From Bacteroidota bacterium (lineage in GTDB: Bacteria; Bacteroidota; Bacteroidia; UKL13-3), in contig JAIYAT010000007.1 in assembly GCA_027488905.1 (NCBI GenBank), positions 62,001 to 126,000 of the forward strand: DNA of 64,000 bases, written 5' to 3'. This document shows, in pieces, positions 1 to 64,000 of the stretch. A model generated the notes under the pieces. That model saw only the letters and a list, made by a program, of their open reading frames with translations, ran no database searches and had not been told where the DNA came from. The position numbers and the translations under genes were made by a program. Positions within the stretch are counted from its first letter, which is position 1; every line of letters begins with the position of its first letter.

Positions 1-578
1 ATAATCAACTAACTTTTGGCGTTTATGAAACTATTGGGGCACCAATGGCTGTAAAAGTTTGGGATGATTTTCCATTGGCATTAAAGGTAAGTGAAGCTGT
101 TGATAAGCAAGTTTCTCAATGGTTTGAACAAGAGTTAAGCCTTGTAAAAATAGTTCAAGGAAGCAGAGAAGTCCCTAAAGGATATGTTGAGAATAGTCAT
201 AATCTTAGTCTTGCCGATGGCTTTCCTTATTTATTAATTGGAGAGAGTAGTTTGGTAGATTTGAACCAAAGACTGCCATTGGCTATTTCAATGAATCGGT
301 TCAGACCAAATATTGTTTTTAAAGGGGGAGAGGCTTTTGTAGAAGATACTTTCAACGAATTTTTGATTGGTTCAAACCGATTTAAAATGGCCAAACCCTG
401 CGCAAGGTGCAATGTTACCACCATTAACCAAGAGACTGCAGAACAAAGCAAAGAGCCTTTGGCAACTTTAGCAAAATATAGGACACAACAAAATAAGGTA
501 ATGTTTGGGGTGAACCTAATTGCCTTAAACAATAACGGCACCATTAGGTTGGGAGACCCTTTGGTGCCGTTGTATTAA
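1..578 (+). CDS. MOSC-domain protein, YcbX/mARC type (5'-truncated by window)
   Basis: This is the C-terminal part of a MOSC protein of the YcbX / mARC type, a family that binds molybdenum cofactor and reduces N-hydroxylated compounds. The frame is open from base 3 and runs through the first ATG at 45, so the true start and the N-terminal MOSC_N barrel lie outside the window. I see ADGFPYLLIGESSL, the basic MNRFRPNI stretch and KPCARCNV. The first cysteine of KPCARC (codon 399-401) aligns with the Mo-ligating cysteine of the family. The protein ends VPLY 12 bases before the convergent gcvP stop, with no terminator visible between them. The family call is firm; the substrate is unknown. Confidence 0.85.
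   Translation, partial: NQLTFGVYETIGAPMAVKVWDDFPLALKVSEAVDKQVSQWFEQELSLVKIVQGSREVPKGYVENSHNLSLADGFPYLLIGESSLVDLNQRLPLAISMNRFRPNIVFKGGEAFVEDTFNEFLIGSNRFKMAKPCARCNVTTINQETAEQSKEPLATLAKYRTQQNKVMFGVNLIALNNNGTIRLGDPLVPLY
367..379. repeat. Dispersed motif, exact
   Basis: TTGGTTCAAACCG inside the MOSC gene, read there as I-G-S-N-R. Confidence 0.85.
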
Positions 579-590
579 GATTATTTGAAA

Positions 591-3449
591 TTATTGCGCG
601 TAAGCCTCAATTGGCAAACATGCACAAACTAAATTTCTATCTCCATAAGTATTATTTACACGACCTACAGTTGGCCAAAATTTAGCAGCCCTTACATAAG
701 GCAATGGATAGGCAGCTTGGTTACGAGTATAAGCATGATTCCACTCTTCTGCAATCACCATTGAGGCTGTATGAGGTGCGTTTTTAAGCACATTATCCAA
801 CTTATCTGCGGTTCCATTCTCAATAGCTCTAACCTCATTTCTAATAGCAATCATCGCATCACAAAAGCGGTCTAATTCAGATTTAGGCTCACTTTCCGTT
901 GGCTCAATCATAATGGTACCTGCAACTGGGAAACTCATGGTTGGTGCATGGAAGCCATAATCCATTAAGCGTTTTGCAATGTCTTCAGCTTCTATGCCAC
1001 TTGCTCCCTTAAATACGCGGGTGTCTAAAATCATTTCATGTGCACATCTTCCTTTTGAACCAACATACAGGATTTGGTAATCTGCTTCCAATCTTGCTTT
1101 GATATAATTGGCATTTAGAATAGCATACTTAGTAGCGTTTTCTAAGCCTTCAGTTCCCATCATGCGGATGTAAGCATAAGAAATCAAGAGGATAGAAGCG
1201 CTACCCCAAGGTGCGGCAGATACTGCATTCATGGCATGTTTGTCTGCACCCATATCCACAACAGCATGTCCTGGAAGGAAAGGCACAAGGTGAGAAGCTA
1301 CGCCAATAGGACCCATACCAGGGCCACCACCACCATGAGGGATACAAAATGTTTTGTGCAAGTTAAGGTGACAAACGTCTGCCCCAATATTTGCTGGAGA
1401 TGTTAAGCCTACTTGGGCGTTCATGTTTGCACCATCCATATACACTTGGCCTCCATTTTGGTGAATCAAATCACATACATCTGTAATTTGTTCTTCGAAT
1501 ACCCCATAGGTGGAAGGATAGGTTACCATTAAACACGCTAAATTGTCTTTGTGTTCTATTGCTTTAGCTCTTAAATCTTCTATGTCTACATACCCATTTT
1601 CTAAGGTTTTTGTAACCACAACTTTCATTCCTGCCATTACAGCACTTGCAGGGTTGGTGCCATGAGCAGATGAAGGAATTAGAGCAATGTTTCTATGGGA
1701 TTGACCAATGCTTTTAAAGTATTCGCGAATAACCATTAAGCCTGCGTACTCGCCTTGCGCGCCTGCATTGGGTTGCAAACTAATGCCCGCAAAACCTGTA
1801 ACCTGTTTTAGATAATCTGTTAATTCATTAAATATCTTTGTGTAACCATTAGCTTGGTTACGCGGAATAAAAGGATGCAATTGGCCAAATCCAGGCATAG
1901 TAACTGGAATCATTTCTGCTGTTGCATTTAATTTCATGGTGCATGAACCTAGTGCAATCATCGAATGACATAAAGACAAGTCTTTGGATTCAAGCAACTT
2001 AATATAACGCAACATTTCATGCTCACTATGGTAAGTATTAAACACCGGATGCGTCATGTAGGTTGAAGTTCTAGCATACCTAGCACCAGCTTTTAAATCG
2101 ACATTTACAGCTTGCTTAAGACTTAATGTTTTACCACATATTACACTTGCCAACTCGCTTATATCAGCAATAGTGTGTGTTTCATCAATTGAAATACGGA
2201 TATGTTTGTCGGATACCTTAACTATATTTATTCCTTTAACTAAAGCATTTGCTTGGATTGAACTTGCATTATCAACTGCAATGGTAAGGGTATCAAAATA
2301 AGTTGAGTTTACTACAGTTGCGCCGTTTGCATTTACAGCATCGGCAAGCGTTTGGGTCAAACCGTGAACTCTACCAGCTATGCCTTTTAGGCCTTTTGGT
2401 CCATGGTAAACGCCATACATACTTGCCATGATAGAAAGTAAAACCTGCGCGGTACAAATATTAGAGGTTGCTTTTTCTCTGCGGATATGTTGTTCGCGTG
2501 TTTGCAGTGCCATACGCAAGGCAGAATTACCTTGACTATCCACAGAAACACCAATGATTCTACCAGGCATTTGACGTTTGTAAGCATCCTTTGTAGCAAA
2601 GAAACCTGCATGTGGTCCGCCATAACCCATTGGCACCCCAAAACGTTGTGAAGAACCTAGTACAACATCAGCACCCCATTCGCCTGGAGGGGTTAATAAG
2701 GTTAAAGAAAGTAAATCGGCAGCAACAGCAACCATTACATTGCTTTCAATGGCTTTGGCCATGAATTCACTGTAGTCTATAATTTCTCCATTACCTGCAG
2801 GATATTGAAGTAAAGCGCCGAAGAAGGTATTATCAAACTGAATGGTTTCATGGTTTCCAATGATTAATTCAACACCAATTGGCTCCGTGCGTGTTTTTAA
2901 GATATCAATAGTTTGAGGAAAGCACAATTCAGACACAAAAAATTTAGTGGCATTTGCATTTTTTGTTTCGGCATGAAGCATGTGCATTGCTTCAGCAGCT
3001 GCGGTGCCTTCATCTAACAAAGACGCATTGGCAATTTCCATTCCCGTTAAGTCAATTATCATGGTTTGGAAATTCAACAAAGCCTCCAATCTGCCTTGAG
3101 CAATTTCGGCTTGGTAAGGCGTATAGGCTGTATACCAGCCTGGGTTTTCCATGATATTTCTTAAAATCACATTGGGAGTATGTGTGCCATAGTAACCTTG
3201 ACCCAAATAGTTTTTATGCAAAATATTTTCATTGGCATAAGATTGAAGCATTTGAATTAACTCCTGTTCAGACAATGCCTCTGGAAGCTTCATTCTTTCT
3301 TTCAGCCTAATGTGGGAAGGGATTGTTTCATCAATTAACTTGTCTAGGCTTTCTATGCCTATTGTTTTTAGCATAGCCGCTGTGTCATTGGCCATTGGCG
3401 AAATGTGACGATGAATAAATTCATCCGAGTGATTTGCTTTGATTTGCAT
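591..3449 (-). CDS. gcvP: Glycine dehydrogenase (decarboxylating), P-protein of the glycine cleavage system
   Basis: GcvP decarboxylates glycine and passes the aminomethyl group to lipoylated GcvH in the cytoplasm. At 952 residues it is the fused form with both halves on one chain, close in length to the E. coli enzyme (957). The PLP-binding lysine is Lys699 within [18 protein letters not shown]. The glycine-rich loop follows it, and [11 protein letters not shown] opens the second half. The N-terminus ([10 protein letters not shown]) is typical, which supports the ATG at 3447-3449. No gcvT or gcvH is adjacent, so the system is dispersed here, as is common in Bacteroidota. A promoter is visible at 3485-3513. 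Confidence 0.98.
2352..2364. repeat. Dispersed motif, exact
   Basis: TTGGGTCAAACCG within gcvP, read on the coding strand as G-L-T-Q. Confidence 0.8.
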
Positions 3450-3484
3450 ATGTTGAATTTTTATCTAATGCCTGTTAGGGAGTG

Positions 3485-3513
3485 CAAATTTATTTATTTT
3501 CTTTAGCAGACAA
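3485..3513 (-). promoter_or_regulatory. Putative Bacteroidota promoter of gcvP
   Basis: On the minus strand TAAATTTG (3485-3492) matches the Bacteroidota -7 box TAnnTTTG exactly. A TTG (3511-3513) lies 18 bases upstream as the -33 element. The predicted start site leaves a leader of roughly 30 bases before the gcvP ATG. This rests on consensus matching only. Confidence 0.5.
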
Positions 3514-3591
3514 GGAAATATTTTGCACCTGTTTATAAGTGGTTTAAAACCTATTTTTATTATTATTGTTCCAAATAAAAATTATTAATCT

Positions 3592-4053
3592 ATGAAAAAT
3601 AAAATTATTCTATTTGCTTTATTAGTTCTAACAACTATGTCAACCCAACTGTTTGCCCAAGATAAAGAAGGTGACGCAATTGTTGGTTTATGGGAAACTG
3701 GAACGGGCAAAGCCCGCGTAAATATTATTAAATCAGGGAATTATTATTATGGAAGAATTGTATGGTTGCGCGAACCAAACAATGAAGAAGGAAAGCCAAA
3801 AGTGGATAAAAACAACCCTGACGAAACCAAGAGAACTGTGGCTTTGCTTGGTTTAAGAATGTTGACCAGTTTTGAATTCAAAGGCAATAACCTTTGGGAA
3901 GATGGCACAATTTACGATCCAGAAAGTGGCAGTACTTATAGCTGTACCATTAATATGACAGATAATAATACCATGAATATTCGCGGTTATATTGGTATTT
4001 CTGCCTTTGGAAGAACAGATGTTTGGAAGCGTTTAGAGCTAAAAAAGAAATAG
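3592..4053 (+). CDS. DUF2147 family secreted protein
   Basis: A 153-residue exported protein. It has an N-terminal signal peptide (MKNKIILFALLVL, cleavage near LFAQ-DKEG) followed by one DUF2147 domain. Family hallmarks are the opening GLWETGTGKARVNI, YYGRIVWLREP and the closing RTDVWKRL. DUF2147 proteins are small beta-rich periplasmic or outer-membrane-associated proteins of unknown role. The gene stands alone between gcvP (divergent) and a convergent barrel gene. Its stop codon forms the base of a perfect hairpin (4051-4075). Family assignment is good; function is unknown. Confidence 0.85.
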   Translation: MKNKIILFALLVLTTMSTQLFAQDKEGDAIVGLWETGTGKARVNIIKSGNYYYGRIVWLREPNNEEGKPKVDKNNPDETKRTVALLGLRMLTSFEFKGNNLWEDGTIYDPESGSTYSCTINMTDNNTMNIRGYIGISAFGRTDVWKRLELKKK

Positions 4054-4075
4054 TATCTCCCTTAAGGAGATACTA
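4051..4075. terminator. Bidirectional hairpin terminator containing both convergent stop codons
   Basis: A perfect 10-bp stem, TAGTATCTCC (4051-4060) with GGAGATACTA (4066-4075), and a 5-base loop. The TAG stop of the DUF2147 gene is the first three bases of the stem. The TAA stop of the minus-strand gene (4062-4064) sits in the loop. The A-rich run at 4041-4050 gives a U-tract for leftward transcripts only, so termination should be stronger in that direction. Confidence 0.75.
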
Positions 4076-5147
4076 AATTCAAAGAAATTTGAAAATAAAG
4101 CGGATTGGTAAGGTTGTTTATCATGTGAAATTTTTCATCTGAGCCGATAAATCTAAACTTATCGCCTTGATCAATGTCAAAACTGTAATTTATTCTGTAT
4201 CCGGCTTGAACCGAAAGCCAAATAAAGCCAGTTAAAGAAAATTCATAGGTGATACGCGGCCTGAGTTCTGAGCGACGTAATTCTAAATTGTCGTAAAATG
4301 GAATGCTTGCTGCTCCACCCATGTTTCCGATACTATAACTATTTCCTTCTAATTCATACCCTACAAATAAGAGGTTTCTAGTATTAATAGTTCTTCTTAA
4401 TGCAAATCTAGCAGGGAACAAGGTTTCAATTCCCCATTTTCTACTTGGGAAAGTATGGTTAAACAAAATTAATGGAATAGCACCCAAAGCACCTGGCCTA
4501 TAAGTTCTAGATAAGCCAAAACCTAAAATTGAATAATCACTCCTTTTCTTACCAAAAAAAGCTGCGGCAGTTATCTTTGGTTTTGTAAGGTATGAACCAA
4601 TATCGCTGCTGTTTAACTTATAATCTCCGTTGGCATCGGCACTTGCAAAGGCTAGAATAAAATATTTTTCATTTAATGGTTTAAATATTGTTGTATTTAA
4701 CCCTATTGTGGTAAGACCATTTTCATGCAATTTGTGAATAAAATGATTGCTTCCATCATGGCTACCCATATTATAATTGGTTCTCCAATAGGTTGCACCC
4801 ATATTGATGAGCCATTTGGTATTCGAGAGAATTGGGTAATTGGCGGCAATTCTTAATCCCGAAACATTGTTAATTTTTGCTTGGTCTTTGTCACCTGTTA
4901 AAGGATATTCCTCATTTCCAAGGTAATTTTTTAACTCATGTTTTCCTTGAAAATCATATCCAACTGAAATAAGTTTACTAGGACTTAAGCCTAATACCTT
5001 ACTGGTACAAAAGCGTTTAACCCCTGTTGGTTCAACCACCTCAAATTGGCTAAAGTCAACCATTTCTTCTTGGGTGCTATCTATTTGCGCCTGAATTGGG
5101 TCAAAGCTTAAAAATAAAATTGAAGTAAAAAGTAGTTTTTTAATCAT
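4062..5147 (-). CDS. Outer-membrane beta-barrel protein, possibly DUF6268
   Basis: A 361-residue exported protein with a signal peptide (MIKKLLFTSILFLSF, cleavage near IQAQ). The mature part is alternating hydrophobic/aromatic beta strands (KLISVGYDFQGKHEL, WLINMGATYWRTNY, YSILGFGLSRTYRPG, NLLFVGYELEGNSY) ending with an aromatic-flanked strand, YFQISLNLVSP. The opening resembles DUF6268-type barrels, but I hold that name loosely. It is monocistronic: its own terminator hairpin follows and the YbaB gene is divergent 64 bases away. No substrate can be inferred. Confidence 0.6.
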   Translation of the reverse strand: MIKKLLFTSILFLSFDPIQAQIDSTQEEMVDFSQFEVVEPTGVKRFCTSKVLGLSPSKLISVGYDFQGKHELKNYLGNEEYPLTGDKDQAKINNVSGLRIAANYPILSNTKWLINMGATYWRTNYNMGSHDGSNHFIHKLHENGLTTIGLNTTIFKPLNEKYFILAFASADANGDYKLNSSDIGSYLTKPKITAAAFFGKKRSDYSILGFGLSRTYRPGALGAIPLILFNHTFPSRKWGIETLFPARFALRRTINTRNLLFVGYELEGNSYSIGNMGGAASIPFYDNLELRRSELRPRITYEFSLTGFIWLSVQAGYRINYSFDIDQGDKFRFIGSDEKFHMINNLTNPLYFQISLNLVSP

Positions 5148-5211
5148 GTGTTTTGTTTTTATCTTGTTTAAAACGTTTAGCCAAATTAATAGTTTTATTT
5201 AATATTGCAGC

Positions 5212-5508
5212 ATGTTTGATAAGTTAAACCAAGCCAAGCAAATGGCCGAAGGCATTAAAGCCAAATTAGAAACAATTAGTGTTATTGGTGAAGCTGAGGG
5301 AATTAAGGTTATTGCCAATGCGAATAGGAAAGTATTAGAAGTCAATATTCCTGAAAACCTGTTAAGTGAAAATAACAAAGAAGAAATTCAGGATCTCTTA
5401 TGCGTTGCAATTAACCGCGCATTAGCTGCTGCTGAGAATGTTTCAGAGGCAGAAATGCGCGGTATGATGGGAAGCATGATGCCTGGTTTAGGCGGCTTGT
5501 TTAAATAA
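5212..5508 (+). CDS. YbaB/EbfC family nucleoid-associated protein
   Basis: A 98-residue protein of the YbaB/EbfC family, dimeric DNA-binding proteins that coat the nucleoid. It shows the amphipathic N-terminal helix (MFDKLNQAKQMAEGIKAKLE), the central strand segment GIKVIANANRKVLEVNI, and a C-terminal helix ending in the Met/Gly-rich tail MRGMMGSMMPGLGGLFK typical of the family. In many bacteria the gene follows dnaX or recR; here neither is adjacent and it stands alone. Length and start match the family. Confidence 0.92.
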   Translation: MFDKLNQAKQMAEGIKAKLETISVIGEAEGIKVIANANRKVLEVNIPENLLSENNKEEIQDLLCVAINRALAAAENVSEAEMRGMMGSMMPGLGGLFK

Positions 5509-5509
5509 T

Positions 5510-6259
5510 TTATTCCTTTACAAAGGTTTTTGAATAGATGCCTTTTTCGGTTTGCATAATGATTCGATAGATGCCATTTTCTAATTCATTAAGTTCTATC
5601 TCTCCTGTGCTTCTGTATAATTCGAATTGTTTTTCGTTCATCTTCCTTCCTTGCATGTCATAAATAGAAACATTTGCCTTGCCTTTAAAATCAGGAAGGT
5701 AAAATTGTAAAACATCTTTTGCAGGGTTTGGATAAACCAATAAACTTGCTTCACTTGTTAATTCCGATGTTCCATTGGCTGGATTAACAATTATTGAATA
5801 ACGTGCATTTGAATCATTTACAGTTTGTCCAATAGGTAATGGGCCTAAGAAAGCTGTTGCTCTTATGGAAATCAAAACTATTAAAGGATAAATGCCAACT
5901 TGCCCAGACGTTGGAGTACCAACTAATTTAGCACAACCACCTGTTCCACCTACAATTTTACATTGCGAGTTGTGACAAGAATAGGTGAAACCTTCTGGCA
6001 TCCCAATCACGTTGTCTATCCACAAGGTGTCAATTTTGGCAGATACAGTTTGACCCAATTGAGGGACAAAGACAGTGGTATCTTTTGTAATAAAATATTG
6101 AATTACTTGTGAATAAGGTTTTCCAACATTTGCTTCTGCTAAAACTGCTGGAAAAGTACCTGAACTTTTAATAGCAGGGTCTGGTGCACACTGAGCAAAT
6201 ACATTTTGCGTAAAACTAAGCAAGCAAATTGCTATCATTGAAAGTAAAATTTTTTTCAT
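5510..6259 (-). CDS. T9SS type A sorting domain protein
   Basis: A 249-residue secreted protein. It has a signal peptide (MKKILLSMIAICLLSF, cleavage near NVFAQ-CAP), about 150 residues of unassigned beta-rich sequence with four cysteines (CHNSQC, GGTGGC), and a C-terminal type IX sorting domain (LLVYPNPAKDVLQFYL to IYSKTFVKE). The sorting domain is removed when the cargo is anchored or released at the surface. It converges on YbaB with one base between the stops. Its ATG overlaps the ATG of the divergent receptor gene by two bases. Confidence 0.85.
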   Translation of the reverse strand: MKKILLSMIAICLLSFTQNVFAQCAPDPAIKSSGTFPAVLAEANVGKPYSQVIQYFITKDTTVFVPQLGQTVSAKIDTLWIDNVIGMPEGFTYSCHNSQCKIVGGTGGCAKLVGTPTSGQVGIYPLIVLISIRATAFLGPLPIGQTVNDSNARYSIIVNPANGTSELTSEASLLVYPNPAKDVLQFYLPDFKGKANVSIYDMQGRKMNEKQFELYRSTGEIELNELENGIYRIIMQTEKGIYSKTFVKE

Positions 6260-8354
6260 GGATTTTAAATTTTTTGCAAGATATACGATATTTTCAATTC
6301 TTCAATTGGTCTATGTGTTTGCCTACGGACAAGATACTATAACCAATAAAAACAATTTGCTTAACCAAACAGTAGTTACTGCAGGGCGATATGAACAGTC
6401 TGTTAAACGTATGATGGTAAGCACAGAACTGATTAAACCCTATCTCATACGAAACCGCAATACAACCATGATGGATAAGTTGCTTGATAATATTCCATCT
6501 GTGCATGTAACGGATGGACAGGTAAACATAAGAAATGGCAGTGGATGGACATACGGTGTGGGTTCTAGAGTAATGATTTTGGTGGACGATATGCCTTTTT
6601 TATCTGGTGATGCAGGGCAGGTAAAATGGAATTTTATTCCAATCGAAAGTGTGCAACAAATAGAAGTTATCAAAGGTGCCTCTTCCGTTTTGTATGGCTC
6701 AAGTGCTTTGAGCGGAATCATTCATTTTAGGACTGAAATGGCCAAGGAAAAGCCAATTACACGTTTTAATTTACACAGCGGTGTTTTCAGTCAACCGAGT
6801 CGAAGCAATGCGAAATGGTCTGAACAAAGCCGCATTCAATATGGATTCAATGGTTTTCATAGCTTTAAGAAAAAGAACAAAGCCTTTGCCTTGTCTATGG
6901 ACTACTTTAAAGACCAAGGCTATCGGATGGGTGAATCAGACCATCGACTTCGCCTAACTGCTCGCTCTGAATTTAAAGGCAAGCGAAACTCAAAATATGG
7001 TCTAAATGCTGGTGTGTTAATTACAGATGGTGGCTCATTTCTTTTATGGGAAAACAATGATTTGGGCTATACCGCATTAGATTCACAAACTACCAGCACC
7101 TTTTCAAAGAATTATTACCTCGACCCTTATTATAATTTTTATATTGGAACTTCAAGACACACTATCAGAGGAAGATGGTATCATGTAAACAATGATATCA
7201 CTAACACCGATACTGCAGCAGTTAATCAGGATAACACTTCGAACAACTTTTTTGGAGAGTATCAGGTTCAGCAATACCTGAGTGCAATTAGAATGACCCT
7301 AACTGCTGGTGGCATTTACCAATACTCAAGAACAAATTCTCCTTTGTACCAAGGCTTTCAAGAAAGTAGAAACATTGCTGCCTTTTTACAATTAGATAAA
7401 GCCCTAGGAAAGCGTTTAAATCTAAGTGGTGGGGCTAGAATTGAGCATTATGCCATTAATGGGAGAGGAGAGCAAAAACCCGTTTTTAGAGCAGGTGCGA
7501 ATTTTGAAGCAGCTAAAGCAACTTTTTTAAGAGCCTCGTTTGGACAAGGATTTCGATTTCCATCCATTGCAGAGCGTTACATACAAACTTCGGTGGGTTT
7601 ACTTAATATTTTCCCTAATCCTAATTTGCAAGCAGAAACTGGTTGGAATGCGGAGCTTGGCATTAAACAAGGATTTCAATGGCATGCACTCAAGGGATAC
7701 ATTGATGTGGCTGGGTTCTATACAAGATACCAAAATATGATTGACTTTAATTTGGGTGTTTGGCGTCCAATTGTAGACCCATTCAATCCATTTCCTTCAT
7801 TTGGTTTTGTGACAATCAATACTGGCGAGGCTCAAATTGCAGGATTTGATTTAAGCAGTGGGGCTGAGTATTTGCAAGAAAATCTCAAATGGAATTTCTT
7901 AATAGGATATACATATACCCAACCAATTATGTTAGATATAAATGAGGTTTTTGCAACAGATACCTTAGGAAACGACATAAGCTTTAGGTCCACCAGAAGT
8001 GACAGTACCAATATGTTGAAGTATCGGTTCAAACATTTACTAAGAGCAGATATTCAGGTTACCTATAAAAGGTTTCAACTAGGAGTTAGTGCTAGGTACA
8101 ATAGCGCAATGGAAAATATTGATAAGGCATTTATTGACATTCCATTGTCTTTATTTGTAGAAGGAATAAATCAAGGCAGAGCCTTATCAGCCAATGGCAA
8201 AACTATTTTTGATATAAGATTTGCATATCAAATTTCAAACAAATTAAAGGCTTCGTTGATTATTAACAACGTGGCCAATGCGGAACTAATGACAAGGCCT
8301 GCAGACATGCGACCACCAAGGTTAACGATGTTACAATTGGCTTATACTTTTTAA
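6258..8354 (+). CDS. TonB-dependent outer-membrane receptor
   Basis: A 698-residue TonB-dependent receptor: a 22-stranded barrel with an N-terminal plug that imports siderophores, vitamins or oligomers using TonB energy. After a signal peptide (cleavage near FAYGQ-DTI), the TonB-box-like NQTVVTAGRYEQSV leads into the plug (LLDNIPSVHVTDGQ, MILVDDMPFLSGD, IEVIKGASSVLYGSSALSGIIHFRT). The chain ends in the aromatic C-terminal strand LTMLQLAYTF. There is no CarboxypepD-like N-terminal domain and no SusD partner, so it is a classical receptor rather than a SusC. The start overlaps the divergent gene's start (catg). The exonuclease gene begins 2 bases downstream. Confidence 0.93.
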   Translation: MDFKFFARYTIFSILQLVYVFAYGQDTITNKNNLLNQTVVTAGRYEQSVKRMMVSTELIKPYLIRNRNTTMMDKLLDNIPSVHVTDGQVNIRNGSGWTYGVGSRVMILVDDMPFLSGDAGQVKWNFIPIESVQQIEVIKGASSVLYGSSALSGIIHFRTEMAKEKPITRFNLHSGVFSQPSRSNAKWSEQSRIQYGFNGFHSFKKKNKAFALSMDYFKDQGYRMGESDHRLRLTARSEFKGKRNSKYGLNAGVLITDGGSFLLWENNDLGYTALDSQTTSTFSKNYYLDPYYNFYIGTSRHTIRGRWYHVNNDITNTDTAAVNQDNTSNNFFGEYQVQQYLSAIRMTLTAGGIYQYSRTNSPLYQGFQESRNIAAFLQLDKALGKRLNLSGGARIEHYAINGRGEQKPVFRAGANFEAAKATFLRASFGQGFRFPSIAERYIQTSVGLLNIFPNPNLQAETGWNAELGIKQGFQWHALKGYIDVAGFYTRYQNMIDFNLGVWRPIVDPFNPFPSFGFVTINTGEAQIAGFDLSSGAEYLQENLKWNFLIGYTYTQPIMLDINEVFATDTLGNDISFRSTRSDSTNMLKYRFKHLLRADIQVTYKRFQLGVSARYNSAMENIDKAFIDIPLSLFVEGINQGRALSANGKTIFDIRFAYQISNKLKASLIINNVANAELMTRPADMRPPRLTMLQLAYTF

Positions 8355-8356
8355 CT

Positions 8357-9385
8357 ATGCAAGGTTTCGGTTTGATCCAACTCACCGCCAAAGGATTGTA
8401 TTGTGCGGAAGGAGATTTTTATATAGACCCATGGTATCCTGCTGGCAAGGCTATTATTACGCATGGACATAGCGACCATGCGCGCTTGGGTCAAACCGCC
8501 TATTTGTCTCATCCCATCACTGAAAAAGTTATTCAGCATCGTCTGGGCTCGGTTCAAACCGAAACATTAGACTATGAAAAAGAACGCATGATAAATGGGG
8601 TAGGGGTTACCTTATTCCCAGCTGGGCATATTCCCGGTTCGGCGCAAGTACGGGTGAGAAAAGGCGCAGAAACTTGGGTAATATCTGGTGATTATAAATG
8701 TCATGACGATGGAATTTCAGAACCATTTGTGCCTGTTAATGCAACGCATTTTATAAGTGAATGCACATTTGGACTTCCAATTTTCAATTGGAAATCGCAA
8801 GCCGAGGTAATGGGAGAGTTAAATTTGTGGTGGCAACAAAATGCTGCTTTGGGTTTGCAATCAGTGGTGTTTGCCTATGCGCTGGGCAAAGCCCAGCGCA
8901 TCCTAAATTCGTTAGATACATCTATTGGAAATGTTTTTGGACATGGCGCAGTACTTGCCATGAACGATACTTTGATAGCTGCTGGGGTGAAAATTAACCC
9001 TTGTTTAACGCTCCAAAATGCCACCAAAGAAGCTTTAAAAGGTGCTTTAATTATTGCACCACCTGGCGCCAATGGAACACCCTGGATGAAAAAACTAGAG
9101 CCCTACAGAACCGCTTTTGCCAGCGGTTGGATGGCCATGCGAGGCAGCAGACGATGGCAAGCTGCTGATAGAGGTTTTATATTGTCTGACCATGCCGATT
9201 GGAAGGAATTAAATAGTGCTATTTCAGCAACCAATGCAGAACATATTTACTTAACTCATGGCTACAAATCTGTTTATGCAAAATACCTTCAAACACAAGG
9301 CTTTGATGCCTTAGAATTGGATACTTTATTCGAAGGAGAATCCTTGAAAAGCAATTCAAAATTGGAGGAAAACCATGCAAGCTGA
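8357..9385 (+). CDS. Ligase-associated DNA exonuclease (metallo-beta-lactamase fold)
   Basis: A 342-residue member of the ligase-associated exonuclease family, related to mRNA 3'-end processing (CPSF-type) nucleases. These are found beside bacterial ATP-dependent DNA ligases and are thought to act in repair. It has TKGLYC-like AKGLYCAEGDFYIDPW, the metal site T-H36-G-H38-S-D40-H41, FPAGHIPGSAQ, VISGDYKCHDDG and a late LSDHADW histidine. It overlaps the ligase gene by 11 bases, so the pair is surely co-translated. Three copies of the dispersed TTGGNTCAAACCG motif lie in its first 200 bases. One supplies residues 3-7, GFGLI. Confidence 0.92.
   Translation: MQGFGLIQLTAKGLYCAEGDFYIDPWYPAGKAIITHGHSDHARLGQTAYLSHPITEKVIQHRLGSVQTETLDYEKERMINGVGVTLFPAGHIPGSAQVRVRKGAETWVISGDYKCHDDGISEPFVPVNATHFISECTFGLPIFNWKSQAEVMGELNLWWQQNAALGLQSVVFAYALGKAQRILNSLDTSIGNVFGHGAVLAMNDTLIAAGVKINPCLTLQNATKEALKGALIIAPPGANGTPWMKKLEPYRTAFASGWMAMRGSRRWQAADRGFILSDHADWKELNSAISATNAEHIYLTHGYKSVYAKYLQTQGFDALELDTLFEGESLKSNSKLEENHAS
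8363..8380. repeat. Dispersed motif, exact, extended form
   Basis: GGTTTCGGTTTGATCCAA at the very start of the exonuclease gene, encoding GFGLIQ. Confidence 0.85.
8486..8498. repeat. Dispersed motif, exact
   Basis: TTGGGTCAAACCG in the exonuclease gene, encoding L-G-Q-T, directly after the metal site. Confidence 0.85.
8549..8565. repeat. Dispersed motif, one mismatch
   Basis: TCGGTTCAAACCGAAAC in the exonuclease gene, encoding S-V-Q-T-E-T. Confidence 0.8.
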
Positions 9386-10961
9386 TTGGGCGCAGTTATT
9401 TGAAGAACTAGATGCTAGCAACAAAACAAACGATAAAGTAGCAGCCCTTCTTGCCTATTTAAATGTTGCCTCAGATAAAGATAAACTATGGTTAATTGCC
9501 TTGTTTACTGGCAGAAAACCTAAGAAACCTGTCAAGGCAATGGACATGAGAACTTGGGCTGCTAGTGCAGCAAACGTGGAGCCTTGGCTATTTGAAGAAT
9601 GCTATGCTGTGGTAGGAGATATAGCAGAAACCATTGCCTTACTTTTTGAAAGTAAAAATACTGGTGAAACACTGCAATTTAGTTTGGCTGAATTGATGCA
9701 AGAAATTGTACAAATGGCACGCTTCTCACAAGATGAAAAGAGGCATTTACTTCAAGAACGTTGGCTTCAATTGGATAAAAATACCTGCTTTTTATATAAT
9801 AAGTTTTTAACTGGTGGTTTTAGAATTGGCGTTTCTCAGCAGCTTTTGGTTCAAGCTTTAAGTAAACAATTGCAAAAACCAGCTCCAGAAATTGCACATC
9901 GATTAATGGGCAATTGGCAGCCTATGCTTCACACTTTCGAAGAATTATTTTTGCACGATTTGGCAAATCAAGAGGATGCCAAACCTTATCCATTTTATTT
10001 GTCCTATCCCATAGAATCAGATGTGAGCGAGCTTGGGGATATAGCAGATTGGCAAGCAGAATGGAAATGGGATGGTATTAGAATTCAATTGATAAAACGT
10101 AATAATCAGGCATTTTTATGGTCGAGAGGTGAGGAATTGATTAGTGAAAATTTCCCTGAGCTGATAGCTTCTGCCTATCATTTGCCTAATGGCACCGTGA
10201 TTGATGGAGAATTATTGGCCTATAAAAATCAAGAGGCCCTTCCATTTAATTTATTGCAAAAACGGATAACACGCAAAAAGCCTTCGGCCAAAATGATTGA
10301 AACCTGCCCCTGTGCAATTATTGCCTATGATGTATTGGAGTTTGAAGGAATAGATATTAGAGGAAATGCTCTTTCTGAAAGAAGAAAAATATTGGAGCAA
10401 ATTATTGCACAAAATGGTTTCGGTTTGATCCAATTGTCGCCTGTTTTGGATACTGGAAATTGGGAAATGCTTGCTAAGCTTAGGGAAGAAAGTAAGTCTC
10501 AAAAAGCAGAAGGATTGATGTTGAAGCGAAAATCCTCTCCTTACCAAAATGGTCGCAAAAGAGGAGACTGGTGGAAATGGAAAGTTAATCCCATGCACAT
10601 TGATGCTGTGTTGGTTTATGCGCAAAAGGGGCATGGGCGTAGGGCAGATTTGTACACCGATTATACTTTTGCTTTATGGCATGAAGGGAAATTGCAAACT
10701 TTTGCAAAAGCTTATTCTGGTTTAACAGATAAAGAGATGATTGAAGTAGACCAATTTGTGAAAAAGAATACTTTAGAGAAGTTTGGTCCAGTAAGAACCG
10801 TTACCCCTCAATTGGTTTTTGAAATTGGTTTTGAAGGTCTTCAAGAAAGTACCCGTCACAAATGCGGAGTAGCCTTGAGGTTCCCACGAATTTTGAGGTG
10901 GCGAAGAGATAAATCTGCCGAAGAGGCAAATACTTTGGAAGAATTAAAAAAGTTAATCTAG
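9375..10961 (+). CDS. ATP-dependent DNA ligase, exonuclease-associated family
   Basis: A 528-residue ATP-dependent DNA ligase that seals nicks through a lysyl-AMP intermediate. Order: an alpha-helical N-terminal DNA-binding domain (residues 1-200), the adenylation domain with nucleophile Lys231 in EWKWDGIRIQ (KxDG motif I), motif III-like VIDGELLAY, motif IV EGLMLKRK, motif V WWKWK, then an OB-fold C-terminal domain to HKCGVALRFPRILRWRRDK. It is the second gene of the exonuclease-ligase pair. The Lhr-type helicase and metallophosphoesterase that often complete this cassette are not next to it. It overlaps the convergent ferredoxin gene by 9 bases. Confidence 0.95.
   Translation: MQADWAQLFEELDASNKTNDKVAALLAYLNVASDKDKLWLIALFTGRKPKKPVKAMDMRTWAASAANVEPWLFEECYAVVGDIAETIALLFESKNTGETLQFSLAELMQEIVQMARFSQDEKRHLLQERWLQLDKNTCFLYNKFLTGGFRIGVSQQLLVQALSKQLQKPAPEIAHRLMGNWQPMLHTFEELFLHDLANQEDAKPYPFYLSYPIESDVSELGDIADWQAEWKWDGIRIQLIKRNNQAFLWSRGEELISENFPELIASAYHLPNGTVIDGELLAYKNQEALPFNLLQKRITRKKPSAKMIETCPCAIIAYDVLEFEGIDIRGNALSERRKILEQIIAQNGFGLIQLSPVLDTGNWEMLAKLREESKSQKAEGLMLKRKSSPYQNGRKRGDWWKWKVNPMHIDAVLVYAQKGHGRRADLYTDYTFALWHEGKLQTFAKAYSGLTDKEMIEVDQFVKKNTLEKFGPVRTVTPQLVFEIGFEGLQESTRHKCGVALRFPRILRWRRDKSAEEANTLEELKKLI
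10416..10433. repeat. Dispersed motif, exact, extended form
   Basis: GGTTTCGGTTTGATCCAA in the ligase gene, again encoding GFGLIQ; all 18 bases match the copy at 8363-8380. Confidence 0.85.
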
Positions 10962-11270
10962 TTTTTCGAAAACGATTACCTTCTCGGTGAGTTCTTTACC
11001 GCCAACAATATGTTCATCAACAATTCTTTTTACATCCTCAGGTTGAATGTTTCCGTAATAAGTTCCTTCTGGGTAAATAACAGCTGCTGGACCGTGTTTG
11101 CAGGCATCTAAGCATCCTGATTTTTGAGCTCTAACCTTTCCAACAAGACCCGCTTCTTTAATAGCATCTCTAAATTTTTCTACGAGTTCCATGCCCCTGG
11201 TTTCGCCGCAACAAGCTTTTCCTTCAGCTTTTTGGTTGGTGCAAACGAAAATATGATTTTGATAACGCAT
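10953..11270 (-). CDS. (2Fe-2S) ferredoxin, thioredoxin-like
   Basis: A 105-residue thioredoxin-fold [2Fe-2S] ferredoxin of the Aquifex/NuoE-like type, a cytoplasmic electron carrier. Cluster ligands are visible as Cys10 (FVCTN), Cys20/Cys21 (KACCGE), Cys53 and Cys57 (SGCLDACKHGP). The sequence PAAVIYPEGTYYGNIQPEDVKRIVDEHIVGG is typical of the family. It stands alone. Its 3' end overlaps the convergent ligase gene. A strong hairpin upstream (11291-11336) separates it from the next gene. Confidence 0.93.
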   Translation of the reverse strand: MRYQNHIFVCTNQKAEGKACCGETRGMELVEKFRDAIKEAGLVGKVRAQKSGCLDACKHGPAAVIYPEGTYYGNIQPEDVKRIVDEHIVGGKELTEKVIVFEKLD

Positions 11271-11290
11271 TTGTTTTATTAGTGTTTATT

Positions 11291-11336
11291 AAGCTTAAAA
11301 GGTCATTAACATATTTGTCAATGACCTTTTAAGTTT
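11291..11336. terminator. Hairpin terminator for the OmpA-family gene
   Basis: A long stem around AAAAGGTCATT (11297-11307) and AATGACCTTTT (11320-11330), extended outward by further A-T and G-C pairs to 11291 and 11336. The loop is 12 bases (11308-11319). It lies 24 bases after the stop of the minus-strand OmpA gene. The A-run on the plus strand gives the U-tract on the leftward transcript. Confidence 0.8.
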
Positions 11337-11359
11337 AACTGTTGAATAATTATATTGTT

Positions 11360-12892
11360 TTATTTTTTAATTCCTTGAAGGATTACCCTTCTGTTTTCAA
11401 AACGACCTTCCTCTGTATCATTTGTTGATATTGGGTATTTCAAACCAAAACCTTGTGTTCTGATACTAGTAGCTGGAACACCTTTACCAATCAAATAGGT
11501 TTTTACAGAAGCCGCACGGCGTATAGACAACTCCAAATTATAGGCTGCAGAGCCAGTATTATCAGTATGTCCAGATAATAATAATGTATATCCTTTATTT
11601 ATCTTCATGTATTCAATAGCTTTTGCTAATCTTTCTACTGATTCTGCAGTTAGTTCAGTTGAATTTAGCTTGAACTTAATGCTTTGAACTTCAATAGTAT
11701 CTGGTTTTGGATCTGGAATTGGATCTGGATCTATTGGATCAGGAATAGGATTATCTTTTGGACACCCTTTATTTTCTTTTAATCCTTTAACATCAGGGCA
11801 CGCATCATCTTTATCTGGCACTCCGTCTTCATCTCTATCAGGGCAACCGTTAAATATTGCTAAACCTTTAAGGGTTGGGCAATCATCCTTAGCATCTTGA
11901 ATACTATCATTATCTGTGTCTGGGCATCCTTTGAATAGGGCAACTCCAAAAACTTCTGGACAAGCATCGTCTTTATCTGCAATGCCATCCTTGTCTTTAT
12001 CTGGGCAGCCTTTCAAAGCAATTTCTCCAGCATTGTCTGGGCATTCATCTTCTTTATCTTGAACACCATCATTATCTCTATCTGGGCAACCGTTGAAGGC
12101 AGGAATACCAGGAACAGCAGGGCATGAATCTAATCTATCTGAGATACCGTCTTTGTCTGTATCAATTTCGCAGCCATCTTCATCCACCTTAGCACCTTCT
12201 GGCGTATTAGGACATTTGTCTTTAGAATCTTTAACGCCATCTCTGTCAGCATCGCCATCCAATTTTCCAAATGAGTAGCTTAAAACCAAAGTGTGATTCC
12301 AAAACAAATCTTTACCGCCACCAATATTGGCATCTCCGTTATCACCAGTGGTTAATCCAAGGTTAGATTGTAAAGTTAATCCTAAACGATTATTGAATGG
12401 GATTCTTGCTCCAAGACCAATAGGTAAAACTAGTTCGTTTTGAGCAGCTGTTACTTGAGTAGCCTTTAAATTCCTGTAACCCAACCCTGCTAGTGCAAAT
12501 GGTTCAAAATATTTAGGCGTATTACTTAAAAACTTCCAACGAATATTTGCGTCTAAATATCTAGAATTACGATAGAAAAATGAATTATTATCTGTATTAT
12601 AATATCCCCATTCCCCCCAATGTCCGTTTACTGCTACGTCAAATTTTTCATTTAAATAGCGTGCAACAGTTAGCACTCCAATTCCTGGTCTGTTATTACT
12701 CTTGACACTTTTTATCTCATATGATTTTAACTGGAAATTAAATAAGCCATTTCCTAACTCACCTTTGTAATCTAATATTCCAACTCCTAAACCCACACTC
12801 CAAGGGTGTGATGAATTTTGAGCAAATGCTGTTTGGGTCAGAAGAATTGTTACTAAAACTACCTTTAACTTTTTAAGGATATTTGTTTTCAT
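11360..12892 (-). CDS. OmpA family outer-membrane protein with thrombospondin type 3 repeats
   Basis: A 510-residue envelope protein. Order: signal peptide (cleavage near TAFAQ-NSS), an eight-stranded-type barrel (about 25-205; WSVGLGVGILDYKGELG to TLVLSYSFGK), six or seven acidic calcium-binding thrombospondin-3 repeats (about 208-375; D-x-D-x-D-G-x-x-D pattern with paired cysteines such as DKDGISDRLDSCPAVPG), a Pro/Asp linker, and the peptidoglycan-binding OmpA domain (LLLSGHTDNTGSAAYN, SIRRAASVKTYLI). It probably links the outer membrane to the wall. It is monocistronic with its own promoter and terminator. Confidence 0.95.
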   Translation of the reverse strand: MKTNILKKLKVVLVTILLTQTAFAQNSSHPWSVGLGVGILDYKGELGNGLFNFQLKSYEIKSVKSNNRPGIGVLTVARYLNEKFDVAVNGHWGEWGYYNTDNNSFFYRNSRYLDANIRWKFLSNTPKYFEPFALAGLGYRNLKATQVTAAQNELVLPIGLGARIPFNNRLGLTLQSNLGLTTGDNGDANIGGGKDLFWNHTLVLSYSFGKLDGDADRDGVKDSKDKCPNTPEGAKVDEDGCEIDTDKDGISDRLDSCPAVPGIPAFNGCPDRDNDGVQDKEDECPDNAGEIALKGCPDKDKDGIADKDDACPEVFGVALFKGCPDTDNDSIQDAKDDCPTLKGLAIFNGCPDRDEDGVPDKDDACPDVKGLKENKGCPKDNPIPDPIDPDPIPDPKPDTIEVQSIKFKLNSTELTAESVERLAKAIEYMKINKGYTLLLSGHTDNTGSAAYNLELSIRRAASVKTYLIGKGVPATSIRTQGFGLKYPISTNDTEEGRFENRRVILQGIKK

Positions 12893-12946
12893 TTTATAAT
12901 GCTTTGTTTTTCATGCTCTTTCGACGTTTTTTGGTCAAAAGCGCAG

Positions 12947-12954
12947 CAAATATA
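12947..12954 (-). promoter_or_regulatory. Putative -7 box for the OmpA-family gene
   Basis: On the minus strand this reads TATATTTG, an exact TAnnTTTG match about 55 bases upstream of the ATG. No clear TTG lies at the expected -33 distance, so the promoter call rests on the -7 box alone. Confidence 0.4.
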
Positions 12955-13042
12955 TATGCATATATAAATTTTTGAAACATAAAATTCCTTTTAGTGTATA
13001 AATAATTCTATAATTAGATTAAAATAATACTTTCTTAATATT

Positions 13043-13097
13043 GGCTTAGGTTCAAGCCAAAAAAAAGGAGGCTACAGTTAAATGTAGCCTCCTTTTT
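13043..13097 (-). terminator. Intrinsic terminator of the giant adhesin gene
   Basis: A perfect 15-bp stem, AAAAAGGAGGCTACA (13062-13076) with TGTAGCCTCCTTTTT (13083-13097), and a 6-base loop. It starts 17 bases past the adhesin stop. On the transcribed strand it is followed by a run of nine U residues and then a second small hairpin (GGCTT/AAGCC, 13043-13058). It is one of the clearest terminators in the window. Confidence 0.9.
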
Positions 13098-13113
13098 AGG
13101 AATATCACGTTGC

Positions 13114-16100
13114 TTATTTTACTACAGCAAATGATTTGTGAATGATTTGCTGATCGCTACCCATAAACATAAGATTGTATTTACCAGGAGCTAGATTCAA
13201 ATCTTGAATAGTAATTTCAGACTGATTAGAAATTGTTTTTAATTCTCTATAAACTTCTCTTCCTAACATATCTAAAATAGTAATTTCAGCATTCTTGCTA
13301 GTTATGTTTCCTAAACTCAACTTGAAAGTTCCATTATTTGGATTTGGATACAAATTAATTTCACTAGAAGCTTTATTACCGGCTAGGCCTGTTGTTAATG
13401 AAGGCATTTCAATAACATTTTCATCTCCACCATAATAGCCTGGGTCTGTATTCTTACTTAAACCAGCACATGGTGTTGGACTAACCGTTACAAGCATGCT
13501 TGTTGTTCCTGTACAACCGTTTGCAGAAGTTGAAGTTAAAGTTACAGTGTAAGTGCCAGCTGATGCGTATTCTTTCTTAAAATGAATATGTGTTTGAGTT
13601 GCAGTTGTGCCATCTCCAAAATTCCAAGCATGTGAAGGCATCCATTCAGGAGAGTTCACTCTACTTTCATTGTTAAAGTAAAAAGTATTACCCGTTACAC
13701 ATTGTGTGGCAAGCGTGCCAAAAGCTAAAGAAATATTAGCATCTGGAACTTGATTGCCAATGGTGGTAACGTTAATTGTATTTGAAGTTGAATTAGAGCA
13801 TCCACCATTGTTTGCAGTTAAGGTAACAGTATAACTTCCTGTTGCAGCATAAGTATGGAAAATTGTAGTTCCAGCTGTATTGATGTTAGAAACTCCATCA
13901 CCAAAATTCCAAGTATAACTGGTTGCACCTGTTGAGGTACTGCTGTTAAACACATAACCAGTGCTACAAACGGATGAGTTTACAAAACTACTTGAGAAAG
14001 CAGGTACTGGTCCTGTTCCGCTTGAAACATTGATAGCTGAATTGGTAGCTGTTGATTGGCAACCGTTGCCTAAAGTTGCAACCAATGTTGCACTGTTTAA
14101 GCCAGAACTTGTATAAGTTGTGCTTGGGTTGGTACTTGTGCTTGCAGAAGGACTAGCTGCAGTAAATGTCCAAGCGTATGTTGGCGTGCCATAAGTTGCA
14201 ACAGTTGTGTTTAAAAATGAAACATTTTTGTTACAAGAACTTGGTGTTGGAGTAAATCCTGCAGTTACATTTCCTATTTCTACAGTAGCCTCATCAATAT
14301 CTTCACAACTGCCATTTATTGCTTTAAGTGCAATGGTGTGCGCACCAGCACTAAGGCTACTGATATCATAAGGGAAAGTACTTTGGTTTGTATAAGCTCC
14401 ACCATCAACACTTACCTGATAACTTGTTGCGGTGCTGCCAGTGTTATTGATTGTTCTAGTACCTGAACATGCATCTGCTGCAGTTACCACCAAGTTAGCT
14501 GTAACTAATGGTCCAGTTGCAGAAACTGAGTAACCACTTAAAGTAACTGAAGTAGAACATAAACCAGAGAATACAGTTAAAGTTGCATTTTCTGTACCTG
14601 AAGCAGAATAACTTTTATTTACCACTGCAGAAGTACTAACAGGAGATCCACCATTTACATTTGAAAAGTTCCAAAGGTAAGTAAGATTGCTTCCGGTTGC
14701 TGCCGCTGTAAAAGTGTAAGTTGTGTTACAAGCATTTAAAGCAGGAGTAATTGAAACGCCAGTTGGGGCTGTAGATACAACTACGGATTGAGGAGTTGAA
14801 GCTATACTTCCATTGATAGTTAATACAACTGAATAAGTTCCAGCAGTTGCATAATTATGAGTTGGATTGGCAATAGATGATGTGTTTCCATCACCAAAAT
14901 TCCAGCTGTATGAGGTAGCTCCAGTTGAAGCAGAACTGTTAAAGGTGATTGAAGTACTTCCACATGCATTAGGTGTATAACTAAAACTTGCAGAGGTTGG
15001 TGCAGATACAATAACATTTCTAGCAAATGTTGTTGAACAACCTAAACTAGAAATTGCAGTTAATGTAATAGTGTATGTGCCAGCTGAAGCATAAGTTTTT
15101 CCGAAAACATGTGTATTTGTGCTAGTTGTTCCATCACCAAAATTCCATAAGTAGTTTGGTATCCAACCATCGCTGGTGTGGGTACTTGTATTTTCAAAAT
15201 AAAAGCTATTTCCACTTAATGCCTGCGTGTAATCGTCATTTCCTTCTACAAAGGATGCTGCGCTTCCACTAAATGACGAGATATTAATTGTTTGAGTTGC
15301 ATTGCTAGAGCAAACGCCATCCGAAACAGTTAGCGTCACTAGATGATTGCCGCTACTTCCAAAGTACTTAATTGGATTTTCCAAGCTAGTGCCCGAATGG
15401 TCTCCAAAATTCCAAAGGTAGCTTAACCCTGTGCCACTAGTTGTATTGGTAAATTGTTTGCCATTACCACAACCACTAGCTGATGTATAGGTGTATGAAG
15501 CTGTTGGACCTACAAGTGAACTTACTGTTACATTATTTGAAACAGATGAGGTACAACCACTTACAGAAATAACACTTAAACTTACTCCTTTTGAACCTCC
15601 AGTTGCAAATGTAAATGTAGGATTTTCTGAACTAGAAGTCCCTTCTGCACTATTGAAATCCCATGCATAGGTTGCAGAGCCATAACTAACTGAAGATGTG
15701 TTTTGGAAACTTACATTTTTGCCACAAGCTGGCGGAGTTGCAGTGAAAGTAGCAGTAGCTGGAGCAACTGTTACTGTTGTTGAGGCTTCATCTGGACAAA
15801 GTCCACCATCAGTTGCTCTAATATAAATAGTATGAATTCCAGGTGTTAATCCATCAATATTGTAAGGGAAAGTTGTTTGAGCTGAATAACTTCCTCCATC
15901 TACTTTAATCTCATAGGTATCAGAATTTGTAGAGGTATTTGTAATGGTTACCGAAGTAGAACAAGCACTAACCAAGGAAGCTGATAAACCTGCATTAGGT
16001 CCAGGAATTGAGGCAAATGGGTTTAAAGCTAATTGACTAACCACAGTTGAACAAGCGCCATTTGCTGTTACAGTCAAATCTACTGTTGTAGGATCGGTAG

Positions 16101-19100
16101 TACTATAAGTTCTTTGTGCTGATGAAGTAGTTGATGCACTGCCACTGCCTCCTGAAAAACTCCAGGCGTATGTAAGGTTAGTACCCGTTGCATTGCTGCT
16201 AAAGGTGTATTCGTTTGTGCATGTATTAAGATTTGTGCTAATAGTTCCTGCCACAGGATTGGTTACCACTGCTACAGATTGATTTGAACTTGAAGCTCCA
16301 CTATTAATTGTAAGTGTAACAGTATAGTTTCCATCTGTTGCATAAGAGTGAGTTGGATTTGCTAAGGTTGAAGAATTACCATCTCCAAAATTCCATGCGT
16401 AACTAACTGCTCCAACACTTGCTCCGCTGTTAAAGGTAACATCTCTATTACTACAGCTATTTGGAGTAACGCTAAATGAAGCAGTAGGGGCAGGAGTAAC
16501 CACCACGTCGTAATGGGCAGTATCAGTACAACCTGTATTTGTGTAAATTACCAAATGAGCACGGAAGTTTCCTGCAGTGGTATAAATTTTTGGAGTAATA
16601 TTTAGGTAAGAAGCAGTGGTTGAAGTTCCATCACCAAAATCCCAAAGGTTACTTGTTTTGTAAGACGGATGCTGATCCACATTTCCAAAAAGGAATTCAA
16701 AGCTATTATTGGTTACACTTTGTGTTGAAGGGTCAGATAATCCAACACTTGCATCTGGGCCAGTTTTAATGTCTCTTGAAATTGAAGTGCTAGTAGAACA
16801 ACCTTGATTGGTTACAGCTGTCATTAGGATAGTGTACCTAACATTTGGTTCACCTGGTGTTCCCCAAGGTACATTCGTCACAGTTGGGAAGGTATGTTTC
16901 ATTAAGCTTGGGTCAGTAACCGTCTCTAATGAAGTTCCATCTCCATAATTAAATATATAAGATACTACTGAACCAGAAGGAATTGTTGCTGAACCACTAA
17001 AAATAGCTGCTCCATTACAGATAAGTTGACCGCCATTGCCATTTAAAAGAGGTGTACCATAAGTTCCTTGAGCACCCATATCTGGGGTATTTAAACTCGG
17101 TGAAGCAAATGGGTAAACGTTAATTACTTGTGATGGCTCTGTAGCAAAAGCATTGCTAGTACAACCATTATTATCTGTAACTCTTAATGAGTAGGTAATT
17201 GCATCTGGGTTGCTAACGGCATTAACGGCTGGACTATAAATTGAAGCAGTTGATCCCGTTCCAGTTGCATTTGTATTGTCTTTTCTCCATTGGTAGCTGA
17301 TGCTACTTGCTCCAAAACCAAAGCTAGAACCAGTACCATTAAAAGTTACTGTTGCTCCAGTACAAATATTGTAGTCATTGTTTGCGCTGCCACTGGTTTC
17401 AGTAGTAGTAAAAGAAGCTGTTGGGTGCTGATAAACCCTTACATTATCTGTAAAGTTTGTAGAATTTGTACAGCCAAAATTATCTGTTACGCTTAAGTTA
17501 ATGGTATAATCTCCATGGCTGGCATAAGTTAATGGGCCATGTGGACCAACACCTGTAAATGCTGCATTGCTAGAACCTGTTGCTGTCCAGCTCCAAGAAT
17601 TGATTGTACCTGAACCAGTAGTACTTCCATTCGAAGAAGTATTGGTTAGGTTGAACCCATGTCCAGTAAAACACTGTGAATTGTCATTAAAAGAGAAACT
17701 CGCAGTTGGATTAGTTCTCACTAGAAATTCACCATTGATATAATTGATGTCATAATTAGATAAGCCAGAACCTACTGCTATACTTGGTGCAATTGAATAA
17801 GGAGTTGAACTTGCTGCTGCTCCGCTTGCTGCGCCACTTGTTGTTAAAGTAACTGAGGTAACCTCATCAGGAGAAATAATTCCTGATATGCTAAATTCTA
17901 CTCCAGTTAATGTAACTCCTGTACCTTGACATTTTGCCTGATTATCAGCAGTAATGTTTAAGGTTTTTCTAGTAATATTTGCAGTTAAGCCGCTTGGTTG
18001 AATTAAATCATAGTTACCAGCATCAGGTCCAGATTTTGTGTAAGTACCTGTAAGTGCAACTGGCTTTGTATTGCCAACATTGAAATTGTTAAAATTAGCT
18101 GTTACAATGCCGCCTAAGGTTACATCATCACCACCAATTAAATTGCTAAATGTTGCAGTATTTAAAGTTGCAACATCTGTTCTATCATAAACTTTATTTT
18201 GAGCACTCACGCTAATGTTCAAATTCTTAACTGTAATATCAGCTGTTAACCCAGTTGGTTGGGTAATTGTATAGTTATTTGCATCTGCACCAGATTTCGT
18301 GTAACTGCCTGTTAGGTTAACGGTTTTGCCTGTCCCTACATTTTTTGTATCGAAATTTGCAGTTACAGTTCCACCAATTGTAACATCATCTCCAATTTCT
18401 ACACCATTAAAAGAAGCACTTGTAAGCGTGGCAGTGGTAACACCATCATATTGTTTGTTATTTGCTGCAACACTTACTGTTAATTCTTTAGCAGTGATAT
18501 TTGCGGTAATGCCTATAGGTTGGGTTATGCTATAATTTCCAGCATCTGTGCCAGATTTGGTGTAGCTACCTGTTAAAGAAACCGCTTTTCCATTAGCAAC
18601 TGTTTTATTGTTAAAGTTAGCGGTAACAGTTCCACCTATCGAAACATCGTCGCCACCTAAAACACCATTAAAAGAAGCTGAGCTCAAAGTTGCTCCATCA
18701 TTTCCATCATATACTTTATTATTTGCCGTAACACTTACTGTCAATTCTTTAGCTGTAACGTTGGCCGTTAAACCTGTTGGTTGCGTAATGTTATAGTTAT
18801 CAGCATCAGCACCTGATTTGGTGTAAACACCAGATAAAGATACTGCTTTGCCATTATTAACCGTTTTGTTATTAAAGTTAGCAGTAACTGTTCCCCCAAT
18901 TGTAACATCATCACCACCTATAGCACCAACAAAAGAGGCAGAACTTAAAGTTGCTGCATCATTTCCATCATATACTTTATTATTTGCTGTTACACTTACA
19001 GTTAATTCTTTAGCTGTAATGTTAGCAGTTAAACCACTAGGTTGGGTAATGATGTAATTTCCAGCATCTGTTCCTGATTTTGTATAATTACCTGATAAAG

Positions 19101-20397
19101 AAACTACCTTGCCATTGTCAACTGTTTTATCATCAAAGTTTGCAGTTACTGTTCCACCAATCGAAACATCATCACCACCTACAACACCATTAAAAGAAGC
19201 TGAGCTCAAAGTTGCTCCATCATTTCCATCATAAACCTTATTATTTGCAGTAACACTTACAGTCAATTCTTTTTCAGTAATATTAGCAGTTAAGCCACTA
19301 GGTTGCGTATTAATTTCATAGTTTCCAGCATCTGCTCCTCCTGATATTGTGTAGCTGCCAGTTAAGGTAACTGGTTTTAAAGTTCCAACATTTTTGTTAT
19401 TAAAATTTGCAGTAACTGAACCACCCATTGTTACATCATCACCACCCACAACACCAACAAACGAAGCAGTACCTAGCGTAGCATTCGCATTTCCATTATA
19501 TTCTTTATTATTAGCCGAAACATTTACAGTTAATTCTTTTGGTGTAATATCTGCCGTTAAGCCACTTGGTTGGGTAATGCTGTAATTTCCAGCATCTGTT
19601 CCAGATTTAGTATAAACACCCGATAAAGAAACTGCCTTACCATTGGCAACAGTTTTATCATTAAAGTTAGCAGTAACTGTTCCACCAATTGTAACATCAT
19701 CACCGCCGAGTAAGCCTGAAAATGATGCTGTACTTAAAGTTGCAACATCGTTTCCATCATATGCTTTATTTTGTGCTGTAACATTTACTGTTAATGTTTT
19801 TGCACCAATCGTAACATCTGCAGAAGTTCTTGTACTACTAAAACAACCAGTTGCATCTATTTTCGCAGCTGCATAATAGGTTGCATTTCCAACTGCTTTT
19901 AAACCATCGGTTTCAGTTCCGCCACTTGGAGCTGTATACCATACCACCGATTCTCCAATATTAACTGTTACCACTCCAGTATGAAATGACCCGTCATAAA
20001 TTCCTGAATAGTCTGAATCAAAACCAGGTGCAGCAGGCAAGGCATTTAAGGTAAAGCTTGCGGTAGCATCAATGCCAGGTGTTGTTTGATTTTCAAAATC
20101 GAACCCAGTTGGGGAAGTTGAAACTAAACTGTTCGTGTTTAGGTTAACAGTACCTGATCCAGCATGCGGCGCGGTAATGGTACCTACGGTTGTGGTTCCC
20201 CATTTCACTAGGTATTCATCACCTGTGCTTAACCCAGAATAAGTAATCTCAATTGCATTGCTTACTCCCAAACATTCTGGGTTATTCCCAACTGTTACAG
20301 TAGCAGTCTGACTAAACGACTGATTGCCAATCAAAATGAAGAAGGCAAGTAGCGATAATTGAAGGACAAATTTTAAATTCTTGTAGATGTTTTTCAT
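13114..20397 (-). CDS. Giant T9SS-exported adhesin with YDG and PKD repeats
   Basis: A 2427-residue secreted protein. Order: signal peptide (1-29, NQSFSQ), Ig-like segment (30-195), seven tandem YDG domains of about 85 residues (200-810; e.g. ANNKVYDGNDGATLSSASF), one MBG-type domain (YDINYINGEFLV), then about 1500 residues of PKD and Ig-like domains (recurring YAWNFGDG, THSYATDGNYTVTLTI), and a T9SS type A sorting domain (INLYPNPNNGTFKLSL to HKSFAVVK). The PKD part holds two copies of a six-domain super-block. Such proteins are surface adhesins or gliding-related filaments; the ligand is unknown. It is monocistronic, with a strong terminator downstream. Confidence 0.93.
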   Translation of the reverse strand: MKNIYKNLKFVLQLSLLAFFILIGNQSFSQTATVTVGNNPECLGVSNAIEITYSGLSTGDEYLVKWGTTTVGTITAPHAGSGTVNLNTNSLVSTSPTGFDFENQTTPGIDATASFTLNALPAAPGFDSDYSGIYDGSFHTGVVTVNIGESVVWYTAPSGGTETDGLKAVGNATYYAAAKIDATGCFSSTRTSADVTIGAKTLTVNVTAQNKAYDGNDVATLSTASFSGLLGGDDVTIGGTVTANFNDKTVANGKAVSLSGVYTKSGTDAGNYSITQPSGLTADITPKELTVNVSANNKEYNGNANATLGTASFVGVVGGDDVTMGGSVTANFNNKNVGTLKPVTLTGSYTISGGADAGNYEINTQPSGLTANITEKELTVSVTANNKVYDGNDGATLSSASFNGVVGGDDVSIGGTVTANFDDKTVDNGKVVSLSGNYTKSGTDAGNYIITQPSGLTANITAKELTVSVTANNKVYDGNDAATLSSASFVGAIGGDDVTIGGTVTANFNNKTVNNGKAVSLSGVYTKSGADADNYNITQPTGLTANVTAKELTVSVTANNKVYDGNDGATLSSASFNGVLGGDDVSIGGTVTANFNNKTVANGKAVSLTGSYTKSGTDAGNYSITQPIGITANITAKELTVSVAANNKQYDGVTTATLTSASFNGVEIGDDVTIGGTVTANFDTKNVGTGKTVNLTGSYTKSGADANNYTITQPTGLTADITVKNLNISVSAQNKVYDRTDVATLNTATFSNLIGGDDVTLGGIVTANFNNFNVGNTKPVALTGTYTKSGPDAGNYDLIQPSGLTANITRKTLNITADNQAKCQGTGVTLTGVEFSISGIISPDEVTSVTLTTSGAASGAAASSTPYSIAPSIAVGSGLSNYDINYINGEFLVRTNPTASFSFNDNSQCFTGHGFNLTNTSSNGSTTGSGTINSWSWTATGSSNAAFTGVGPHGPLTYASHGDYTINLSVTDNFGCTNSTNFTDNVRVYQHPTASFTTTETSGSANNDYNICTGATVTFNGTGSSFGFGASSISYQWRKDNTNATGTGSTASIYSPAVNAVSNPDAITYSLRVTDNNGCTSNAFATEPSQVINVYPFASPSLNTPDMGAQGTYGTPLLNGNGGQLICNGAAIFSGSATIPSGSVVSYIFNYGDGTSLETVTDPSLMKHTFPTVTNVPWGTPGEPNVRYTILMTAVTNQGCSTSTSISRDIKTGPDASVGLSDPSTQSVTNNSFEFLFGNVDQHPSYKTSNLWDFGDGTSTTASYLNITPKIYTTAGNFRAHLVIYTNTGCTDTAHYDVVVTPAPTASFSVTPNSCSNRDVTFNSGASVGAVSYAWNFGDGNSSTLANPTHSYATDGNYTVTLTINSGASSSNQSVAVVTNPVAGTISTNLNTCTNEYTFSSNATGTNLTYAWSFSGGSGSASTTSSAQRTYSTTDPTTVDLTVTANGACSTVVSQLALNPFASIPGPNAGLSASLVSACSTSVTITNTSTNSDTYEIKVDGGSYSAQTTFPYNIDGLTPGIHTIYIRATDGGLCPDEASTTVTVAPATATFTATPPACGKNVSFQNTSSVSYGSATYAWDFNSAEGTSSSENPTFTFATGGSKGVSLSVISVSGCTSSVSNNVTVSSLVGPTASYTYTSASGCGNGKQFTNTTSGTGLSYLWNFGDHSGTSLENPIKYFGSSGNHLVTLTVSDGVCSSNATQTINISSFSGSAASFVEGNDDYTQALSGNSFYFENTSTHTSDGWIPNYLWNFGDGTTSTNTHVFGKTYASAGTYTITLTAISSLGCSTTFARNVIVSAPTSASFSYTPNACGSTSITFNSSASTGATSYSWNFGDGNTSSIANPTHNYATAGTYSVVLTINGSIASTPQSVVVSTAPTGVSITPALNACNTTYTFTAAATGSNLTYLWNFSNVNGGSPVSTSAVVNKSYSASGTENATLTVFSGLCSTSVTLSGYSVSATGPLVTANLVVTAADACSGTRTINNTGSTATSYQVSVDGGAYTNQSTFPYDISSLSAGAHTIALKAINGSCEDIDEATVEIGNVTAGFTPTPSSCNKNVSFLNTTVATYGTPTYAWTFTAASPSASTSTNPSTTYTSSGLNSATLVATLGNGCQSTATNSAINVSSGTGPVPAFSSSFVNSSVCSTGYVFNSSTSTGATSYTWNFGDGVSNINTAGTTIFHTYAATGSYTVTLTANNGGCSNSTSNTINVTTIGNQVPDANISLAFGTLATQCVTGNTFYFNNESRVNSPEWMPSHAWNFGDGTTATQTHIHFKKEYASAGTYTVTLTSTSANGCTGTTSMLVTVSPTPCAGLSKNTDPGYYGGDENVIEMPSLTTGLAGNKASSEINLYPNPNNGTFKLSLGNITSKNAEITILDMLGREVYRELKTISNQSEITIQDLNLAPGKYNLMFMGSDQQIIHKSFAVVK
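13480..14995 (-). repeat. Adhesin super-block, copy 2 (C-terminal)
   Basis: A coding repeat of about 1.5 kb with the domain order PKD (TPNACGSTSITF), Ig, cysteine-containing Ig (VDGGAYTNQSTFPYDI), PKD-like, PKD and a variant PKD (MPSHAWNFGDGTTATQTH). The same order of six domains occurs immediately upstream at 14995-16490. Boundaries are approximate. Confidence 0.75.
14995..16490 (-). repeat. Adhesin super-block, copy 1 (N-terminal)
   Basis: The equivalent six-domain block, opening with TPNSCSNRDVTF, carrying VDGGSYSAQTTFPYNI in its third domain and ending with IPNYLWNFGDGTTSTNTH. A lone variant PKD (SNLWDFGDGTSTTASY) just before it looks like the last domain of a further, lost or partial, block. 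Confidence 0.75.
17960..19800 (-). repeat. Seven tandem YDG-domain repeats (about 250 bp each)
   Basis: The units begin with (L)TVxVxAxNKxYDG and end TQPxGLTAxIT. They are 83-86 codons long. Units 3, 4 and 5 share the run LTVSVTANNKVYDGND and are near-identical at DNA level, while units 1, 2, 6 and 7 have drifted. This pattern fits recent duplication or gene conversion in the middle of the array. Confidence 0.9.
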
Positions 20398-20686
20398 AGA
20401 ATTATTTTTAGTAGCAGAGTCTTTGGTTTATTCTTAATTAATACATGAAAGTATTTTTTATATACAGAACTGTAAATAATAAATGTTGAGTAGTGCTTTA
20501 AATTATTTTAATAGAGATAATTTTATGTGAGTTGCAGTATTTGATGTCGCAATTTGTGTTTTAAAATGGGAATTTATCAGGGGTTTATGCCCAAATTGGG
20601 AAAGTCTAACTTATGTTAGGTGTCCAAATTTCTATTTAAATGGGGAAATTTAAATGTAAGCCTGAAATTCGGTTTTATAAATAGTT
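20398..20686. other. Intergenic region upstream of the adhesin, no gene
   Basis: A 289-base AT-rich gap between the adhesin start and the end of the next minus-strand gene. It must hold the adhesin promoter, but I find no exact TAnnTTTG box on the minus strand and no hairpin. Nothing else is seen. Confidence 0.5.
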
Positions 20687-21574
20687 CTATCGCAATAATA
20701 ATGCCTTAAACTGCCACTCATCAGACCCTACTTTTGAAAACCCTGGTGCCGGCAAATGGTAATGGTCAGCCATTTTAAAGAAGGTTTTCCAACCTTGCTT
20801 TTTGGCAGGAATGCTATTTAAATTAAAATCTAACCCAATATGAAACTCTCGATTTAAAATAGTCTTATCTGCATTTAAGTCTAAGGGTCTAAAGTTTTGT
20901 AGGCCATATCCTGCCGCAAGGTTTATATATTTAGGCCAAAAAGGCTTTAACTTTTTGGGTAACAAGCCATGCATATCTGCACTTAACCAATAAATATGGC
21001 CATCATAATCTGATACCAACGACCATCCTTGCATGTTTCTTTCCCTAAAATAATCTGAAGGGAAATAACTGTATTTAAAAGTGAAATTTTTTAGCACAGG
21101 CACTTTTCTTTGGGCCACCGCGTAAGCAATTCCAATTGAATTGGCAAGTAAATCTTGGCTGCTAAAAGCATACTTAGAAAATCCATCTCCAAGTTCTATG
21201 CTCAAAGCCCAAGCAAATGGCAAAACTACACTTACCCATTCGCTACTTTTTTCGGAGAACTTTCCCCACTTCATCAATTCATATAATAAATTACTAAACA
21301 TATAGGAAGTGTAAAAATGGCCAACTTTGTCAATTCCTAAGCTGTAATTGTTAAACCCACCATCGTTTTCGTGATGAAAAGGGTGATAATTATTTTCCCA
21401 CCACCATTTGTATTCAAAGTAAACACTGGCTGCTTGTTGCGCGGTTAAACCTGCAATAATAAATTTTTGTCTTTGGCTGAACCTAGCTTCTTTTTCAGGA
21501 ATACTATCTTGTGCTAAGCTTTTAAAGCCAACTAAAAATAACACAATTAAGATTAAGGTTTGAACCAAGCGCAT
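20687..21574 (-). CDS. DUF2279 family envelope protein
   Basis: A 295-residue exported protein. After a signal peptide (MRLVQTLILIVLFLVGF, cleavage near SLAQ) comes the DUF2279 core, seen as GIDKVGHFYTSYMFSNLLYE and LSIELGDGFSKYAFSSQDLLANSIG. DUF2279 includes E. coli YfiM, a lipoprotein of unknown role. The C-terminal 100 residues (YWLSADMHGLLP to FKALLLR) look beta-rich. It starts one base after the preceding gene stops, so the two form an operon. A near-copy of the dispersed motif encodes LVQT at residues 3-6. Confidence 0.8.
   Translation of the reverse strand: MRLVQTLILIVLFLVGFKSLAQDSIPEKEARFSQRQKFIIAGLTAQQAASVYFEYKWWWENNYHPFHHENDGGFNNYSLGIDKVGHFYTSYMFSNLLYELMKWGKFSEKSSEWVSVVLPFAWALSIELGDGFSKYAFSSQDLLANSIGIAYAVAQRKVPVLKNFTFKYSYFPSDYFRERNMQGWSLVSDYDGHIYWLSADMHGLLPKKLKPFWPKYINLAAGYGLQNFRPLDLNADKTILNREFHIGLDFNLNSIPAKKQGWKTFFKMADHYHLPAPGFSKVGSDEWQFKALLLR
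21556..21568. repeat. Dispersed motif, one mismatch
   Basis: AGGTTTGAACCAA within the signal-peptide codons of the DUF2279 gene (L-V-Q-T). Confidence 0.75.
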
Positions 21575-21575
21575 A

Positions 21576-22394
21576 TTAAAAATCTAAATATACTGCTAAT
21601 CTAGCAAAATTTCGGTTTTGATACATAAAACTTCCGCGTTCTTCTTTGCCAAAGGTTTGGTCTAATGCAATTCGGGTGGCAGCTCCCTTAAGGTCATTTA
21701 CTTTAAAACCTAGTTGCGTATTTAAGGTTGGTTCAAACCGATGCTCTTCTCTTATTTTTATATCTAATGCATAATATAAACTGTAGTCTTTATTTATTTT
21801 AAAGAGTGTTTGTTCAATACCAGCTTGAAATAACCAACTCCCCGATAAGTCGGTGTTTGTTTTGAAATTGTAGTTGTAATAAGCCAAACCATAAGCTTGA
21901 AGCGTGGCTCGCTCATTTTTATAAATAAGTCCAGTAAAGTGATAGTCTTTTGCATAATTGCTAAAAGCCAATCCAAGTAAAATGGCATCATCCGACAAAT
22001 GTTGTGAGCTATGGCCAGTGCCCAATCTTACAAACCATTGTGATGAAATTTCAGCATCCACCCAAGTGTCACCAAAAAAATCGGTATTGATTACTGCCCC
22101 AGCGCCATTGTTCCTTTGTAGGGTAAGGTAAGTAGCGCCTGCAATACTCCATTGAAATGGTAAGCTACCTATTTTAAAGTTTAACACTGGCATGATGCCT
22201 CCCATCGATGCGTTCCAACTCTTTTGGTCAAAGTTCTTAGCCATGCTCAGTCGATGTGCCCTGCTGTCTGCCGTAAATGTATTAATCCATCTTTTTTTGG
22301 GTAAGATTTTCATCTTCCCAATTTCTGGCTCTTCTGCTTTAGTGATTAAAGTCAGACACATCACATAAAATAAGCAAAGTATATGTTTTTGCAT
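21576..22394 (-). CDS. Outer-membrane barrel protein, DUF1207-like
   Basis: An exported protein of about 272 residues. The start chosen (ATG at 22392-22394, MQKHILCLFYVM) gives a normal signal peptide; an ATG 27 bases earlier would add MHKSYYVAL. FTADSRAHRLSM after the signal region, RLGTGHSSQHLSDD in the middle and many aromatic beta strands suggest DUF1207, an outer-membrane family of unknown function. It is the first gene of a pair with the DUF2279 protein. An exact copy of the dispersed motif encodes HRFEPTL. Confidence 0.6.
   Translation of the reverse strand: MQKHILCLFYVMCLTLITKAEEPEIGKMKILPKKRWINTFTADSRAHRLSMAKNFDQKSWNASMGGIMPVLNFKIGSLPFQWSIAGATYLTLQRNNGAGAVINTDFFGDTWVDAEISSQWFVRLGTGHSSQHLSDDAILLGLAFSNYAKDYHFTGLIYKNERATLQAYGLAYYNYNFKTNTDLSGSWLFQAGIEQTLFKINKDYSLYYALDIKIREEHRFEPTLNTQLGFKVNDLKGAATRIALDQTFGKEERGSFMYQNRNFARLAVYLDF
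21728..21740. repeat. Dispersed motif, exact
   Basis: TTGGTTCAAACCG in the DUF1207-like gene, read in a third frame as H-R-F-E-P. Confidence 0.85.
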
Positions 22395-22484
22395 AAGAGC
22401 AACATAATAGCTTTTGTGCAAACCTGCAAATGAATTTAAGGAGGACCTGTTTTTAAACTATCTTGCTTGATGTAATTCACCTTC

Positions 22485-23870
22485 ATGCAAGCTAAAAATC
22501 CTACTATTATATTAAGTCTCTTATTGAGTATTTTCAGTTTGGTTCAAACCGAAGCCAAAACCTTTCTAATTACTCCAGAAACCGATTGGGTGAGGCAGGT
22601 AGATAGTTTGCCAATAGGTTTTGAGCATAGGGTTTTTAATGCATTATACTTAAATGCAAAAGGGGGAGATACGATTGCCATTCAAGCAGGAACAAGAGCG
22701 CCTATAAAATTTGAGAACCTACATGGCGATTCCTTACATCCCATTGTTATTTGCAATTGGAAAGGAAATGTATGCATTACCAAACCTGTAGACGGGTTTT
22801 ATGGTTTGGCTTTTTCTGGGTCGAGGTACATTAAGTTACAAGGCATCTCTCACCGTAAAAAAACCTTCGGAATAAAAATTGAACATCTCCCTAAAGGGAA
22901 TGCCATAAGCTTTAATGAGTTTAGCAGTAACATAGAAATATGCGGACTCGAAATTTCTCACATTGAATCTTCTGGCATATCCATTAAAACAGATGTGAAC
23001 TGCAAATACATGGACAGGTTTTTTAAATTTACTTTATACGATATTAAGATACACGATAATTATATAAGAAATGTTGGCAATGAAGGTATTTATTTAGGCA
23101 ATAGTTTTTATAATAATGGTTTCGGTTTGAACCTAAATTGTCCACCTAGCCTAGATACAATGATTGTATTGCCACATGAAATAATAGGTGTAAACATATA
23201 CAATAATCAAATTGATAGTACTGGTTGGGATGCCATACAAGTTGCTTCCTCTCTGCAGGTGAAAATTACCCATAACAAAATTTCCTATGACAGTTATGCC
23301 GCAGCACCAAACCAAATGGCTGGAATTATCATTGGGCAACCAAGCCAAGCTGAGGTTTCTTATAATACCATTTATCACAGTTATGGAAATGCCATACAGT
23401 GTTTTGGCATTGGTACTAATATACACCATAACCTAATTATCAATCCTGCTATGGCAATAAGGTTAAGGGGTGTTTATTTGCAAGATGGAAAGCTTGTAGC
23501 TTCAGCGCCTAGTTATGGTATTTATTTAAACGATAAAGTTTATACCCAAGGCGTTTTACCTATGCTGCCTTTATGGGTTCAATACAATACCATCATTATT
23601 GGTGAGGTTTATCCGTTAGAAAACAGCAACAAAGACTGGATGCCCCAAGGGATTAATGCCATGCAACTTAATTTCTTAAAGGACAATAAGGTTTCAGAAA
23701 ATAAGGTTTATTTTTTGTTTGATCCTAACAAGCAGGTTCCAAAACATATAGCGGCAAATAAAAACAGTCTTCTTTTTAATAATTCATTTATATTGGTTAG
23801 TGGTAATGCTAAGTTTAAAAAAATCATAAAAAGAAACCAGCATACTTACGCTTTCCCAAAACTTCGTTAG
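22485..23870 (+). CDS. Right-handed parallel beta-helix repeat protein
   Basis: A 461-residue secreted protein with a signal peptide (cleavage near TEAKT) and a right-handed parallel beta-helix. The repeating coils carry Asn/His/Ile ladders (IEICGLEISHIESSGISI, DIKIHDNYIRNVGNEGIYLGNS, GVNIYNNQIDSTGWDAIQV, QAEVSYNTIYHSYGNAIQCF). This fold is used by polysaccharide lyases and other glycan-active or surface proteins; no catalytic signature is clear. No T9SS domain is present, so it is probably periplasmic or exported another way. It is divergent from the DUF1207-like gene. Confidence 0.8.
   Translation: MQAKNPTIILSLLLSIFSLVQTEAKTFLITPETDWVRQVDSLPIGFEHRVFNALYLNAKGGDTIAIQAGTRAPIKFENLHGDSLHPIVICNWKGNVCITKPVDGFYGLAFSGSRYIKLQGISHRKKTFGIKIEHLPKGNAISFNEFSSNIEICGLEISHIESSGISIKTDVNCKYMDRFFKFTLYDIKIHDNYIRNVGNEGIYLGNSFYNNGFGLNLNCPPSLDTMIVLPHEIIGVNIYNNQIDSTGWDAIQVASSLQVKITHNKISYDSYAAAPNQMAGIIIGQPSQAEVSYNTIYHSYGNAIQCFGIGTNIHHNLIINPAMAIRLRGVYLQDGKLVASAPSYGIYLNDKVYTQGVLPMLPLWVQYNTIIIGEVYPLENSNKDWMPQGINAMQLNFLKDNKVSENKVYFLFDPNKQVPKHIAANKNSLLFNNSFILVSGNAKFKKIIKRNQHTYAFPKLR
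22539..22551. repeat. Dispersed motif, exact
   Basis: TTGGTTCAAACCG in the signal-peptide end of the beta-helix gene (L-V-Q-T-E). Confidence 0.85.
23119..23135. repeat. Dispersed motif, one mismatch, extended form
   Basis: GGTTTCGGTTTGAACCT in the same beta-helix gene, opposite orientation to 22539, encoding GFGLNL. Confidence 0.8.
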
Positions 23871-23916
23871 CATTGAAAAAGTTATTGGTTTCTATTTTGT
23901 TAATTACACGTTTACC

Positions 23917-25722
23917 ATGAAAAAAATAATACTCATCCTCACCTTTGCTTTTTTCATACCACATGCAAAAGCACAAACTTTTAATCCGCTCTTGGCTGCT
24001 ATGTTGCAAGACACCTTAAATACGTATGTGTCTCAAATTTCAAACATCAAAGGTATGTCTGCCAGTGTGTTTATTCCCGGGCAAGGAGTTTGGACGGGCG
24101 TAGTGGGTAATTCTTACACCGGAAAACCCATCACAAAAGACATGCGCTTTGGCATTGCTAGTAATACCAAATTATTTGTTGGGGTAATGATGTTGAAGTT
24201 GGCAGAAAGCAAAGTGTTTAGTTTGGATGATTCTATCAAAAAATGGGTAACAATTAGCAACCCTAATATCAATCCTGCAATTACCATTAGGCAATTGCTC
24301 AATCATACCAGTGGTGTCTCAGATCCCTTTTCTGTTTCGCCTTGGTTTGATACCATTAAATTAAATCCTACTAGGGTTTTTACACCCAATGAAGTATTGG
24401 GTTGGATTGGTACCCCATATTTTCCAGTAGGCACAAGCTGGCAATATTCTAATACCAATTATTTAATAGCAGGTATGGTGGCCCAAAGTGCCAGTGGTGT
24501 AAGCTTAGCCAAATTAATTAGAGATAGTATTTTAAATCCGCTCAACATGGATAGCACCTTCATTGATTTTGAAGAGCCCGCAAATGGAACATTAGCGCAT
24601 CGTTGGTGGAATACCATAGACTACCATGATACTTCAAGAGTTAGTTTAAATTCTTCATTGGGGTATGCTGGAAATATATTCTCAACCTCTTCTGAAATGG
24701 TGCAGTGGTATGATGCACTTTTTAGTGGAAAGGTGCTTAGCAAAAAATCTATGGAAGAGTTAACCAATTTTGTGTATACTGTAAATCCAATCTTGAGTTA
24801 CGGGCTAGGCTTATCCCGAGATGTTACGCAAGGCTTGCCTTATTGGGGTCATGGCGGTTCTACTTGGGGTTATAAAAGTAAAATGATGTACGACTCATGT
24901 TTAAAGGTTGCAGTAGGTGGATTTGCAAATTCATTTCCTGCTGGCATGGATGGGGTAACCTTTTTATTGTACCGAGTAGTTAAAAACCATATTCCGGGTT
25001 GCAGTGGAGAAATTGTAGGCAGCACAAGCGTATGCCAAGGAACAGATGCGGTTAGCTATTCCGTTCCACCTATTCCTAATGCAAGCAGCTATGTATGGTC
25101 GCTACCTGCTGGTGTTGGCGGTACAAGCAGCACAAACACTATCAGTGCAAATTTTGGAGGAATGGCAAGTTCTGGTTTGATAAAAGTAACTGGGGTAAAT
25201 AATTATGGTTTGGGAGGCTCAACATCATTGTATATAACTGTTAAACCCAAACCGATTGCCCCAATTATAACCCAAAATGGAAACACTTTAAATTCAAATG
25301 CCAGTGCAGGAAACCAATGGTATAATTCGGGAGGCAAAATAGTAGGCGCAACCAATGCTACTTATACCATTACAAGCAGCGATTCATTTTATTGTTTGGT
25401 AACACTCGATGCTTGTTCGTCTGATACTTCAAATACCATTTATGCAATGTTTAGTGGCATGAATGAAGGGGATTTTCATCATGAATTGCAGGTGTATCCA
25501 AATCCGTTTAGTGCACAAACTACCTTAGAAACTTCAATAGAAATGAAAGATGCGCGTGTAATGCTTAGCAATTGTTACGGACAAGTAGTTAGAGAAATCA
25601 ACAGAATTAATGGGCATACTTTTGTATTCGATAGGTCAGGTTTATCCAGCGGTTTATACTTTATACAGTTGGTTCAATCCGAAAAAGTAATTGCTACAAA
25701 AAAGTTATTGTTACTTGATTAA
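23917..25722 (+). CDS. Serine hydrolase (class C beta-lactamase fold) with Ig-like and T9SS domains
   Basis: A 601-residue secreted hydrolase. After a signal peptide (cleavage near AKAQT) comes the beta-lactamase/DD-peptidase fold with all three motifs: Ser82-N-T-Lys85 (nucleophile SxxK), Tyr177-S-Asn179 and His312-G-G. A beta-rich Ig/PKD-like segment (about 365-510; CSGEIVGSTSVCQGTDAVSYSV) leads to a T9SS sorting domain (LQVYPNPFSAQTTLETS to KKLLLLD). The likely role is surface peptide or ester hydrolysis rather than drug resistance. A one-mismatch copy of the dispersed motif encodes LVQSE near the end. Confidence 0.9.
   Translation: MKKIILILTFAFFIPHAKAQTFNPLLAAMLQDTLNTYVSQISNIKGMSASVFIPGQGVWTGVVGNSYTGKPITKDMRFGIASNTKLFVGVMMLKLAESKVFSLDDSIKKWVTISNPNINPAITIRQLLNHTSGVSDPFSVSPWFDTIKLNPTRVFTPNEVLGWIGTPYFPVGTSWQYSNTNYLIAGMVAQSASGVSLAKLIRDSILNPLNMDSTFIDFEEPANGTLAHRWWNTIDYHDTSRVSLNSSLGYAGNIFSTSSEMVQWYDALFSGKVLSKKSMEELTNFVYTVNPILSYGLGLSRDVTQGLPYWGHGGSTWGYKSKMMYDSCLKVAVGGFANSFPAGMDGVTFLLYRVVKNHIPGCSGEIVGSTSVCQGTDAVSYSVPPIPNASSYVWSLPAGVGGTSSTNTISANFGGMASSGLIKVTGVNNYGLGGSTSLYITVKPKPIAPIITQNGNTLNSNASAGNQWYNSGGKIVGATNATYTITSSDSFYCLVTLDACSSDTSNTIYAMFSGMNEGDFHHELQVYPNPFSAQTTLETSIEMKDARVMLSNCYGQVVREINRINGHTFVFDRSGLSSGLYFIQLVQSEKVIATKKLLLLD
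25669..25681. repeat. Dispersed motif, one mismatch
   Basis: TTGGTTCAATCCG in the T9SS tail of the serine hydrolase (L-V-Q-S-E). Confidence 0.7.
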
Positions 25723-25843
25723 GATAGATAGAAAGTCTTTTGTTTGTTTGATTTAAGGTAAGATTGAAAATACAAGTTATACCTTGTTTTATGTTTCAGG
25801 TTACTGTAGCATTTTGCGTGCTCATTTTAAACACATACAAACA

Positions 25844-26395
25844 ATGAAAAAAACAATTTTTACTCTAGCATTGGCATTAACAAGCATTTTTGTGAGTGCC
25901 CAAAAAGGAAAATTCACTATTGCCTTAGGTACTACGGAAAATGCAACACCTTGGGCATTTGGCGTAAACAAAGACTTCTTTGAAAAAAAATCTATTCCAA
26001 TTCATTTTGAGGCAGGGTATCACCTTACCAATAAGCTTCAATTGGCTTTAGCTGTAAATCATAGTTCTGGCGAGACTAAAGAACTTGATTTAATCTTTTT
26101 TTCCTACAAGGCCGATCTTAAAGTTACTTCGGTGATGTTAAGAACAAATTTTTTCTGGTTAAATAAAGAGAAGTTTCAATTGGGAAGTGGTTTAGGCATG
26201 GGTTATGTTTCGGCTTCCGAAGATGTTACTTCTATAAGTGGCGTAGGAACAGTTGATCCTACAGAAAGTGCGTTTCGTATTCACCTTAATTTACTTGATG
26301 CACGTTACTTCTTCACCGAAAAAATTGGCGTTTATGGAAATTTTGGATTTGCCGCTCAAGGTTTATACGGCATAGGCGTAATCGGTAGATTTTAA
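25844..26395 (+). CDS. Outer-membrane beta-barrel protein (hypothetical)
   Basis: A 183-residue exported protein. I start it at ATG 25844 because this gives the signal peptide MKKTIFTLALALTSIFVSAQ; an upstream in-frame ATG at 25784 would only add a non-signal extension. The mature part is alternating strands (PIHFEAGYHLTNKLQLALAV, FQLGSGLGMGYVSA, IGVYGNFGFAAQGLYGIGVIGRF) ending in an aromatic terminal strand. No named family is recognised. A terminator follows. Confidence 0.7.
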   Translation: MKKTIFTLALALTSIFVSAQKGKFTIALGTTENATPWAFGVNKDFFEKKSIPIHFEAGYHLTNKLQLALAVNHSSGETKELDLIFFSYKADLKVTSVMLRTNFFWLNKEKFQLGSGLGMGYVSASEDVTSISGVGTVDPTESAFRIHLNLLDARYFFTEKIGVYGNFGFAAQGLYGIGVIGRF

Positions 26396-26408
26396 TTAAA
26401 TTTTTTTT

Positions 26409-26446
26409 AAAAACGCCCTATAAATGCAAATTAATAGGGCGTTTTT
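26409..26446 (+). terminator. Intrinsic terminator
   Basis: A 12-bp stem, AAAAACGCCCTA (26409-26420) with TAGGGCGTTTTT (26435-26446), and a 14-base loop, with the terminal T-run continuing past the stem. It ends the barrel gene that stops at 26395. The A-run on the left side would also serve leftward transcripts. Confidence 0.85.
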
Positions 26447-26509
26447 GTTTATTAAAACCATAGTGAAAACAATTTCATTTGTTTGCTATAAAAAACACTA
26501 AAACTAATT

Positions 26510-27094
26510 ATGAAAACTAAATTTACTAAAATCTTATGTATTATGTTAGGCCTACTTTATGCTCAAAAAAGTGTAGCTCAAGATACTGTGGCTCATAAGG
26601 CGGCAATACAAACCCAAGATACTATTGCTAAATACAAAATTGTCTTAATGGTAAGGCAACCGCTCACTTGGTTTACTAAGCCAAGTTTTTATGTTGGCCT
26701 TAAATCAAACGCATCAACTGTTTTTTTAAGTGCTAGCTATTATAATAATTTTTCTGGTAAGGGGCCTCAATTGGCACTAGAGTATCAACGAAATTTTGAA
26801 GAGCGTGCAAAATATGAACTGTTTTTTTACGGTAGACTAGCCATTGGACAATTTGATGAGCAAGGTGCTTCCAGTATAAATTATAATAATTACGCTTCAG
26901 TTGGGGGAGGAGTAGGGTGGAATATATTTTTGGGAAAAAAAATGAAATATTTCTTTCAGCCCACTGTAGGTGCAAATATCCCCATTTTAGATGCTAATAG
27001 TGGTTTTTACGACCAATTATATTTTTATGTAGGTGGTCCTGGTTCATACTTAGATATTAAATTAAGATTTGGGCAAAGGATTTTTGATCGTTAG
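26510..27094 (+). CDS. Hypothetical outer-membrane protein
   Basis: A 194-residue exported protein with a signal peptide (MKTKFTKILCIMLGLLYAQ, cleavage near SVAQ-DTV). The mature sequence alternates beta strands (FYVGLKSNASTVFLSASYY, YELFFYGRLAIGQF, YASVGGGVGWNIFLG, MKYFFQPTVGANIPI) and ends LDIKLRFGQRIFDR, an aromatic-flanked last strand. No family is recognised. It lies between a terminator and a convergent gene 23 bases away, so it is monocistronic. Confidence 0.65.
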   Translation: MKTKFTKILCIMLGLLYAQKSVAQDTVAHKAAIQTQDTIAKYKIVLMVRQPLTWFTKPSFYVGLKSNASTVFLSASYYNNFSGKGPQLALEYQRNFEERAKYELFFYGRLAIGQFDEQGASSINYNNYASVGGGVGWNIFLGKKMKYFFQPTVGANIPILDANSGFYDQLYFYVGGPGSYLDIKLRFGQRIFDR

Positions 27095-27117
27095 CTTTTA
27101 GTTGTTCCATAGCAGCT

Positions 27118-27570
27118 TTATTTTTCGTGTCTACCCAAAAACTCCCAAGCCAAACCTAACCTAGTTCTTAAATTCCCTCCATCAAAAGTTCTGTTCACAT
27201 AGGGTGAAATTTCAAAAATTACTTGTAGGCCTGGCTGTGTTTTTAGGGGTTTAATCCGCGTTCCAATGTCTATGAAACTTCCATTGAGCACGCTTAACTC
27301 TGCAAATTGATTAATTGGGTTAATACTAATGCCAGCGCCAACATAATAGTTGACTTGTGCCGTACGCTTAACATTAATCCTTGGCGAAAGCTCCATGTTT
27401 AGGTTACTCATAAAGGTATTTGTTTCTAGCTTGTATTCTGCCCAAAGCAGTCGATCGCTTGCGGTACTCACTGCTAACAAAGATTGAAATGGATAGTATC
27501 CAACAGAAACTTGTGCAGTTGCAACTTTTACAAATAGCATCGAAATAATGAATAAGATTTTTATTTTCAT
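27118..27570 (-). CDS. Small envelope beta-protein (hypothetical)
   Basis: A 150-residue exported protein with a signal peptide (MKIKILFIISMLFVKVATAQ) and a mature part of short strands (VSVGYYPFQSLLAVST, VNYYVGAGISINPINQF, LQVIFEISPYVNRTF) ending LRTRLGLAWEFLGRHEK. No family is recognised; the pattern fits a small barrel. It is the last gene of a minus-strand operon and overlaps the xylanase gene by 4 bases (ATGA type). It may therefore act with the xylanase. Confidence 0.6.
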   Translation of the reverse strand: MKIKILFIISMLFVKVATAQVSVGYYPFQSLLAVSTASDRLLWAEYKLETNTFMSNLNMELSPRINVKRTAQVNYYVGAGISINPINQFAELSVLNGSFIDIGTRIKPLKTQPGLQVIFEISPYVNRTFDGGNLRTRLGLAWEFLGRHEK

Positions 27571-28628
27571 AGCAGTTCTATTAATTTACAATAGGCCGGT
27601 TTTGGTTGGTAGTTTTTGTCAAATAGCAAGGGATAATCTTGGCGGTTAAAATACGCCGGAATCCAAGAATCATTGTCGCTTATCCCCCAAAACGTAATGC
27701 CATATTGGTATTGTTGGGGGATTTGTTTGTATAAGGTAACAATCTTACCCAAACAGTCTGCCTGTGCTTCAAAAACTGCCGCATCAGGGTTATTGTTGTT
27801 GCCCAAAAGGTTTACAGAAATATCTAATTCAGAAACATGTACTTGATAGTCTTGGTTAAACACCTCTTTAAACGCTGCTGCAATTTGGGTAGGTTCTGGG
27901 TATTGCAAGCTCACATGCATTTGCAAGCCAATGCCGCTTATTTTCACCCCTCGGTTTCTTAATTGGTTGAGGTAAGTAAGTACTTGTTTTCTTTTGAGTG
28001 GGTTAGATTCTAGGTTAAAATCATTGTAAAACAGGACCGCTTGTGGGTCTGCGGCTTGTGCATACCTAAAGGCTTTTTCAATATAAGTAGGTCCAATTTT
28101 TTCTTTCCAAATGCTATTTCTTAAGGTGCCGTCTTCATTAAAAGCTTCATTCACAACATCCCATGCCTTTACTTTTCCCTTAAAATGTGTAACAATGGTT
28201 TGAATATGATTTTTGAAAAGGGCCTCCCACGCTTCTGCATCCCCTTGAAAGGAGCTTAGCCAAGCTGGGTTTTGTTGGTGCCAAATTAGGGTGTGGCCAT
28301 GCACGGTTTTGTTATTTCTTAAAGCAATGGAAATCAGTCTATCTGCCTCCGTCCATTCAAAGACATTTTCTATAGGATGCAGGTTTTCTGCTTTAAAGGC
28401 ATTTTCTGGCGTAAAGCTATTGAACTGTTGATCTGCCAGCCTCGCATAGTCAAGGTTGTTTTCGTACTGACCTAACTGAATGGCCACCCCAATGCTAAAC
28501 TTGCTTTGGGCATGTAAACTGCGTGTAGCATCGCATGAGGCAGTAGTGGTTTTCTTGCAAGCGAAGGGTATAACCCCAACACAGGCAAAAGCAACTACCA
28601 GCAAGTTTAGTTTCTTGGTACTTGGCAT
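27567..28628 (-). CDS. Endo-1,4-beta-xylanase, GH10, lipoprotein
   Basis: A 353-residue GH10 enzyme that cleaves internal beta-1,4-xylan bonds. It is a lipoprotein: lipobox VIPFAC at residues 19-24 followed by KK, so it is tethered to a membrane. The (beta/alpha)8 core shows FTPENAFKAENLHP, HGHTLIWHQQNPAW, the acid/base Glu161 in WDVVNEAF, LFYNDFNLE, and the nucleophile Glu267 in HVSELDI. The 106-residue gap between the glutamates is usual for GH10. It sits between rsmE (6 bases) and a small envelope gene (4-base overlap). No SusCD transporter is near. Confidence 0.95.
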   Translation of the reverse strand: MPSTKKLNLLVVAFACVGVIPFACKKTTTASCDATRSLHAQSKFSIGVAIQLGQYENNLDYARLADQQFNSFTPENAFKAENLHPIENVFEWTEADRLISIALRNNKTVHGHTLIWHQQNPAWLSSFQGDAEAWEALFKNHIQTIVTHFKGKVKAWDVVNEAFNEDGTLRNSIWKEKIGPTYIEKAFRYAQAADPQAVLFYNDFNLESNPLKRKQVLTYLNQLRNRGVKISGIGLQMHVSLQYPEPTQIAAAFKEVFNQDYQVHVSELDISVNLLGNNNNPDAAVFEAQADCLGKIVTLYKQIPQQYQYGITFWGISDNDSWIPAYFNRQDYPLLFDKNYQPKPAYCKLIELL

Positions 28629-28634
28629 GGCTTT

Positions 28635-29351
28635 TTAGGTTTCGGTTTGACCCAACACTGCTGCTGCTGCTGCAATGCCAAACAAAGCCGCGGTTTCTGT
28701 CCGCAAAATGTTTTTGCCTAAGGAGCAAGTTTTAAACCCATGAGCTTGGGCAAGTGCAATTTCTGCTGGACTAAAATCCCCTTCCGGACCAACCATCAAA
28801 TGAATGGTTTTGGGGTGGTTTTGCAAAAAACTAAACAAGCTATTGTCTTGCTCGCTCAGGCAATAGGCAATGAGTTTTAGTTCGGCTTCCCCTTGGCTGA
28901 GGGCTTCTTTAAAGGGAAGTAAATTGCTAAAGGTGGGCAGGTAATACTGCTTGCTTTGCTTTAGGGCGCTGATGGCAATTTTGTGCAGGCGTTCTAAATT
29001 AATCCTAGGTCTTTCGCTGTTTTGGCATTGGATAAACCCAATGTGGTGCACGCCCATTTCTACGGCTTTTTCTACCAACCAATCCATGCGCTCATGCTGT
29101 TTGGTAGGCGCAATGCTCAGCCTAAGTTGATAGGGTAAGGTAGGTTCAAACTGCGTTACTTTAAGGATGCGGCCACTGCATTGCTTGGGATGCGCTTGGT
29201 CTATGCTGGCTTCTGCCAAATTCCCTTTGCCATCTATGAGGAGCAGGGTATCGCCAATTTTGTGGCGCAGCACCTTGATGCAGTGTTTAGATTCTTCTTC
29301 GCTAAAGGTAAAGGTTTCGCCTAAAAGGCTATCATAGAAAAAAAGCTGCAT
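28635..29351 (-). CDS. rsmE: 16S rRNA (uracil1498-N3)-methyltransferase
   Basis: RsmE methylates U1498 of 16S rRNA using S-adenosylmethionine. This 238-residue protein has the N-terminal PUA-like segment (SKHCIKVLRHKIGDTLLLIDG) and the SPOUT knot domain with RMDWLVEKAVEMGVHHIGF-type helix, SLLPFKEAL, LMVGPEGDFSPAEI and SLGKNILRTETAALFGIAA. The last codons (GQTET, then stop) are written by a copy of the dispersed DNA motif, so its C-terminal tail may be recent. It is the second gene of a minus-strand operon, 6 bases from each neighbour. Confidence 0.95.
   Translation of the reverse strand: MQLFFYDSLLGETFTFSEEESKHCIKVLRHKIGDTLLLIDGKGNLAEASIDQAHPKQCSGRILKVTQFEPTLPYQLRLSIAPTKQHERMDWLVEKAVEMGVHHIGFIQCQNSERPRINLERLHKIAISALKQSKQYYLPTFSNLLPFKEALSQGEAELKLIAYCLSEQDNSLFSFLQNHPKTIHLMVGPEGDFSPAEIALAQAHGFKTCSLGKNILRTETAALFGIAAAAAVLGQTET
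28639..28655. repeat. Dispersed motif, exact, extended form
   Basis: GGTTTCGGTTTGACCCA(A) at the 3' end of rsmE, supplying the last codons G-Q-T-E-T. Confidence 0.85.
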
Positions 29352-29357
29352 AAATAA

Positions 29358-29660
29358 TTAATCTTTCCAGGTTTTAACCAGTTTTACCAGCACGGCAATG
29401 AGGCCAGTGAGTGCTATGAGTAAAGCAAACCAGGTGAGGTAAAGTTCTGTAACAGAAAAAATGCTAAAGGTTTGGGCTTCGGTTTTGGCCAAATTACCTA
29501 GCCAAGTGTTTGGGAAGGGGCCTTGTTGCCAAAGATAATGAATGAGGAGTTTGTTGCTAGCCACAATCAGGGCCAAGAGCAGCAAGCCACCTAGCAACAT
29601 CAGGTTGATGGAGTGGATAAAGCCTTCGCCAGCAGATTCGGGGGTCTTATTCGCATTCAT
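29358..29660 (-). CDS. Small two-helix membrane protein (hypothetical)
   Basis: A 100-residue protein with two hydrophobic helices (about 20-45, LMLLGGLLLLALIVASNKLL, and about 72-95, LTWFALLIALTGLIAVLVKL) joined by a soluble loop. It ends in a basic tail, KLVKTWKD. No family is recognised. It is the first gene of the rsmE operon, ending 6 bases before rsmE, and its start is 86 bases from the divergent beta-helix gene. Confidence 0.65.
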   Translation of the reverse strand: MNANKTPESAGEGFIHSINLMLLGGLLLLALIVASNKLLIHYLWQQGPFPNTWLGNLAKTEAQTFSIFSVTELYLTWFALLIALTGLIAVLVKLVKTWKD

Positions 29661-29746
29661 GTTGCGCTAAGGTAATCAAAAACCTTAAAAGTGTTTTCTT
29701 AGAACTTTTTTTATTTTTATGGGTTAATCCCTTAAAATCAAATTCC

Positions 29747-31180
29747 ATGAAAAACCTATTACCCTTATTCCTTATCGCTTTACTTTTCTTAAGTAAGCCC
29801 TTGTTGAGCCAAACGCAAGTGAGTGGTGGCATTTATTCCAATACCACTTGGACCTTAGCACAAAGTCCTTATTTGCTTACCAACAATTTGGTAGTGTTTC
29901 CCGGTGCAACCCTAACCATTCAGCCTGGGGTAGAAGTGAGGGTTAAATCAAATCTTGCTTCCTGTAACCCATTTTATATCGAAGCAAGGGGAACCATTAA
30001 CATGGTTGGGCTTCCCAATGCCACCATCACCTTTAAATCTGAAACCGAGCCCACAAAAATTGGCGCATGGACGGGTTTTATCATAAAGAACTCGCAAGGT
30101 GGTGCCCTTAATTACAATTATGTTAATATTAGCAATGCCATCAAATGTTTTGATTATGATGCTAGCCTTCCTGAAACTATTAACATTAATCAATGTAGCT
30201 TTAAGTATAATTTTTATGCCATTGTGGTGGGTTTAAATTTGAGGGCAGAAAATTGCACCTTCACCCAAAATGAAAATGCCGTTTATGGATGGTCGAGGTT
30301 TGAGTTTAACAATTGCTTGTTCGACAGCAATAGAGTAGCCCTAAGTTTGTATGCCAGCCTTTTGTCGCTCAACAATTGTGTAATCAGTCACAATAACATG
30401 GGCATAACCCTTGCCTCTAGTTCTATGGAAGGTATAAGCCTTAAGTATTGTTTGTTTGAAGACAATATTGTTGCCTTTGACAATGCCAACAGTGGTACCA
30501 TTGATTCTTGTACGTTTATTCGCAACCAAGATGCCATTAAAAACACCTATTATCTAAAAATTCGTAATTCTAATTTTAGTCAGAATACCACGGCCTTGCA
30601 ACTTGGTTTTGGCACAGAAGTGATGGCGTGTGCTATTTTTGACAATGGAACAGGTGTGGCCCTTGGTCCAATTAGCTTTGGACAGCCAGCACCCAATATC
30701 AAGAGCAACAAAATTTGTTATAACCAATTATACAACATAGACAATCGTACCGACCTAAACCTATTTGTGCCTACCAATTGCTTTTGTATCTCCGATTCCA
30801 TTGAAATGGAAAACAAAATTTTTGATGGGTATGATGACATTACCAAGGGGCTCATCAGTTATGATGTGTTTGATACCACCTGTACCAATGTACTTGCGGT
30901 TAGAAATAAAACAGGGGAACCTACCTCGCTAGACGAAAACTCTGCATTAATTACCACCGCGGTGTATCCCAATCCTTTCCAAACCCAAATAAACATCGAA
31001 AATAATCATAACTACCATGGCTTTCAACTCATGACTATCGCGGGTAAAACGCTGATAACTGGTGAGCTAAAGGCAAATGATCATGCTATCCCTACAGATA
31101 ATCTTGAGGCAGGGACTTACCTTCTTTGGCTAAAGGGTTTGGACGGACAAGGAAAATGTTTTAAATTGATACGAAACTAG
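29747..31180 (+). CDS. T9SS-exported right-handed beta-helix protein
   Basis: A 477-residue secreted protein. It has a signal peptide (MKNLLPLFLIALLFLSKPLL, cleavage near LLSQ), a beta-helix of 10-12 coils with repeated N/C ladders (INQCSFKYNFYAIVVGLNLR, AENCTFTQNENAVYGWS, FNNCLFDSNRVALSLYAS, ISLKYCLFEDNIVAF) and a T9SS sorting domain (TAVYPNPFQTQINIENN to GKCFKLIRN). The opening ITFKSETEPTKIGAW is the usual cap of such folds. It is probably a surface glycan-binding or lyase-like protein. Its stop overlaps the convergent propeller gene's stop by 4 bases. Confidence 0.85.
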   Translation: MKNLLPLFLIALLFLSKPLLSQTQVSGGIYSNTTWTLAQSPYLLTNNLVVFPGATLTIQPGVEVRVKSNLASCNPFYIEARGTINMVGLPNATITFKSETEPTKIGAWTGFIIKNSQGGALNYNYVNISNAIKCFDYDASLPETININQCSFKYNFYAIVVGLNLRAENCTFTQNENAVYGWSRFEFNNCLFDSNRVALSLYASLLSLNNCVISHNNMGITLASSSMEGISLKYCLFEDNIVAFDNANSGTIDSCTFIRNQDAIKNTYYLKIRNSNFSQNTTALQLGFGTEVMACAIFDNGTGVALGPISFGQPAPNIKSNKICYNQLYNIDNRTDLNLFVPTNCFCISDSIEMENKIFDGYDDITKGLISYDVFDTTCTNVLAVRNKTGEPTSLDENSALITTAVYPNPFQTQINIENNHNYHGFQLMTIAGKTLITGELKANDHAIPTDNLEAGTYLLWLKGLDGQGKCFKLIRN

Positions 31181-32427
31181 AACAGCACTTCCTTAGGCAA
31201 TTTAAAGCAAACCAAGCTAAACCTGTCTTGCACATAAAACAGCTTTTGGAATTGGTTGATGGCTACCTGCCCGCGGAAGCTGCTGTCGCTAAAGCCGATG
31301 CTTTTGAAGTATATGGGCTTACCTGTTTTGAGGTTAATCACCAATAATTGGTCTTTGAAAACCGAAAACAAGTATTGTTTATACGCAATGCTGTTTCCTT
31401 GCCAAAATACAAAGCTGTTATTCCCTAAATCGGTTAGGCTAAACTGCCAAGCCGCTGCGCCAGTTTGGGAATCAAAGCTTTTTATTTCTCCTATACCCAT
31501 AGGTACGGCAATAATTTTATTATCCTGGGCATAGATTTGTTGCAAGGCCTCATTGCCAATGGGCTTTTGCCATACAATGTTGCCAGTGCTGGGGTTTAGG
31601 CAAGCCAAACTAAAAGCGCCATCTTGGTTAAGGCTTAGGTAAAGAAACCCTGCTTCACTCAGTCCAGCCACCGCTTGTACGCTGCCGTTTTGCGAAGTAT
31701 TAATGGTTCTTTCGTACAGTAGGGCGCTGTTGTTTACGTTGTAGCCAACCCAAACGGTTTTGTTTTGAGAACCGCCAGGGGTTTTGTAAAACACCTCCAT
31801 AAACAGAATCACCTCATTTTGGCTATTGCGTGCGGCACGCAGGTAGCTAACTTCTATGGAAGTATAGAGGGGGTTGTTGTCTCTAAAAGTAAGCAAGGGC
31901 ATTCGTTTGCCATCGAGTAGGTTGGTTTGGTAGATGCTGGCTTCTACCTTTCCATTAGGGTAAACCGCTTGGTAGAAATTCCCATCATGGTCGGCACTAA
32001 TTTCACTTCTTGCAAAGGTATTGGGCAAGTCACTTCTCCATAGGGTTTGCCCGGTTTGGGTATTAAGGCAATATTGTTGGGCGCCATAGCAACACACAAA
32101 GGCATTGTGCGCATAAAAATAGCCTTCGCTGCCAAGGGTTTGTGGGAAAGAAAAATAATTGCTCCATTCGAATAGCTTTTTGCCCGTAAGGCCATTAAAC
32201 TTATAAATGACTTCTCCTATGGCTTGGTTTGCCGTTACCGAGCTATACAGCACTTCATTGTTTTCTAGGAGTACGGGAGAGATGCCATAGCCTACGTTGT
32301 TGGTCCATACGGTATCATAGGTTTTTGTTTCTACCTTGGGTATTTCGGGCGTGGTAGTTGGCTTTTTCTTGCAGGCACCAAGGGCCAATACGGCTAAAAG
32401 GGCGAGTAGGGAAAGGGATTTTTTCAT
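31177..32427 (-). CDS. PQQ-like beta-propeller lipoprotein (paralog 1)
   Basis: A 416-residue lipoprotein (lipobox LALGAC followed by KKK at residues 15-22) with a BamB/PQQ-type propeller. Tryptophan-docking blades are seen as GLTGKKLFEWSNYF, NTQTGQTLWRSDL, NPSTGNIVWQKPIG, DSQTGAAAWQFSL and NLKTGKPIYFKSIG. It ends with a last blade, LFYVQDRFSLVCFKLPKEVLF. Propellers of this kind act as scaffolds or bind surface partners; no enzyme site is seen. It is the last of a four-gene minus-strand operon and a close paralog of its upstream neighbour. Confidence 0.85.
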   Translation of the reverse strand: MKKSLSLLALLAVLALGACKKKPTTTPEIPKVETKTYDTVWTNNVGYGISPVLLENNEVLYSSVTANQAIGEVIYKFNGLTGKKLFEWSNYFSFPQTLGSEGYFYAHNAFVCCYGAQQYCLNTQTGQTLWRSDLPNTFARSEISADHDGNFYQAVYPNGKVEASIYQTNLLDGKRMPLLTFRDNNPLYTSIEVSYLRAARNSQNEVILFMEVFYKTPGGSQNKTVWVGYNVNNSALLYERTINTSQNGSVQAVAGLSEAGFLYLSLNQDGAFSLACLNPSTGNIVWQKPIGNEALQQIYAQDNKIIAVPMGIGEIKSFDSQTGAAAWQFSLTDLGNNSFVFWQGNSIAYKQYLFSVFKDQLLVINLKTGKPIYFKSIGFSDSSFRGQVAINQFQKLFYVQDRFSLVCFKLPKEVLF

Positions 32428-32453
32428 TTGCTAAGGGTATTTAAGGGTGGAGT

Positions 32454-33692
32454 TTAATATGCGATTTCTTTGGGGAGTCGGTAGCAGAGGATTCTAAAAC
32501 GATCTTGCACGTAAAACAATCTCTTTTCTTCGTTGATAGCGATGCCATACTGCATATAACTATTGGGCAAGGCCATTTTTTTATGGCATATTACTCTGCC
32601 GTTTTCAAGGTTGAGACCAAGAAGATAATCGCCTTGTGTTGAGATCAAATAGTTTTTAAAAACTATAGCATCTCCAAAATCAAAATTAATGTCATAGTAT
32701 GGTTCATCAAGGAAGGATGTTGTCCACCTTGGATTACCATTAATGGTATAAAAGCTACAAATTGGACTTTGCCCTGCACTTATTGCTATCACTTGTTCTT
32801 CATAAAGGTGCAACCCGACACAGAAATTTGGCAGCACTTGCTGCCAAATTATCTGTCCGTTATCATTGTCTAAACAGAATATGTACCATGTTTTTTGATA
32901 GAATCCGCTTAGAAAGGTTTTGTTTCCTTTGGTTGCAAAGTTGCTAACTTGAACTTCATTCATTTGATCATCAAAATCTTCCACCCAATCTAATTTTTTC
33001 TTTGAAAGGTTATAGCAAAAGATTTTAGTTTTGGGAGGGTAATCATGAATTGCTGCTCTGTAAAAAACATATAGAATAAGGATGTCTTCATTCTTTTTGT
33101 TTTTGCTAACTACAATTGGGCTTATTAATAATTCTTCATGAGTTTTTGCAGAATCATAGATAGAGAATTCTATCTCTTTCTTACCTGATTCAATATCAGA
33201 TTTATATATATCTACTTGGTAATTCGCATTGGACATTGCTTGGTAATAGTATGTGTTTTCGTCACTATATATAAATGAACTAGCGCTATGGTCTATCATT
33301 TGTGTCCTCCAAAGAGTTGCACCATTTTCTGTATTGATGCAATAATTGCGAGGGCCATTGCAAAACACCATTTTATTATCCTTGTAAAAAACGCCATTAT
33401 CAGAAATTGGTAGTGGTGTATGCAAATAATTGTTCCATTCAAAAAGCTGCTTACCTGTAAGTCCGTCGACTAAGTAAATACTTCCTCCTTTTGGGTTTGG
33501 AGAAAACAAATCATTATAGATCACATTTCCCTCCTTGGTTAGGTGAGGCTTTAAACTATAGCTGGCTGGAATTGTCCAGACTGTATCATAAGTTACAGAT
33601 GGCAAAGGTGCAGGGAGTTCGATTTTCTTTTGAGATTTGCATGCAAGAATGGTCAATATCAGACCAAGTAAATATATATAAATTGTTTTCAT
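32454..33692 (-). CDS. PQQ-like beta-propeller lipoprotein (paralog 2)
   Basis: A 412-residue lipoprotein (lipobox LTILAC followed by KSQKK) with the same architecture as its downstream neighbour. The two align from end to end: TYDTVWT at the mature start, GLTGKQLFEWNNYL, NTENGATLWRTQM, NDNGQIIWQQVL and the C-terminal LFYVQDRFRILCYRLPKEIAY. This is a tandem duplication that has diverged substantially. It starts 4 bases after the hydrolase gene ends, so it is co-transcribed with it. Confidence 0.85.
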   Translation of the reverse strand: MKTIYIYLLGLILTILACKSQKKIELPAPLPSVTYDTVWTIPASYSLKPHLTKEGNVIYNDLFSPNPKGGSIYLVDGLTGKQLFEWNNYLHTPLPISDNGVFYKDNKMVFCNGPRNYCINTENGATLWRTQMIDHSASSFIYSDENTYYYQAMSNANYQVDIYKSDIESGKKEIEFSIYDSAKTHEELLISPIVVSKNKKNEDILILYVFYRAAIHDYPPKTKIFCYNLSKKKLDWVEDFDDQMNEVQVSNFATKGNKTFLSGFYQKTWYIFCLDNDNGQIIWQQVLPNFCVGLHLYEEQVIAISAGQSPICSFYTINGNPRWTTSFLDEPYYDINFDFGDAIVFKNYLISTQGDYLLGLNLENGRVICHKKMALPNSYMQYGIAINEEKRLFYVQDRFRILCYRLPKEIAY

Positions 33693-33696
33693 ATTT

Positions 33697-35574
33697 CTAC
33701 TTTGGATCTACCTTAAAGTTGTAACCAAAATTCCCATCATAAAGCTTATTTAATGCCTTCATTGTTTCAATGGAGTTTTTCATTTGTTCATGATTTGTTT
33801 TTGGCATTTCAATGATAAAATGGGTTTGGCTGTTGTCCACTTTAATTTGATGAGCAGCTGAAGAGGCTAATACTACCCCATCATTAGGAGTTTGTTGTTT
33901 TATAACTTTAAAAGTTTCAACCACAACTCTGTTTGCTTCGCACGAACCTATTCTTTTTATTCCTCTGCTATCTAAAAACTCATAAGAACGATAAAGTTGA
34001 CTAACATTGCCAGCTGTGAATCCACAATTGCCATTGATGCTTGGGGATTCATTTTTAATTTTGACCTCTAAACCCACTGCAGGAATAGTTGAAGTTGGTG
34101 GATTATAATCATTGCTTCTACATTGAAGGTAATCGGTAACGCTGCAATGTTTAACTGTCTGAGATGCACTTACTCCAACTAAGCCATATAAATACAAATC
34201 ATTGGCAATATATAGCCAATTTTTTGCACCAAGGTAAGCAGCTTTATTTTCTTGAGCGGCTTTTAACATACTTGAAGCGTCTGAAGATATATATGGGCCA
34301 ACCAAGGGAATAGTTGAAGCTTTCAACCTTTTTTTATGGTATTCGATTCGTTGGTCTTCAGCTAATATTTTGGCTTCTAATTCAATAATATATTTAATTA
34401 CTTCCTTCTCCACTTGGTCATCCTTGTCATAAGCAAAATACCTTTGGGTAAAGTCTAAATCATCATGCCCTATTGAAGCCGTGCTACTCAAAAACTTCCA
34501 CATGATGGGTTGTTCTTCTATACCATAAAATTGCACCACTGGCACTTTAGAAGTGTATTCAGAAAGACCTTCTTTATGTACATTATTTTCCTTATAACCT
34601 TTAAGAAATGGAGCACCTACATAATAATCTGCTGTTGTTGCTTTATAATAATTGTCCAAGGCAAGTGGAATAACTGTTTTGCTTATGGTGTTACAAGTTG
34701 AAGAAATGATTTTGTCTTCAAAGTTTTTTGAGACCAATATTCTTGTGATAAAATTGCCATTTAACATAGGCGTAATTTGAGCTCTTCCTAAAGCCTTGCA
34801 AGCCTCATTCATGAACAATGGAGATCGATTCCCTAATTTTGGATGGCAATTATTCAATATTTTTGCGCCATCATGAGGAGTGCCAAAAGTTACTATTCCA
34901 TGGGCAAGCTTGTCAAATGTTTTGGGGTCATTTTCCATGTTTCTTAACCATTCCCTTCCAACAATACCACCTTGACTATGGCCTATGATAAAGTCTCTAG
35001 GTGTTTTCTTTGGAATATTTACTTCACAATATTTGTCTAAATCTACTGTCGCGGCAGTAATTCCTAAATCTTCACTATAAAACTGTACCTTATGACTAAT
35101 TGATGATGCGTGTCCTAAAATTGACCTTGCTTTTCTTGCCTTGAACCCAAGATGTGAAACACCAATTTCTGTTGCAATCGCAGGTGGCCTAAGTGAATTT
35201 GTATTTCCATTTAGGCCATGTATCCATATGATATTGACGATTTCATCTCCTTTTTTATTTACTGAGTCAATTTGCACACCTCTTTTTTCAAATATGGTTG
35301 TAATCGAATCTGTAATTGGGTAAGGTTTAATGCCTTTGATTGGTTTCAAAAAACGTGCATCACCTACCTTACTGCATTGTTGGTCCCCAGCAGGGAAGTC
35401 GGATAGCTTCATTCCAAACTTTTGGAGCGCTTTTGCTAAAGAATCCTCGTAAGGTATTTTATTTTGAGTAGACAAATTAAAAGATTGGCTTTTTTCTGGA
35501 CTTTGTGCCTGAATTGTTTCAACGAAAGTAGTAAGTAAAAACATCCAAAAAAGTGGTTTAAAATAGTTTTTCAT
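33697..35574 (-). CDS. Large secreted alpha/beta hydrolase (lipase-like)
   Basis: A 625-residue exported protein with a signal peptide (cleavage near IQAQ-SPE). The hydrolase core has IIWIHGLNGNTNSLRP (oxyanion region), the nucleophile elbow DFIIGHSQGGIVGREWL and GIVTFGTPHDGAKIL, a set typical of triacylglycerol lipase or PGAP1-like enzymes. A candidate catalytic His lies in the second half (ASIGHDDLDF). The last 200 residues have no recognised domain and no sorting tail is seen. It lies 11 bases after the T9SS protein and 4 bases before the propeller lipoproteins. The substrate is unknown. Confidence 0.8.
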   Translation of the reverse strand: MKNYFKPLFWMFLLTTFVETIQAQSPEKSQSFNLSTQNKIPYEDSLAKALQKFGMKLSDFPAGDQQCSKVGDARFLKPIKGIKPYPITDSITTIFEKRGVQIDSVNKKGDEIVNIIWIHGLNGNTNSLRPPAIATEIGVSHLGFKARKARSILGHASSISHKVQFYSEDLGITAATVDLDKYCEVNIPKKTPRDFIIGHSQGGIVGREWLRNMENDPKTFDKLAHGIVTFGTPHDGAKILNNCHPKLGNRSPLFMNEACKALGRAQITPMLNGNFITRILVSKNFEDKIISSTCNTISKTVIPLALDNYYKATTADYYVGAPFLKGYKENNVHKEGLSEYTSKVPVVQFYGIEEQPIMWKFLSSTASIGHDDLDFTQRYFAYDKDDQVEKEVIKYIIELEAKILAEDQRIEYHKKRLKASTIPLVGPYISSDASSMLKAAQENKAAYLGAKNWLYIANDLYLYGLVGVSASQTVKHCSVTDYLQCRSNDYNPPTSTIPAVGLEVKIKNESPSINGNCGFTAGNVSQLYRSYEFLDSRGIKRIGSCEANRVVVETFKVIKQQTPNDGVVLASSAAHQIKVDNSQTHFIIEMPKTNHEQMKNSIETMKALNKLYDGNFGYNFKVDPK

Positions 35575-35585
35575 GGTTTTGGGAT

Positions 35586-36611
35586 TTAATTTTTTATGAA
35601 ATTTGCATTTATGGTTTTATTTTCCGATGTGCTTACCTGAAAAGTGTAATTGCCTGCTGGTAAATCTGATTTGTTTACCTCAATTAAATTTTTTCCGACT
35701 GCATCAATTAGGGTAACCTGACCATTTCTAAGGTTAATTATTTTTGCAGAATTTATACTTACTCCTTGTTTTAGCTTAATCGCTGCTGTAAATACCCCTG
35801 TATTTGGATTTGGAAAAAGGTTTATTAGATCATCTGTGTTTAGCGTTTTGTTTATCAGATTTCCATTATCTTCAAATTCATAATTAGTAAAATACCTAAG
35901 TTTAGTTTCTGTGACACAAGGTCCTTTATCTAAATTGGTGAAACGTTCATGTTTTTCAATCTTTAATAGAAATCCCTTATTGTTTTCCATAGCTTCATAA
36001 CCATTGGTAATTTTGTTCTTTATACCATCTTCATCAATGTATTCTTCTATTATGGTTAGATTACTGGTATTGTAAGTAGTTTTTGAATTTCCTTTGCTAA
36101 TTTTAAATTCACTAGAGTTGATACTTTCATAGGTATATCCTTCTAGTTGGTAGGTGCTTTTTAGGTTTGCTTGATAAACAGGAAAAGATGCTATCCCTGG
36201 ATGATAACCGCCAAGAGCAATTGCATCTTTTTCACTTTTCAAATCATCCTTTTGCTCTTGGCTGCATGGAATAGTTTTTAGACATGAACCTTGCTTGTCA
36301 AAAACGGCAACCCCATTAAAGGTGTATTTGAATTTGTTCGGGAGTTTCATCCATGCTTCTTCATTGTCGTTGCTGTCGATTTTTATTTCTATTTCGAAGG
36401 TGTAATCATTAAAGATGGATTTGCGATAAGTTTTTTCTACGAATTTCAATTCGTACTTGATCTTCTCCATTTCATTCATGCGCTCAAATCCTCCGGAATC
36501 TGCGACGCCATAATTAAATTCTAAAATCTTGTTTTTTTGTTTGAACAAGGTGTTTTGGCCATAGCTTGCAAAATGGAGCAATAGGCCAATGCTAATAATA
36601 AAGATTTTCAT
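35586..36611 (-). CDS. T9SS type A sorting domain protein (hypothetical)
   Basis: A 341-residue secreted protein, first gene of a four-gene operon. It has a signal peptide (MKIFIISIGLLLHFASYGQ), about 240 residues of charged, beta-rich sequence without a named domain (KYELKFVEKTYRKSIFND, FKYTFNGVAVFDKQGSC), and a C-terminal sorting domain (LINLFPNPNTGVFTAAI to TINANFIKN). Four cysteines are present. As the only member of the operon with a sorting domain, it is the likely surface-displayed component. Confidence 0.8.
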   Translation of the reverse strand: MKIFIISIGLLLHFASYGQNTLFKQKNKILEFNYGVADSGGFERMNEMEKIKYELKFVEKTYRKSIFNDYTFEIEIKIDSNDNEEAWMKLPNKFKYTFNGVAVFDKQGSCLKTIPCSQEQKDDLKSEKDAIALGGYHPGIASFPVYQANLKSTYQLEGYTYESINSSEFKISKGNSKTTYNTSNLTIIEEYIDEDGIKNKITNGYEAMENNKGFLLKIEKHERFTNLDKGPCVTETKLRYFTNYEFEDNGNLINKTLNTDDLINLFPNPNTGVFTAAIKLKQGVSINSAKIINLRNGQVTLIDAVGKNLIEVNKSDLPAGNYTFQVSTSENKTINANFIKN

Positions 36612-36909
36612 GGTTTAAAAAATTTAAGGTTTAAAAAAATCTGGTTTTAGGTATTAAATTTTGGTTTTAGCAGTAATACCAACTGCAGGTTTTGAACTAG
36701 TTCTTTTTGTTTAGCTAAGCGCTTATTGGATAAGGGTTAGCTTCGCTTCCATTTCTCAAATATGTAGCAATCATTTTCATTTAAATTGTATAAGAACAAT
36801 AATTAAAGTGAGTTTATTAATTACTTTATTGTTTTAGAATAATGGCTCATTTGTTAAGCCTCATTAATATGTTTTTCTTGTACATTCTTTCAGCCAAAAA
36901 CCAATATTT
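36612..36909. other. Intergenic region between divergent genes, no gene
   Basis: A 298-base AT-rich region separating the T9SS operon (leftward) from the HTH-protein gene (rightward). It must carry both promoters. I find no exact TAnnTTTG box in the correct orientation for either gene, no hairpin and no open frame worth calling. Confidence 0.5.
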
Positions 36910-37926
36910 ATGTTTACAACAGAAACCCTAACTGTTAACTTTCAAAAGAGATTATTTGAATTGATTCGCGCAAAGTTAGACCCCGACATCAACCTTGCTA
37001 AAAGGATTGCAGAACTACTTCATGTTGGCCTTGACGCGGCCTATAAGAAGATAAGTGCCGCACGAATTTTAGACTTAATAGAGTTGCATATTCTTTTAGA
37101 GGCATTTGAATTACACTATCAAGATCTAGAAATCTCTAGTCAGCGCAGCAGGCTCACCATGCTGCAATTTGTGCCAAGTATTCAAAGCCCATGTTTGGCA
37201 GCTTATCTGCAATATTTAATTAAGGCATTGCAAGAGGTGAAGCCTGTTTTGCAAGGAAACCTTTTGCTTACTTTGCCTTCCCTTTCTTTTTTTCATTTAG
37301 CCTATTCGCCAGAACTTACCAGTTTCTATGCCTTTTTATTGCAAAAGCACGTCCTAAACTTACCCGACTTTAAGCACCGAAAATTTGATTTGGTTCAAAC
37401 CGACCCTACTTTATTACAATTAAGCCAAAGCTTGCAGGAGGTATACTTTAAGCTACCCACCACCGAAATTTGGCAGGCCAATGTGCTAGGGTTTTTACCA
37501 AAGCAATTGCGTTATTACCAAGAGGCGCAGTTGTTTGTGCAGCCCCATACTTATTCCTTGTTGTTAGATAAATACAAGCAGCTCTTGCAGCACTTAGAAT
37601 TTGAAGTAGGGGAAGGGCAAAAATATAATATGCATACCGCCGCAAAAGGGGCAGCATTTGCGTTATACCACCATGAGTTGGTGGGAGGAGAGCAAACCAT
37701 GTATGCACCCCTAAACAGCACAGCCAAAGTTTGGATTCAAACCCATGGTTTGCAAATGCTGTGCACTACAGATGCGCATTTTACAGGGCCATTTTATCAA
37801 AACTTGTTAGACCTGCAAGCCAAAAGCACTTATTTGAGTGGGCAAAATGAAAAGTTGATTGCCGCCTTTTTTGGGGAGGAGCGGAGGGAGTTGGAATTGA
37901 ATACTAAAATACTTGGGAATTTGTGA
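36910..37926 (+). CDS. Helix-turn-helix protein, putative transcriptional regulator
   Basis: A 338-residue cytoplasmic protein without a signal peptide. Residues about 28-72 (NLAKRIAELLHVGLDAAYKK followed by an Arg/Leu-rich helix) match the helix-turn-helix of a Bacteroidota regulator family usually seen as IAELLGIS-x-D-S-A-Y-R-R-I-R-G. The remaining 260 residues are alpha-helical with no named domain. It is divergent from the 31-36.6 kb operon and may control it; that is inference from position only. An exact copy of the dispersed motif encodes LVQTD. Confidence 0.6.
   Translation: MFTTETLTVNFQKRLFELIRAKLDPDINLAKRIAELLHVGLDAAYKKISAARILDLIELHILLEAFELHYQDLEISSQRSRLTMLQFVPSIQSPCLAAYLQYLIKALQEVKPVLQGNLLLTLPSLSFFHLAYSPELTSFYAFLLQKHVLNLPDFKHRKFDLVQTDPTLLQLSQSLQEVYFKLPTTEIWQANVLGFLPKQLRYYQEAQLFVQPHTYSLLLDKYKQLLQHLEFEVGEGQKYNMHTAAKGAAFALYHHELVGGEQTMYAPLNSTAKVWIQTHGLQMLCTTDAHFTGPFYQNLLDLQAKSTYLSGQNEKLIAAFFGEERRELELNTKILGNL
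37390..37402. repeat. Dispersed motif, exact
   Basis: TTGGTTCAAACCG in the HTH-protein gene (L-V-Q-T-D). Confidence 0.85.
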
Positions 37927-37976
37927 GGAAGAAAATTAGGGCAAAAGAAACATGCAAGCAAAATTTATCATCCTAA

Positions 37977-38756
37977 TTACATTTCTAATACTACAGACAT
38001 AGAATCTGTTGAAAGATATAAGTGGGCGCCACAGCTGCATCTGAGATTAATAAAATCAAAATCGTCTGTTTTACAAGCATAGCAATAGTTGGGCAAATTA
38101 CTTCTTCTAAAGAAATTTACCTTTTTTATACGATCAAAAAGGAGTGCAATCTCTTCGTAAGTAAAGAGGCTTCTTTTATAATCAATTGTGTCTTTTATAG
38201 CTATTGGATTTTTATTATTGCTTTTTAAATGTTCAATTAGAAGTAAGCATTGCAAGGGCATAAGTACATTTTTATCCTTAGTAAAGAGCCATTTTAAGGT
38301 TGAGCCAAAAAAAGACTTAGCGCGCTTTTGATAATAAGGATGACCGGGATGTGAAGTATGAATATCTTCTAATATATAAATTGATCCATTTTTTAAGTAG
38401 TTTAAACTTTCCATGAGTGATATTTTTTGATGGAGCGGATCATGGCTTCCGTCTTCAATTAAAATATCTATGGGTTGCGCAATTGATTTTAAAATGGATT
38501 GATAGCCTTTAATGTCACTTTGATCAGCTTTAAAATATTTAATTTTGTTATCTCTAGGCCATTGCGCATTTTCATCTACTATGTCTACTCCAAAAATATT
38601 GGCTGTTGGATATTTTTCTCTCCAATAACTAATAGACTGCCCTTTAAAAACGCCAATCTCCAAAATGTTATTTGCTTGTTTTGGCAATAATTTTTCATAG
38701 AAGTCAACAAATTTGTGCCAATATATTTTATCAGAGATGTTTGAATCAATCTTCAT
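37977..38756 (-). CDS. Class I SAM-dependent methyltransferase with C-terminal Cys4 segment
   Basis: A 259-residue methyltransferase of the Methyltransf_24 / CmcI-like type. It shows motif I (NILEIGVFKGQSISYW), an acidic residue after strand 2 (NIFGVDIVDENAQWPRD), IDILIEDGSHDPLHQ and SIYILEDIHTSHPG. Relatives modify sugars or small molecules in cell-surface or antibiotic pathways. The C-terminal 30 residues are unusual: C-Y-A-C then C-S-C, four cysteines that could bind zinc. It stands alone with an AT-rich upstream region. The acceptor is unknown. Confidence 0.82.
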   Translation of the reverse strand: MKIDSNISDKIYWHKFVDFYEKLLPKQANNILEIGVFKGQSISYWREKYPTANIFGVDIVDENAQWPRDNKIKYFKADQSDIKGYQSILKSIAQPIDILIEDGSHDPLHQKISLMESLNYLKNGSIYILEDIHTSHPGHPYYQKRAKSFFGSTLKWLFTKDKNVLMPLQCLLLIEHLKSNNKNPIAIKDTIDYKRSLFTYEEIALLFDRIKKVNFFRRSNLPNYCYACKTDDFDFINLRCSCGAHLYLSTDSMSVVLEM

Positions 38757-38954
38757 TTTTATTCAATTATATTTTGAGTAAAATTAATTAAAAATTACAA
38801 TGTCTTGCTGTTTTTTCTATTCTTTAACTAGGAAACATTTTGCCCCAACTATCAATTTTTAACTTAAAACAGCTAGATGCTAAGGGAGTTGAATTTGAAA
38901 TGTGCCACCATGCGTTGTAGGGAAGTGATAAGTGGTTCAAAAAATAATTCAATA

Positions 38955-38972
38955 TAGTTGTAGGTATAACTA
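38955..38972. promoter_or_regulatory. Putative MarR operator upstream of marR
   Basis: The imperfect palindrome TAGTTGTAGGTATAACTA lies between a TTG (38958-38960) and an exact Bacteroidota -7 box TATATTTG (38980-38987), spacing 19. Binding here would block the marR promoter. A 17-of-18 identical copy lies before the next gene at 39478-39495. Confidence 0.75.
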
Positions 38973-38987
38973 ATTTAAGTATATTTG
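38958..38987 (+). promoter_or_regulatory. Promoter of marR
   Basis: TTG (38958-38960), a 19-base spacer and TATATTTG (38980-38987) match the Bacteroidota -33/-7 consensus. The predicted start site is about 10 bases before the ATG at 39006, giving a very short leader. The putative operator overlaps the -33 element and spacer. Confidence 0.7.
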
Positions 38988-39005
38988 CATCCACATTAGC
39001 GGCAA

Positions 39006-39461
39006 ATGGCAAGCTTAGAAGAAGAAATAAAACAAACTAAATTTAAGAACGAGCAAATTAAGGCCAACTTAAATGTGCTGTTTACGGCCAATTGGTTGTA
39101 TAACAAGATTTCTGAAAATTTAAGGCCCTTTAACCTCACCCATGAGCAATTTAATGTGCTACGGATCTTAAAAGGTAGCCATCCTCAGCACATGTGTCAA
39201 AAAGACGTTTTATCAAGAATGATAGCGCCAAACTCAAACGTAACGCTCATTATCAAGAAGTTAATCGCCAAGCAATTAGTTAAAGTTAGTCAATCTGAAA
39301 TGGATAAAAGGGAATACCAAATTAGTATTACCGAAACGGGATTGGGCCTTTTAGAAGAAATAGAAAATGGGTTTAATCAACAGAAAAGAACATTTAATAA
39401 CTTGAGTACCTCTGAGGCATTTCATTTAAACGCCTTGTTAGAGAAACTGAGGGAGAGCTAA
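39006..39461 (+). CDS. MarR family transcriptional regulator
   Basis: A 151-residue winged-helix repressor of the MarR family, which typically release DNA on binding a small molecule or on cysteine oxidation. It shows the dimer helix region (LTHEQFNVLRILKGSHPQHM), the recognition helix (KDVLSRMIAPNSNVTLIIKKL) and the wing (KRE-Y-Q-ISITETG). One cysteine (HMCQKD) could sense oxidation; that is inference. It is the first gene of a locus with two pirins, and the two near-identical palindromes flanking it suggest autoregulation plus control of the pirin genes. Confidence 0.9.
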   Translation: MASLEEEIKQTKFKNEQIKANLNVLFTANWLYNKISENLRPFNLTHEQFNVLRILKGSHPQHMCQKDVLSRMIAPNSNVTLIIKKLIAKQLVKVSQSEMDKREYQISITETGLGLLEEIENGFNQQKRTFNNLSTSEAFHLNALLEKLRES

Positions 39462-39477
39462 AATTTTTTTACCTATA

Positions 39478-39495
39478 TAGTTGTATGTATAACTA
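39478..39495. promoter_or_regulatory. Putative MarR operator upstream of the pirin gene
   Basis: TAGTTGTATGTATAACTA, identical to the marR-proximal site except for one central base, 16 bases before the pirin ATG. TTG (39481-39483) inside it could be a -33 element, but the -7 match (TAAACTGA, 39505-39512) is poor, so the separate promoter is less certain than the operator. Confidence 0.7.
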
Positions 39496-39511
39496 ATATT
39501 AAGATAAACTG

Positions 39512-40354
39512 ATGAATAAGAAAATATCAAAATCAAACCCCGCTTACCCAAGCAGAAGCATGGGGCCAAGCGTGCGGCAGGTAATTCCAAGTGCAATAGA
39601 CCACATTGATCCCTTTGTTTTTTTAGACCATTTTGGACCCTTAGAGAAAAAACCAGGCGGGCAAGGGGTGCCACCGCATCCACATGCGGGCATTGCCACT
39701 ATCACCTACCTTTTTGAAGGCAGCAACCGTCACCAAGATAGCTTGGGGCATGATGCTGTGGTAAATGCAGGAGATATGGCTTGGATGCAAGCTGGTAAAG
39801 GAATAGTGCATGCAGAAGGTATGCATGAAAATAGAGCCGAATCAGAATTGGTTCATGGCTTGCAATTTTGGATTTCGCTGCCTGCAAAGGATAAGTTTAT
39901 TGACCCCGCCTTTTACCATCATCTTTCGGCAGAATTGCCTCAATTTAAGTTAGGTGAAGCCACCATAACAGTACTAACTGGTGCATTATTAGGGCATCAA
40001 TCGCCTGTTAAGAGTTTATCTCCTGCTTATATGTTTGAAGTGAAAATACCTAAAAACCAAAGCCTAGCAATTCCTATTCAAGAAGGGGATACTGCAGGTT
40101 TGTACATCGTAAATGGTCATTTAAAGGTGGAGAATACGAGCCTGTTGCCAAGCAGCATGACTTCGTTTACCGAGGAAGGAAATGCTCTAGAAATGCATGC
40201 AGTAGAAGATACCCATCTCATGCTTTTTGGGGGTACGCCTCTTCATGAGCCTATTGTTGGCTATGCCTCTTACGTGATGAACAGCGATGCACAGATACGT
40301 CAGGTAATGCAAGATTATCAAATGGGCAAGATGGGAACAGTTGAAAATTATTAA
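39512..40354 (+). CDS. Pirin family protein (bicupin)
   Basis: A 280-residue pirin, an iron-binding two-cupin protein; some members oxidise quercetin and others act as redox-sensitive cofactors. It shows DPFVFLDHFGP, metal ligands in PHPHAGIATITYLFEGS (His-x-His), MQAGKGIVHAEGM (His and Glu ligands), and a second cupin from about 165. It is preceded by a copy of the MarR operator. It is followed after 19 bases by a DUF6069 membrane protein in the same direction. Confidence 0.92.
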   Translation: MNKKISKSNPAYPSRSMGPSVRQVIPSAIDHIDPFVFLDHFGPLEKKPGGQGVPPHPHAGIATITYLFEGSNRHQDSLGHDAVVNAGDMAWMQAGKGIVHAEGMHENRAESELVHGLQFWISLPAKDKFIDPAFYHHLSAELPQFKLGEATITVLTGALLGHQSPVKSLSPAYMFEVKIPKNQSLAIPIQEGDTAGLYIVNGHLKVENTSLLPSSMTSFTEEGNALEMHAVEDTHLMLFGGTPLHEPIVGYASYVMNSDAQIRQVMQDYQMGKMGTVENY

Positions 40355-40373
40355 ACAATTAATATATAAAAAA

Positions 40374-40778
40374 ATGAACGCAAAATTAAACTACAAACAA
40401 ATCCTTACCGCAGGTGCAATTGCCGCTGCTGTATCAGTAATTATGAATGCTATCTTGTATTTTATCTTCAGAGGGGCAGGCGTTTTTACAGACACCCTTT
40501 TTATACAACCTAATCAACCCTTGACTTTAGTGCCCATAATTATTTCAAGTATACTGCCCTCTTTGATTGGTGCAAGTGTCTTTTTTCTTTTTGAAAAATA
40601 TATGAATAATGGATTTAAGGTATTTAGCATAGTAGCCCTTGTATTAATGGTTTTATCCTTTGCAAATCCATTTATGGGAATTCCTGGGATATCGGTAGCT
40701 GCAGGCATAGCGCTTAATATAATGCATGTGGTAGTAGCTTTATCTTTGTTATTCTTTATAAAAAGAGCAAAGAAATAG
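40374..40778 (+). CDS. DUF6069 family membrane protein
   Basis: A 134-residue inner-membrane protein with four hydrophobic helices (ILTAGAIAAAVSVIMNAILY, VPIIISSILPSLIGASVFFL, FKVFSIVALVLMVLSFANPF, IALNIMHVVVALSLLFFI). DUF6069 is suggested by AGAIAAAVSVIMNAILYFIF and the ILPSLIGA loop. I start it at ATG 40374; an ATG at 40341 would overlap the pirin stop. Function is unknown. Its place between two pirin genes suggests co-regulation by MarR. Confidence 0.75.
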   Translation: MNAKLNYKQILTAGAIAAAVSVIMNAILYFIFRGAGVFTDTLFIQPNQPLTLVPIIISSILPSLIGASVFFLFEKYMNNGFKVFSIVALVLMVLSFANPFMGIPGISVAAGIALNIMHVVVALSLLFFIKRAKK

Positions 40779-40806
40779 TTTCAGTCTTGAACCTAATTTA
40801 GAAGAA

Positions 40807-41514
40807 ATGAAATTTTTATATCGACCCAACGAGGCCCGGTGGCACAAGGAAGATGCCATGAAAAAAAGTGCCTATGCGTTTGTGCCTAACCAAACCCATT
40901 TTGGGGAACTCTGTGGTTTTGCCGATGATATTGTTAAGGCTGGAGAAGGTTTTGGCATGCACCCGCACCAAAATATGGAAATTAGTACCATTGTGGTGCA
41001 AGGTGCCCAAGCCCATAAAGACAATACGGGCAGCGAAGGAATTATCCATGAAAATTGTGTTCAGACCATGAGTGCTGGAACGGGCATCCTGCACAGCGAG
41101 TTCAATGCTTCTAAAACAGAGCCCTTTCATAGTTATCAAATATGGGTTTACCCAAAGGAGCTAAATGTAAAACCAAGGCATGAAGCGTTTACCTACCAGC
41201 CAGCAGATAAGTTGAATAAAATATGCTTGGCCTTGTCTCCAGATAGACGCAACAACTCCGCCCTCATTAATCAAAATGCTTTTTTTAGTGTTAGCCAAAT
41301 TGAAAAAGAAGTTACACTCACTTACCAAATGAATTTGAGTGGTAACGGTGTTTATGTTCATTGTGTAAGTGGCAGTATTGCCATTGATACTTATAACCTT
41401 AAAGCAGGGGATGCTTTGGGTGTATATGAAACAGAATTATTTACCATAAAAGCCTCCGAAACTACGGAACTTATTTTTGTGGAAGTTCCAATGCATAGAG
41501 GCGTTAACATTTAA
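40807..41514 (+). CDS. Pirin family protein, YhhW-like
   Basis: A 235-residue pirin of the shorter YhhW (quercetin 2,3-dioxygenase) type. Metal ligands are seen in GMHPHQNMEISTIV (His-x-His plus Glu) and MSAGTGILHSEFNAS (His and Glu). RYRPN-like LYRPNEARWH at the start and HSYQIWVYPKE are family signatures. It is 28 bases after the DUF6069 gene and 5 bases before the next, so it is in the operon. It is a distant relative, not a recent copy, of the 39512 pirin. Confidence 0.92.
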   Translation: MKFLYRPNEARWHKEDAMKKSAYAFVPNQTHFGELCGFADDIVKAGEGFGMHPHQNMEISTIVVQGAQAHKDNTGSEGIIHENCVQTMSAGTGILHSEFNASKTEPFHSYQIWVYPKELNVKPRHEAFTYQPADKLNKICLALSPDRRNNSALINQNAFFSVSQIEKEVTLTYQMNLSGNGVYVHCVSGSIAIDTYNLKAGDALGVYETELFTIKASETTELIFVEVPMHRGVNI

Positions 41515-41519
41515 CAATT

Positions 41520-41870
41520 ATGCTAGTATCAGAATACATTTCAAATGATATTGCTGCACCTGTTGTGGTGCTTTTTGGCGGCAATCCTTTGCGTAGAGAT
41601 GAGGTAATTGGTCATCTGAAGCAACTCGGCGATATTACAATTTATGGGACGCTTAGTGAGGAAGAAGGTTTAGCTAAAATTCAATCCTTGCCCAAAGTAG
41701 ATTTAGTTTTAATTGGCGGCAGATATTCCGCGGAGCAACGCAGAAGAATTAGAAAATTTGTAGCTGAAAATAGGCCAATAACCAAAATAAGCGAACCGGG
41801 TGTTGAATTTCCTTATGAAACAGAAGCCATAAATAGGGATATTCGTTTAAAATTATATTTGAATAAATGA
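41520..41870 (+). CDS. Conserved alpha/beta protein of unknown function
   Basis: A 116-residue cytoplasmic protein with no recognised family. It alternates strands and helices (APVVVLFGGNPLRRDEVIGHL, DITIYGTLSEEEGLAKI, KVDLVLIGGRYSAEQRRRIR), resembling a small receiver-like or Rossmann-type fold with GG turns. It begins 5 bases after the second pirin gene. A decayed copy of its last 27 codons lies at 44084-44167, so the gene took part in the local duplication. Confidence 0.6.
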   Translation: MLVSEYISNDIAAPVVVLFGGNPLRRDEVIGHLKQLGDITIYGTLSEEEGLAKIQSLPKVDLVLIGGRYSAEQRRRIRKFVAENRPITKISEPGVEFPYETEAINRDIRLKLYLNK

Positions 41871-41918
41871 AGGGCATAATTAATTTTGAAAGTATAGTAA
41901 ATACAAAAACCTAATAGC

Positions 41919-42197
41919 ATGGAAGTTCTACAAAAAGACAATGAAGAAAAAGGAGTATTCTATATAGCACTAGAAGGTAAGTTATTGGCGGAAATGACTT
42001 ATGTATGGGCAGGAAAGGATAGAATTATTATAGACCATACAGAGGTAAATGACTTATTAAGGGGCAAAGGCGCAGGCAAGCAAATGGTGAGTAAAGCAGT
42101 TGATTTTGCTAGAGAAAAAGGAATCAGTATTATTCCATTATGTCCTTTTGCAAAAAGTGTATTTGATAAGATGCCAGAATTTAGCGATGTATTATAA
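41919..42197 (+). CDS. YjdJ-like GNAT family N-acetyltransferase
   Basis: A 92-residue minimal GNAT protein of the YjdJ type. It has the acetyl-CoA loop LLRGKGAGKQMVSKAVDFAR (R-G-x-G-x-G/A) and the closing LCPFAKSVFDKMPEFSDVL, where the conserved cysteine-proline pair is typical. In E. coli yjdJ is next to yjdI, as here (11 bases apart). The acetylated substrate is unknown. In the duplicated block at 44.1 kb this gene has been deleted. Confidence 0.88.
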   Translation: MEVLQKDNEEKGVFYIALEGKLLAEMTYVWAGKDRIIIDHTEVNDLLRGKGAGKQMVSKAVDFAREKGISIIPLCPFAKSVFDKMPEFSDVL

Positions 42198-42208
42198 TTT
42201 AAAGAAGC

Positions 42209-42424
42209 ATGGATAAGCATAATTTAACAAAAGAGTATTCTAACGGAGAAGTTACAGTAGTTTGGCAAGCGTCAAAATGCAGTCATTCGGCTAATTGTGT
42301 AAAAAACCTTTCCGCTGTTTTTCAGCCGCAAACCCAACCTTGGATTAAAATGGAAAATGCCAGTAGCGCAGAAATTGTAAGTACAGTTGGCAAATGTCCA
42401 TCTGGTGCATTGAGCATAAAATAG
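42209..42424 (+). CDS. YjdI-like divergent (4Fe-4S) mono-cluster protein, copy 1
   Basis: A 71-residue Fer4_19 protein. Cysteines in KCSHSANCVKNL and GKCPSGAL are the likely cluster ligands; TVVWQASKC, NASSAEIVSTVGKCPSGALSI and the PWIKM segment are family hallmarks. It follows the YjdJ-like acetyltransferase as in E. coli. It closes the MarR-pirin locus. A second copy lies at 44198-44413; the 3' parts are nearly identical in DNA while the 5' parts differ. Confidence 0.9.
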   Translation: MDKHNLTKEYSNGEVTVVWQASKCSHSANCVKNLSAVFQPQTQPWIKMENASSAEIVSTVGKCPSGALSIK

Positions 42425-42530
42425 GGGAGTGTTAGTGGCTGTTTTTTTGGCCAAGCAAAAAAGTAACAAGCGTAAAAGAGGTAAGCCCATGAATGTAGCA
42501 AAATTGTGAAAGGGAAGGTATACCCACTTA
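42425..42530. repeat. Duplicated non-coding tail, copy 1
   Basis: About 105 bases downstream of the first yjdI copy that recur almost unchanged at 44414-44520, from GTGTTAGTGGCTG through to TATACCCACTT. No convincing open frame or terminator lies in it, yet it is as conserved as the coding 3' end. Confidence 0.85.
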
Positions 42531-42532
42531 CA

Positions 42533-42567
42533 GGTATTTTTTGATTGAAAAGGATTGGGTATATTTG
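42533..42567 (+). promoter_or_regulatory. Promoter-like block ahead of the small lipoprotein gene
   Basis: TTTTTTGATTG followed after a short spacer by the -7 box TATATTTG (42560-42567). The layout is shared with 43048-43081 and 51491-51525. The TTTG-to--7 spacing (about 16) is shorter than the usual 19, so this may be a promoter with an unusual -33 or an operator. Confidence 0.4.
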
Positions 42568-42690
42568 TTTGTAGGTGAGAAGAGTGGGTATTAAATAGTT
42601 AACGGAAAGGTTAAACATGCATACAACTAAAAATAACTTGAATCGTTTTAAGTTTAAACTCATTTTTAAACCTCAAAAGACATAGCCAAA

Positions 42691-42996
42691 ATGAAAAAAA
42701 GAAACTTAATTTTTTTAATCCTTTTCGTATTGACTGCATTATTTACTAGTTGCAAGAAGGAAAGAAATCAAACTGTAACAGTTGAACGTGACTGCACCGG
42801 GACATATTTGCGCTTAAACGGCAAAGACTATAAAGTATGTAATCTCGAAAAAGTATCTTCATTTTCTGACGGTGCTACTGTAACCGCGACTTTTAAGAAG
42901 ATAAACGAATGTCGGGGTTCAGCAAAAGATGCAATTGTCTGTTTTATGCTTCATGAAAATGAAGGCTGGATTGAGGTTGATAAGATAAGCTATTAA
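42691..42996 (+). CDS. Small lipoprotein (hypothetical)
   Basis: A 101-residue lipoprotein. The signal sequence MKKRNLIFLILFVLTALF ends in the lipobox LFTSC followed by KKE. The mature 80 residues are beta-rich with four further cysteines (RDCTGTYLRLNGKDYKVCNL, INECRGSAKD, IVCFML), possibly two disulfides. No named family is recognised. It lies between the two yjdI copies. Confidence 0.7.
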   Translation: MKKRNLIFLILFVLTALFTSCKKERNQTVTVERDCTGTYLRLNGKDYKVCNLEKVSSFSDGATVTATFKKINECRGSAKDAIVCFMLHENEGWIEVDKISY

Positions 42997-43047
42997 GTTT
43001 TAATTGAACGGAACCTACAATGGCATTCAAAAAAGTGTTATTTCTTG

Positions 43048-43081
43048 GGTGTTTTTTGATTGCTAAAAATTGATATGTTTG
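43048..43081 (+). promoter_or_regulatory. Promoter-like block ahead of the BASS transporter gene
   Basis: GGTGTTTTTTGATTG (43048-43062) and the exact -7 box TATGTTTG (43074-43081), 36 bases before the ATG. The arrangement matches the block at 42533 and that at 51491. Confidence 0.45.
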
Positions 43082-43117
43082 TATTGGTTAAGCTACTTTT
43101 AAACAACTATCAAACGA

Positions 43118-43990
43118 ATGGAATCGAATTACATTACCTTAATTTTATTGCCTTTGGCGCTCGGTATTATTATGCTAGGCTTGGGCATATCACTATCTAT
43201 TGCCGACTTTAAAAGGGTTATAGTTTATCCAAAGGCCATATTTATTGGCTTGGTTTGTCAAATGTTATTATTACCCATTCTTTGTTTTTTTCTGGCAAAT
43301 TTGTTTAACCTTTCTCCAGAACTTGCCGTAGGCCTCATGCTTTTGTCTGCATCACCAGGTGGCCCTACAGCTAATTTGTTTAGTTATCTAGCCAAAGGCG
43401 ATGTTGCGCTTAATATTTCACTTACCGCAGTGAATAGCCTACTCTCGCTTTTTACGCTACCTTTTATTATAAATTATTCATTTATATATTTCATGGGATC
43501 AGACCAAACAATTCCTATGCAGTTTAAAAAAGTTATAGAAGTATTTTTTATTGTGCTTGTGCCTGTTGCCATAGGTATGTATTTGAAGTCAAGAAATCCA
43601 GCCTTGACTACTAAATTAGAGAAACCAATTAAAGTTGTATCTGCATTGTTTTTAGTGGCCATCATTTTGGTTGCAATAATGAAGGAAAAAGAAAATGTTG
43701 TTTCATTTTTTCTACAAGTTGGAATAGTAACTTTGGTATTCAATGTTTTGAGTATGGTGATTGGTTTTTACATTCCTAGATTGTTTCAACTTGCAAAAAA
43801 GCAATCCATTTCAATAGGCATGGAAATTGGAATTCACAATGGTACATTGGCAATTTATATTGCGCTTTCGGTCATTGGAAACAGTGCCATGAGCATACCT
43901 CCTGCGATATATAGCCTTATTATGTTTTTTACGGCTGCAGCTTTTGGTTATATTGTAAATATTGGCCGCAAACCTGAATTGGAATATTAA
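43118..43990 (+). CDS. Bile acid:sodium symporter (BASS) family transporter
   Basis: A 290-residue inner-membrane protein with about nine to ten hydrophobic helices. The BASS signature is seen as LLSASPGGPTANLFSYLAKGD after helix 3, followed by ISLTAVNSLLSLFTLPF, and a second discontinuous-helix motif, GMEIGIHNGTLAIYIALSV. BASS proteins import organic anions with sodium; the substrate is not predictable. Its stop codon overlaps the stop of the LuxR-type remnant on the other strand. Confidence 0.9.
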   Translation: MESNYITLILLPLALGIIMLGLGISLSIADFKRVIVYPKAIFIGLVCQMLLLPILCFFLANLFNLSPELAVGLMLLSASPGGPTANLFSYLAKGDVALNISLTAVNSLLSLFTLPFIINYSFIYFMGSDQTIPMQFKKVIEVFFIVLVPVAIGMYLKSRNPALTTKLEKPIKVVSALFLVAIILVAIMKEKENVVSFFLQVGIVTLVFNVLSMVIGFYIPRLFQLAKKQSISIGMEIGIHNGTLAIYIALSVIGNSAMSIPPAIYSLIMFFTAAAFGYIVNIGRKPELEY

Positions 43991-44081
43991 ACAATCCTAC
44001 CTTTAATAGCCTTGGCAACTGCTTCTGATTTAGAATGTACCTGAAGCTTTTTATAAATGTTTTTGATTTGGCCGTAAACAA
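43987..44081 (-). pseudogene. C-terminal remnant of a LuxR/NarL-type response regulator
   Basis: Read on the minus strand this encodes VYGQIKNIYKKLQVHSKSEA followed by VAKAIKGRIV and a stop. That is the last helix and tail of a GerE/LuxR helix-turn-helix, as found in Bacteroidota NarL-type regulators. The receiver domain and the first HTH helix are missing. Homology stops at about 44081, exactly where the duplicated tail of the 41520 gene begins, so the break is a rearrangement junction. Confidence 0.8.
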
Positions 44082-44083
44082 AA

Positions 44084-44167
44084 ATGAGTGAACCGAATGT
44101 TGAATTTCCTTATGAAACAGAAGCCATAAATAGAGATATTCGCATAAAATTAAACTTGCCTTTCTGA
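44084..44167 (+). pseudogene. Truncated copy of the 3' end of the 41520 gene
   Basis: Encodes MSEPNVEFPYETEAINRDIR plus a short tail, matching the last 27 residues of the unknown protein at 41520-41870 with a few substitutions. The N-terminal three quarters are absent. It joins the LuxR remnant on its left. On its right the acetyltransferase gene expected from the parent locus is missing. Confidence 0.8.
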
Positions 44168-44197
44168 TTAGATATAGTATAAATTTTGAAAACTATC

Positions 44198-44413
44198 ATG
44201 GATAAAAATAATTTAACAAAAGAATATTCAAACGGCGAAATTACTGTGGTTTGGCAATCGTCTAAATGCATACATTCGGCTAATTGTATCAAACACCTGT
44301 CTTCTGTTTTTCAGCCGCAAACCCAACCTTGGATTAAAATGGAAAATGCCAGTAGCGCAGAAATTGTTAGTACTGTTGGCAAATGTCCATCTGGTGCATT
44401 GAGCATAAAATAG
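44198..44413 (+). CDS. YjdI-like (4Fe-4S) mono-cluster protein, copy 2
   Basis: A 71-residue paralog of the 42209 protein, with the same cysteines (KCIHSANC, GKCPSGAL). I start it at ATG 44198, matching copy 1; an in-frame TTG at 44186 is less likely. The second half is identical in amino acids to copy 1 (QPWIKMENASSAEIVSTVG), while the first half has several changes. It has lost its acetyltransferase partner, so it may be unnecessary or specialised. Confidence 0.85.
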   Translation: MDKNNLTKEYSNGEITVVWQSSKCIHSANCIKHLSSVFQPQTQPWIKMENASSAEIVSTVGKCPSGALSIK

Positions 44414-44520
44414 GTGAGTGTTAGTGGCTGTTTTTTTGGCCAAGCAAAAAAGTAACGAGCGTAAAAGAGGTAAGCCCATGAATAAAGCAGAATTGTGAAA
44501 GGGAAAATATACCCACTTTT
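44414..44520. repeat. Duplicated non-coding tail, copy 2
   Basis: Partner of 42425-42530. Only scattered differences are seen up to TATACCCACTT, after which the two sequences diverge abruptly at about 44521. Confidence 0.85.
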
Positions 44521-44652
44521 GAATATTTTTTACCATAAACATTCGGGCAGGTAAACGGACTTTTGTTAAATATGATAAATATTTTAGTCGACAATTAAAC
44601 TTTTGGAGATTTCTGCAGTCAAAGATTTGAATATTTATGAAATAAATTCCGA

Positions 44653-46218
44653 ATGAATAAAATATTTTTACTATTATTTTTAGTTATAGCAGTAACGAAT
44701 TTATTTGCTCAAACTTGGACAAGCAATTACTCTCCAGGCGCAATTGACGCAAACAGCCAATTGACAGGCGGTAATGAAATAATGCAAATCGTTTCCCATA
44801 AAGGGAAACTCTTTGCAGGCAATAGTTATTGGCAAGAATTTGACACCATCAACAATCCTCGGTCATGCGAAATAATAAGAAAAGACAATTCAATTTCTTC
44901 TTGGCAAGTAGATAAAGATTTTACTACTGCAAATCTTAGAGTTGGTGCCATGAAATCTTTCATTTTTAACACCAATTTTTCTGGGGCATCCATAACTCCT
45001 GATACTTTACTAATTACAATTCCTAATGATAATGATGGTCAAGTAAATTGTTGGGTTCGCAACGACAACACAAATACTTGGAATGTGAATACGCTAGCTA
45101 ACGTGCAAACAAATGTTAATTGTAGAGCATTGGGCTTTCATAAAGATGCCACAAATAACATCTGTTATGTTTTTGCTGGACTTATGGATTATGGAATTTT
45201 TAGAGGAAGCTACAATGCCTCTTTACCAACTAAAATTCAATGGACTTTAACCCCCGAATTTGTTACACCTACAAATGAAAGGGTAATGGGATTTACTGTG
45301 TGCAACAATGAAATTTATGCAGCCACAAGCGATGGTGGCATTGGACATATTTATAAAAGAACTGATGCTTCAGCTTCATGGTCTTTAGTAAAAACCACCA
45401 CAGACGGACCCCAAGCAGAAGACATTAGAGGATTATCAGCAATTCCAAATCCTAATGGTGCAGGTGAGGTTTTATGGTATAGTTGGAATAAAAAAGCAAG
45501 TAGAATAGACCCATTTAATAATTATGCAGAAACTGTTGAATATGCTTATACAGATAGTTTGACAAGCCAACTAGGAATTCAAGTTCAGTATATTATTGCG
45601 GCTTATAACGACAATTTTCCTGTTTTTAATCCAACAAATGCAAATGAAGATATACGTATAATAGGAATTGAACTTAAATACAATGCAACTGCATTACTAA
45701 GCAACCCAAAACCAAACTGGAACGGTTGGGGAATTGATGGCCAATATTACGAACGCCATCAAAAGGGAAGTAATATTTATTATGTTAGAAAATTTATTGT
45801 AAATAATTCTCCATTAGTAACAGATACATTAGTTGCAACTAGAACTATTTGTGTTTCGCCATTTGCAAGCGACAACGGAAAAGTTTTATACGCAGGAGGA
45901 ATGGACTGCAACAGTATTCCAATGAGCAGACAAGCATGGATTTATACAGCAAATTTTAATGGACCAACCTCATCAATAAGTACATTTTCTAATATAAACT
46001 CCATTTCAGTTTATCCAAACCCTGCATCTTCCGAAATTAATATTTCATTTTCCTTATCAAACAATTTCACTATTGAAATTATAAACACTTTAGGCGAAGC
46101 AGTTTTGAAATTTCAAAACCAAACTAAGATTGATGTATCGCAAATGGCAAAAGGTATATACTATCTTAAAGTATGCGATAACCAAAAGACTTACACACAA
46201 AAAATAATATTACAGTAA
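44653..46218 (+). CDS. T9SS-exported propeller-like protein
   Basis: A 521-residue secreted protein: signal peptide (cleavage near NLFAQ-TWT), about 420 residues of repeated beta segments (HKGKLFAGNSYWQEF, IYATSDGGIGHIYKRTD, WSLVKTTTDGPQAEDIRGLS, NAGEV-like AGEVLWYSW) and a T9SS sorting domain (ISVYPNPASSEINISF to TQKIILQ). The N-terminal 400 residues align with the same part of the 47892 protein, so they are paralogs. The next gene starts directly after its stop codon, with no gap. Function is unknown; the propeller label is inference. Confidence 0.75.
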   Translation: MNKIFLLLFLVIAVTNLFAQTWTSNYSPGAIDANSQLTGGNEIMQIVSHKGKLFAGNSYWQEFDTINNPRSCEIIRKDNSISSWQVDKDFTTANLRVGAMKSFIFNTNFSGASITPDTLLITIPNDNDGQVNCWVRNDNTNTWNVNTLANVQTNVNCRALGFHKDATNNICYVFAGLMDYGIFRGSYNASLPTKIQWTLTPEFVTPTNERVMGFTVCNNEIYAATSDGGIGHIYKRTDASASWSLVKTTTDGPQAEDIRGLSAIPNPNGAGEVLWYSWNKKASRIDPFNNYAETVEYAYTDSLTSQLGIQVQYIIAAYNDNFPVFNPTNANEDIRIIGIELKYNATALLSNPKPNWNGWGIDGQYYERHQKGSNIYYVRKFIVNNSPLVTDTLVATRTICVSPFASDNGKVLYAGGMDCNSIPMSRQAWIYTANFNGPTSSISTFSNINSISVYPNPASSEINISFSLSNNFTIEIINTLGEAVLKFQNQTKIDVSQMAKGIYYLKVCDNQKTYTQKIILQ

Positions 46219-47637
46219 ATGAAAAATCTAATCACTGTATTTGCCTTTTTGCTTGTCTTGAAATCTCAAGCCCAAACATTCATACCTAATGACACTATTC
46301 TTGCAAACAATGTTTTTCAAGTAGAATTTTCTGACGACAGCCGTTCTATGGTTTGGTGCGAAAATTTAGGTGGCGGACTAGCAAGAGTTTGGTATGCCGA
46401 CCTTAACTTAAATACTGGACTTCCAAACTTTGCGACCAAACTAGCTATTGACACCATTCAAGGACAAGGCTGGCCTTATTGGGGGCAAGACAACGTAAGT
46501 AAATTCTTTCTTATTAAAAACAAAAACGGACACATAAAATATATCCGTAGAACAGGTTTTAATACCTTAACCCAATACGATTTAGGAACAGTAAATGCTG
46601 ATGAGAAATCATTATTAAATGTAAATAGCGACAGTACCAAAAATTACTTTTGGGTAAACTATGTTGTAAAAAATCCAGTTTCAACAGGCTTTGATAGTTT
46701 ATTTGTATTTCGCTCCGACAATCCAACAAATAGAGTTTTCATAAACGCTGAAAAGAAAAATTCTGGCGGGTCAGCTTATGAACTAACCTTTCCAAGATGG
46801 TTAGCACAATCAGAACAATTAGTTTATCCATTCAGACCATTTGCGGCACAGCCCTATTGGGACATCAAATTTTGGAACGGACAAACACAAATCTCAACAC
46901 AAGTTACAAACGATATTCCTTCAAGTATTTTTAATCATCACGTTGACGATTTACCGTTTCGACTTCCTCAATTCCCAAATGATACATTTATGTTTAGTAG
47001 TAAGGCGGCTCAACAAGTATCTATTTATAAAAAAACTGGAAAGTATTTTACACAAGTACAATTACATACTTCACCTACTTCAATTATTCCTACAACCTTA
47101 ACTTCTTTTGAGCCTTTTACAATTTGTGGTAAAAAAACTTATGGAGCATATCAAGTTTATAGCGGCAATGACATTCCTGGCACAACAGCAGGTGAAATCT
47201 ACTTGCTTGGGATTTTTGGCGACAGCATTCACACTAAAATAAGTGAGTTTACAGGTGATGTTGCTGTTGACCCTGAATATGTTATTGGAAATAAAAAGGT
47301 GTGGATTTTTTACTATGGAAAACCAACAGGTTTTGGAAATTTTAACTTACATAGATGCGAAACCCCATTGGTAATTCCTTGCTTAACAACAGGAATTGAG
47401 AATTTAATAAATGAATCAAATATTTCGGTTTACCCAAATCCAGCATTTACAGAATTAAATATTTCGATTCCATTCAATACTAAATTTGGTATTGAAATAT
47501 TTAACACCATGGGCGCAAGCGTTTTTAAAACCGAAAATCTGAATAAAATAGATGTAAGTAAATTACCAAAAGGAGTTTATTTTATTAATGTTTTATCAGG
47601 CAATAGAAGTGTTACCAAAAAAATAATTATTCAATAA
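46219..47637 (+). CDS. T9SS-exported protein, TolB/WD40-like
   Basis: A 472-residue secreted protein: signal peptide (cleavage near SQAQT), a body of repeated beta segments (DDSRSMVWCENLGGGLARVW, FDSLFVFRSDNPTNRVF, AYELTFPRWLAQSEQLVYPF) resembling TolB-type propeller blades, and a T9SS sorting domain (ISVYPNPAFTELNISI to VTKKIIIQ). Its ATG directly follows the TAA of the previous gene, so the two should be translationally coupled. The sorting domain closely resembles those of both neighbours. Confidence 0.75.
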   Translation: MKNLITVFAFLLVLKSQAQTFIPNDTILANNVFQVEFSDDSRSMVWCENLGGGLARVWYADLNLNTGLPNFATKLAIDTIQGQGWPYWGQDNVSKFFLIKNKNGHIKYIRRTGFNTLTQYDLGTVNADEKSLLNVNSDSTKNYFWVNYVVKNPVSTGFDSLFVFRSDNPTNRVFINAEKKNSGGSAYELTFPRWLAQSEQLVYPFRPFAAQPYWDIKFWNGQTQISTQVTNDIPSSIFNHHVDDLPFRLPQFPNDTFMFSSKAAQQVSIYKKTGKYFTQVQLHTSPTSIIPTTLTSFEPFTICGKKTYGAYQVYSGNDIPGTTAGEIYLLGIFGDSIHTKISEFTGDVAVDPEYVIGNKKVWIFYYGKPTGFGNFNLHRCETPLVIPCLTTGIENLINESNISVYPNPAFTELNISIPFNTKFGIEIFNTMGASVFKTENLNKIDVSKLPKGVYFINVLSGNRSVTKKIIIQ

Positions 47638-47760
47638 TTTTATGAGGTTGAGGCATCCTTTTTTAAAAATAATGTCTAATTAGGTAAATAGAATTTATTT
47701 AAAAATTATCCTCTAAACTACTCAGTTTTTTTCTTTTCAAAAATGGCAGTTTCATAAAAC

Positions 47761-47801
47761 GGTCAGAATAGTTGAGGTTAAAGCTGCGCTTAATCCTGAC
47801 C
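47761..47801. other. Intergenic inverted repeat of unknown role
   Basis: GGTCAG (47761-47766) pairs with CTGACC (47796-47801), enclosing a second partial inverted repeat (TTAAAGC/GCGCTTAA). It has no T-tract, lies in the 254-base gap after the 46219 gene, and could be an operator or RNA structure. Confidence 0.3.
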
Positions 47802-47891
47802 TTGGCTAATTGGTGGTGCTCATAAAAACAAATTTTATTTTATCAGAAATCAAGAAACCGCAAACCAATATAAAAAACAATAATCAATAAC

Positions 47892-50825
47892 ATGAAAAAA
47901 ATTACTTCAATTCTTTTTAGCTTGTTAGCTTTCGCCAATGTACAAGCACAATTTACAAAATCGTTCACCGCAGGAACAAAAGATCTAAATGGAAACTTTA
48001 TGGGTGGTACTGAAATGAGGGTATTAGCCAATCATAAAGGAATGTTGTTTGGTGGTATTGAAACTTGGATGGATGATACCACAGGAACTTGCGACCCATT
48101 TATTGGTGCTCAAATAATGAGATTAGAATCGCCAACAGGTCAATGGAAATTGGATAAACATTTCAACAAATTTTTTGACCAAAATAAGGGTAGAGAAAGA
48201 AAACGTAATGAAGGTATTACCGCATTAGAATCAGTTGTTTTCAAGAATAACAAAAACGGAATTACACTTTCAAGTCCTGATACAATATTAATTGCAGCAG
48301 CAAGAGATTTTACTGGTGTATTATCTGTTTATACAAGGAATGATAGTAATAGTTCTTGGACAGAAACTGAAGTTGGAACCATCACAAATGACACATCGGG
48401 TTCAACTGATAATGATGGTACCATTAGAAGTTTTATTTTATATAAAGACCCAATAACTGGAATTGATAGAATATTTGCAGGATCTCTTCCAAATGGAATA
48501 ATTTCAGGGGCTTATGATGCAACTTTGCCTGGAAAAATAGCTTGGGATACGATTCCTGAGTTAACAGGATTTGTAGGAAGACCAATGGCATTTGCTGTTT
48601 GTAATGGGGAATTATTTTGTGCAATAGCTCCAAGTATATATAAAAGAAATAATACCACTAAAACCTGGACTGCTATTTTTACCTATCCATTTAATGTTTT
48701 TCCTGGCGGAAGTAGTGGATTGCGAGGACTAACAACTATCAAAAACCCAAATGGTTTGGGTCAATCTCTTATAGCTGCTTTAGAAGGCACCACAAGTAAA
48801 ATTTATAGAATAACTCCAGGGCAAAATAATCCAACAGAAGAAATTGACATAGATACTTTAATGACAAGGGCATTTGGTTTTGCAGGCCAATACTACGTGA
48901 TTGCTAATAGTGAAATGACATGGATTACCGAGCCTAATACTGGTGATTCAGTTTTAACCATAACCATTCAACATCACCCTGCCAATATTAGAGATGATGC
49001 ATTTTATTTAATAAGAAAGCAAGTTGCAGGTAATATTACCTATTCGCTAAAAAGAATTGATAATGATGTTTTTTCACCATTAACAATTTTAAATTCAACA
49101 AGGGCGATAGTGCCTTCGCCATTCCCAAATGATGGCAACTTTGTTTTTTTAGGAGGTTATGATGCTGATAACAACATTTCGCATAATACAGCTTATGTTT
49201 TAAGGGCAAGTAAATCTGCATTTTTTAACCCAATTGGAAGCACTTCAACTTCTGCCGGTTTAAAACATAAAGTAATTTTTCCTTCTATAACTGATAATAC
49301 AATTGATGATGTTTTTGGTTACCATCAAACCTATTTGAATACAGCTAAAACTCCTCAAAATAAATTATTCCTATTTTTGCCAGGTTCTAATTCCAATCCT
49401 TTTGCTTATGATGAGGTGCAAAAACTAGCAGCCGAAAATGGCTATCATTCATTAGGTATAAGCTACAGTAATGCAACTATTAGCCCTATGTGCGCAGGTT
49501 CTAATGATAGTTTATGTTTTGATAAAGTGAGAAGAGAAGTAATTACAGGGGCTGCCTTAAGCGATTCGGTAAATGTGAATGTTGCAAATTCTATAAACAA
49601 CAGAGTGCTGAAAGCATTACAATTTTTAAATACCAATTTCCCTACAGAAAATTGGGGTCAGTTTTATAGTGGCTCAACTATTCTGTGGAATAAAATTGCA
49701 GTGGCAGGACATTCGCAAGGTGGAGGACATGCTGCATTTATTGCCAAACAAAATACAGTTGATAGAGTAGTTTTATTGGCATCTCCTAAAGATTATTTTA
49801 CAGCGCCATTAAATAAACCAGCATCATGGATAAACAACCCGAGCATTACTCCTTCTTGTAAGTATTATGCCATAACGCATGAGGACGATTTTTTAGGTTG
49901 TACTTACAATCAGCAATTGCAAATATTTAATAGGTTAAAGATGGATACTTTTGCACCCAATGCTATTTTTGAAACCAGCAATGGTAATTACAATAAAAGC
50001 CACGTAATTATTTCAACTATTAATGGACTTAATAGTAGTAGCGCGCATAATATTGTTGGGGTTGATGTTTTGGCAGCAAATATTTGTAAAGTTTCATTTT
50101 ATACACCAGCATGGAATTATATGATTACGAATAATGGTTGTTCAATTGTTCCTAATACTAATAAACCAACTATCACAGTAATAAGACCTTTGGAGTTTTG
50201 TAATGGAGATAGCGCAATATTAATATCAAGCCTTGGTAGCGCATATAATTGGTCAACAGGGGCAACCACTAGAAGAATAAGTGTTTATACCTCAGCAACT
50301 ATTTCAGTAACCGTTACTGATAGTTTGGGCAACTTTGCCACATCTGATTCCGTTAAAGTGTTTTCGAATAATTTACCTCCAATCCCTGCTATAACTTTAT
50401 CTGGCAATACTTTGAATTCAAGTGCTTCAACTGGTAATCAGTGGTATTTTAACGAAACAATTATTAACAATGCCACTAATCAAACTTATTTTCCTTCCCA
50501 AAATGGAAATTATAAAGTTAAGGTAACTAATAATAAAAGTTGTACATCTACATCGGCCAATTTTAATTATACCAATGTTGGATTATTAGAAAACTTTAAT
50601 AGTAATAAAATTGTAATATATCCAAACCCAACATCCACTATAATTAATATTCCAATTGTAAATAATGAAATAGATAAAGTAGAAATTACGAATACTTTAG
50701 GCCAGGTGATGTTAGAAACTAACAATCAAAATAGAATTAATGTAAATGAATTGCCTAAAGGAATATATTTTATTACTGTTTTATTTGATAATAAAAGTAT
50801 AACACAAAAAATAGTTGTTCAATAA
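47892..50825 (+). CDS. T9SS-exported fusion: propeller-like domain, alpha/beta hydrolase, Ig-like domain
   Basis: A 977-residue secreted protein. Order: signal peptide (cleavage near VQAQ-FTK), a propeller-like part (about 20-440) paralogous to the 44653 protein, an alpha/beta hydrolase (about 460-760) with KLFLFLPGSNSNPFAYDEV and the nucleophile elbow VAGHSQGGGHAAFIA, a late histidine in KSHVIIS, then an Ig-like segment (FCNGDSAILISSLGSAYNWS) and a T9SS tail (IVIYPNPTSTIINIPI to TQKIVVQ). The hydrolase resembles secreted esterase-like enzymes; the substrate is unknown. It is monocistronic after a 254-base gap. Confidence 0.82.
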   Translation: MKKITSILFSLLAFANVQAQFTKSFTAGTKDLNGNFMGGTEMRVLANHKGMLFGGIETWMDDTTGTCDPFIGAQIMRLESPTGQWKLDKHFNKFFDQNKGRERKRNEGITALESVVFKNNKNGITLSSPDTILIAAARDFTGVLSVYTRNDSNSSWTETEVGTITNDTSGSTDNDGTIRSFILYKDPITGIDRIFAGSLPNGIISGAYDATLPGKIAWDTIPELTGFVGRPMAFAVCNGELFCAIAPSIYKRNNTTKTWTAIFTYPFNVFPGGSSGLRGLTTIKNPNGLGQSLIAALEGTTSKIYRITPGQNNPTEEIDIDTLMTRAFGFAGQYYVIANSEMTWITEPNTGDSVLTITIQHHPANIRDDAFYLIRKQVAGNITYSLKRIDNDVFSPLTILNSTRAIVPSPFPNDGNFVFLGGYDADNNISHNTAYVLRASKSAFFNPIGSTSTSAGLKHKVIFPSITDNTIDDVFGYHQTYLNTAKTPQNKLFLFLPGSNSNPFAYDEVQKLAAENGYHSLGISYSNATISPMCAGSNDSLCFDKVRREVITGAALSDSVNVNVANSINNRVLKALQFLNTNFPTENWGQFYSGSTILWNKIAVAGHSQGGGHAAFIAKQNTVDRVVLLASPKDYFTAPLNKPASWINNPSITPSCKYYAITHEDDFLGCTYNQQLQIFNRLKMDTFAPNAIFETSNGNYNKSHVIISTINGLNSSSAHNIVGVDVLAANICKVSFYTPAWNYMITNNGCSIVPNTNKPTITVIRPLEFCNGDSAILISSLGSAYNWSTGATTRRISVYTSATISVTVTDSLGNFATSDSVKVFSNNLPPIPAITLSGNTLNSSASTGNQWYFNETIINNATNQTYFPSQNGNYKVKVTNNKSCTSTSANFNYTNVGLLENFNSNKIVIYPNPTSTIINIPIVNNEIDKVEITNTLGQVMLETNNQNRINVNELPKGIYFITVLFDNKSITQKIVVQ

Positions 50826-50900
50826 TTTATTTATTGAGGCAACCTTTTAATACAATTGGGTCTATATAGTACATTTAACAATTAAATTAAACACAAAAAA

Positions 50901-51473
50901 ATGAAAAAAACAATTATGTTACTAGCTTCAATGTTTATGATAACGTTGGCTTGTAAAAAAGAAAAAGAACAAACCATTACTGAACCAGTTAAGGTGGTAA
51001 ATGAACCTACTGTTGGATTTATGGCAAAGGTAATTATGGGAAGTAGTTCCGTTAAAAAAGATTGGGTAAGCACAAGTTCAAATAAAACTACCTCTGGTAT
51101 TCCAGTTAGTGGTGTTGATTATTTTGCTAGCAGAGGCGGCATAAATTCTAATGAATTAAGTTTAATGAGTTTTGGAAAGTTTACGGATGATACTTCAAAC
51201 ATGGCAGGTAGGATTACAATATTTATAAGTAATGTTTCTGATACGGGCACATTTATACTTGATAATAATAATTACGCAGTGCTATCACTTGTAAGCAACC
51301 AAACTTTACAACATTATGCCACTGATGCAAATAATAAAGGGGTGTTAAACGTAACAAATTATGACACCCTTAAAAATACCATCTCAGGAAATTTTAGTTT
51401 TCAAGCTGCTGTTAATTCAAATACCCTTACCCTTCAAAATGGAGCTTTCTTAGATATTCCATTTAAACAATAA
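50901..51473 (+). CDS. DUF6252-like lipoprotein
   Basis: A 190-residue lipoprotein (lipobox ITLAC followed by KKEKEQ). The mature part is a beta-sandwich-like sequence: NELSLMSFGKFTDD, AGRITIFISNVSDTGTFIL, and the closing GVLNVTNYDTLKNTISGNFS followed by NGAFLDIPF. The pattern Y-D-x(3)-IS-G-x-F-x-F near the end is typical of DUF6252-type Bacteroidota lipoproteins. It stands alone 75 bases after the hydrolase fusion gene. Function is unknown. Confidence 0.72.
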   Translation: MKKTIMLLASMFMITLACKKEKEQTITEPVKVVNEPTVGFMAKVIMGSSSVKKDWVSTSSNKTTSGIPVSGVDYFASRGGINSNELSLMSFGKFTDDTSNMAGRITIFISNVSDTGTFILDNNNYAVLSLVSNQTLQHYATDANNKGVLNVTNYDTLKNTISGNFSFQAAVNSNTLTLQNGAFLDIPFKQ

Positions 51474-51490
51474 ATTAGTATAGATTTAGG

Positions 51491-51525
51491 GGTGTTTTTT
51501 GATGCGAATGGATTGGTTTTGTTTG
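51491..51525 (+). promoter_or_regulatory. Promoter-like block upstream of a T9SS gene
   Basis: GGTGTTTTTTGAT (51491-51503), a 15-base spacer and a TTTGTTTG element in the -7 position. This is the third member of the shared block also seen at 42533 and 43048. The -7 match is one base off consensus. Confidence 0.35.
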
Positions 51526-51559
51526 TATTGTTTTTCATTTATTTCAACGCATCTTTGTT

Positions 51560-51572
51560 TTGGTTCAAACCA
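51560..51572. repeat. Dispersed motif, one mismatch, intergenic
   Basis: TTGGTTCAAACCA 36 bases before the T9SS gene start at 51608. Confidence 0.75.
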
Positions 51573-51607
51573 TAACCAATAATTTAACCATAATAAATTT
51601 AATTCCT

Positions 51608-53131
51608 ATGAAAACACAATTACTTAAAAGGCTTTCTGCTAGCCTACCTGCTGGCATGGCGCTCCTCACTTGGATGATTTTTTCAGTTTCCATTGCCAAT
51701 GCACAGATTATTTACACGGATGTGGAGCCAGATTTGAAGTTTACGCGAAGTACTACTGGTTCGATTGCTTATAACTTAGACCTTAATAAGGATAGCATAA
51801 CAGATGTGATACTAAGTGCAAATCAAACAACTACTAGCGGAGGCTTTCCACAGCCACGGCCAACCGTTACCAGAAGAGTGCTAGCAGCAACTGCTAGTGG
51901 AAGCAATCTGTTTATGGTTAAGGTAAGTCCACTAGTGCCTAATGGCTTAGCCTTAAATGCAAGGGTTGACTCAAGCAGTGAAGTATGGGCAAGCGCAACT
52001 GCTGGAATATTGAGGCAAAGTAATTCCTCTACTGGCAAATGGGTAGATACTACTGACCGTTTTCTTGCTATTAGAATATATGTAGCTGGGAATTGGCATT
52101 ATGGATGGGTACGTTTGTCTGTTGTAGTTACCACGAGTAATATTAGTTTCACGGTTAGAGACTATGCCTATAACAGCATCCCTAACCAATCTATACTTGC
52201 TGGAGAAACTAGCTGTACTGCTCCAACACTAAGCTTAACTTCTAGCGGGCCCTTGTCATTCTGCAAAGGCGAAAGTGTACAGTTAAATGCAGTTACTAAT
52301 TTTGCTTACTTACATCATTGGTTCAAAAATGGAAATAAAATTTTAGGAGTTGATTCCACTTTTTACAATGCAACAGCAACAGGTGCATACTATGTAATTG
52401 CAGGCAACAGTTGTGGCAATGCCATTTCAAGTGTGGATTCGGTTTTTGTGTTTGCAGAGGATAAAAGCGTTACGGTATCAGGAAAAACCTTTACGGCCAA
52501 TGCTGTAAATGCTAGCTACCAATGGATAGATTGTTCCACAAAGCAAACAGTTTCTGGAGCCACTGCAAAAACTTTTTCACCTAGCATCGAAGGCAGTTAT
52601 GCTGTAATTATTACTGAGAATGGCTGTAGTGATACCTCTTTGTGCTATACTTTCTGTAATGTAATTGATACCTCTATTACAGTATCAGGAACCACACTAA
52701 CTGCCAATGCAACTGGCGCCACTTACCAGTGGATTAATTGTTTTTGGCGCGAACCCGTTATTGGTGCCACTGCAAAAACTTTCTCACCAAAGTTTAGCGG
52801 CACTTATGCAGTTATTGTTAAGGTGAATAATAATTGTAACGATACATCATCTTGCTACTACATTACAGCTACTGGGATTGAAAGTGAAATTTTTGCTCCT
52901 GCAATTACACTTTATCCTAATCCTGCAAAAAGCCATGTAACCCTTGATTTAGGTGACAATCACAAAAGGGTTGAAGTTGAATTGGTGGATATGAATGGAA
53001 AAGTGGTTTATACCATTATTGCTTCATCGCAACAAATTGAAATTGACACAAAAGAGTTTGGTAAAGGCGTTTATGTTTTGCGTGTGCAAGCAGAAAATTA
53101 CCTCGTAACCAAAAAGTTGGTTATTGAATAA
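51608..53131 (+). CDS. T9SS type A sorting domain protein with Ig-like repeats
   Basis: A 507-residue secreted protein. I start it at ATG 51608, which gives the signal peptide MKTQLLKRLSASLP...IANAQ; an upstream TTG start at 51560 lies inside a copy of the dispersed motif and is unlikely. The body has a DLNKDSITDVIL segment (EF-hand-like Asp pattern), an Ig-like domain (SGPLSFCKGESVQLNAVT) and two near-repeats (SYQWIDCSTKQTVSGATAKT and TYQWINCFWREPVIGATAKT). It ends in a sorting domain (ITLYPNPAKSHVTLDL to TKKLVIE). Function is unknown. Confidence 0.82.
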   Translation: MKTQLLKRLSASLPAGMALLTWMIFSVSIANAQIIYTDVEPDLKFTRSTTGSIAYNLDLNKDSITDVILSANQTTTSGGFPQPRPTVTRRVLAATASGSNLFMVKVSPLVPNGLALNARVDSSSEVWASATAGILRQSNSSTGKWVDTTDRFLAIRIYVAGNWHYGWVRLSVVVTTSNISFTVRDYAYNSIPNQSILAGETSCTAPTLSLTSSGPLSFCKGESVQLNAVTNFAYLHHWFKNGNKILGVDSTFYNATATGAYYVIAGNSCGNAISSVDSVFVFAEDKSVTVSGKTFTANAVNASYQWIDCSTKQTVSGATAKTFSPSIEGSYAVIITENGCSDTSLCYTFCNVIDTSITVSGTTLTANATGATYQWINCFWREPVIGATAKTFSPKFSGTYAVIVKVNNNCNDTSSCYYITATGIESEIFAPAITLYPNPAKSHVTLDLGDNHKRVEVELVDMNGKVVYTIIASSQQIEIDTKEFGKGVYVLRVQAENYLVTKKLVIE

Positions 53132-53176
53132 TAACATAAGTTTCTTGGTAAACAATTCAAGCCAAGCGGCAAAAAG

Positions 53177-53551
53177 ATGAAGACTATAATCCTATTAGGT
53201 GGGCTTTATAACATGAGTTTTGCAATATTTCATATCCTATTTTGGAAAATATTTAACTGGCGCAGCGACTTGAAAAATTTAAGTTTTGCAAATAGGGCAA
53301 TTATGCAAATCCTAAATGTTCAAATTATAGTATACTTTGTTTTTACTGGAGTGGTTTGCTTTGTATTTCCAACAGAATTGCTCCAAACAAAACTTGGAAC
53401 TTATTTTTTAGGTGGAACATCTCTATTTTGGTTCGTTCGGACCATTCAGCAATTTGTTTTTTTAAATGTTAACCATTCTAAAATTCATATGCTAACCCTC
53501 ATATTTTTAATTGGGACAATACTGTTTGCTTTACCTGTATTGATAAACTAA
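53177..53551 (+). CDS. Four-helix membrane protein (hypothetical)
   Basis: A 124-residue inner-membrane protein with four hydrophobic helices (ILLGGLYNMSFAIFHILFW, IMQILNVQIIVYFVFTGVVC, YFLGGTSLFWFVRTIQQFVF, IHMLTLIFLIGTILFALPVL). It is reminiscent of a conserved but unnamed Bacteroidota family with GG-x-YN in the first helix. No catalytic motif is visible. It lies 45 bases after the T9SS gene. Confidence 0.7.
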   Translation: MKTIILLGGLYNMSFAIFHILFWKIFNWRSDLKNLSFANRAIMQILNVQIIVYFVFTGVVCFVFPTELLQTKLGTYFLGGTSLFWFVRTIQQFVFLNVNHSKIHMLTLIFLIGTILFALPVLIN

Positions 53552-53715
53552 CGAGGAAACAACATATAACCTGAAAGATCAATATAGCATTGAAAAATTA
53601 ATAGGATTAAGCGATGAGATAAAAGAAAAGATAAATCTGATAGTTTGTGAACATTCAATTTTATTTCTGTTTTTTGCATGGACTTAGTAATTTCGGGCTG
53701 CCAATGATGCAATAA

Positions 53716-54438
53716 ATGAGAATACCGTTAATATATATTCCCAAAACAAGATTTAAAAAATTCTTGTATATCGAAAAAAGATATAAATGTAATCATGTAA
53801 TTCTTCCATTAGGTTGTGATTGTCATCCTGCCTATATGTTAAATGCATTGCATCTAAGAAAATGGAGTTTACCCTTTGATTGGTTAAATATTAAACCAAT
53901 TAGAACATTTGAATATGTAGCTGAAAACATAAAGGATGGGTTTGAAAATTTTTTGAAAAATCCAAAACTAAACGAAGAGGGATACTTTGTAGCTGACCAC
54001 TATCTGTATGCTGAATTTATGCACGAAAAGGATTTAACGCATCAAAAAACCATACATAAATTTAATAGAAGAATTAATCGGTTTTTAAATCTGGTGAAAA
54101 GCGGCCAAATGCACTTTCTTCATAATATTCCAGTAAATTCAATCCAGACAGAAAATGATATTAACCAATATGTTAATAGTATAAAAGAATTCCAGACAAG
54201 CGTTTCACCCAATTCAACCCTACATATTTATTTAAGGTTTGATGACAATTTATCAGAAAACAAATTGCTTGCTGAAAAATTATACAGTGAGTTACAACGT
54301 TTAAATATACCCATAGATAAGTATTTAAGAGGGTTAAAGGAGTATGGTATTTGGGGGGTAAAATCTTACTACCCAAGTTTATTAGCTAATTTGGGAATTA
54401 ACATAAAAGTAACTTTTCCAAAAATATATATTAAGTAA
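53716..54438 (+). CDS. DUF1796 family putative papain-like cysteine peptidase
   Basis: A 240-residue cytoplasmic protein of the DUF1796 family, predicted but not proven to be papain-like peptidases. It shows VILPLGCDCHPAYMLNALHL, where the first cysteine is the candidate nucleophile, LPFDWLNIKPIRTFEYV and HFLHNIP, which supplies the candidate histidine. A C-terminal helical part follows (SENKLLAEKLYSELQRLNIP). Members often sit in cell-surface glycan regions. A possible small transcription unit and then a methyltransferase gene follow it. Confidence 0.72.
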   Translation: MRIPLIYIPKTRFKKFLYIEKRYKCNHVILPLGCDCHPAYMLNALHLRKWSLPFDWLNIKPIRTFEYVAENIKDGFENFLKNPKLNEEGYFVADHYLYAEFMHEKDLTHQKTIHKFNRRINRFLNLVKSGQMHFLHNIPVNSIQTENDINQYVNSIKEFQTSVSPNSTLHIYLRFDDNLSENKLLAEKLYSELQRLNIPIDKYLRGLKEYGIWGVKSYYPSLLANLGINIKVTFPKIYIK

Positions 54439-54457
54439 TATTTGCTAATAGGTTTGG

Positions 54458-54465
54458 TATATTTG
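54458..54465 (+). promoter_or_regulatory. Putative -7 box of a mini transcription unit
   Basis: TATATTTG, an exact TAnnTTTG match 20 bases after the DUF1796 stop and 27 bases before a full Shine-Dalgarno sequence. No TTG is at the normal -33 spacing; the nearest TTTG is 13 bases upstream. Confidence 0.35.
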
Positions 54466-54491
54466 GCGATATTGAACAACGCAATTTTTAT

Positions 54492-54554
54492 AAGGAGGAG
54501 TTGAGGATGTTGAATTCAAAAGCATTTAAAGGAAAAAATATGTTTATTCAATAA
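54492..54554 (+). CDS. Possible 15-residue small ORF with a full Shine-Dalgarno site
   Basis: AAGGAGG (54492-54498) lies 8 bases before ATG 54507, which opens the 15-codon frame MLNSKAFKGKNMFIQ ending at TAA 54552-54554. Strong Shine-Dalgarno sequences are unusual in Bacteroidota. A -7 box lies upstream and a hairpin with a T-run downstream (54587-54607). It could be a leader peptide, a small basic peptide or a chance ORF. Confidence 0.3.
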   Translation, partial: KEELRMLNSKAFKGKNMFIQ

Positions 54555-54586
54555 TTAAAATATAACAATTAAATTAGGTGGTCACG

Positions 54587-54607
54587 AAAAGCAACCTTTG
54601 CTTTTTT
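54587..54607 (+). terminator. Hairpin terminator
   Basis: An 8-bp stem, AAAAGCAA (54587-54594) with TTGCTTTT (54598-54605), a 3-base loop and continuing Ts to 54607. It could end the DUF1796 transcript or the small unit at 54458-54554. It precedes the methyltransferase gene by 54 bases. Confidence 0.6.
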
Positions 54608-54661
54608 GCTTACTTCAACTTATCATATGTTAGCATAACAAAATTCAAAACAAGTGGCTAA

Positions 54662-55501
54662 ATGAAATCATTAGTAAAAAAGCTAATCACTAAAGCGGTG
54701 CAGAACAAACACATCTGGGCTATTCTGGATGTAGCATTTATAAAAGCTGCTAGTTATGCGTCACATGAAAGGAAAATGGTCTACAAGAATAAGTACAACA
54801 AACAAAGCTTAACTATACTCGAGTCACTTTCGCAAAACCTAAGCGTATTAAATGGCCCATTTAAAGGCATGCTTTATCCGGAATTTAAATCTGTTGGAAG
54901 CGCGATTGCCCCAAAAGTTCTTGGCTCTTACGAAAGAGAATTGCATCAGATATTGGAAGAAATATGCTTAAACAACTATAGCGAAATTGTTGACGTAGGC
55001 TGTGCTGAAGGTTATTATGCAGTTGGATTAGCCATGCGCCTTCCTAAAGCCAAGGTGTTTGCATTTGATACAGATGATGATGCTATTCGTTTATGCAAAC
55101 AAATGGCGCAGATGAACAAGGTAGCCGACCGAATCATTATTGGTTCATTTTGTGATGCCAAGGTTCTTCAGTCAATTCCATACACAAAACGAGCCCTGAT
55201 CATCAGCGATTGCGAGGGATATGAAAAACAATTGTTCACCAAAGACACAGTCCCAACTCTTGCAAATCATGATTTGTTAATTGAAGTGCATGACTTTCTT
55301 GATATTGAAATTTCTTCTGTGATTCGACAGCGCTTTGAAGGTACGCATTCAATAAAAACAATTCGGAGCATTGATGATATAACAAAGGCACACACCTATG
55401 AATACGATGAATTAAAAAAATATAGTTTAGACGTTAGAAGAAGGTTTTTTGCAGAAAATCGTCCTCATATTATGGAATGGCTTTATATGACACCCTTATA
55501 G
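54662..55501 (+). CDS. SAM-dependent methyltransferase
   Basis: A 279-residue cytoplasmic methyltransferase with a Rossmann core: motif I EIVDVGCAEGYYAVGLAMRL, acidic loop VFAFDTDDDAIRLCKQMA, and motif IV-like ALIISDCEGYEKQLF. The sequence between the acidic loop and motif IV (IIIGSFCDAKVL) is typical of class I enzymes with FkbM-like relatives. The acceptor is unknown. It stands alone between a terminator and a 141-base gap, next to the DUF1796 gene. Confidence 0.82.
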   Translation: MKSLVKKLITKAVQNKHIWAILDVAFIKAASYASHERKMVYKNKYNKQSLTILESLSQNLSVLNGPFKGMLYPEFKSVGSAIAPKVLGSYERELHQILEEICLNNYSEIVDVGCAEGYYAVGLAMRLPKAKVFAFDTDDDAIRLCKQMAQMNKVADRIIIGSFCDAKVLQSIPYTKRALIISDCEGYEKQLFTKDTVPTLANHDLLIEVHDFLDIEISSVIRQRFEGTHSIKTIRSIDDITKAHTYEYDELKKYSLDVRRRFFAENRPHIMEWLYMTPL

Positions 55502-55642
55502 GCTGAGCGTCCTGCTAACAAGGCATCCCTGAGGACAGACTATCGTTCGTTACTAAACTTTATTCTATTAATTAAGAAGGAATTAAATGACAAATCTCAA
55601 AATCAAATCGAAAAAAGTATACACTAAAATTAAAATGTAATT

Positions 55643-56014
55643 ATGAAACTTGGCGCATTTTCTATCAGTCTTTCAGTAAAAGACATTCACGCATCTTTGG
55701 CTTTTTATGAAAAGCTAGGCTTCACCTTTAAAGGTGGAAACATTGAGCAAAATTGGGTAATCCTTAAAAATGAAAATGCCGTCATTGGCTTGTTTCAAGA
55801 AATGTTTGAAGGAAATATTATTACCTTTAATCCGGGTTGGGATGGCGATGCTCAAAACATAGAAAGCTTTGACGATGTAAGAGAAATTCAGAAGCATTTA
55901 AAAAGCTTGGGCGTTCCCATTGGCAGAGAAGCAGATGAAACCACTGCGGGTCCAGAATACCTTACCCTAACCGACCCAGATGGCAATGCCATTTTAATAG
56001 ACCAACATAGGTAA
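55643..56014 (+). CDS. VOC family protein (glyoxalase/bleomycin-resistance fold)
   Basis: A 123-residue protein of the vicinal oxygen chelate fold, with paired beta-alpha-beta-beta-beta modules. It shows FSISLSVKDIHASLAFYEKL, GFTFKGGNIEQNWVILKNEN, an internal Glu-rich stretch and the closing YLTLTDPDGNAILIDQHR, typical of glyoxalase-like or antibiotic-binding members. Several candidate metal ligands are present but the activity cannot be named. It is followed by an intergenic exact copy of the dispersed motif. Confidence 0.9.
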   Translation: MKLGAFSISLSVKDIHASLAFYEKLGFTFKGGNIEQNWVILKNENAVIGLFQEMFEGNIITFNPGWDGDAQNIESFDDVREIQKHLKSLGVPIGREADETTAGPEYLTLTDPDGNAILIDQHR

Positions 56015-56023
56015 AAGAATAAA

Positions 56024-56043
56024 GGTTTCGGTTTGAACCAAAC
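56024..56043. repeat. Dispersed motif, exact, longest form, intergenic
   Basis: GGTTTCGGTTTGAACCAAAC, 10 bases after the VOC gene stop; this copy defines the extended 20-base consensus. Confidence 0.9.
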
Positions 56044-56109
56044 ATAGCGACAGTTATTTTTGAAATTACTTTAGAAGGAAAACTTATTCAATAGCCAATT
56101 TGTCTATTC

Positions 56110-56143
56110 ATTAGTATGATTGGTAAGTTTGCCAATTACTAAT
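56110..56143. promoter_or_regulatory. Bulged inverted repeat upstream of the DUF2071 gene
   Basis: ATTAGTA (56110-56116) and ATTGG (56119-56123) pair with CCAAT (56132-56136) and TACTAAT (56137-56143), with a 2-base bulge and an 8-base loop. It ends 19 bases before the ATG at 56163, so it may be an operator or a 5' leader hairpin. Confidence 0.45.
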
Positions 56144-56162
56144 TAATTTCTAAGCATATACA

Positions 56163-56891
56163 ATGTTCAATACCTTTTTAACGGCCAAATGGGAAAACTT
56201 GATTATGGCAAATTATGCCATAGACCCATTGCTACTAAAACCCTATTTGCCTTATGGTGTGGAGCTAGATTTTTATGAGGGACAAACCTTTGTAAGCTTG
56301 GTTGGCTTTATGTTTAAACAAACCAGCTTGTTTCAGGTTCCAATACCATTTTTAGGGACTTTTGAAGAAGTGAACCTGCGGTTTTATGTTAAGCGAAAAG
56401 ACAAGGGAATTGAAAAACGAGGTGTTGTTTTTATCAATGAGACCGTGCCTTATAAACCTGTAGCCTGGCTGGCAAATAAATTATACAAAGAGCATTATAT
56501 CGCTATTCCAACCAAGCATGACATACAAATTGGTTCAAACCATAAACGTGTGCGCTATGATTGGAAAATTAACAAGGCTTGGAATCATATAGCAGTTAAG
56601 GCAACGAATGCAAATGAAGCCATGAAAACTGGAAGCATCGAGGAGTTTATTTTTGAGCATTATTTTGGCTATACAAAAATCAGTGAAACTAAATCCCAAG
56701 AATACAAAGTAAATCATCCCCGGTGGCTGGTAAATAAGGTAGAAGAATATACCCTTGATTGTGATTTTGCAGCTATGTATGGTCAAGAATTTTCAATTCT
56801 AGGCATGCAAAAACCACATTCAGTTATCCTTGCAGAGGGCTCATCTGTAAGTGTAGATTGGAAAAGAGTGCCTTTTGAGGCCAACATTTAA
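56163..56891 (+). CDS. DUF2071 (YqjF-like) protein
   Basis: A 242-residue protein of the YqjF / DUF2071 family, predicted beta-barrel acetoacetate-decarboxylase-like proteins of unknown role. It shows TAKWENLIMANYAIDPLLLK, YLPYGVELDFYEGQTFVSLV, EEVNLRFYVKRKDKGIEKRG and FINETVPYKPVAWLANKLY, the conserved order of the family. A one-mismatch copy of the dispersed motif encodes GSNHK. It stands alone; a putative Crp-type site follows at 56979. Confidence 0.88.
   Translation: MFNTFLTAKWENLIMANYAIDPLLLKPYLPYGVELDFYEGQTFVSLVGFMFKQTSLFQVPIPFLGTFEEVNLRFYVKRKDKGIEKRGVVFINETVPYKPVAWLANKLYKEHYIAIPTKHDIQIGSNHKRVRYDWKINKAWNHIAVKATNANEAMKTGSIEEFIFEHYFGYTKISETKSQEYKVNHPRWLVNKVEEYTLDCDFAAMYGQEFSILGMQKPHSVILAEGSSVSVDWKRVPFEANI
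56530..56542. repeat. Dispersed motif, one mismatch
   Basis: TTGGTTCAAACCA in the DUF2071 gene (I-G-S-N-H). Confidence 0.75.
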
Positions 56892-56978
56892 CAGAGGTAA
56901 AGGCCCCAATATATATCAATTAAAATAAGGTATGTTTTGAATCGTTTACTTTAGCTGATACCTATACATTGGTTTTAA

Positions 56979-56994
56979 TTTTTAGACATTTGTC
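56979..56994. promoter_or_regulatory. Putative operator 1 for the Crp/Fnr-type regulator
   Basis: TTTTTAGACATTTGTC, containing the inverted repeat GACA-TT-TGTC. The same 16 bases recur at 58145-58160, just after the Crp/Fnr gene. AGCTTGATT follows both sites at a similar distance (31 versus 27 bases from the shared AGACA), suggesting two promoters of one regulon. Confidence 0.6.
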
Positions 56995-57089
56995 CTAAGC
57001 ACATTCGTTTTTCAAGCTTGATTATTGCAAATGAAAAATCAGTATCCATTTGCTATTGATGATTTCACTTTAAATTTTTGATAGACAAC

Positions 57090-57337
57090 ATGAGAAAAAA
57101 TGTAATGCATGAGGATAGTTATGATTACTTAGTGAAAAGGATAAGTAATTTAAACAGGGAAAGTATAAGGTTATTTGGCACCATGCGTGTTGAACAAATG
57201 ATATGTCATTTATCTGACCAACTCAGACTTACCTTGAACCAGGAATCCATCCCTTATTAGGTAGGCTAAGCTCCAATGAATGGGGAAAGTTAATTTTTGT
57301 TCATATCGATTACCATCTGAAACAATTCAGTAATTAA
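57090..57337 (+). pseudogene. DUF1569/DinB-like protein, broken
   Basis: The first part (57090-57260) encodes an N-terminal segment with LNRESIRLFGTMRVEQMICH followed by LSDQLRLTL, the helix that carries the family's first metal histidine, and then stops. The last part lies in another frame at 57275-57337 and encodes EWGKLIFVHIDYHLKQF, the family's closing motif. The central third of the expected 150 residues is missing, so an internal deletion and frameshift have destroyed the gene. Confidence 0.75.
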
Positions 57338-57574
57338 AATAAGCTGAGGATCACAATTTTAGGACCCAGTATTGTTGGCCTTTAATTATGAATTGCATTT
57401 AATGCCCTAGTTAAGGCTCAACACAAGGTGATTTATTTGAGGTTATGCTTAAAAAAGCAGTAAGACACAAGCTATTGCCAAGTTGGGTTTCAATATATTA
57501 GCATATTTTTTATATTATTGAATAACCTAAATGAGCTATCCTAACAATTTAATCAAGAACCTTATAGCTTTTCA
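57338..57574. other. Intergenic region, no gene
   Basis: A 237-base AT-rich stretch between the decayed DUF1569-like gene and the Crp/Fnr gene. I see no exact promoter box, hairpin or convincing frame. Confidence 0.4.
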
Positions 57575-58135
57575 ATGACCATAGCAACCTACTTAAACCA
57601 CAATGGATTTTCTGAGGAAGAAGCCCGCAAAATTGCAAGTTGTTTCGAACCTCTTTTTTTAAATAAAGGGGATTATTTTGTGAAGGCGAACCAAGAGGCG
57701 CAATACTTGGGATTTCTTGAAAGTGGCATGCTTCAATTTTATACAGAGAATTTGGATGGGTTGGAAATTACTACCTATGTATCTCTGCCAAATAATATTG
57801 TAGCCTCTATTTATAGTTTTTTAAATAATTCGCCTGCTTCAGAAAACATAATGGCTTTGTTGCCTTCAAAAATTTGGGTGATTAACAAAAGTGAATTATT
57901 AAAATTAAGAGGCGAGTTTACCAGTTTTAATAACTTTTACATAGGCTTACTTGAATGGCAAATCTGCTGCATCGACAAGAATAGGTTTGATCTAATTACT
58001 TTAAGTGCTGAACAACGTTATGAGAAATTGCTGCTTGAGGAGCCAGAAATATTCCAAACCGTTCCATTGCAATACATTGCCTCTTTGCTTGGAATTACTC
58101 CTAGACATTTAAGTAGGTTGAGAGCAAAAAAATAG
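57575..58135 (+). CDS. Crp/Fnr family transcriptional regulator
   Basis: A 186-residue regulator with an N-terminal cyclic-nucleotide-binding-like beta-roll (LFLNKGDYFVKANQEAQYLG, FLESGMLQFYTENLDGLEIT, YVSLPNNIVASIYSFLN) and a C-terminal helix-turn-helix (PLQYIASLLGITPRHLSRLR). Key cAMP-binding residues are not conserved, as usual in Bacteroidota members. It stops 10 bases before a copy of a 16-bp palindromic element that also occurs 596 bases before its start, so it probably controls both flanking promoters. Confidence 0.92.
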   Translation: MTIATYLNHNGFSEEEARKIASCFEPLFLNKGDYFVKANQEAQYLGFLESGMLQFYTENLDGLEITTYVSLPNNIVASIYSFLNNSPASENIMALLPSKIWVINKSELLKLRGEFTSFNNFYIGLLEWQICCIDKNRFDLITLSAEQRYEKLLLEEPEIFQTVPLQYIASLLGITPRHLSRLRAKK

Positions 58136-58144
58136 CAGCTAACT

Positions 58145-58160
58145 TTTTTAGACATTTGTC
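58145..58160. promoter_or_regulatory. Putative operator 2 for the Crp/Fnr-type regulator
   Basis: A second perfect copy of TTTTTAGACATTTGTC, 60 bases before the ATG of the next gene. A weak promoter follows (TTG 58161-58163; CATTTTTG 58186-58193), so the site would sit just upstream of the -33 element, an activator position. Confidence 0.6.
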
Positions 58161-58219
58161 TTGTTCTTTCCATTGTAGCTTGATTCATTTTTGTGGACTC
58201 AATTTACACACTCAAAACA

Positions 58220-58675
58220 ATGAAAAAGCATCTTTTTCTGACAGTCTTCGTATTGTCAAGCTACTTGCTTACAGCGCAAAGTAGGTTTCCTAAAAATCAA
58301 ATTAGTATCAATGCCTTTAGAAATCCCTCGATAGGGTTAGAGTACCATAGAAATCAAGTTTCTGTGCATGCCGGCTACTATTTAACCAACTTTACCAGCG
58401 GCGTAACAACAGAATTTGCTAAAGTTGGCGTCTCTTATTGGTTTTTACCCTGGGGTAAGCAAGAAGTTCCATCTTCCTTGTATGCTGGTACCTCTTATTT
58501 GCGCGGTTTGACCCGAGAATATAAGCAGGAAAATGCCGCAGCCTTGGAGATTGGCGCAAGATTTACCATTTACAAAGGTTTAAATTTTAGGTTAGGTGCA
58601 ATTGCTTTGTATGCGGATGGGAAGGATGTTAAAATAAATCCAAATCCTAGTTTAAGTTATTCAATTAAATTTTAA
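58220..58675 (+). CDS. Small outer-membrane beta-barrel protein (hypothetical)
   Basis: A 151-residue exported protein. I start it at ATG 58220, giving the signal peptide MKKHLFLTVFVLSSYLLTAQ; a GTG at 58193 would precede it without signal character. Strands include QVSVHAGYYLTNFTSG, FAKVGVSYWFLPW, ALEIGARFTIYKGLNFRLGA and a terminal SLSYSIKF. No named family is recognised. It is the first gene downstream of operator 2, and the next gene begins 8 bases after its stop. Confidence 0.7.
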   Translation: MKKHLFLTVFVLSSYLLTAQSRFPKNQISINAFRNPSIGLEYHRNQVSVHAGYYLTNFTSGVTTEFAKVGVSYWFLPWGKQEVPSSLYAGTSYLRGLTREYKQENAAALEIGARFTIYKGLNFRLGAIALYADGKDVKINPNPSLSYSIKF

Positions 58676-58683
58676 TTTTACCT

Positions 58684-59379
58684 ATGCAACATTTTATAAC
58701 AACCCTTCTCCTTATAGCTTGTTTACAATTTCAAGTTAAGGGACAAAACCCTCTTTCTCAATCCACGCAAGTAGAAGTTGGGGTAGGATATATTCAGCCC
58801 CAATTTAGAAAAGGGGCAGAATTATTGCGTTCAAAAGAACTCAGAAGTAAAGGATTAAGTTACTACCAAGATGCCAATGGCAATAGAAAGGCTGTTGGAA
58901 GCTATGCTTCTCCTAACGGATTTAACCTTAGTATTGCCTATTATAAGCCAATCAAAAGGGTAAAGGGATTAATGCTAGGTTCAATAGTTAGAAATGCTCA
59001 AACAGGCTCAAACCCTAGCGATGGGGGATATGAAGAAGCATATTTCTTTAACTTTATTACGGCAGCAGTTGCGGCAAAATATTATCCTTTTCAGGAGAAA
59101 AACCTTTTTGTAAAAGCAGATTTTGGAATGGCAGCGGTACTAACCAAAAACAGGTTTATCAATAGTGCAAACGAACAAAACTTTTTTCATCAATTTGGCA
59201 TTGGTTCGGCCACAGGCTTAGAAGTTGGCTATGCTATTTCCCCTTGGGCAAATAAGGAAAAAGTAATTGAATTTAAACTTGGTGGGCAATTGGCAAATAC
59301 GCGCGTGGAGGTAAATGGGATTGGCGATGACAATTGGCAGTTTTCGGCCTTTTATTTAGGTGGCTCATTTATTTTCTAA
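58684..59379 (+). CDS. Outer-membrane beta-barrel protein (hypothetical)
   Basis: A 231-residue exported protein: signal peptide (MQHFITTLLLIACLQF, cleavage near VKGQN), then beta strands (TQVEVGVGYIQPQF, NLSIAYYKPIKRVKGLMLGS, FVKADFGMAAVLTKN, VIEFKLGGQLANTRVEV) ending FSAFYLGGSFIF, a good terminal strand. No family is recognised. It follows the 58220 gene by 8 bases and precedes the DUF4386 gene by 26, so the three form an operon under the Crp-type site. Confidence 0.7.
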   Translation: MQHFITTLLLIACLQFQVKGQNPLSQSTQVEVGVGYIQPQFRKGAELLRSKELRSKGLSYYQDANGNRKAVGSYASPNGFNLSIAYYKPIKRVKGLMLGSIVRNAQTGSNPSDGGYEEAYFFNFITAAVAAKYYPFQEKNLFVKADFGMAAVLTKNRFINSANEQNFFHQFGIGSATGLEVGYAISPWANKEKVIEFKLGGQLANTRVEVNGIGDDNWQFSAFYLGGSFIF

Positions 59380-59405
59380 GGGTTTATAAAATTAATTAAA
59401 ACAAG

Positions 59406-60101
59406 ATGAACTTAAAAAATCAAATTGGCTGGCTATTTATTTTAGGTGCCTTAGGGGTATTTATCCCTTATACTATACTTACCATAACCTTTGATTATCC
59501 AGATATTCTAAGGCAGGAGGTAGGTGTTATTTTGACAAAGTTTCATGAAGGAGGCAATAGTCTTATCCTCACCTGGTGGCTTTTTGCAATACTTGGATTA
59601 CCCATGCTAGTGGCATACAAACAATTGGGTAAAAGTCTTGAACCAAAATCTGATAACGTGAGTTGGTTAACTAGCATAGGAATAATTGGTTTGGTTACCC
59701 AAATGATTGGTTTACTCAGGTGGACTTTTGTAGTGCCTATTCTAGCTGAGAATTATTTTCAAGGGGATGCTACTAGCAAAGCCATAGCAGAAGGCCTTTT
59801 TCAGGTTGTTCACCAATTTGGTGGCGTCATTTTAGGAGAACATATTGGACAAATATTTACCATTATTTGGTTGATTGGTTTAAATACTATTATTGTTAAT
59901 AATAAACTTATCCCTAAGTCACTTAGCTATTTGGGTTATCTATCTTCTGTCATTTATCTATTGGCTCAAGCCGAATTGTTTGCAACCGTTATAAATAACT
60001 TTCCAGTTTGGGATTTAGCAGGGTTTATTGGTAGCACCCTCTGGCTTATTTGGATAATTTGGTTAGGTATTCATTTTATAAGGACTAAAGTATCCTTGTA
60101 A
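59406..60101 (+). CDS. Multi-pass membrane protein, DUF4386-like
   Basis: A 231-residue inner-membrane protein with six or seven hydrophobic helices (IGWLFILGALGVFIPYTILT, LILTWWLFAILGLPMLVAY, WLTSIGIIGLVTQMIGLLRW, IFTIIWLIGLNTIIVNN, LGYLSSVIYLLAQAEL, IGSTLWLIWIIWLGIHFI). The overall layout and the LGEHIGQIFTIIW segment suggest DUF4386, a family of unknown function. It is the last gene of the putative Crp/Fnr-controlled operon. Confidence 0.65.
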   Translation: MNLKNQIGWLFILGALGVFIPYTILTITFDYPDILRQEVGVILTKFHEGGNSLILTWWLFAILGLPMLVAYKQLGKSLEPKSDNVSWLTSIGIIGLVTQMIGLLRWTFVVPILAENYFQGDATSKAIAEGLFQVVHQFGGVILGEHIGQIFTIIWLIGLNTIIVNNKLIPKSLSYLGYLSSVIYLLAQAELFATVINNFPVWDLAGFIGSTLWLIWIIWLGIHFIRTKVSL

Positions 60102-60320
60102 ATTGGGCTTAGTCAATTGGTTAAAAATTATGGAACAAGCAAATTCATTTCAGTTTGAAATGAGCTCCAGTAATTAATATGAATTTGGATTTAAGCCAAT
60201 ACAGACTATGTTTCAAACAAACAAGTAGTTAACCCACAATAGTTGTAAGTAGGTTGTTACTGAAATAACTAAGTTTCTAACTAGTTTTTTTTATATTGCC
60301 TAAACAATCTATAAAACAAT

Positions 60321-61055
60321 ATGAAAAAACTACACTTAATTTTTATGCTGTTAGTTGCTTTTTTGGTGGTTTCATGCACCAAGGATAAAACTACTACCCC
60401 AACAACCACTCCCGAAAAAACGTGTTTGGTTCAAAAAATCCTTTACAGTGATGGCAGGTCAGATGCCTTTACTTATGATAGTAAGAACCGTCTGATAAAA
60501 ACGGTTATTACGCAAGACACATTGACGAGCCAAACAGATATAAGCTATAACGGAAACATTGTTACTAACTCTTCAGGAGGAGGTATGCCATTTAGCGTAA
60601 CCTATTTAAATGCTAAGGGTTTTGCAGACAGCTCTGTTATTAATTTTCAAGGTATTATAGAAATTAAAACTGTAAATACATTTAATAGCAGTGGTTTGCT
60701 TATTTCTCAATCTACAAAAGGCATGCAGTTTGGCCAAGCTGTTAATGATTTATACACCTTTGAATATGTTGGTGAAAATAGGAGCAAAGAAACTTTTACT
60801 GATGGAACCAATACCTTTTCAACTGTGTATGAATATTATTTAGATAAAAAGAATAATTCAAAAAAATCTCAAGAGGCTCAGTATTTTGAAAATGCAAATG
60901 CAAACCTTGTGAAAAAAACAACCACTAGTAAGGGAGATATTACAAACTATTCCTATGAATTTAATTCTGATGGGTTTGAGACAAAAAGAATCCAAACGTT
61001 TAGCGGTACACCCCCTGAAACTTTTACAAGTGTTTATACTTGGAGTTGTAAGTAA
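60321..61055 (+). CDS. Lipoprotein with YD/RHS-like repeats
   Basis: A 244-residue lipoprotein (lipobox FLVVSC followed by TKDK). A Thr/Pro-rich linker is followed by short repeats of the form FTYDSKNRLIKTV, ISYNGNIVTN, TFEYVGENRSKETF and YSYEFNSDGFETKRI. This is the Tyr-Asp/Asn strand pattern seen in Bacteroidota YD-repeat lipoproteins. It is monocistronic after a 219-base gap and is closed by a clear terminator. Its function is unknown; the repeats suggest a surface-exposed beta structure. Confidence 0.75.
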   Translation: MKKLHLIFMLLVAFLVVSCTKDKTTTPTTTPEKTCLVQKILYSDGRSDAFTYDSKNRLIKTVITQDTLTSQTDISYNGNIVTNSSGGGMPFSVTYLNAKGFADSSVINFQGIIEIKTVNTFNSSGLLISQSTKGMQFGQAVNDLYTFEYVGENRSKETFTDGTNTFSTVYEYYLDKKNNSKKSQEAQYFENANANLVKKTTTSKGDITNYSYEFNSDGFETKRIQTFSGTPPETFTSVYTWSCK

Positions 61056-61071
61056 TTTTAAACTAATTCAT

Positions 61072-61102
61072 AAAAAGGCAGATATATTTTATCTGCCTTT
61101 TT
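61072..61102 (+). terminator. Intrinsic terminator
   Basis: A 13-bp stem, AAAAAGGCAGATA (61072-61084) with TATCTGCCTTTTT (61090-61102), a 5-base loop and further Ts to 61104. It lies 16 bases after the lipoprotein stop. Confidence 0.88.
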
Positions 61103-61316
61103 TTATCCTAAAAGCCTGTAGGAATGTTGGGTTTAGCTTTAAGAAACTTGGCTGAATAGAATCAATGAAATTATAGAGCTTGCCGATAAAAATTTAAGCC
61201 CAAACATTTGTTTTATTAACCCCTTTATTACCTTCTGCATGCATTAGATACTTGCTATATTTTCATGTATAAATTTTTTCAATGCTGCAGAAAGTAAAGG
61301 GGGATTAATGCTTAAT

Positions 61317-61958
61317 TTATAGTGTTAGTCCGAGTGTTGCTTGAAACCAAGTGTTTTTATATTGGGGTGTATTATGTGTTCCATCGCCATGATTTTCTGT
61401 AATATCCCAACCTATACGGGTACCTAAAATAACTCCCCTTAGGTTTAAGTTGATTCCAGCAACAAAGCCTAAAATATTCTTACGAACATTGTCAGTTTTG
61501 AATTCTTGTTCTTGCTCATAACTTACGCTAGTATTGGTAAATACATCTTTTTGTTTAATCAAATAGGAGTATTGTGGACCAGCAATTATGGTAATAAATT
61601 CAGAAGGTTTCAAGGCAATTTGCAAAGGAACATCTATATAAGTAGTAGTTCTTTTGAAATCGTATTTACTACCTAAAATTGCGCCTTCACCTTGAAAACC
61701 TTTTTGAGAAATTAATACCTCTGGTTGAAATCCAAAATATTTACTAATTGGCACACTCAAAAACAAGCCACCAGCTAAACCAAACTTTGCATCTGCTCTA
61801 AACTCATCAGTCTTAGAGTTATATACATTGGAATAATTTAATCCACCTTTCAAACCAAATCTAACTTTTTCTCTATTATCTAAATCTGTTTCTTGGGCAA
61901 ACAAATTGCACGAGACAGACATCAAAGCTGCCATTGCAAGTAATTTAATTGTTTTCAT
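61317..61958 (-). CDS. PorT-family outer-membrane beta-barrel protein
   Basis: A 213-residue exported protein: signal peptide (MKTIKLLAMAALMSVSC, cleavage near LFAQE), then the PorT/OMP_b-brl pattern: KVRFGLKGGLNYSNVYN, KFGLAGGLFLSVPISKYFGF, PEVLISQKGFQGEG, TYIDVPLQIALKPSEFITI, AGPQYSYLI and a terminal WFQATLGLTL. Such barrels are common in Bacteroidota; only a few act in type IX secretion. It stands alone, with the AraC-type gene 114 bases upstream in the same direction. Confidence 0.88.
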   Translation of the reverse strand: MKTIKLLAMAALMSVSCNLFAQETDLDNREKVRFGLKGGLNYSNVYNSKTDEFRADAKFGLAGGLFLSVPISKYFGFQPEVLISQKGFQGEGAILGSKYDFKRTTTYIDVPLQIALKPSEFITIIAGPQYSYLIKQKDVFTNTSVSYEQEQEFKTDNVRKNILGFVAGINLNLRGVILGTRIGWDITENHGDGTHNTPQYKNTWFQATLGLTL

Positions 61959-62072
61959 TTTTTTGCTTTCGATATTTATATTTATATCTAGAGCAAAGAT
62001 GGGTAGATTAAAATTAGAGGGTATTACACAAATAATGCTAAATCTTATATTATTCTCACATTGACAGAATTG

Positions 62073-62642
62073 CTACAGCACTGCAAGTGCGATACGTCTT
62101 TTATTATCTGCAAGCTTTTTGAAATAAGAAGGTGAAAGTCCAGTTACTTTCTTAAACTGACCCGTTAAATGTGGAATGCTATGATAGTCTAGTTTATTGG
62201 CAATTTCTTTTATACTCAGTTGATTGTACAAAATCAGTTCTTTAACACGTTCAATTTTGTTAAGAACAATAAAATGCTCAATTGAAACGCCTTTGACTTC
62301 TGCAAATAGGTTATATAAATATTTGAAATCATAGCCTAAAGTGTCCACCAAATGATTTGAAAGCTTTAAATCATTAGCCTCATTAGATTTTTCATATTGA
62401 ACCAATTCAGCGATGATAGCTTTTATCTTTTCAACGAGTTCACCGCTTTTATCATCAAGTAGTTCTAGTCCAACCTTCAATAAATTTTTATGAAGTAAGT
62501 CACGCTGTGTTTGGTCAATGTTTTCTAAAAGCTCAACCATACCTAATTCTATTTCTCCAAAATGAAGCCCTAATATTTTTAATTCGGTTTTCACTAGCAT
62601 TTTGCAGCGAAGGCTAACCATGTATTTGAAGTATAATACCAT
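62073..62642 (-). CDS. AraC family transcriptional regulator
   Basis: A 189-residue regulator. The N-terminal 100 residues (VSLRCKMLVKTELKILGLHF) match a Bacteroidota subfamily that has SIRCKM-VVK near its start, which supports a start at or close to 62642. The C-terminal AraC domain has two helix-turn-helix units (SIKEIANKLDYHSIPHLTGQ and FKKVTGLSPSYFKKL). No effector domain is recognised. Relatives often regulate nearby envelope or redox genes; here the PorT-like barrel is downstream and a DUF6544-oxidoreductase pair upstream. Confidence 0.88.
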   Translation of the reverse strand: MVLYFKYMVSLRCKMLVKTELKILGLHFGEIELGMVELLENIDQTQRDLLHKNLLKVGLELLDDKSGELVEKIKAIIAELVQYEKSNEANDLKLSNHLVDTLGYDFKYLYNLFAEVKGVSIEHFIVLNKIERVKELILYNQLSIKEIANKLDYHSIPHLTGQFKKVTGLSPSYFKKLADNKRRIALAVL

Positions 62643-62775
62643 TTAGGATTTTTATAGAATATTTTGCTTGAATTTAATTTTAAAGAAGTTTGAAACCTTG
62701 TTTTAGTCTTAATTCTGGAAGATAGGTAATTATAATTGCTTTATTGCATAATAAACTGGTAAAGGTTATTAATGA

Positions 62776-63600
62776 TTAAAACTGTTCTGTCTTATCATAC
62801 TCGATTTCTGTAACATTAAACTTGGCATAGCTTAAATCCTGTTTCTCTAATCTCCATAAGACTTCAAAGGCGGTTGGAATAACTATGTTATTTACCCTTT
62901 CGTAATTCGCTAATTTAATAATCCATGTCTCTAAGTTATTAGTGTCCATATACCTTTTTGTTTCCAATTCTGTGATTTCACCTTTTGGGTCAAAGCTAAC
63001 TTTAAAGAACAATGAAAGGCCATTGTAATTATAAGTTAGCATTGCAGTATTAGAATCAATTGCCAACCACTTTAACCTATTGCTTGGTAATAAATTGGTG
63101 GGATATAAAACACTTTCACCCAACCAACGAATTAATTCTCCTTGATCATATTGAATGCCTTCTCCATCCACAACCCTTATCAATGAAAAGATTGAAACTT
63201 CCAGCCTGCCCTTATCTTCTAAATAAGAATCCTTAGCAGTAAACAAAGTGGTAGAGCCTTTCCAAATAAATCCTTGTTTATTTGCTGTAGCATAATGTTC
63301 ACCTATTATGTTTATCCAATCTTTGTCTAATCCAGTTTTAAATTGTCCATCATGTTTCATTCCAATGGAACTGATGTAGGGCTGTCCTTCATTCAAAACG
63401 TGCTTAAAGTAACGTTTAACAGGTGCTGGTAAACCAAGGATTTGTGCATATTCAAATTTTTGATTTGAAATGTTTTTTAACTGCCCAAAGAGCGTTTTTA
63501 TTTGATTTTTAAATTGAATATTAGCATTTATTTTTCCAATAATTAATATCAATATAAGTGCCCCAATAATTAAGAAAGTGTAAACTTTTAGTTTTTTCAT
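62776..63600 (-). CDS. DUF6544-like membrane-anchored protein
   Basis: A 274-residue protein with one N-terminal hydrophobic helix (VYTFLIIGALILILIIGKI) and a soluble domain resembling DUF6544: LGLPAPVKRYFKHVL, WINIIGEHYATANKQGFIWK, GELIRWLGESVLYPTNLLPS, NRLKWLAIDSNTAMLTY and LETKRYMD. The function of the family is unknown. Its ATG directly follows the stop of the upstream flavoprotein gene with no gap, so the two are co-translated and may act together. Confidence 0.75.
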   Translation of the reverse strand: MKKLKVYTFLIIGALILILIIGKINANIQFKNQIKTLFGQLKNISNQKFEYAQILGLPAPVKRYFKHVLNEGQPYISSIGMKHDGQFKTGLDKDWINIIGEHYATANKQGFIWKGSTTLFTAKDSYLEDKGRLEVSIFSLIRVVDGEGIQYDQGELIRWLGESVLYPTNLLPSNRLKWLAIDSNTAMLTYNYNGLSLFFKVSFDPKGEITELETKRYMDTNNLETWIIKLANYERVNNIVIPTAFEVLWRLEKQDLSYAKFNVTEIEYDKTEQF

Positions 63601-64000
63601 TTAGCTATTTCCTTCTCCCATTTTTTCTACCTCATAAAGCCATTGCTTTCTTTTTCTATCATCTGAAGTTTTTATTGGGCCATAGGTTTTAATCTTTACT
63701 GGTTTTATACCACTAAATTCAAGAACTCCAATTTTCATCGCATTGTGGCCTGAGTTTTTGTTGATAAGCCAGTAATACCAATTAGGGGTATCCATGGTAA
63801 CAATTATTTGGGCTGTTTTTCCTTTGAGCAGTTTGTCCCAGAAAGGATCTTTTTCATGGTATTTGAATGCAAAATTAGGAAGAAAAATTCTATCAATAAA
63901 TCCCTTAAACAAAGCAGGGTAAGTACTCCACCAATTTGGGTAAACAAATACCAAATGGTCTGCTTCTAAAATATCTTTTTGGGCTTGAATTAAATCTGGC
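63601..64000 (-). CDS. NAD(P)H-dependent oxidoreductase, flavodoxin-like (5'-truncated by window)
   Basis: This is the C-terminal part of a flavodoxin-fold quinone/nitro-reductase of the NQO1/KefF/MdaB type. It shows DHLVFVYPNWWSTYPALFKG, FIDRIFLPNFAFKYHE, the NAD(P)H/FMN-side loop AQIIVTMDTPNWYYW and SGHNAMKIGVLEFSGI. The frame runs open off the right edge (PDLIQAQKDILEADH just before), so the N-terminal flavin-binding P-loop lies beyond base 64000. It forms an operon with the DUF6544-like gene. Confidence 0.88.
   Translation of the reverse strand, partial: PDLIQAQKDILEADHLVFVYPNWWSTYPALFKGFIDRIFLPNFAFKYHEKDPFWDKLLKGKTAQIIVTMDTPNWYYWLINKNSGHNAMKIGVLEFSGIKPVKIKTYGPIKTSDDRKRKQWLYEVEKMGEGNS

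Follow-up and report, generated by a model that had tools for sequence, protein, structure and literature searches.

Genes of the marR operon

The window, a stretch of 64,000 nucleotides from a Bacteroidota bacterium to which the coordinates below refer, contains a marR gene on the plus strand (39006..39461) that encodes a MarR-family winged-helix repressor of 151 aa. The product passes the curated cut-offs of the MarR family, lying above the gathering scores of Pfam PF01047 (31.1 bits vs 24.6), PF22381 (32.9 vs 27) and PF13463 (27.9 vs 22.2), and the solved structures nearest to it are those of MarR-type MgrA, MepR and OhrR. Among the named MarR equivalogs (HpaR, BilQ, SlyA, OhrR and others) no NCBIfam cut-off was reached, the best score being that for HpaR with 37.8 bits vs 121.2.

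On the same strand, marR is followed by pirin A (39512..40354; 280 aa; Pirin and Pirin_C domains, PF02678 and PF05726), a DUF6069 protein (40374..40778; PF19545), the quercetinase-type pirin B (40807..41514; 235 aa; Pirin and Pirin_C_2, PF02678 and PF17954), a conserved 116-aa protein without a Pfam family (41520..41870), a GNAT-related N-acetyltransferase (Acetyltransf_CG; 41919..42197; PF14542) and a divergent 4Fe-4S mono-cluster protein (42209..42424; PF06902). The genes from marR through the 4Fe-4S gene are separated by gaps of 5-50 bp, and marR is the head of this co-directional operon. The DUF6069 gene is the most constant partner of marR and adjoins it or shares its operon in most orthologous loci. 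Orthologues of the 116-aa protein are found in the operons of L010, L013, L018 and, by similarity, L086; a Rossmann/receiver-like alpha-beta fold is predicted for it (model pLDDT 86), with weak fold matches (best E 1.5e-3).

The original prediction had the repressor controlling a divergent function, which is wrong because marR and all target genes point one way with short gaps between them. The sole divergent neighbour of marR is a putative methyltransferase on the minus strand (37977-38756), which was rejected as a target, no relative of it lying near marR in the orthologous loci searched.

We also note two features toward the end of the operon. A perfect TTG-N19-TAATTTTG promoter-like match (41859-41888) overlies the 3' end of the gene for the 116-aa protein, immediately 5' of the acetyltransferase/4Fe-4S pair; it is a possible internal promoter, of a kind for which matches are common by chance. 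Two minus-strand ORFs (42272-42490 and 44228-44542) are nearly identical over parts of their translations (MGLPLLR.LLFCLAKKTATNT...), which marks a local duplication.

Twin palindromes on either side of marR

As originally described, two palindromes that are identical in 17/18 positions precede marR and the first pirin gene, and exact matches are found at both positions. Both copies of the consensus, TAGTTGTA(G/T)GTATAACTA, are on the plus strand. The predicted operator site 1 (O1; TAGTTGTAGGTATAACTA; 38955..38972) takes up roughly positions -37 to -20 in the predicted promoter of marR, and its 3' end is 33 bp 5' of the marR ATG (39006). The predicted operator site 2 (O2; TAGTTGTATGTATAACTA; 39478..39495) falls within the 50 bp that separate the stop codon of marR (39461) from the ATG of pirin A (39512). 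The sole difference between O1 and O2 is one base at centre position 9. Each 18-mer is a near-perfect palindrome with 8-bp arms around a 2-bp centre; 7/8 arm pairs match, the mismatched pair being G6/T13 in both. The likeness spans 32 bp (38952-38983 vs 39475-39506, 84% identical).

O1 and O2 are the sole matches in the window at up to 3 mismatches, where a mean of 0.20 is expected, and no other site in the 3.55-Mb genome matches at 0 or 1 mismatch, the genome-wide counts resting on pattern searches. A search of the genome for more sites with the symmetric pattern at up to 3 mismatches returned background (162 matches per strand vs 233 for the reversed control). Six weaker sites were examined, five of which fall within coding sequence and one in an intergenic region (L006, G000:C6:180427). 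A wider regulon was rejected, as the weaker sites are at background and no credible extra site was found in the genome. The term regulon in the original prediction was thus an overstatement for one operon, and the genome search for further 18-mer members that it proposed found none that is credible, O1 and O2 being the only sites at 0-1 mismatch. The intergenic site at L006 (1501-2196) is of interest in its own right: the palindrome-like TATTTGTACGTATAATTA is located directly 5' of a VapBC-like toxin-antitoxin pair and is probably the operator of that pair.

Conservation across orthologous loci

The core comparison comprised 11 orthologous loci with both flanks, namely the window and ten relatives of 61-87% identity. 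O1 is present with up to 2 mismatches upstream of marR in 9/11 loci (chance 0.0025 per locus), and O2 directly after marR in all 11 (chance 0.002 per locus). The two orthologues with a degenerate O1, L010 and L014, have 3 mismatches each. The operator arms average 93-100% majority base, with 89% for the right arm of O2, vs 63-65% in the flanks. Loss of the site before orthologous loci, which would have counted against the original prediction, is therefore not what the comparison reveals.

Held-out loci gathered later by profile search gave a similar picture. Both sites were found with 0-3 mismatches in five operon-bearing loci (L085, L086, L087, L088 and L090); O2 is degenerate, with 3 mismatches, in L085, L086 and L090, and such 3-mismatch cases are individually weak (chance 0.5-3.5%). 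L084 was left out of this count, as it has the same sites as L018. Neither site is present in the clade of L089 and L091-L093 (55-59% identity; 7-8 mismatches), near whose marR homologues the operon genes were not detected. A search of eight genomes found exact sites at these marR loci only, and where a marR of this group is duplicated, in G001 and G458, a further site pair accompanies it.

In a more distant clade (43-48% identity), the 3' side of marR has a related palindrome, which overlaps a TTG-N19-TACATTTG promoter before a pirin gene. The distant MarR-pirin loci L050, L051 and L055 share the twin-palindrome layout of the window in different letters: the palindromes on both sides of marR have diverged in sequence, and the one 5' of the gene overlaps the -7 box (TGTATGTACATACATTTG). 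A correspondence between recognition-helix residues and operator flanks (NVTLIIKKL vs NATRLVEKL) was suggestive and was set aside, the rule being broken by L052.

MarR-family proteins bind pseudo-palindromes of 16-20 bp as dimers, and palindromic sites are present and conserved here. Because related Bacteroidota retain the palindromes at equivalent positions, the sites are almost certainly those bound by this repressor, and the operator of this Bacteroidota MarR group is predicted to be TAGTTGTA-NN-TAYAACTA. That the palindromes arose by chance or are remnants of a repeat or mobile element might be suggested by the AT-richness of the genome and by the few bases of likeness beyond the 18-mer; the rarity of matches expected by chance in a window of this size and the lack of any other genomic site at 0-1 mismatch speak against such an origin, and the conservation across orthologues contradicts it, so that it can be practically dismissed. 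Binding by another regulator, with the adjacent MarR as a bystander, is conceivable in that MarR binding to O1 and O2 is a prediction and that at least one paralogous MarR is encoded in the genome (G000:C11, 35% identity). Nevertheless, the sites track this marR across genomes, duplicate alongside it and are absent from the homologous clade without the operon, and we regard a second regulator as very improbable. The region upstream of the paralogue (L081; G000:C11:11000-15000) contains a perfect palindrome of a different sequence, TATATGTATATACATATA, overlapping a TATATTTG -7 box, and this distinct palindrome over the paralogue's own promoter argues against cross-talk. Genus relatives of the L081 paralogue have TAAATGTATATACATATA upstream.

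O1 and the marR promoter

The Bacteroidota sigma-A -7 box has the consensus TAnnTTTG (PMC9723704). In the window, a -7 box of this type, TATATTTG (38980..38987), is preceded by a -33 element, TTG (38958..38960), within the left arm of O1, and the resulting TTG-N19-TATATTTG (38958-38987) has the arrangement of a Bacteroidota sigma-A promoter, with TTG about 19 bp before TAnnTTTG. The predicted transcription start is at about 38992, from the box position of -12 to -5 in Flavobacterium psychrophilum. The promoter pattern by itself is weak evidence, with 5 matches in the window vs 3 expected. The promoter call is made convincing by the conservation of the geometry across orthologues: a spacer of 19-20 bp between the -33 TTG and TAnnTTTG is kept in 10/11 loci, nine of them perfect (9/9 bases) and L014 with a 5-of-6 box, and L018 deviates, with its -7 box 32 bp away. 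The overlap of the first palindrome with a consensus promoter, part of the original prediction, therefore holds true when the Bacteroidota sigma-A consensus is applied.

O2 and its possible mode of action

A Bacteroidota sigma-A promoter at O2 was sought in the 11 loci and the held-out loci, and no conserved match was found. O2 is without a conserved -33/-7 promoter and is therefore not a copy of the O1 promoter arrangement, and its action probably differs from that of O1. O2 is retained whether the next gene is pirin A, the old-yellow-enzyme gene or DUF6069, and also in L009 despite an internal deletion of pirin A; this persistence across changing next genes is what one would expect if O2 served the operon and not pirin as such. 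The natural deletion has left both palindromes of L009 untouched and reduced its pirin A to a remnant (5456-5600; also in G014) in which the first codons are fused to the last (QMGKMG). The left arm of O2, TAGTTGTA, is invariant in 13/13 loci, and the invariance of this arm alone could reflect a further function there, for example as a promoter element. For the stretch from marR to O2, a terminator or RNA hairpin was rejected, as the terminator scan is empty there and no conserved stem precedes the T-tract that lies about 8-9 bp 5' of O2 in most loci.

O2 probably works within the operon, as a roadblock or an additional operator, or else on a weak promoter. It is positioned downstream of the sole recognisable promoter, as a roadblock operator of the GbsR kind would need, and we consider the chances that it acts as a roadblock to be about even. 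O2 could instead be an ordinary promoter operator controlling a separate weak promoter at the end of marR, giving pirin A its own MarR-repressed start. The T-tract is consistent with such a promoter, as are TTG-N21-TAnnnTTT-like matches at the marR stop in the window, L009, L011 and L014, an E. coli-type match (TTGTTA-18-TAAAAT, 39435-39464), and the distant clade, where the site at this position overlaps a genuine -33/-7 promoter. However, the best match reaches 8/9 only and its position is unconserved across the 11 loci, E. coli-type matches are rarer than chance (9 vs 13.4), and a -7 box at the right distance 3' of O2 is absent save for one 5-of-6 box in L016; on this evidence we judge a separate promoter unlikely, if worth keeping in mind. 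The presence of two strong sites in one operon, with a start-to-start spacing of 523 bp in the window and close to 523 bp in orthologues, might also suggest that O1 and O2 cooperate by DNA looping rather than forming two independent blocks. This spacing, however, is dictated largely by how long marR is, with a variation of several bp. As a rule, MarR proteins form dimers, each with one operator, and looping is rare among them; we regard it as improbable here.

Among these possibilities the roadblock can be taken one step further. Tentatively, O2 would be a dedicated, conserved intra-operonic roadblock through which the synthesis of MarR itself is uncoupled from that of the detoxification genes on one transcript. 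Its ancestor would be an operator-promoter, which the distant clade still has as a real promoter; by this comparison, such an origin is possible for the O2 of the window's group.

Proposed function of the operon and candidate inducers

Several orthologous operons (L010, L011, L013, L014 and L015) contain an old-yellow-enzyme family NADH:flavin oxidoreductase (PF00724), and that of L013 also holds a nitroreductase and an OsmC-like protein. A search of the window's genome revealed no PF00724 member; this genome has lost or never had an old-yellow-enzyme gene, and the detoxification reading accordingly rests on the relatives. The combination of pirin/quercetinase, old-yellow-enzyme, nitroreductase and OsmC would suggest a response to electrophile or quinone-like stress. 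From this gene content, we somewhat favour small reactive compounds, such as electrophiles or quinone-like molecules, as the inducer class. Cys64 of MarR is conserved in most orthologues and is replaced by Ser in L015; because of this replacement a simple thiol switch is not universal, and a Cys64 thiol switch is not argued here.

Proposed circuit

O1 and O2 are very probably the operators of the MarR repressor encoded between them, which would be autoregulated and control itself together with its co-directional operon. The sequence shows the sites, their positions and conservation, the promoter geometry, the operon content and the absence of other sites; binding by this MarR and repression are predictions. 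In the uninduced state, a MarR dimer on O1 would cover the -33 element and spacer of the sole clear promoter and block RNA polymerase. By occupying O1, the repressor would keep down the expression of its own gene as well as of pirin A, DUF6069, pirin B, the 116-aa protein, the acetyltransferase and the 4Fe-4S protein. A second dimer on O2 would most likely act as a roadblock, imposing extra repression on the enzyme genes with marR still being made. Release of the repressor would probably be triggered by a reactive small molecule, electrophilic, quinone-like or other, and the detoxifying or redox enzymes would then be induced. From the original prediction, the autoregulated MarR with a second operator before its targets is strongly supported by phylogenetic footprinting, and the divergent arrangement and the regulon fall away.

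The general principle is a textbook one, and the autoregulated MarR switch is a sound, ordinary bacterial type. The circuit is unusual only in its second operator, which is conserved without a promoter that can be recognised and offers a simple and testable case of such a site inside an operon. The analysis also supplies a defined operator and promoter geometry for a little-studied Bacteroidota MarR group, and connects pirins, DUF6069 and the 116-aa protein, as yet uncharacterised, with a detoxification set of old-yellow-enzyme, nitroreductase and OsmC.

Comparison with known MarR systems

Literature searches on pirin with MarR, the palindrome motif or DUF6069 returned nothing relevant. The nearest solved relatives by sequence, MgrA, SarZ, MepR and OhrR, share local similarity only (E 2e-8 to 6e-5), and their genes and inducers differ from those of the window system. 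Their operators are palindromic and of similar length.

The roadblock proposed for O2 has a parallel in GbsR of B. subtilis, a MarR-type repressor whose operator lies past the start of transcription and which works there as a roadblock (PMC7396694). GbsR belongs to another subfamily and another pathway, glycine betaine synthesis, and its operator is near the start site, whereas O2 lies behind a whole gene.

Two systems with redox functions are described in the parts of PMC6798810 drawn on here. QsrR of S. aureus represses quinone reductases, a nitroreductase and dioxygenases (PMC6798810), and resembles the proposed circuit as a repressor of redox enzymes; it differs in having a multi-gene regulon and different targets. 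The nearest functional parallel is MhqR of S. aureus and Bacillus subtilis (mhqRED), a MarR-type repressor encoded by the first gene of the operon that it represses (PMC6798810). Like the window's marR, mhqR heads its own operon and has an operator in the promoter, with redox/quinone detoxification genes behind it as proposed for the window, and MhqR of S. aureus mounts a single-operon response in which quinones are sensed without a thiol switch (PMC6798810). The MhqR operator is a 9-9 bp inverted repeat in the promoter, TATCTCGAA-aTCGAaATA, at -6 to +12 (PMC6798810), and does not agree with the TAGTTGTA-NN-TATAACTA found here. The MhqR operon targets a ring-cleavage dioxygenase and a hydrolase, in contrast to the window operon, which has neither and contains pirins, DUF6069, GNAT and 4Fe-4S proteins instead. 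A second operator between the regulator and the enzymes, present here, is not mentioned for MhqR in those parts of the source (PMC6798810). As both operator sequence and targets differ, the window circuit and MhqR are different systems.
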